A DNA stretch of 14,605 nucleotides from an uncultured Lachnospiraceae bacterium (GTDB lineage: Bacteria; Bacillota; Clostridia; Lachnospirales; Lachnospiraceae), in assembly GCA_949935685.1 (NCBI GenBank), contig CATLGN010000016.1:1-14605 (forward strand), written 5' to 3'. How positions within the stretch are numbered: the first letter of the stretch is position 1; each line of letters begins with the position of its first letter. Both the position numbers and the translations under genes were made by a program. Positions 1-14,605 of this stretch are shown here, piece by piece. The notes beneath the pieces were generated by a model that was not told the DNA's origin, ran no database searches, and saw nothing but the letters and a program-made list of their open reading frames with translations.

Positions 1-396
1 GGCTTCGTCTGCATAAATGAATAAATGGATGCAGTTTGCAAAATCGCTGAGCGCATAGTCTGCGCATCTGCCTACGATAACACAGGGGCCTTCCGACGCG
101 ATCTTTTTGATCGTGTCAAACTGAGCCAGAAATACTTTTTGGCTGATGGGCATATCCACAAAGGAAGACGCATTGTATCCGAAAGAATATGTGTCCATAA
201 CCAGATTGTATAAAAATGAATTGGTAGGACGTTCGTCATGGTTCGCCAGCATTTCTTCGCAGAATCCGCTCTCCTTCGCCGCTCTTGTCAGCAGCTCCTT
301 ATCATAGCAGACAATCCCGAAATGTGCGGCAACCTTCTCTCCGATCTCACGTCCGGCGGAGCCAAATTGCCGTCCGATTGTAATTACAGTGTTCAT
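1..396 (-). CDS. Cytidylate kinase-like family protein (3' end cut by window)
   Basis: The reading frame runs from an ATG at 396 to the left edge without a stop, giving the first 132 residues of a protein that is probably about 200 long. The N-terminus reads MNTVITIGRQFGSAGREIG, a glycine-rich nucleotide-binding loop typical of the cytidylate-kinase-like family common in clostridia. These are P-loop nucleoside monophosphate kinase relatives whose substrate is usually not known. A later segment, CVIVGRCADYAL, fits the second core strand of that fold. The start is supported by AAAGGTGG about 9 nt upstream. The gene has its own promoter-like sequence (421-449), so it is probably transcribed separately from cstA. 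It should not be equated with the essential CMP kinase Cmk, which has a different N-terminal motif. Family assignment is fairly sure; the substrate is unknown. Confidence 0.85.
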   Translation of the reverse strand, partial: MNTVITIGRQFGSAGREIGEKVAAHFGIVCYDKELLTRAAKESGFCEEMLANHDERPTNSFLYNLVMDTYSFGYNASSFVDMPISQKVFLAQFDTIKKIASEGPCVIVGRCADYALSDFANCIHLFIYADEA

Positions 397-420
397 ATCA
401 CAGCACCACCTTTCTGTTCC

Positions 421-449
421 AGTATACAGCAGGATACGGAAAATTACAA
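421..449 (-). promoter_or_regulatory. Sigma-A-like promoter for the cytidylate kinase-like gene
   Basis: On the minus strand TTGTAA (444-449) and TATACT (421-426) are separated by exactly 17 bp, 24 nt before the start codon at 396. It lies in the 70-nt gap after the cstA stop codon. No hairpin terminator for cstA is visible in the gap, so read-through from cstA is also possible. Confidence 0.6.
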
Positions 450-466
450 TCTGTTACCGTTTCCGG

Positions 467-2182
467 TCATGCAGTTTTTCGTTTTCCGGTCAGTGTCTGG
501 ATTCCCTCAATTACGAGCAGAATCGCCAGAATAATCAAAAGTACGGCGAGAATCGTCTGCGCGTAAGGGCCCCAGTCGGCGCCGCCGGCCGTTATGATGC
601 CGACCTGATTTTTTACGGTTATGACAAGCGAACAGATCGTTACGACCATCATGAACGCCATGGGCAGCAGGAACATTTTATTGTTTCTGCCGATATTGCC
701 AAGCCATGCCGCGACTGCCAGAAGACCCAGCCCGGCCAGAAGCTGATTGGCGGAGCCGAACAATCCCCATATTTTGGAATAGCCGGTCATTCCGAGCAGA
801 ATACCGATCACCACGGTAATTGCGGTCGCAAAATACGGATTTACAAGCAGTTTTTTGTAGCCGTCCGTGACATCTTTCGCCGTCTGTCCCGGCTCCAGCC
901 AGAATTCCTGGAACATAAAACGGGCCAGACGGGTCGCCGTATCCAGAGAGGTCAGGCAGAATGCGGAATATGTAAGAATCAACAGCGTGTACAGAATGTT
1001 TTCCAGTGCTGCCAGACCGGGAATAGCCGCTACCATAGCCGCGATACCGCCTGCGAAAATGTCCGTAGCGCCTGCCGTATGGCCGGTTTCCCTTGCATAG
1101 GCGATTGCGCAGAGCGTCAGGATTGCCAGTACGCATTCCAGCAGCATCCCGCCATAGGCGATCGGTTTGGCATCCGTCTCCTTATTGAGCTGTTTCGATG
1201 TCGTACCGGACGAAACGAGCGAATGGAAACCGGAAATGGCGCCGCAGGCAACCGTCGTAAACAGGATTGGAAACATATACTGCACACCGTTTCCGTTGTC
1301 TACGGCAAATCCCGCAAACGCCGGAAACAATTCGGGATTGATATTGGGATGCGCGCCCACAACTCCCACAAAGGCGACAAAAAGCATCGCATAAAGAAGG
1401 AAAGAACTTAGATAATCACGGGGCTGCAGCAAAATCCACACCGGAGCCACGGATGCGATTGCAATATAAATTCCCACAATGATCATCCATGTGTTTGTGG
1501 ACAGATACAGCGGGTGGAAATTCATGCCGACCGCCATAATTGCAATGATTGCGACAATGCCCAATATTGTGGAAACCGCCATGGAAGCATTTCTGCGGTA
1601 TACACAAAAGCCAAACACAATGGCGATCAGGATAAACAGCAGCGATACCATGGCAACGCTGGCATTGGATGCGCTTCCGGCAACATCCAAAACACCCGCT
1701 TCGTCATATTTGGCGCCGAACGTGGACGCCACGATGGAGGCAAAGGCCGCCACAACCAAAAGCAATGTCAGATAGGCAAAAATCAGAAACAGCCGTTTTG
1801 CCCGTTTGCTCATATTGGCGGAAATCACTTCTCCGATCGACTGGCCATTGTGCCGGATGGAGGCAAACAATGCGCCGAAATCATGGACACCGCCAAAAAA
1901 AATACCGCCGACCAGAACCCAGAGGGTGACAGGCAGCCAGCCGAACATAGCCGCGCCGATCGGTCCGGTAATGGGACCTGCGCCGGCAATGGATGAAAAA
2001 TGATGTCCCATCAGGACAGGCGCCTTCGCAGGAACATAGTCGACACCGTCTTCCATTGTATGAGCCGGCGTCGCTTCATCGTTCTCTCCCACACCCCATT
2101 GCCTGCAGAGCCATCTGCCGTAAAACAGATACCCGCACACAAGGACCGCCATCGAGATGAGAACCAGTACTAATGTGTTCAT
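467..2182 (-). CDS. cstA: CstA-family carbon starvation protein, inner-membrane peptide/pyruvate transporter
   Basis: This 571-aa polytopic membrane protein belongs to the CstA/BtsT family, whose studied members take up pyruvate with protons or peptides during carbon starvation. Family signatures are clear: HHFSSIAGAGPITGPIGAAM near residues 60-79, GGVHDFGALF near 98-107, the RHNGQSIGEV loop at 110-119, and SGFHSLVSSGTTSKQLNKE near 317-335. Many hydrophobic segments follow one another to the C-terminus. It is shorter than E. coli CstA (about 700 aa) but in the range usual for Firmicutes homologues. The start at 2182 (MNTLVLV) is chosen because AAGGAGA lies just upstream; the open frame extends 19 codons further without a better site. 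The start overlaps the stop of the upstream gene as ATGA, so translation is probably coupled. Substrate (pyruvate or peptides) cannot be decided from sequence. Confidence 0.95.
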   Translation of the reverse strand: MNTLVLVLISMAVLVCGYLFYGRWLCRQWGVGENDEATPAHTMEDGVDYVPAKAPVLMGHHFSSIAGAGPITGPIGAAMFGWLPVTLWVLVGGIFFGGVHDFGALFASIRHNGQSIGEVISANMSKRAKRLFLIFAYLTLLLVVAAFASIVASTFGAKYDEAGVLDVAGSASNASVAMVSLLFILIAIVFGFCVYRRNASMAVSTILGIVAIIAIMAVGMNFHPLYLSTNTWMIIVGIYIAIASVAPVWILLQPRDYLSSFLLYAMLFVAFVGVVGAHPNINPELFPAFAGFAVDNGNGVQYMFPILFTTVACGAISGFHSLVSSGTTSKQLNKETDAKPIAYGGMLLECVLAILTLCAIAYARETGHTAGATDIFAGGIAAMVAAIPGLAALENILYTLLILTYSAFCLTSLDTATRLARFMFQEFWLEPGQTAKDVTDGYKKLLVNPYFATAITVVIGILLGMTGYSKIWGLFGSANQLLAGLGLLAVAAWLGNIGRNNKMFLLPMAFMMVVTICSLVITVKNQVGIITAGGADWGPYAQTILAVLLIILAILLVIEGIQTLTGKRKTA

Positions 2183-2706
2183 ATAAATCGTCTCCTTTTC
2201 TTTGGATATAAAATTTTTTTCATAACTTCCTCCACACACCTCCCACTTCTGTTTGCGGTAATCCGGTCATTAGCGACCTCCAGTACAGCAGTATGAAAAT
2301 CCATCCAGCCATGCAGGGAAAAATGAAAACTTTTGTAGATACGGCATTTTTTTAACGCCGCACGGGCATCTTCCTCGCAGGTATCACAGATAAAGACCGG
2401 CGTAATATACGTATACATATGTCCCGGCCCGATGTCCGCGCGCTTCATTCCATCTTCACAGGCAAAATCGCGGCACGCTGCAAATTCCGTTTTTGTAAGA
2501 TGCTCCATTTCAAACAGGTACAGGAATTCTTCACACCTTGCAGACCACAGATTGGCCTTTCTGGAAAGCACATATTTCTCCGTACATTCAAAAAACTCAC
2601 AGAGGGCTGTGAGCGGCTTCCGTTCCTCTTCGAACATCGTGATATTGTAATAAGCCCGATAATTGTGCAACAGCCGGTCGATTGCAAGTTCTCTTGTGTA
2701 TTGCAT
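2179..2706 (-). CDS. Uncharacterised 175-aa protein coupled to CstA
   Basis: I do not recognise a function. The protein has no signal peptide or membrane segment, so it is probably cytosolic. It has an N-terminal helical region (MQYTRELAIDRLLHNYRAYYN), a middle section with aromatic and cysteine residues (LCEFFECTEKYV), and a C-terminal part containing GHMYTYITPVFICD and KSFHFSLHGWMDFHTAVLEV. The C-terminal part resembles, from memory, an uncharacterised Firmicutes family seen beside membrane transporters; I cannot verify this. The start at 2706 is supported by AAAGGG upstream and a strong promoter at 2741-2768. The frame extends 45 codons further upstream through AT-rich promoter sequence, which is unlikely to be coding. 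Its TGA stop overlaps the cstA ATG (ATGA), implying coupled expression and a role linked to the transporter, such as a regulator or accessory factor. That role is inference. Confidence 0.85.
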   Translation of the reverse strand: MQYTRELAIDRLLHNYRAYYNITMFEEERKPLTALCEFFECTEKYVLSRKANLWSARCEEFLYLFEMEHLTKTEFAACRDFACEDGMKRADIGPGHMYTYITPVFICDTCEEDARAALKKCRIYKSFHFSLHGWMDFHTAVLEVANDRITANRSGRCVEEVMKKILYPKKRRRFI

Positions 2707-2740
2707 AAATATACAGAATCCCTTTCGAAACAGTATATTT

Positions 2741-2768
2741 ATTATAGCATTAATTATAAAAATTTCAA
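2741..2768 (-). promoter_or_regulatory. Promoter of the uncharacterised gene-cstA operon
   Basis: On the minus strand TTGAAA (2763-2768) and a perfect TATAAT (2741-2746) are 16 bp apart, with TGC directly before the -10 (extended -10). The surrounding region is very AT-rich and it lies 34 nt before the start codon at 2706. I looked for a CcpA cre site here and did not find a convincing one. Confidence 0.75.
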
Positions 2769-2830
2769 TCTTTTTTAATAAAATTTTAATATATGGAATT
2801 ATGGATGACGCCGATGGAGACGGCAAAGCC

Positions 2831-3009
2831 GGAACATACAAACGGTATCCGGCGGGAACCTTTTTGGGGGACTGTTTTTAACGCAGATGAAATCCACCGG
2901 TTACGCAGACTTAGCCGCGACGGTTTTCCGGAGCGGCTTATGTCGTAGTTACCGGTTAGTTCAGATGCGTGTTGTCCCCGGTTCCCGCCGGATACCGTTT
3001 GTATGTTCC
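2831..3009. repeat. Long foldback element with perfect 30-bp terminal inverted repeats
   Basis: Left arm 2831-2860 and right arm 2980-3009 are perfect inverted copies over 30 bp, starting GGAACATACAAACGG. Inside, pairing continues imperfectly: GGGGAC with GTCCCC, ACGCA..TGAA (about 2881) with TTCA..TGCGT (about 2960), CCGGT with ACCGG, and an apical hairpin AGCCGC-CGG-TTTT-CCG-GCGGCT around 2912-2936. The whole can fold as one bulged hairpin of 179 nt. No transposase is encoded and I see no clear target-site duplication in the flanks. It fills most of the 315-bp gap between rluD and the next promoter. It could be a MITE-like insertion, a structured RNA or an unusual terminator; the inverted repeat itself is certain. 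Confidence 0.9.
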
Positions 3010-3021
3010 AGCGTCTTTTTT

Positions 3022-3951
3022 TCACAATCTCTCCAACAACTCCCGAAAATACCCCGGCAGCGGCGCCTCTGTTTCAATATACGCACCGCTGCGCGGATGC
3101 GTAAATCCCAAAACCCGTGCGTGCAGTGTCTGTCCCTCCAGAGAACCGTTTTTGCGGCCGGGCCCATATACCGCATCGCCGAGAAGCGGATAGCCGATAC
3201 TGGCCATGTGCACTCGGATCTGATGGGTGCGGCCCGTTTCCAGGCGGCACTCGATATGGGTATGATTTCGGAAACGTTTCAAAACGCGGTAATGGGTGAC
3301 GGCCTCTTTGCCGTTTTTATGATCGACCGCCATTCGTTTGCGGTCGCAGGCATGTCTTCCAATGGGGGCGTTTATCGTTCCTTCGTCCAGAGGAAGGACG
3401 CCGTGAACAATGGCCTCATAACGTCTCGTGATTGTATGGGCTTTTAACTGCTCTGCAATGGAGACATGGGCGTAATCGTTTTTGCACACAAGAAGAGAAC
3501 CGGTCGTATCCCGGTCGATGCGATGGACGATGCCGGGACGCAGCACACCGTTGATCCCGGATAAACTGTCTTTACAATAAAAAAGCAGTCCGTTCACGAG
3601 CGTACCGCTGTAATGTCCCGGCGCCGGATGGACTACCATGCCTTTCGGTTTATTGACGACGAGCAGATCGCTGTCCTCATACAGAATATCAAGTGGAATG
3701 TCTTCCGGCAGAATATCCGGCGTCTCCGCTTCCGGTATGCAAACGGACAGTTCGTCTCCCGCTTTCACCTTATAATTTGCTTTGACGGGTTTGCCGTCTG
3801 CCAGTACCCGCTTCTCCTGAATCAACTTTCCAATATATGTGCGGGACAGGGAATCCGCCAGTTCTGCCAGACATTTATCCACGCGCACGCCCGCTTTGTC
3901 TTCCGCGATATGAAACAGAAGCCGGTCGCCGTCGTGTTTGTTTTCGTTCAC
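3022..3951 (-). CDS. rluD: RluD-family 23S rRNA pseudouridine synthase
   Basis: This 309-aa enzyme isomerises specific uridines in RNA to pseudouridine; the RluD/RluA branch acts mainly on the large ribosomal RNA. An S4-type RNA-binding domain covers about residues 15-75 (RVDKCLAELADSLSRTYIGK), followed by the catalytic domain. The catalytic motif HRIDRDTTG is at 143-151, with the nucleophile-type Asp at 146. A second conserved motif, GRTHQIRVH, is at 240-248. Length is typical. The start is a GTG whose first bases form a GTGA overlap with the lspA stop, and CGGAG lies about 8 nt upstream, so translation is coupled to lspA. The lspA-rluD pairing is common in Firmicutes. The gene closes its operon, with a foldback element beginning 12 nt beyond the stop. 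The exact target uridines cannot be told from sequence. Confidence 0.95.
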   Translation of the reverse strand: MNENKHDGDRLLFHIAEDKAGVRVDKCLAELADSLSRTYIGKLIQEKRVLADGKPVKANYKVKAGDELSVCIPEAETPDILPEDIPLDILYEDSDLLVVNKPKGMVVHPAPGHYSGTLVNGLLFYCKDSLSGINGVLRPGIVHRIDRDTTGSLLVCKNDYAHVSIAEQLKAHTITRRYEAIVHGVLPLDEGTINAPIGRHACDRKRMAVDHKNGKEAVTHYRVLKRFRNHTHIECRLETGRTHQIRVHMASIGYPLLGDAVYGPGRKNGSLEGQTLHARVLGFTHPRSGAYIETEAPLPGYFRELLERL

Positions 3952-4523
3952 TGTTTTTCTCCGATCTTTTCCGAATGACTGGTCTCTGCCGTTTTCTGCT
4001 GAAAGCCAAGAAACTCCAAATCTTCTTCTTTATAATAAAACAGAAACAGGATGACAAAAAATACGGTCGCTATCGTAACATAAATATCCGCCACATTAAA
4101 AATCGGAAAATGAATGAGGACAAAGGATATAAAGTCAACGACATAATCCAGGCGCAGCCGGTCGATCATATTGCCGGCGGCGCCGGCGGCCACCATAATA
4201 AGCAGGATATGCAGGGCGGTATATTTGCGCTTCAGCGGCATAATGGTGAGGACAAAGACGATCGCTGCCAGTATGACGGCGGCGACAAATACAAAAAATA
4301 TTTTCTGATTCTGCAGCATGCCAAAGGCCGCGCCGCGGTTTTCCAGATAATTCAGCTCCAGAACATTGGGGATAAGCGGAATCGCCGGTTTTCCCTTCAG
4401 GTACAGCGTTGCGGCGTATTTTGCCGCCTGATCAGCCAGTATCAAAACCAGCATAACGGCCAGATCCACAAGCAGGCGCCGCGTTTTCTGTTTTGTAATT
4501 GTTGACTCTTTATTCTCTTTCAT
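3948..4523 (-). CDS. lspA: Lipoprotein signal peptidase (signal peptidase II)
   Basis: This 191-aa integral membrane aspartyl protease cleaves signal peptides from prolipoproteins after the lipobox cysteine has been lipidated. Four hydrophobic segments are visible (about 20-38, 75-95, 103-118 and 145-164). The catalytic pair is present: Asp121 in GNMIDR and Asp146 in FNVADIYV; NRGAAFG (62-68) is a further conserved motif. The C-terminal 25 residues are a charged cytosolic tail. I place the start at the ATG at 4523: GGAGGAG sits about 10 nt upstream, whereas the in-frame TTG at 4532 would be almost on top of it. The start lies inside the end of aroB (14-nt overlap) and the stop overlaps the rluD GTG start. 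A likely local substrate is the lipoprotein carboxypeptidase encoded at 9321-10313. Confidence 0.95.
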   Translation of the reverse strand: MKENKESTITKQKTRRLLVDLAVMLVLILADQAAKYAATLYLKGKPAIPLIPNVLELNYLENRGAAFGMLQNQKIFFVFVAAVILAAIVFVLTIMPLKRKYTALHILLIMVAAGAAGNMIDRLRLDYVVDFISFVLIHFPIFNVADIYVTIATVFFVILFLFYYKEEDLEFLGFQQKTAETSHSEKIGEKQ

Positions 4524-5610
4524 CAAAGACAATCTCCTCCAATGCCTGGCGCATTTCCTGTTCTGTCACCGTATGATCGATCACCGCTTCGCCGATTTGT
4601 CTGAGCAGGATAAATCTGATTTTCCCATGTTCCATCTTTTTATCCGAACGGGTGAGGCGAAGAATCTCCTCCACATCCAGATCGGTGATGGAGATGGGTA
4701 ATCCAAAGGGAACAAACATATCACGGATTTCATAGTATTCTTCCCTGGAAAGCAGCTTCCGCTTCCAGGAAATACAGGAGGCGGCCACGGCGCCGAGCGC
4801 TACGCACTCTCCGTGCAGCATCGTAAAATTTTTATATTTCTCTATTGCGTGTCCGATGGTATGTCCAAAATTCAAAAGCGCACGCTCTCCCTGTTCCGCA
4901 GGGTCCTTTTCCACGACGGCTTTTTTGATCAGACAGCTTTCATAAATCATTTCCTCCAGAACGTCCATATCCCGGTCATTGATTTCCATAAAGTGCCCGA
5001 TCAGCCATTCATAGTAAGAAGCGTCGCGAATCAGTCCGTGTTTGAGTATTTCCGCCATACCGCACGCATACTGTCTGGCATCCAGATCGCTGAGGACGGA
5101 CAGATTCATATAAACAAGCCGTGGCATATGAAACGCGCCGACCATATTTTTATACTGGTCAAAATCCACGCCTGTCTTTCCGCCGATGCTGCTGTCCACC
5201 TGCGCAAGCAGTGTCGTCGGTATCTGGATAAAGTCAATCCCCCGCAGATACGTGGCCGCCGCATATCCGGTCAGATCACCGACCACACCGCCGCCCAGTG
5301 CAACGAGCATATCCTTTCGGTCCAGCCCATGCGCGATCAGGAAGCGATAGACATCCTGTACGGTGCCAAGATGCTTGGACTGTTCGCCGGCCGGAAAGGA
5401 GAAAATCAAAACCTCTTTACAGCAGGCAGTCAGAACAGCCGCAAGACTGTCCGCATACCGTTTTTCCACGTTGGAATCCGTTATAATACAGAGCTTTTTT
5501 GATGCGGTATTCAGCGATTCCAGCTCCCGCGCAAGTCCTGTGAAATCATCCCGGATTACAATATCATAGTTTTTCCCGGCAGGAACCGTTACCGTGATTC
5601 TTTTTGCCAT
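4510..5610 (-). CDS. aroB: 3-dehydroquinate synthase
   Basis: AroB converts DAHP to 3-dehydroquinate, the second step of the shikimate pathway to aromatic amino acids and folate, using NAD and a divalent metal. The 366-aa length is normal. The NAD-binding motif GGGVVGD is at 106-112, followed by the conserved PTTLLAQVDSSIGGKTGVD stretch at 131-149. Metal ligands are in place: Glu187 (GMAEILKHG), His250 (NFGHTIGHA) and His266 (LHGE). The ATG at 5610 has AGGAGA upstream. This shikimate gene sits inside an operon of division and envelope genes, between sepF and lspA, with no other aro gene in the window. A hairpin with a U-rich tail directly before its ribosome binding site (5623-5651) suggests its expression may be uncoupled from the genes upstream. 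Confidence 0.96.
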   Translation of the reverse strand: MAKRITVTVPAGKNYDIVIRDDFTGLARELESLNTASKKLCIITDSNVEKRYADSLAAVLTACCKEVLIFSFPAGEQSKHLGTVQDVYRFLIAHGLDRKDMLVALGGGVVGDLTGYAAATYLRGIDFIQIPTTLLAQVDSSIGGKTGVDFDQYKNMVGAFHMPRLVYMNLSVLSDLDARQYACGMAEILKHGLIRDASYYEWLIGHFMEINDRDMDVLEEMIYESCLIKKAVVEKDPAEQGERALLNFGHTIGHAIEKYKNFTMLHGECVALGAVAASCISWKRKLLSREEYYEIRDMFVPFGLPISITDLDVEEILRLTRSDKKMEHGKIRFILLRQIGEAVIDHTVTEQEMRQALEEIVFDERE

Positions 5611-5622
5611 AATGTCTTCTCC

Positions 5623-5651
5623 TAAGAAAAGAACTTCCCGAAGGAAGCTCC
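5623..5651 (-). terminator. Possible terminator/attenuator hairpin before aroB
   Basis: On the minus strand GGAGCTTCC and GGAAGTTCT pair around a TTCG tetraloop (loop at 5639-5642), giving a stem of up to 9 bp that includes G-U pairs. It is followed directly by TTTCTT and then by the aroB ribosome binding site. The stem is short, so it may be a weak terminator, an attenuator or an mRNA stabilising or processing structure. Confidence 0.45.
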
Positions 5652-5666
5652 TTTATCGTTATGTAT

Positions 5667-6161
5667 TTAAAATGCCGGTACATCAAAGCCGCTGTTGATA
5701 ATCTCCTGAAAATCGCCGGATATATCCACGCTGGCAGGTGTAACAATGAAAATATAGTGTGATATTTTCTGAAGATTGCCGCTGATCGCAAAGGTGGAAC
5801 CCGATGTAAAATCGATAATACGCTGCGCAATATCGACATCCAGTCCCTCAAGATTCAGCACAACGGTCCGATTGGCCAGCAGGGTTTCCGTAATCTCCCT
5901 TCCGTCCTCTACGGTAGTCGGCTTGATCACACAGACTTCCATTCCGTTTCCCATAATTTTTCTGGGGCTCTGGCGCATTGGAGTGACTTTCGAAGAAGAT
6001 TTCCGCGGTTTTTCTTCCGGTTCTTCTCTGACCGGTTCCTTGACCGGCGCTATCTTTTTGGGCTTTTCTTCCGGTTCCTCATCGTAGTAATCGTCGTCAT
6101 AATAGTCGTCGTCATCTTCCGTCAGTTTCATGTAATTTAAAAACTTGTCCATAACTCCCAT
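5667..6161 (-). CDS. sepF: SepF, membrane anchor and bundler of FtsZ
   Basis: SepF binds FtsZ and the membrane and helps assemble the division ring in Gram-positive bacteria. The 164-aa protein has three parts: an N-terminal amphipathic helix (MGVMDKFLNYMKL), which is the membrane anchor; an acidic and proline-rich linker with a run of Asp/Tyr residues (15-33) then Glu/Pro/Lys; and the C-terminal SepF domain (about 72-164) with RTVVLNLEGLD and ISGNLQKISHYIFIVTP. The start at 6161 is chosen because TAAGGAG lies 9 nt upstream; the frame opens further to an ATG at 6200, but that would run back into the end of yggS and lose the exposed helix. The yggS stop codon TAA is part of this ribosome binding site, which implies coupled translation. 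The ylmE(yggS)-sepF pairing is classic for Firmicutes. Confidence 0.95.
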   Translation of the reverse strand: MGVMDKFLNYMKLTEDDDDYYDDDYYDEEPEEKPKKIAPVKEPVREEPEEKPRKSSSKVTPMRQSPRKIMGNGMEVCVIKPTTVEDGREITETLLANRTVVLNLEGLDVDIAQRIIDFTSGSTFAISGNLQKISHYIFIVTPASVDISGDFQEIINSGFDVPAF

Positions 6162-6174
6162 AGCAGTTATCTCC

Positions 6175-6885
6175 TTATTTCTCTGCAACGGGATACGCAT
6201 AATCCCGTTCGCCGAATATTCCGGTTCCTACCCGTACATAACCGGCTCCCTCGCTGACTGCAACTTCGTAGTCCCCGGTCATACCCATGGACAGAATATC
6301 CATAGATACATTATCAATGTTTTTTTGCCTGATGTCAACAGATAATTGTTTCAGGGCATGAAAATATTGTCTGTTTTCTTCCGCATGTTCCACGTATGGT
6401 GCAACCGTCATCAGCCCTTTTACCGCAATGCCGGGAAGCGCAGCGATCGCTTCTGTCATCTGCAATACTTCGGCTGCGGAAGTCAGGCCAAACTTCGACT
6501 GCTCTCCCGCCGCGTTGACTTCGATCAGGATGGAAGTGATTACCTGCTTTTTCACGGACTCTCTGCTGATCTCCTGCGCAAGACGCAGCGAATCCACACT
6601 GTGAATCAGGAATACCTTACCGATCAGATATTTTACTTTATTGCGCTGCAGATGGCCGATCATATGCCAGCGAATGTCCTTGGGCAGCGCTTCGTATTTT
6701 TCCGTCAGCTCCTGCACCCGGTTTTCACCAAAGTCCCGGCAGCCGCAGTCATAGGCTTCCTGCAGCATGGGAAGGGGTTTTGTTTTGCTGACTGCGATCA
6801 ATGTCACCGACGACCGTTCCCGTCCCGCCTTCTCACATGCTCCGGCAATGCGCGCTTCTACCTGCGCCATATTTTCCGCTATCAT
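6175..6885 (-). CDS. yggS: YggS/YlmE-family pyridoxal phosphate homeostasis protein
   Basis: This 236-aa single-domain protein has the alanine-racemase-like TIM-barrel fold and binds PLP without a known enzymatic reaction; family members maintain PLP and amino-acid balance. The PLP-binding lysine is Lys34 in AVSKTKP. Other family landmarks are FGENRVQE (about 52-59), WHMIGHLQRNKVK (73-85), GLMTVAP, SMGMTGDYEVAV near 200-210, and the phosphate-binding RVGTGIFGERDY near the C-terminus. The ATG at 6885 follows AGGAGGAG closely. The stop codon (TAG) of the HlyD-like gene upstream lies within that ribosome binding site, so the genes are translationally linked. Position directly before sepF matches the ylmE-sepF cluster of Gram-positive division regions. 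Confidence 0.95.
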   Translation of the reverse strand: MIAENMAQVEARIAGACEKAGRERSSVTLIAVSKTKPLPMLQEAYDCGCRDFGENRVQELTEKYEALPKDIRWHMIGHLQRNKVKYLIGKVFLIHSVDSLRLAQEISRESVKKQVITSILIEVNAAGEQSKFGLTSAAEVLQMTEAIAALPGIAVKGLMTVAPYVEHAEENRQYFHALKQLSVDIRQKNIDNVSMDILSMGMTGDYEVAVSEGAGYVRVGTGIFGERDYAYPVAEK

Positions 6886-6894
6886 TGGCTCCTC

Positions 6895-8286
6895 CTATTC
6901 ATGTGTGAAATCATGTTCCTGCACGCTGGATGCATCCAGCGCAATATAGTCATAAACGCTCAACCCATATGTCGTACCGGACTGTACGATCGAATATTCT
7001 TCATTGTCGTATAAAACCTGAATTTTTTTAAAATCGGCATAACCCTTGTTGATATTGTAGACGCCCATCAACTTGCCGCGTTTGCTGATGGGATACTTCT
7101 CTGTGGAGTCCGGTTTGAGAATATAATCCCCGATCCGCAGCGTCGAATCGTCGAGATAATACTCGCCGTTTTCCTCGTCATAGATCGGCGTTTCGATAAA
7201 TTCCGTCGTCACGCCATCCTCGGTATAGACCTCCCGCAGGACGCCGTCTGCGCCGCTGTTGCCGCCTTTTGTGACATAATCGGTGGGAACCAGAAAAAAT
7301 TCCCGTTCCACAATCGCTGAATTGGGAATCTTCAGTCCCGTATCTTCCTCTGTAATCAGCTCAATATCAATAAAGCGATCGGTACAGAAGGTAATCATGG
7401 AATTATTGAACTTTAATTCCGCATAGATACCGTCTTCGTTTTCATGAATCGCCACTTCTCCCCAGGAAACGGTCTGGTTTTTGAGGAATTTTACTTTTAC
7501 ATATTCCGCTTCGATCAGTTCCGCGGCACGCTCGGGCGTTACGGGAATGACGATGGACCAGTTTTCGCTCAGTGAGATTTTGTAGGCCGGATCCCCGCGA
7601 TTGACCAGCTCGTTGTTGATCAGCGGTTTCTTTTCATATGTCGTGGTATCGAAATCCGCCTGCGTCACCTGATCGGCAGTCAACGTTTCATAGTTGTCGG
7701 TCGAATAGATAATGATACCGGTCTTGGACGCCCGACACAAATCCACCAGCCCGGAACTGCCGGACGTGTTCAGCGCATCGATATTATCCAGGATGCGGGA
7801 GTTGGCCAGTTTCATAACCGTGCCCTGCACACTGTATTTGAAATCATAGACATCCCGGAAATTTTTCGTGGAAAATGTGCTTGTAAAGCCGAATATTTCG
7901 GATTTCAGTTCATTCAGATCCGCATCCGACAGCGAATTTTCATCCGGGTCGCTGCCGCCGACCATCTCGGAAATCTTCCCTGTCTCATCAACCGTATAGA
8001 CGAGATCGCCTACGGCTACCCTGCCGCTTTCGCGGGCATAATAATTGATGTACCCGGAACCCGTGCTGGCGACAATTTCTTCCTGCCGGATGGCAATGCC
8101 TTTGTAAACATTGTTGACGGAAAGCGAACCCGTTTTCACTTCATATCCGATAATGTGGCTGGAGGTAAAGTACATTACCACACAGATTATGATATAAACG
8201 GAAATGCAACCGAAAATAATCATACCCAAATTGATGTTCAACGGTTTTCGATATTGTCTTATTTTACCTGAACGCCTTTTCGCCAA
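6895..8286 (-). CDS. HlyD-like membrane-anchored adaptor protein in the ylmE-sepF cluster
   Basis: This 463-aa protein has a basic N-terminus, one transmembrane segment (about 20-42, IIFGCISVYIIICVVMYF), and a large outside domain. The stretch VASTGSGYINYYARESGRV (about 72-90) followed by VGDLVYTVDE looks like the barrel-sandwich (lipoyl-like) fold of HlyD-type membrane fusion proteins. The rest is beta-rich without the long coiled coil of true efflux adaptors. No ABC or other transporter partner is encoded nearby. Such proteins are often seen upstream of yggS-sepF in clostridia, so a cell-envelope or division role is plausible, but no function is established here. The start is TTG: AAAGGGGG lies 6 nt upstream, and an in-frame stop just before it excludes an earlier start. 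It begins a new transcription unit after the terminator at 8363-8396; only a weak promoter candidate (TGATAATAT, about 8312-8320) is visible. Confidence 0.8.
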   Translation of the reverse strand: MAKRRSGKIRQYRKPLNINLGMIIFGCISVYIIICVVMYFTSSHIIGYEVKTGSLSVNNVYKGIAIRQEEIVASTGSGYINYYARESGRVAVGDLVYTVDETGKISEMVGGSDPDENSLSDADLNELKSEIFGFTSTFSTKNFRDVYDFKYSVQGTVMKLANSRILDNIDALNTSGSSGLVDLCRASKTGIIIYSTDNYETLTADQVTQADFDTTTYEKKPLINNELVNRGDPAYKISLSENWSIVIPVTPERAAELIEAEYVKVKFLKNQTVSWGEVAIHENEDGIYAELKFNNSMITFCTDRFIDIELITEEDTGLKIPNSAIVEREFFLVPTDYVTKGGNSGADGVLREVYTEDGVTTEFIETPIYDEENGEYYLDDSTLRIGDYILKPDSTEKYPISKRGKLMGVYNINKGYADFKKIQVLYDNEEYSIVQSGTTYGLSVYDYIALDASSVQEHDFTHE

Positions 8287-8362
8287 AGTATTCCCCCTTT
8301 ACATATGGCAAAATATTATCAGAACCGCACACACCGCCGCAGGGTATGGAGGTTTTACTATG

Positions 8363-8396
8363 AAAAGCCCCTGCCCACTCACGGCAGAGGCTTTTT
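8363..8396 (-). terminator. Strong intrinsic terminator, probably bidirectional
   Basis: A 13-bp stem (8363-8375 with 8383-8395, one G-U pair) reads AAAAGCCTCTGCC on the minus strand and has a 7-nt loop. It ends in TTTT on the minus strand and TTTTT on the plus strand. It lies 18 nt past the stop of the P-loop gene and separates it from the HlyD-like gene. Confidence 0.88.
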
Positions 8397-8413
8397 ATCG
8401 TATAGCAGGGAAT

Positions 8414-8833
8414 TTAAAGAGAAACGATCACTTTATTCCGCAGACTCTCGGGAAGTTCTGGTTCATCCAATGAAATGTTAATCAGGAAATCCACATGGAA
8501 CATACTGCTGATCTTTTCCAGTTTCTGGATTGCCGGTTCAATATCCTGCCCCTCCAGGTGCGCGATTACAAGGAAGCTGTCCAGATACATTTGCTCCAGA
8601 TCATGATCCTGTGAAATAATACCACAGATAAAACCGATAAATTCATCACAGTCGCTGAGCGGATAGTCGGAAACGTTGATGAGACGGATCCGGTTATTCA
8701 ACTCATACATATTTTTTGCATTTTTATCCAGATAAACAATATTTCCGGACGCCGTTTTTACCGCGGTATTCACTTTATCCAACAAATGTTTTGTCTTACC
8801 TTTTCCCTTCTTGCCAACAATTAACTGAACCAT
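8414..8833 (-). CDS. Small P-loop NTPase-like protein of unknown function
   Basis: The 139-aa protein begins MVQLIVGKKGKGKTKHLLDK, a textbook Walker A motif (GKKGKGKT, residues 7-14) directly after the first strand. A second strand IVYLDKNAK follows near 32-40 and a third, DSFLVIAHLEG, near 85-95. No clear Walker B acid pair or arginine finger is obvious, though DEFIGF (63-68) is a candidate. It is far too short for a full PilT or AAA protein, although relatives are sometimes labelled that way. The ATG at 8833 follows AGGAGGGA. It appears to be a single-gene unit: its own promoter at 8867-8895 and a terminator at 8363-8396. It is cytosolic by composition. Nucleotide binding is likely; any role is unknown. 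Confidence 0.8.
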   Translation of the reverse strand: MVQLIVGKKGKGKTKHLLDKVNTAVKTASGNIVYLDKNAKNMYELNNRIRLINVSDYPLSDCDEFIGFICGIISQDHDLEQMYLDSFLVIAHLEGQDIEPAIQKLEKISSMFHVDFLINISLDEPELPESLRNKVIVSL

Positions 8834-8866
8834 CGCAATCCCTCCTAAAGTAAACTTGTTATGTCC

Positions 8867-8895
8867 ATTATAAATTATATGGAAGTAAAAAACAA
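8867..8895 (-). promoter_or_regulatory. Promoter of the small P-loop gene
   Basis: On the minus strand TTGTTT (8890-8895) and a perfect TATAAT (8867-8872) are 17 bp apart, 33 nt before the start codon at 8833. The -35 box lies 10 bp from the outer end of the foldback element at 8906, so that element forms the upstream flank of the promoter. Confidence 0.7.
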
Positions 8896-8905
8896 CCTCT
8901 TATTT

Positions 8906-9320
8906 TATCCGTCGCACGACAAACGCATAAATGAACAGACTGTGAATACATCATGTACAAAGGACAGAAACGGAAAATTCTGATCGGATTATGGCTTTCC
9001 GACAGGGGCGCTGCATTTCGACCGCGCACCGGGCTACAGGCATAAGCGGTTCTAAGCGCTGTGGCAACGATACTGTCAGGCATACAACCGACCTCCATGC
9101 GCCATCCGGGCGCAAGTCGGTCTTTTCCGGACATCCCTGTCCGGAAATTGCAGGTTATGACACAGCGATAAGAACCGCTAATACCTTCCGCAAGGTACAC
9201 GGTTGAAATGCTGCGCCCCTGCCGAAAGTATGTTGCATCGCAGAATTTTCCGTTTCTGTCCGGCTCAAACTGTGAAATGTTCACAGTCTGTTCATTTATG
9301 CGTTTGTGGTGCGTCGGATA
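8906..9320. repeat. 415-bp imperfect foldback element (two diverged head-to-head arms)
   Basis: The ends 8906-8946 and 9280-9320 are inverted copies matching at 39 of 41 positions (outer sequence TATCCG, then ACAAACGCATAAATGAACAG). Further in, 8962-8982 pairs perfectly with 9241-9261 (21 bp), and 8997-9062 matches 9162-9227 at 51 of 66 positions. At the tip is a smaller hairpin, ACCGAC (9087-9092) with GTCGGT (9116-9121) and TGCGC with GCGCA. The right arm carries an extra 8-bp hairpin at 9126-9145 (TCCGGACA with TGTCCGGA). The right end touches the carboxypeptidase stop codon at 9321. Frames that stay open through it are, I think, incidental. It fills most of the 487-bp gene-free gap. It may be a MITE-like element, a structured RNA or a terminator for the operon to its right; origin unknown. 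Confidence 0.9.
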
Positions 9321-10313
9321 TTACCGGTTAATCTCTGCCAGCAGCCCTGTCATTTCCTCGTATAGCAGCGAACGTTCCTCGCTGCGCAGGATAACGGAAA
9401 TATACGGATTGCCGGAAGCGTCTTTGGACAAGAGAATCAGACAGCTTTTTGCCGCGCTTGTCGTCCCGGTTTTGCCGCCGATAACGGTGATATTCTCCGG
9501 CGGTTCATAAGCCCCCTGCAGAAACTGGTTTGTATTTTTAAACTCAAATGTCTTTGGTTTGCCGTCTTTATCCGCATAGGTAGTCGTATACTCCTCCATA
9601 CCGATAATCTCGGAAAACAGCTCATACTTCATGGCTTCGTTAAATATCAGATACAGGTCATATGCGGTTACATAGTGATTTTCGTCATGCAGGCCGTGCG
9701 GATTGACAAAATGGCAGTTGGTAGCTCCGAGCGCACGCGCTTCTTCGTTCATCATTTCCGCGAAATGTTCAACCGTGCCGCCCACATGTTCCGCGATGGC
9801 AAGACCCGCATCATTGGCCGAATTGATCAGCAGCGCATGCAACGCCTGATCGAGCGTCAGCGTATCGCCTGTTTTCAGTCCGCAGAGCTGTGCGCCGCTC
9901 TCCGTAATGCCTGCGCTGGCCGCACTGACGATAATGGTGTCTTCCGGATTCCCGTATTTCAATGCTACAAGAGCCGTCATCACCTTCGTCAGGCTGGCAG
10001 GATATAGTCTCTTATGTATGCCTTTGGCATAGATTACGTCTGTCTGATTCAGGTCAAAAAGTCCTGCGCTCTCCGCTCCCGTCATGTCAACCGACGCACC
10101 CTCCGTAATATCGGAGGAAGCCACACACAGGTCTTCCGCAAACAACTGTGCCTGTCTGGCCATAGCGCTTTCGGTAATTTGAAAACTGCTGACGGTGCTG
10201 TTCGGATCATAGGCAAACGTATACTGCTTTGCGCCGCAGCCAGTCAAAACGCAGGATAAAAGAAGAACCGCGACGGCGGGCAGGACCCGTTTTTTTCTAT
10301 TTGTATATATCAC
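9321..10313 (-). CDS. Lipoprotein D-alanyl-D-alanine carboxypeptidase (DacF/PBP5-like)
   Basis: This 330-aa penicillin-binding protein removes the terminal D-Ala from peptidoglycan stem peptides, limiting cross-linking. The N-terminus has basic residues, a hydrophobic stretch and a lipobox, LTGC, with Cys26 as the lipidation site, so it should be anchored to the outer face of the membrane. All three S11-family motifs are intact: SLTK (Ser107, Lys110), SAN (165-167) and KTG (281-283). It stops about 40 residues after KTG and lacks the C-terminal PBP5 domain seen in longer members. The start is a GTG at 10313, with GGAG 4 nt and AGGAG 12 nt upstream, both within the end of the preceding gene (17-nt overlap). 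It is the last gene of the mrdA-min-rodA operon and fits its wall-synthesis theme. Its processing would need LspA, encoded at 3948-4523. Confidence 0.92.
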   Translation of the reverse strand: MIYTNRKKRVLPAVAVLLLSCVLTGCGAKQYTFAYDPNSTVSSFQITESAMARQAQLFAEDLCVASSDITEGASVDMTGAESAGLFDLNQTDVIYAKGIHKRLYPASLTKVMTALVALKYGNPEDTIIVSAASAGITESGAQLCGLKTGDTLTLDQALHALLINSANDAGLAIAEHVGGTVEHFAEMMNEEARALGATNCHFVNPHGLHDENHYVTAYDLYLIFNEAMKYELFSEIIGMEEYTTTYADKDGKPKTFEFKNTNQFLQGAYEPPENITVIGGKTGTTSAAKSCLILLSKDASGNPYISVILRSEERSLLYEEMTGLLAEINR

Positions 10314-10692
10314 GCCACTCCATATCTCCTCTGTCCAGCGATTTCAGCAGCAATTCCGCAGAAGCGAGATTGGTCGCAATGGGAATATTGTGCATGTCAC
10401 ATAAGCGGTAAATGTCTCCGATATTCGGTTCATGGGACTTGGGGGTCAGGGGATCCCGCAGAAAAATAACCAGATCGATTTCATTGCTCTCGATCTGTGC
10501 ACCCAACTGCTGCGCACCGCCCAAATGTCCTGCCAGATGTTTATGAATATTCAGATTCGTTACTTCCTCTACAAGTCTCCCGGTTGTTCCTGTCGCATAC
10601 AACTCGTTTTTGGAGAGGATTCCTCTGTATGCGATACAGAAATTCTGCATCAGTTTCTTTTTCGCATCGTGTGCGATCAGTGCTATTTTCAT
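10297..10692 (-). CDS. mgsA: Methylglyoxal synthase homologue with altered active site
   Basis: Methylglyoxal synthase turns dihydroxyacetone phosphate into methylglyoxal and phosphate. This 131-aa protein aligns along its whole length with E. coli and B. subtilis MgsA: MKIALIAHD (His8), the phosphate loop ATGTTG (33-38), IFLRDPL (Asp80), SHEP (His87) and IPIATN. Two acidic residues of the E. coli enzyme are replaced, however. The base equivalent to Asp71 (GGDQQ) is Ala60 (GGAQQ), and Asp101 (HDPD) is Asn90 (HEPN). The phosphate-binding Ser65 is also Ala54. I checked these codons (GCG, AAT, GCA). The protein may be inactive, may use other residues, or may act as a sensor of phosphorylated metabolites; other clostridial homologues may share the change. 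ATG at 10692 follows GAGGG, 10 nt after rodA. The family call is firm and the activity is doubtful. Confidence 0.88.
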   Translation of the reverse strand: MKIALIAHDAKKKLMQNFCIAYRGILSKNELYATGTTGRLVEEVTNLNIHKHLAGHLGGAQQLGAQIESNEIDLVIFLRDPLTPKSHEPNIGDIYRLCDMHNIPIATNLASAELLLKSLDRGDMEWRDIYK

Positions 10693-10702
10693 TGTTAGTC
10701 CC

Positions 10703-11818
10703 TCACTTTATAGTAGTATTTTTTCCCTGTAATCGAACGTTTAGAACAAACCCCATACCGATAAACAGACTGACCAGAGAAGTCAATCCGGCACTGACAA
10801 AGGGAAGCGGTATCCCTGTGTTTGGCATAAGCCCCGTGGCGACGGCAATGTTCATATAACTCTGAAAGCCGACCAGGGCCGCCATGCCGCTGCAGATAAT
10901 CATTCCCGCCGTATCTTTGGCTTTTCTTGCAATCATAATGCATTCCAGCGCGATCAGGAATAAAAGGAGAATTACGGCGCAGGAACCTACAAAGCCAAGC
11001 TCTTCCCCGATAATCGCAAAGATAAAGTCGGTCTGCGGTTCCGAGATAAAATTGCCGTTTTTTACGGAACCGATAATATTATTGTTCAGACCTTTTCCCC
11101 AGAGCTGCCCGGAGCCGATCGCCGTAATGGAATTCGCCTGCTGATACCCCTCCGTATTGACATATTCCGAGGGATGCAGCCAAGCAAGAATACGCGTCTG
11201 CTGATAGCTTTTGATCAGCTTTTGATCGGGCTGCAGAACGATCATCAGAAAAATCACCACAAGCGGGATGACAACTGCCAGTACCCCCGCGATAATCCGA
11301 TAATCCAGCCCGCCGATAAACAGTACGATGCAGAAAATCACACCAAGCATAATACTGGTGGAAAGATCGGGCTGATGATAGATCAAAAGCAGCGGCGGTA
11401 AAAACAGGGCCGCCATTTTTGCCAGTGTCCGAAACGAATTCAGCTTCTTCTCCTGTTTCATAATAAACTGCGCATAAAATAAAATCAATAAAATTTTCGC
11501 CAGTTCCGAAGGCTGAAAGCGGATACCGAAGATGGAAAACCATCTCTGCGCGCCGCCCGCTTTGGAACCCATGAATTCCACAAGCATCAGGAGCACGACA
11601 TTTAAAATGTAAAAGGCCCAGTACAGATTCAACAATGCCGAATAATCAAACAGAGAAATAATAATCATCAGAAAAACACCCAGGATAAGCCCCATGATCT
11701 GCTTATCCTGAACGGATTTTTCCGCGCTTCCGATCGCCAGTATGCCGATGACCGAAATGGCGATCAGCATAACGACCAGTTTAAAATCATAATCTCTGAT
11801 ACGATACTTCTTTAACAT
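10703..11818 (-). CDS. rodA: RodA, SEDS-family peptidoglycan glycosyltransferase
   Basis: RodA polymerises lipid II into glycan strands during cell elongation, working in a complex with PBP2, whose gene lies at the right edge of this window. The 371-aa protein has about ten hydrophobic segments. SEDS signatures are present: RFQPSELAKI (100-109), YQQANSITAIGSGQLWGKGL (225-244), SEPQTDFIFAIIGEELGF (259-276) with the catalytic Asp at 264, and NTGIPLPFVSAGLTSL near 333-348. RodA is preferred over FtsW or SpoVE because of the mrdA-minCDE context and the length. ATG at 11818 follows CGGAG with 8-nt spacing; the gap to minE is 27 nt. Confidence 0.95.
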   Translation of the reverse strand: MLKKYRIRDYDFKLVVMLIAISVIGILAIGSAEKSVQDKQIMGLILGVFLMIIISLFDYSALLNLYWAFYILNVVLLMLVEFMGSKAGGAQRWFSIFGIRFQPSELAKILLILFYAQFIMKQEKKLNSFRTLAKMAALFLPPLLLIYHQPDLSTSIMLGVIFCIVLFIGGLDYRIIAGVLAVVIPLVVIFLMIVLQPDQKLIKSYQQTRILAWLHPSEYVNTEGYQQANSITAIGSGQLWGKGLNNNIIGSVKNGNFISEPQTDFIFAIIGEELGFVGSCAVILLLFLIALECIMIARKAKDTAGMIICSGMAALVGFQSYMNIAVATGLMPNTGIPLPFVSAGLTSLVSLFIGMGFVLNVRLQGKNTTIK

Positions 11819-11845
11819 AAGTCTGCTCCGATTTTATCCGTCTGT

Positions 11846-12112
11846 CTAATGTTTCATATCCATAATGGGAACGTTGGCATAGAGGATTGGGCTTTTCATC
11901 ACCCTTCCCCGTGCGGCCTCCCTTGTAATCTGGATTTCCATGCTCTGTGCGTCAACCTGCATATATTTGGATATGACTTTCGCAATATCCATTTTGATCA
12001 TTTCCATCATTTCCGGCGAACAGTTCAGCCTGTCCGAAATCAACAGAATCTTCAGTCTGTCCTTTGCCAGCTTTCCCGACGGTTTTTTATAGATAATATG
12101 TAATAAGCCCAT
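11846..12112 (-). CDS. minE: MinE, topological specificity factor of the Min system
   Basis: MinE stimulates the MinD ATPase at the membrane and drives pole-to-pole oscillation of MinCD so that division occurs at mid-cell. The 88-aa length is typical. The N-terminus (MGLLHIIYK) can form the membrane-binding amphipathic helix. LAKDRLKILLISDR (15-28) is the conserved MinD-contact helix/strand, and the C-terminal part (about 33-88) is the dimeric topological domain, with YMQVDAQSMEIQI as a strand. ATG at 12112 follows AAGGAGGG, 11 nt after the minD stop. Finding MinE rather than DivIVA as the Min partner points to an oscillating Min system, as in many clostridia. Confidence 0.95.
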   Translation of the reverse strand: MGLLHIIYKKPSGKLAKDRLKILLISDRLNCSPEMMEMIKMDIAKVISKYMQVDAQSMEIQITREAARGRVMKSPILYANVPIMDMKH

Positions 12113-12123
12113 ATGCGCCCTCC

Positions 12124-12915
12124 TTAATTCCTGTGAAAAATGCCCGTAACTCTTGTCCAGATAGAAATGCGCTTTTCAAAGTTCAGAAAAGGGACTTCCT
12201 CTCCCATGACACGAAGGGCTATATTTTTGTAAGCGCGTCCTGCCAGTGTGGCGTTGCCTACCAGCGGTTCCCCCTGATTGGCTGCGATCACCACATTTTC
12301 GTCGTCAGGAACGATACCGATCAATGGAATGGCAAGAATGTCCGCCACATCGCTGACAGACATCATATCGCCCCGCCGCACCATGTCGATTTTGAGCTTA
12401 TTAACGACCAGATCCGTCCTCTCGATTTCATTTGCTTCCAACCGGCCGATGATACGGTCTGCATCCCGTATGGAAGATACTTCCGGCGTCGTAATGACAA
12501 GCGCTCTGTCGGCGCCGGCAATGGCGTTCTGGAATCCCTGTTCGATTCCCGCCGGGCAGTCAAGAATTACGAAATCGAACTGCTCCCGCAGCGCCGCGAT
12601 CATCTTGACCATCTGCGGCGGCGTAACCGCCGACTTGTCTCTTGTCTGAGCGGAAGGCATCAGATACAGCCCGGGATAACGCTTATCCTTGATCAGCGCC
12701 TGTTTGATCCGGCACTTCCCCTCCACCACATCCACCAGATTGTATACAATCCGGTTTTCCAATCCCATAATAACATCCAGATTGCGCAGACCGATGTCCG
12801 TATCGATCAACGCGACCTTTTTCCCCATTGCAGCAAGACCGGTTCCCAGATTTGCGGTCGTGGTGGTCTTTCCCACGCCGCCTTTTCCTGACGTAATGAC
12901 AATAACTTCACACAT
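12124..12915 (-). CDS. minD: MinD, septum-site-determining ATPase
   Basis: MinD is a membrane-bound ParA/MinD-type ATPase that recruits MinC and is displaced by MinE. The 263-aa protein has the deviant Walker A motif GKGGVGKT (10-17, signature Lys11), the switch region DTDIGLRNLD (38-47), FVILDCPAG (115-123) as Walker B, and a C-terminal amphipathic membrane-targeting helix (about 243-263, FLNFEKRISIWTRVTGIFHRN region). The start at 12915 is chosen because AAGGAGG lies 7 nt upstream and it places the Walker motif at the usual position. The open frame extends 15 codons to an ATG at 12960 that lacks a ribosome binding site. It lies 54 nt after minC and 11 nt before minE. Confidence 0.97.
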   Translation of the reverse strand: MCEVIVITSGKGGVGKTTTTANLGTGLAAMGKKVALIDTDIGLRNLDVIMGLENRIVYNLVDVVEGKCRIKQALIKDKRYPGLYLMPSAQTRDKSAVTPPQMVKMIAALREQFDFVILDCPAGIEQGFQNAIAGADRALVITTPEVSSIRDADRIIGRLEANEIERTDLVVNKLKIDMVRRGDMMSVSDVADILAIPLIGIVPDDENVVIAANQGEPLVGNATLAGRAYKNIALRVMGEEVPFLNFEKRISIWTRVTGIFHRN

Positions 12916-12969
12916 AGAAATACCTCCTTGAAATTGATTGTCCCCTAAATTTACGTCCATACAGTTTTC

Positions 12970-13647
12970 TTATATGGGAAGCATATTTAGTAATTCTTTT
13001 GTAATTGGCTCGGCAACAACGGTTCCCTCTTTCTCATAAGCAATTTTCGGCACTACTTTTGGCCGTATGGACCACCTCCCCGCTTTTTTTGGTATTTCAT
13101 ATTTGGCGTTTCCGATTTTCAGTTTTTCCGGCGACAGTTCCAGCGCCGCCACGAAACACCCTGTCTCACCGCCCGCTCCCGCGTGGGCTTCCCCCAGCAG
13201 GCTGCCGATCACGACAATATTTTTTTTGGCCGCGATCACGGCGCCCGGACCGACGTTTCCGATTACGACAATGCTGGATTCGATCTCCAGCGTCTGGCCG
13301 CTTTTGAGACTGCCTTTGTAAAACTGCCCGTTATTTTCCTCTTTTTTCTCTTTATCCGCCTGATGGATGGCCTTCAGGAACGTTCTGTCCTTCTCTTCGT
13401 CTTTTCCTACCAGACAGACAATGTTCAAACGACAGTTATCCATAATCTGTCTGAGGAGCAATATTTCTTCTTCTGTTGTCAGCGTTCGCTTTTCAAAGGA
13501 AACCGCCATCTTTGCGCCCTTGAAAAAGGCGGCCGACTCCCGGAACTTCAGCCCTACTTCCTCCAAAAGATCAGGAAATGCAAGGGTGTCATCCAGGATT
13601 ACGGCAATTCCGTTTTGAAAGCTTTTGATGATTACCGGACTGCTCAT
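12970..13647 (-). CDS. minC: MinC, FtsZ assembly inhibitor
   Basis: MinC blocks FtsZ polymerisation away from mid-cell and is carried to the membrane by MinD. The 225-aa protein has the N-terminal FtsZ-inhibiting domain (about 1-95), a short charged linker (DKEKKEENNG), and the C-terminal beta-helix domain for dimerisation and MinD binding. The latter shows GNVGPGAVIAA (130-140), NIVVIGSLLGEAHAGA (143-158) and the ALELSPEKLKIG end motif (168-179). About 45 residues follow that motif, as in other Firmicutes MinC. ATG at 13647 follows AAGGAAGGG, 16 nt after the mrdA stop. Confidence 0.95.
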   Translation of the reverse strand: MSSPVIIKSFQNGIAVILDDTLAFPDLLEEVGLKFRESAAFFKGAKMAVSFEKRTLTTEEEILLLRQIMDNCRLNIVCLVGKDEEKDRTFLKAIHQADKEKKEENNGQFYKGSLKSGQTLEIESSIVVIGNVGPGAVIAAKKNIVVIGSLLGEAHAGAGGETGCFVAALELSPEKLKIGNAKYEIPKKAGRWSIRPKVVPKIAYEKEGTVVAEPITKELLNMLPI

Positions 13648-13663
13648 ATATCCCTTCCTTTTC

Positions 13664-14605
13664 TCAATCTCCGCCTGTGCCTACGGCCTCCGGTCTGACT
13701 GCGCTTCCCGTCAGAATCTTGTCTTCTTCCTCGGGATCGAAATAATACCGGAAGACATCTCTTGAGATTTCGGCCGCATACGCGGAATTATATCCGAATG
13801 CCACACGGGTGGCCACGGCAATTTCAGGATTCTCATACGGAGCGTAGCCGACAAACAGAGCGTGATTGGCGCGGTTTTTGTTCTCCTGTGCCGTTCCCGT
13901 TTTGCCTGCCACATTCACATTCATATTTTCATAATAAGCCTTGCTTTCAATCACCAGACGCATGCCCCGGTGCACCGCATCCCACTCATAGGACGGCAGT
14001 TCGATCTGCCGGACCACTTCCGGGGTGTAGTCTTTGATAATTTCCCCGTTGGTATCCGTCAGCTTGTCGAGCAGGCTCAGCTTATAACAGGTCCCGCTGT
14101 TGGCAACGGTCGTGACATAGCGCGCCAGACCGGCTGTCGTCAGGTTGTGCGTACCCTGTCCGATGGCGGAACGAACCGCGTCGAAATCTGACAGCTCCGG
14201 TTCCGATTCCGATATTTCGATGCCGGAGGTCTCGTTAAGGCCGAACAGTTCCGCATATTCCGCCAGCTTTTCCAGACCTCTGTCGCTGTCATAGACGCCG
14301 TTGATACTGCCGAGACGATAGGCCATCTCATAGAAAAACGTATTGCAGGAGTTCTCAATGGCGCCGGTAACGTCCAACTGGCCGTGGCTGCCGCCGCTTG
14401 TCACAATCCAGCAGCGCGGGGGCGGCGTAATCTTATCAAAAGGTCCGTAACAACCCAGACGTTCGTTCAGGCCGATTACGCCTTCCTCCAGTCCGGCAAT
14501 GGCCGAAACCATCTTAAATGTAGAGCCGGGCGCACTTCTCTGCTGCGTCGCGTAGTTCCACATAGGCCGGGACAGATCGTTCAGTAACTGATTAAAGTAT
14601 TCGGA
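13664..14605 (-). CDS. mrdA: Penicillin-binding protein 2 (C-terminal transpeptidase domain, 5' end outside window)
   Basis: The reading frame is open to the right edge, giving the last 313 residues of a class B penicillin-binding protein that cross-links peptidoglycan made by RodA during elongation. The visible part holds all three transpeptidase motifs: STFK (catalytic Ser at fragment residue 28), SCN (86-88) and KTG (235-237, AGKTGTAQE). SAIGQGTHNLTTAGLARYV is the conserved core segment between them. Position directly before minC, in the mre-mrdA-min-rodA order known from clostridia, supports MrdA/PBP2 over FtsI or SpoVD. The N-terminal membrane anchor and dimerisation domain are not in the window. 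Confidence 0.93.
   Translation of the reverse strand, partial: SEYFNQLLNDLSRPMWNYATQQRSAPGSTFKMVSAIAGLEEGVIGLNERLGCYGPFDKITPPPRCWIVTSGGSHGQLDVTGAIENSCNTFFYEMAYRLGSINGVYDSDRGLEKLAEYAELFGLNETSGIEISESEPELSDFDAVRSAIGQGTHNLTTAGLARYVTTVANSGTCYKLSLLDKLTDTNGEIIKDYTPEVVRQIELPSYEWDAVHRGMRLVIESKAYYENMNVNVAGKTGTAQENKNRANHALFVGYAPYENPEIAVATRVAFGYNSAYAAEISRDVFRYYFDPEEEDKILTGSAVRPEAVGTGGD

Follow-up and report, generated by a model that had tools for sequence, protein, structure and literature searches.

Methylglyoxal synthase (MGS) is a homohexamer that converts dihydroxyacetone phosphate to methylglyoxal, and the question raised by the locus described here is whether a gene bearing this label, encoded among cell-shape genes in an uncultured Lachnospiraceae bacterium, still specifies such an enzyme or a protein repurposed for another role. 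The gene lies in a stretch of 14,605 nucleotides (contig CATLGN010000016.1 of assembly GCA_949935685.1), referred to at its full length as the window, within a packed run of minus-strand genes in the order PBP, minC, minD, minE, rodA, MGS homologue and dac (Table 1). By mechanical ORF calls, 10 bp separate the end of rodA from the start of the MGS gene, and the start of the dac ORF overlaps the 3' end of the MGS gene by 17 bp. The MGS ORF begins with ATG and holds no internal stops, which confirms the description, in an earlier note on this DNA, of an intact gene in a tightly packed operon. Elsewhere in the window, on the minus strand at 8414-8833 and beside an HlyD-like gene, lies a 139-aa ORF that matched neither Pfam nor NCBIfam; a relative of this ORF is found in 72 of the 79 best-match loci L004-L082, with a median identity of 66%.

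The MGS protein of the window scored 152.1 bits against the TIGR00160 profile (cut-off 146.9), 152.3 bits against NF003559 (cut-off 84) and 47.3 bits for the Pfam MGS domain, and its structure model (pLDDT 90.6) has the MGS fold. It is a free-standing protein of 131 aa, and is thus distinct from the carbamoyl-phosphate synthase (CPS)/PurH type of domain, in which MGS sits inside a large multidomain enzyme. Because the protein lies above the curated MGS cut-off, annotation pipelines call it methylglyoxal synthase, and the named matches among those listed carry the same label.

Table 1. Coordinates of the genes and active-site codons of the operon in the window.
Feature	Position	Strand	Basis
MGS homologue, 131 aa, predicted pseudo-synthase	10297..10692	-	ORF, TIGR00160, Pfam MGS, structure model
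rodA (SEDS glycosyltransferase), directly upstream of MGS gene	10703..11818	-	ORF, Pfam, NCBIfam
D-Ala-D-Ala carboxypeptidase, dac (Peptidase_S11)	9321..10313	-	ORF, Pfam
minE	11846..12112	-	ORF, Pfam, NCBIfam
minD	12124..12960	-	ORF, Pfam, NCBIfam
minC	12970..13647	-	ORF, Pfam, NCBIfam
Class B penicillin-binding protein (PBP), transpeptidase domain; frame open to window edge	13664..14605	-	ORF, Pfam
Codon 60, Ala (E. coli Asp71, catalytic base)	10513..10515	-	alignment to solved MgsA
Codon 90, Asn (E. coli Asp101)	10423..10425	-	alignment to solved MgsA
Codon 54, Ala (E. coli phosphate-binding Ser65)	10531..10533	-	alignment
Codons 34-38, TGTTG, phosphate-binding loop, kept	10579..10593	-	alignment
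Codon 12, Lys (E. coli Lys23), kept; 164/164 operon copies of order	10657..10659	-	alignment

Residues were mapped by alignments to B. subtilis 6f2c and E. coli 1b93, the latter by way of a canonical copy. In the C. difficile numbering given in PMC7843640, D60 corresponds to E. coli D71, the base that abstracts the pro-S proton, H8 corresponds to the stabiliser H19, and K12, T34-G38, S54 and H87 are further site residues; the same text assigns the phosphate cradle of MGS to K23, S65 and T45-G49. PMC1877815 gives H19, D71 and H98 catalytic roles and assigns D91 and D101 to substrate recognition. The alignments to solved MgsA bear out that Ala60, Asn90 and Ala54 of the window protein stand opposite Asp71, Asp101 and Ser65. 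Furthermore, the remainder of the site and the fold are kept, as had been claimed: His8, Asp9, Lys12, the ATGTTG motif at 33-38, Asp80 and His87 are all present, covering the Lys23 and T45-G49 cradle together with His19, Asp91 and His98. Two catalytic aspartates had been described as lost; this holds for Asp71, which is the base, but not for Asp101, which PMC1877815 assigns to recognition, so that the changes comprise one true base and two ligand-contact residues.

To place these changes, MGS copies were compared across the order Lachnospirales. An MGS match was present in 245 of 250 genomes of the family, drawn from 249 genera. The census counts distinct sequences and is a non-random sample: L003-L082 are the best 80 of 577 confirmed matches, L093-L120 and L211-L237 are the best matches of the family and class genome searches, L181-L210 come from genomes chosen for divergence, and L278-L309 were chosen to cover families. 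Copies were scored as rodA-linked when a RodA match lay at most 600 bp upstream on the same strand, and the 'unlinked' class may take in genes with an incomplete flanking stretch. The partial-match filter removed none of the 346 sequences, and identical coordinates suggest that G670 duplicates G444 and that G679 duplicates G131.

Asp60 was kept in a single one of the 164 distinct rodA-linked copies of the order, and this copy (L194) lacks His8, His87 and Asp90. At site 60, Glu was found in 112 copies, Ala in 25, Val in 7, Met in 6 and Thr in 4, with Ser (3), Gly (2), Leu (2), Gln (1) and Ile (1) as rarer states. Site 54 was Ala in 143 copies and Ser in 8, His87 was present in 121 and Asp90 in 133, and the full set of H8, D9, S54, D60, D80, H87 and D90 was present in none of the 164. 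Lys12, Thr34, Gly59 and Gln62 were found in all 164, Gly38 and Gly55 in 163, Thr36 and Thr37 in 161, and Gly35 in 150. The Ala60/Asn90 pair, which the earlier note proposed to check for clade-wide occurrence, turned out to be confined to 6 of the 164 distinct copies. The window's genus supplies all six, from six of its 10 genomes (loci L003 and L004 belong to two of these), and the remaining four genomes have Glu60/Asp90; the pair was therefore rejected as a family hallmark. The same pair occurs in congeners G002, G006, G007, G008 and G009, the last of which is one contig, and a sequencing or assembly error was rejected because several independent genomes agree. Among the 120 nearest proteins listed, 30 have the exact nine-site signature with Ala60/Asn90, and P0119 (82% identity, taxon unknown) carries the pair. 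Two MGS homologues, L195 (G204:C42:98871-99236) and L337 (G225:C142:67022-67399), are apparently broken by one stop each (TAG and TGA, respectively) and are possible pseudogenes or assembly errors.

The association of the gene with rodA holds across the census. RodA was found upstream of 164 of 166 copies, at a median gap of 15 bp with one gap of 247 bp, and the two copies lacking it are short loci (L089 and L185). The dac gene adjoins the MGS gene in most of the family, but in only 1 of the 34 rows from the order's other families; the lasting partner is thus rodA with the min genes rather than dac, and the proposed tie to a rodA-dac position stands for rodA but not for dac. Between the MGS gene of the window and those of the six congeners with computable dS, dN/dS was 0.012-0.075 (three more pairs were saturated), and 0.034 was the median for those pairs, 21 out of 78, in which dS lay below 2, figures that are rough because dS is high. 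With an intact ORF and a dN/dS of about 0.03, decay as a pseudogene was rejected. At 32 loci in the order's other families, MGS was the best conserved of the proteins with usable numbers, with a median identity to the window proteins of 67%, compared with 57% for MinD, 47% for MinE and 37% for RodA. Four of the five family genomes with no MGS match still have RodA (41-48% identity), so RodA does not strictly require the MGS gene. All 51 genomes searched (21 without and 30 with an MGS match) gave a match to RodA or another SEDS protein, RodA and FtsW being inseparable by identity in divergent families, and no co-loss of RodA with the MGS gene was shown across these 51. In the class survey of 293 genomes, MinC_C was found in 151 and an MGS match in 194.

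MGS genes with a canonical site are present elsewhere in many of these genomes. Among the 90 distinct unlinked copies of the order, 77 have Asp60 and 48 have all seven residues, and none of these 48 lies beside rodA. Second copies were read in part of the 102 of 250 family genomes picked as having at least two MGS matches (in G037 and G042 these are split fragments), as were eight copies from the order's other families. A full-site copy was read in 47 genomes. All of these but G124 and G221, thus 45, list a further match that, at 60% identity or more, would be of the operon type, and both copies were read in 12. The earlier note had also proposed a search for a second, canonical mgsA. None was found in the window's genome, which is 69% complete and whose other PF02142 match is carbamoyl-phosphate synthase, nor in the window's genus, where each of the 10 genomes (several incomplete, one single-contig) has a single match.

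Outside the order, the gene occupies the same kind of neighbourhood. Across the other families of its class, 51 of 56 distinct sequences lie downstream of minD/minE (35), rodA (13) or a PBP (3), and among these 51 operon-linked copies Asp60 is present in 39 and all seven residues in 28. The 12 operon-linked copies without Asp60 span 10 families. These min-linked copies are L240, L241, L242, L245, L248, L252, L260, L261, L262, L265, L267 and L272, most of which also have His87 or Ser54 changed, a possible parallel retooling. A recent paralogue of the canonical copy was rejected as the source, because an Asp60-bearing gene stands in the same neighbourhood in other Clostridia. In a tree of 80 rows, built on 122 columns with the site columns excluded and with 41 of 77 inner forks open, the state of Asp60 changed at least 10 times overall and 6 times among the 27 non-Lachnospirales rows, a count that serves as a guide only given the poor resolution. 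A single clade, and with it a single origin, of the Asp60-less rows was rejected (p-AU 0.002) when the 'NN' lineage described below was left out; a clade of all operon and 'NN' rows of the order (p-AU 0.196) was neither recovered nor excluded on this poorly resolved 122-column tree. The most economical account would be that the operon for division and elongation first held a working enzyme, which then became inactive there on more than one occasion.

A third Lachnospiraceae MGS lineage ('NN', 39 distinct sequences, e.g., L121:2525-2917 and L168) was observed with a different set of changes, namely D9 to N in 30 of the 39, D80 to N in 31, H87 to K or R in 23, and P or A at site 54 in 35; Asp60 is kept in 29. 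An rsmD-like gene lies in the retrieved stretch of 22 of the 39 sequences, and recG, rsmD and coaD are the neighbours in the two loci profiled. The one member scored reached 117.3 bits, below the MGSA cut-off of 146.9.

Taken together, the order-wide loss of the base at this locus, the strong purifying selection and the canonical copies elsewhere support the suggestion that the protein has been repurposed. We propose, with confidence evenly divided for and against, that it is a pseudoenzyme, predicted to bind a small phosphate compound and to signal to the adjacent RodA/PBP or Min machinery. From the sequences, we infer that useful synthase activity would be absent and ligand binding retained, with a regulatory output on elongation or division. 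The predicted ligand is a triose phosphate or inorganic phosphate, bound in the kept cradle, and the ligand signal would be relayed to neighbouring RodA/PBP or Min proteins so as to regulate elongation or division. An active mgsA may have been housed in the min-rodA operon, a non-catalytic role in the operon would then have become the selected one, and the catalytic residues would have decayed in place, many genomes having kept or gained a canonical mgsA elsewhere. A glycolytic-phosphate sensor, as suggested earlier, would be in keeping with the conserved phosphate cradle, but phosphate-binding Ser54 itself is lost in most copies, and affinity or ligand may have changed as a result. Operon position alone is no proof of a role in cell shape, and it counts against a regulator that the window gene still passes the equivalog cut-off for MGSA. 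More tentatively, the protein could possibly be a metabolic checkpoint, that is, a receptor for triose phosphate or free phosphate gating either the wall synthesis of RodA/PBP or the division directed by Min, with catalysis lost more than once and with a sister pseudo-synthase in the recG-rsmD-coaD cluster as a second retooling.

It is unlikely, in our judgement, that the protein is still a methylglyoxal synthase, with Glu60, another residue or water as the base and with the Ala60/Asn90 forms slow or locally decayed. Glu60 is an acid and the commonest state (112 of 164), it could serve as base, and the Glu60 forms may be active; against this, a change of Asp71 to Glu reportedly cripples MgsA in a 1998 E. 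coli study. Asp90 in 133 of the 164 copies, Glu60/Asp90 in 4 of the 10 congeneric genomes, the mostly kept H8, D9 and D80 and the passed family cut-off also favour an active enzyme, but A, V, M, T, S, G, L, I and Q occur at site 60 as well, and Ser54, His87 and Asp90 are lost in many copies, with the full set in none. An effect of MGS on B. subtilis elongation through methylglyoxal has been reported (PMC10714963), which makes an active enzyme in such an operon plausible, perhaps in other Clostridia too. Less probable again is an oligomer with a structural or scaffolding role for the elongasome or the Min proteins, in which small-ligand binding is gone. The very high overall conservation and the residues that, compared with canonical copies, are almost invariant in the operon clade (N17, Y22, K51, C98, D99, E113, W126 and R127) would suit such an oligomer; however, a pure scaffold would have no use for the phosphate cradle, which is conserved better than the rest of the pocket, and relative to the operon-linked Asp60 copies of other Clostridia only six gains are seen (N17, R23, E42, K51, L78 and L109). 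A changed chemistry, for example that of an isomerase or lyase acting on another phosphorylated substrate such as a triose or wall-precursor phosphate, appears very improbable, since a fixed new catalytic residue is seen at none of sites 60, 87 and 90 and the divergent members are unlike one another, even though H8, D9, D80 and the cradle are kept and the altered residues lie around the carbon end of the ligand.

If the receptor proposal is true, a very common gene of the gut and rumen is misnamed and is not a source of methylglyoxal, and the gene would tie central carbon flux to growth of the wall, a coupling that studies of bacterial growth control have yet to explain. Published models of a methylglyoxal shunt for Butyrivibrio also draw on the MgsA label: in PMC2914790, PMC5716241, PMC6912079 and PMC7523725, the shunt is inferred from annotated mgsA in Butyrivibrio/Pseudobutyrivibrio lacking enolase, with two mgsA genes in each of two of those genomes and a single mgsA cited for P. 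xylanivorans MA3014. In the Butyrivibrio-titled genomes G670-G676, an Asp60-less rodA-linked copy was found in seven of seven (L009, L012, L019, L027, L046, L059 and L066), with Ala at site 60 except for Glu in L059, and five of the seven also have a copy that keeps all seven residues (L326-L330). The shunt in those genomes may therefore still run via the canonical copy, and for P. xylanivorans MA3014, as cited, the type of its single mgsA decides whether a shunt is possible there.

The protein was not found described among the papers listed in searches of the open-licence literature on methylglyoxal synthase in connection with the rodA/min operon, pseudoenzymes, cell shape or Lachnospiraceae. 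The window protein resembles MgsA (EC 4.2.3.3; E. coli 1b93/1egh, B. subtilis 6f2c and C. difficile cdMGS) in its whole-length fold, in its 56-57% identity to the B. subtilis chains (Foldseek), and in having the TGTTG loop, Lys12, His8, Asp9, Asp80 and His87; it differs from MgsA in lacking Asp at 60 and Ser at 54, in having Asn at 90, and in being fixed beside rodA. B. subtilis MgsA is controlled by protein-protein contact with Crh, in connection with carbon flux, and MGS is reported to affect elongation; unlike the window protein, however, B. subtilis MgsA is active, and the effect on elongation is attributed to methylglyoxal (PMC10714963). A parallel for the receptor proposal is carbamoyl-phosphate synthetase, where the MGS fold is used as a sensor, although that MGS-like allosteric domain (1ce8, 5dou and 2yvq; 15-18% identity) is fused, whereas the window protein is free-standing. 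To our knowledge, GlmR (YvcK) is unrelated to the MGS homologue. In B. subtilis, GlmR is a carbon-flux regulator of wall synthesis, as described in PMC10714963, and the proposed likeness is that the window protein would, in a similar manner, read carbon metabolism and tune peptidoglycan synthesis.
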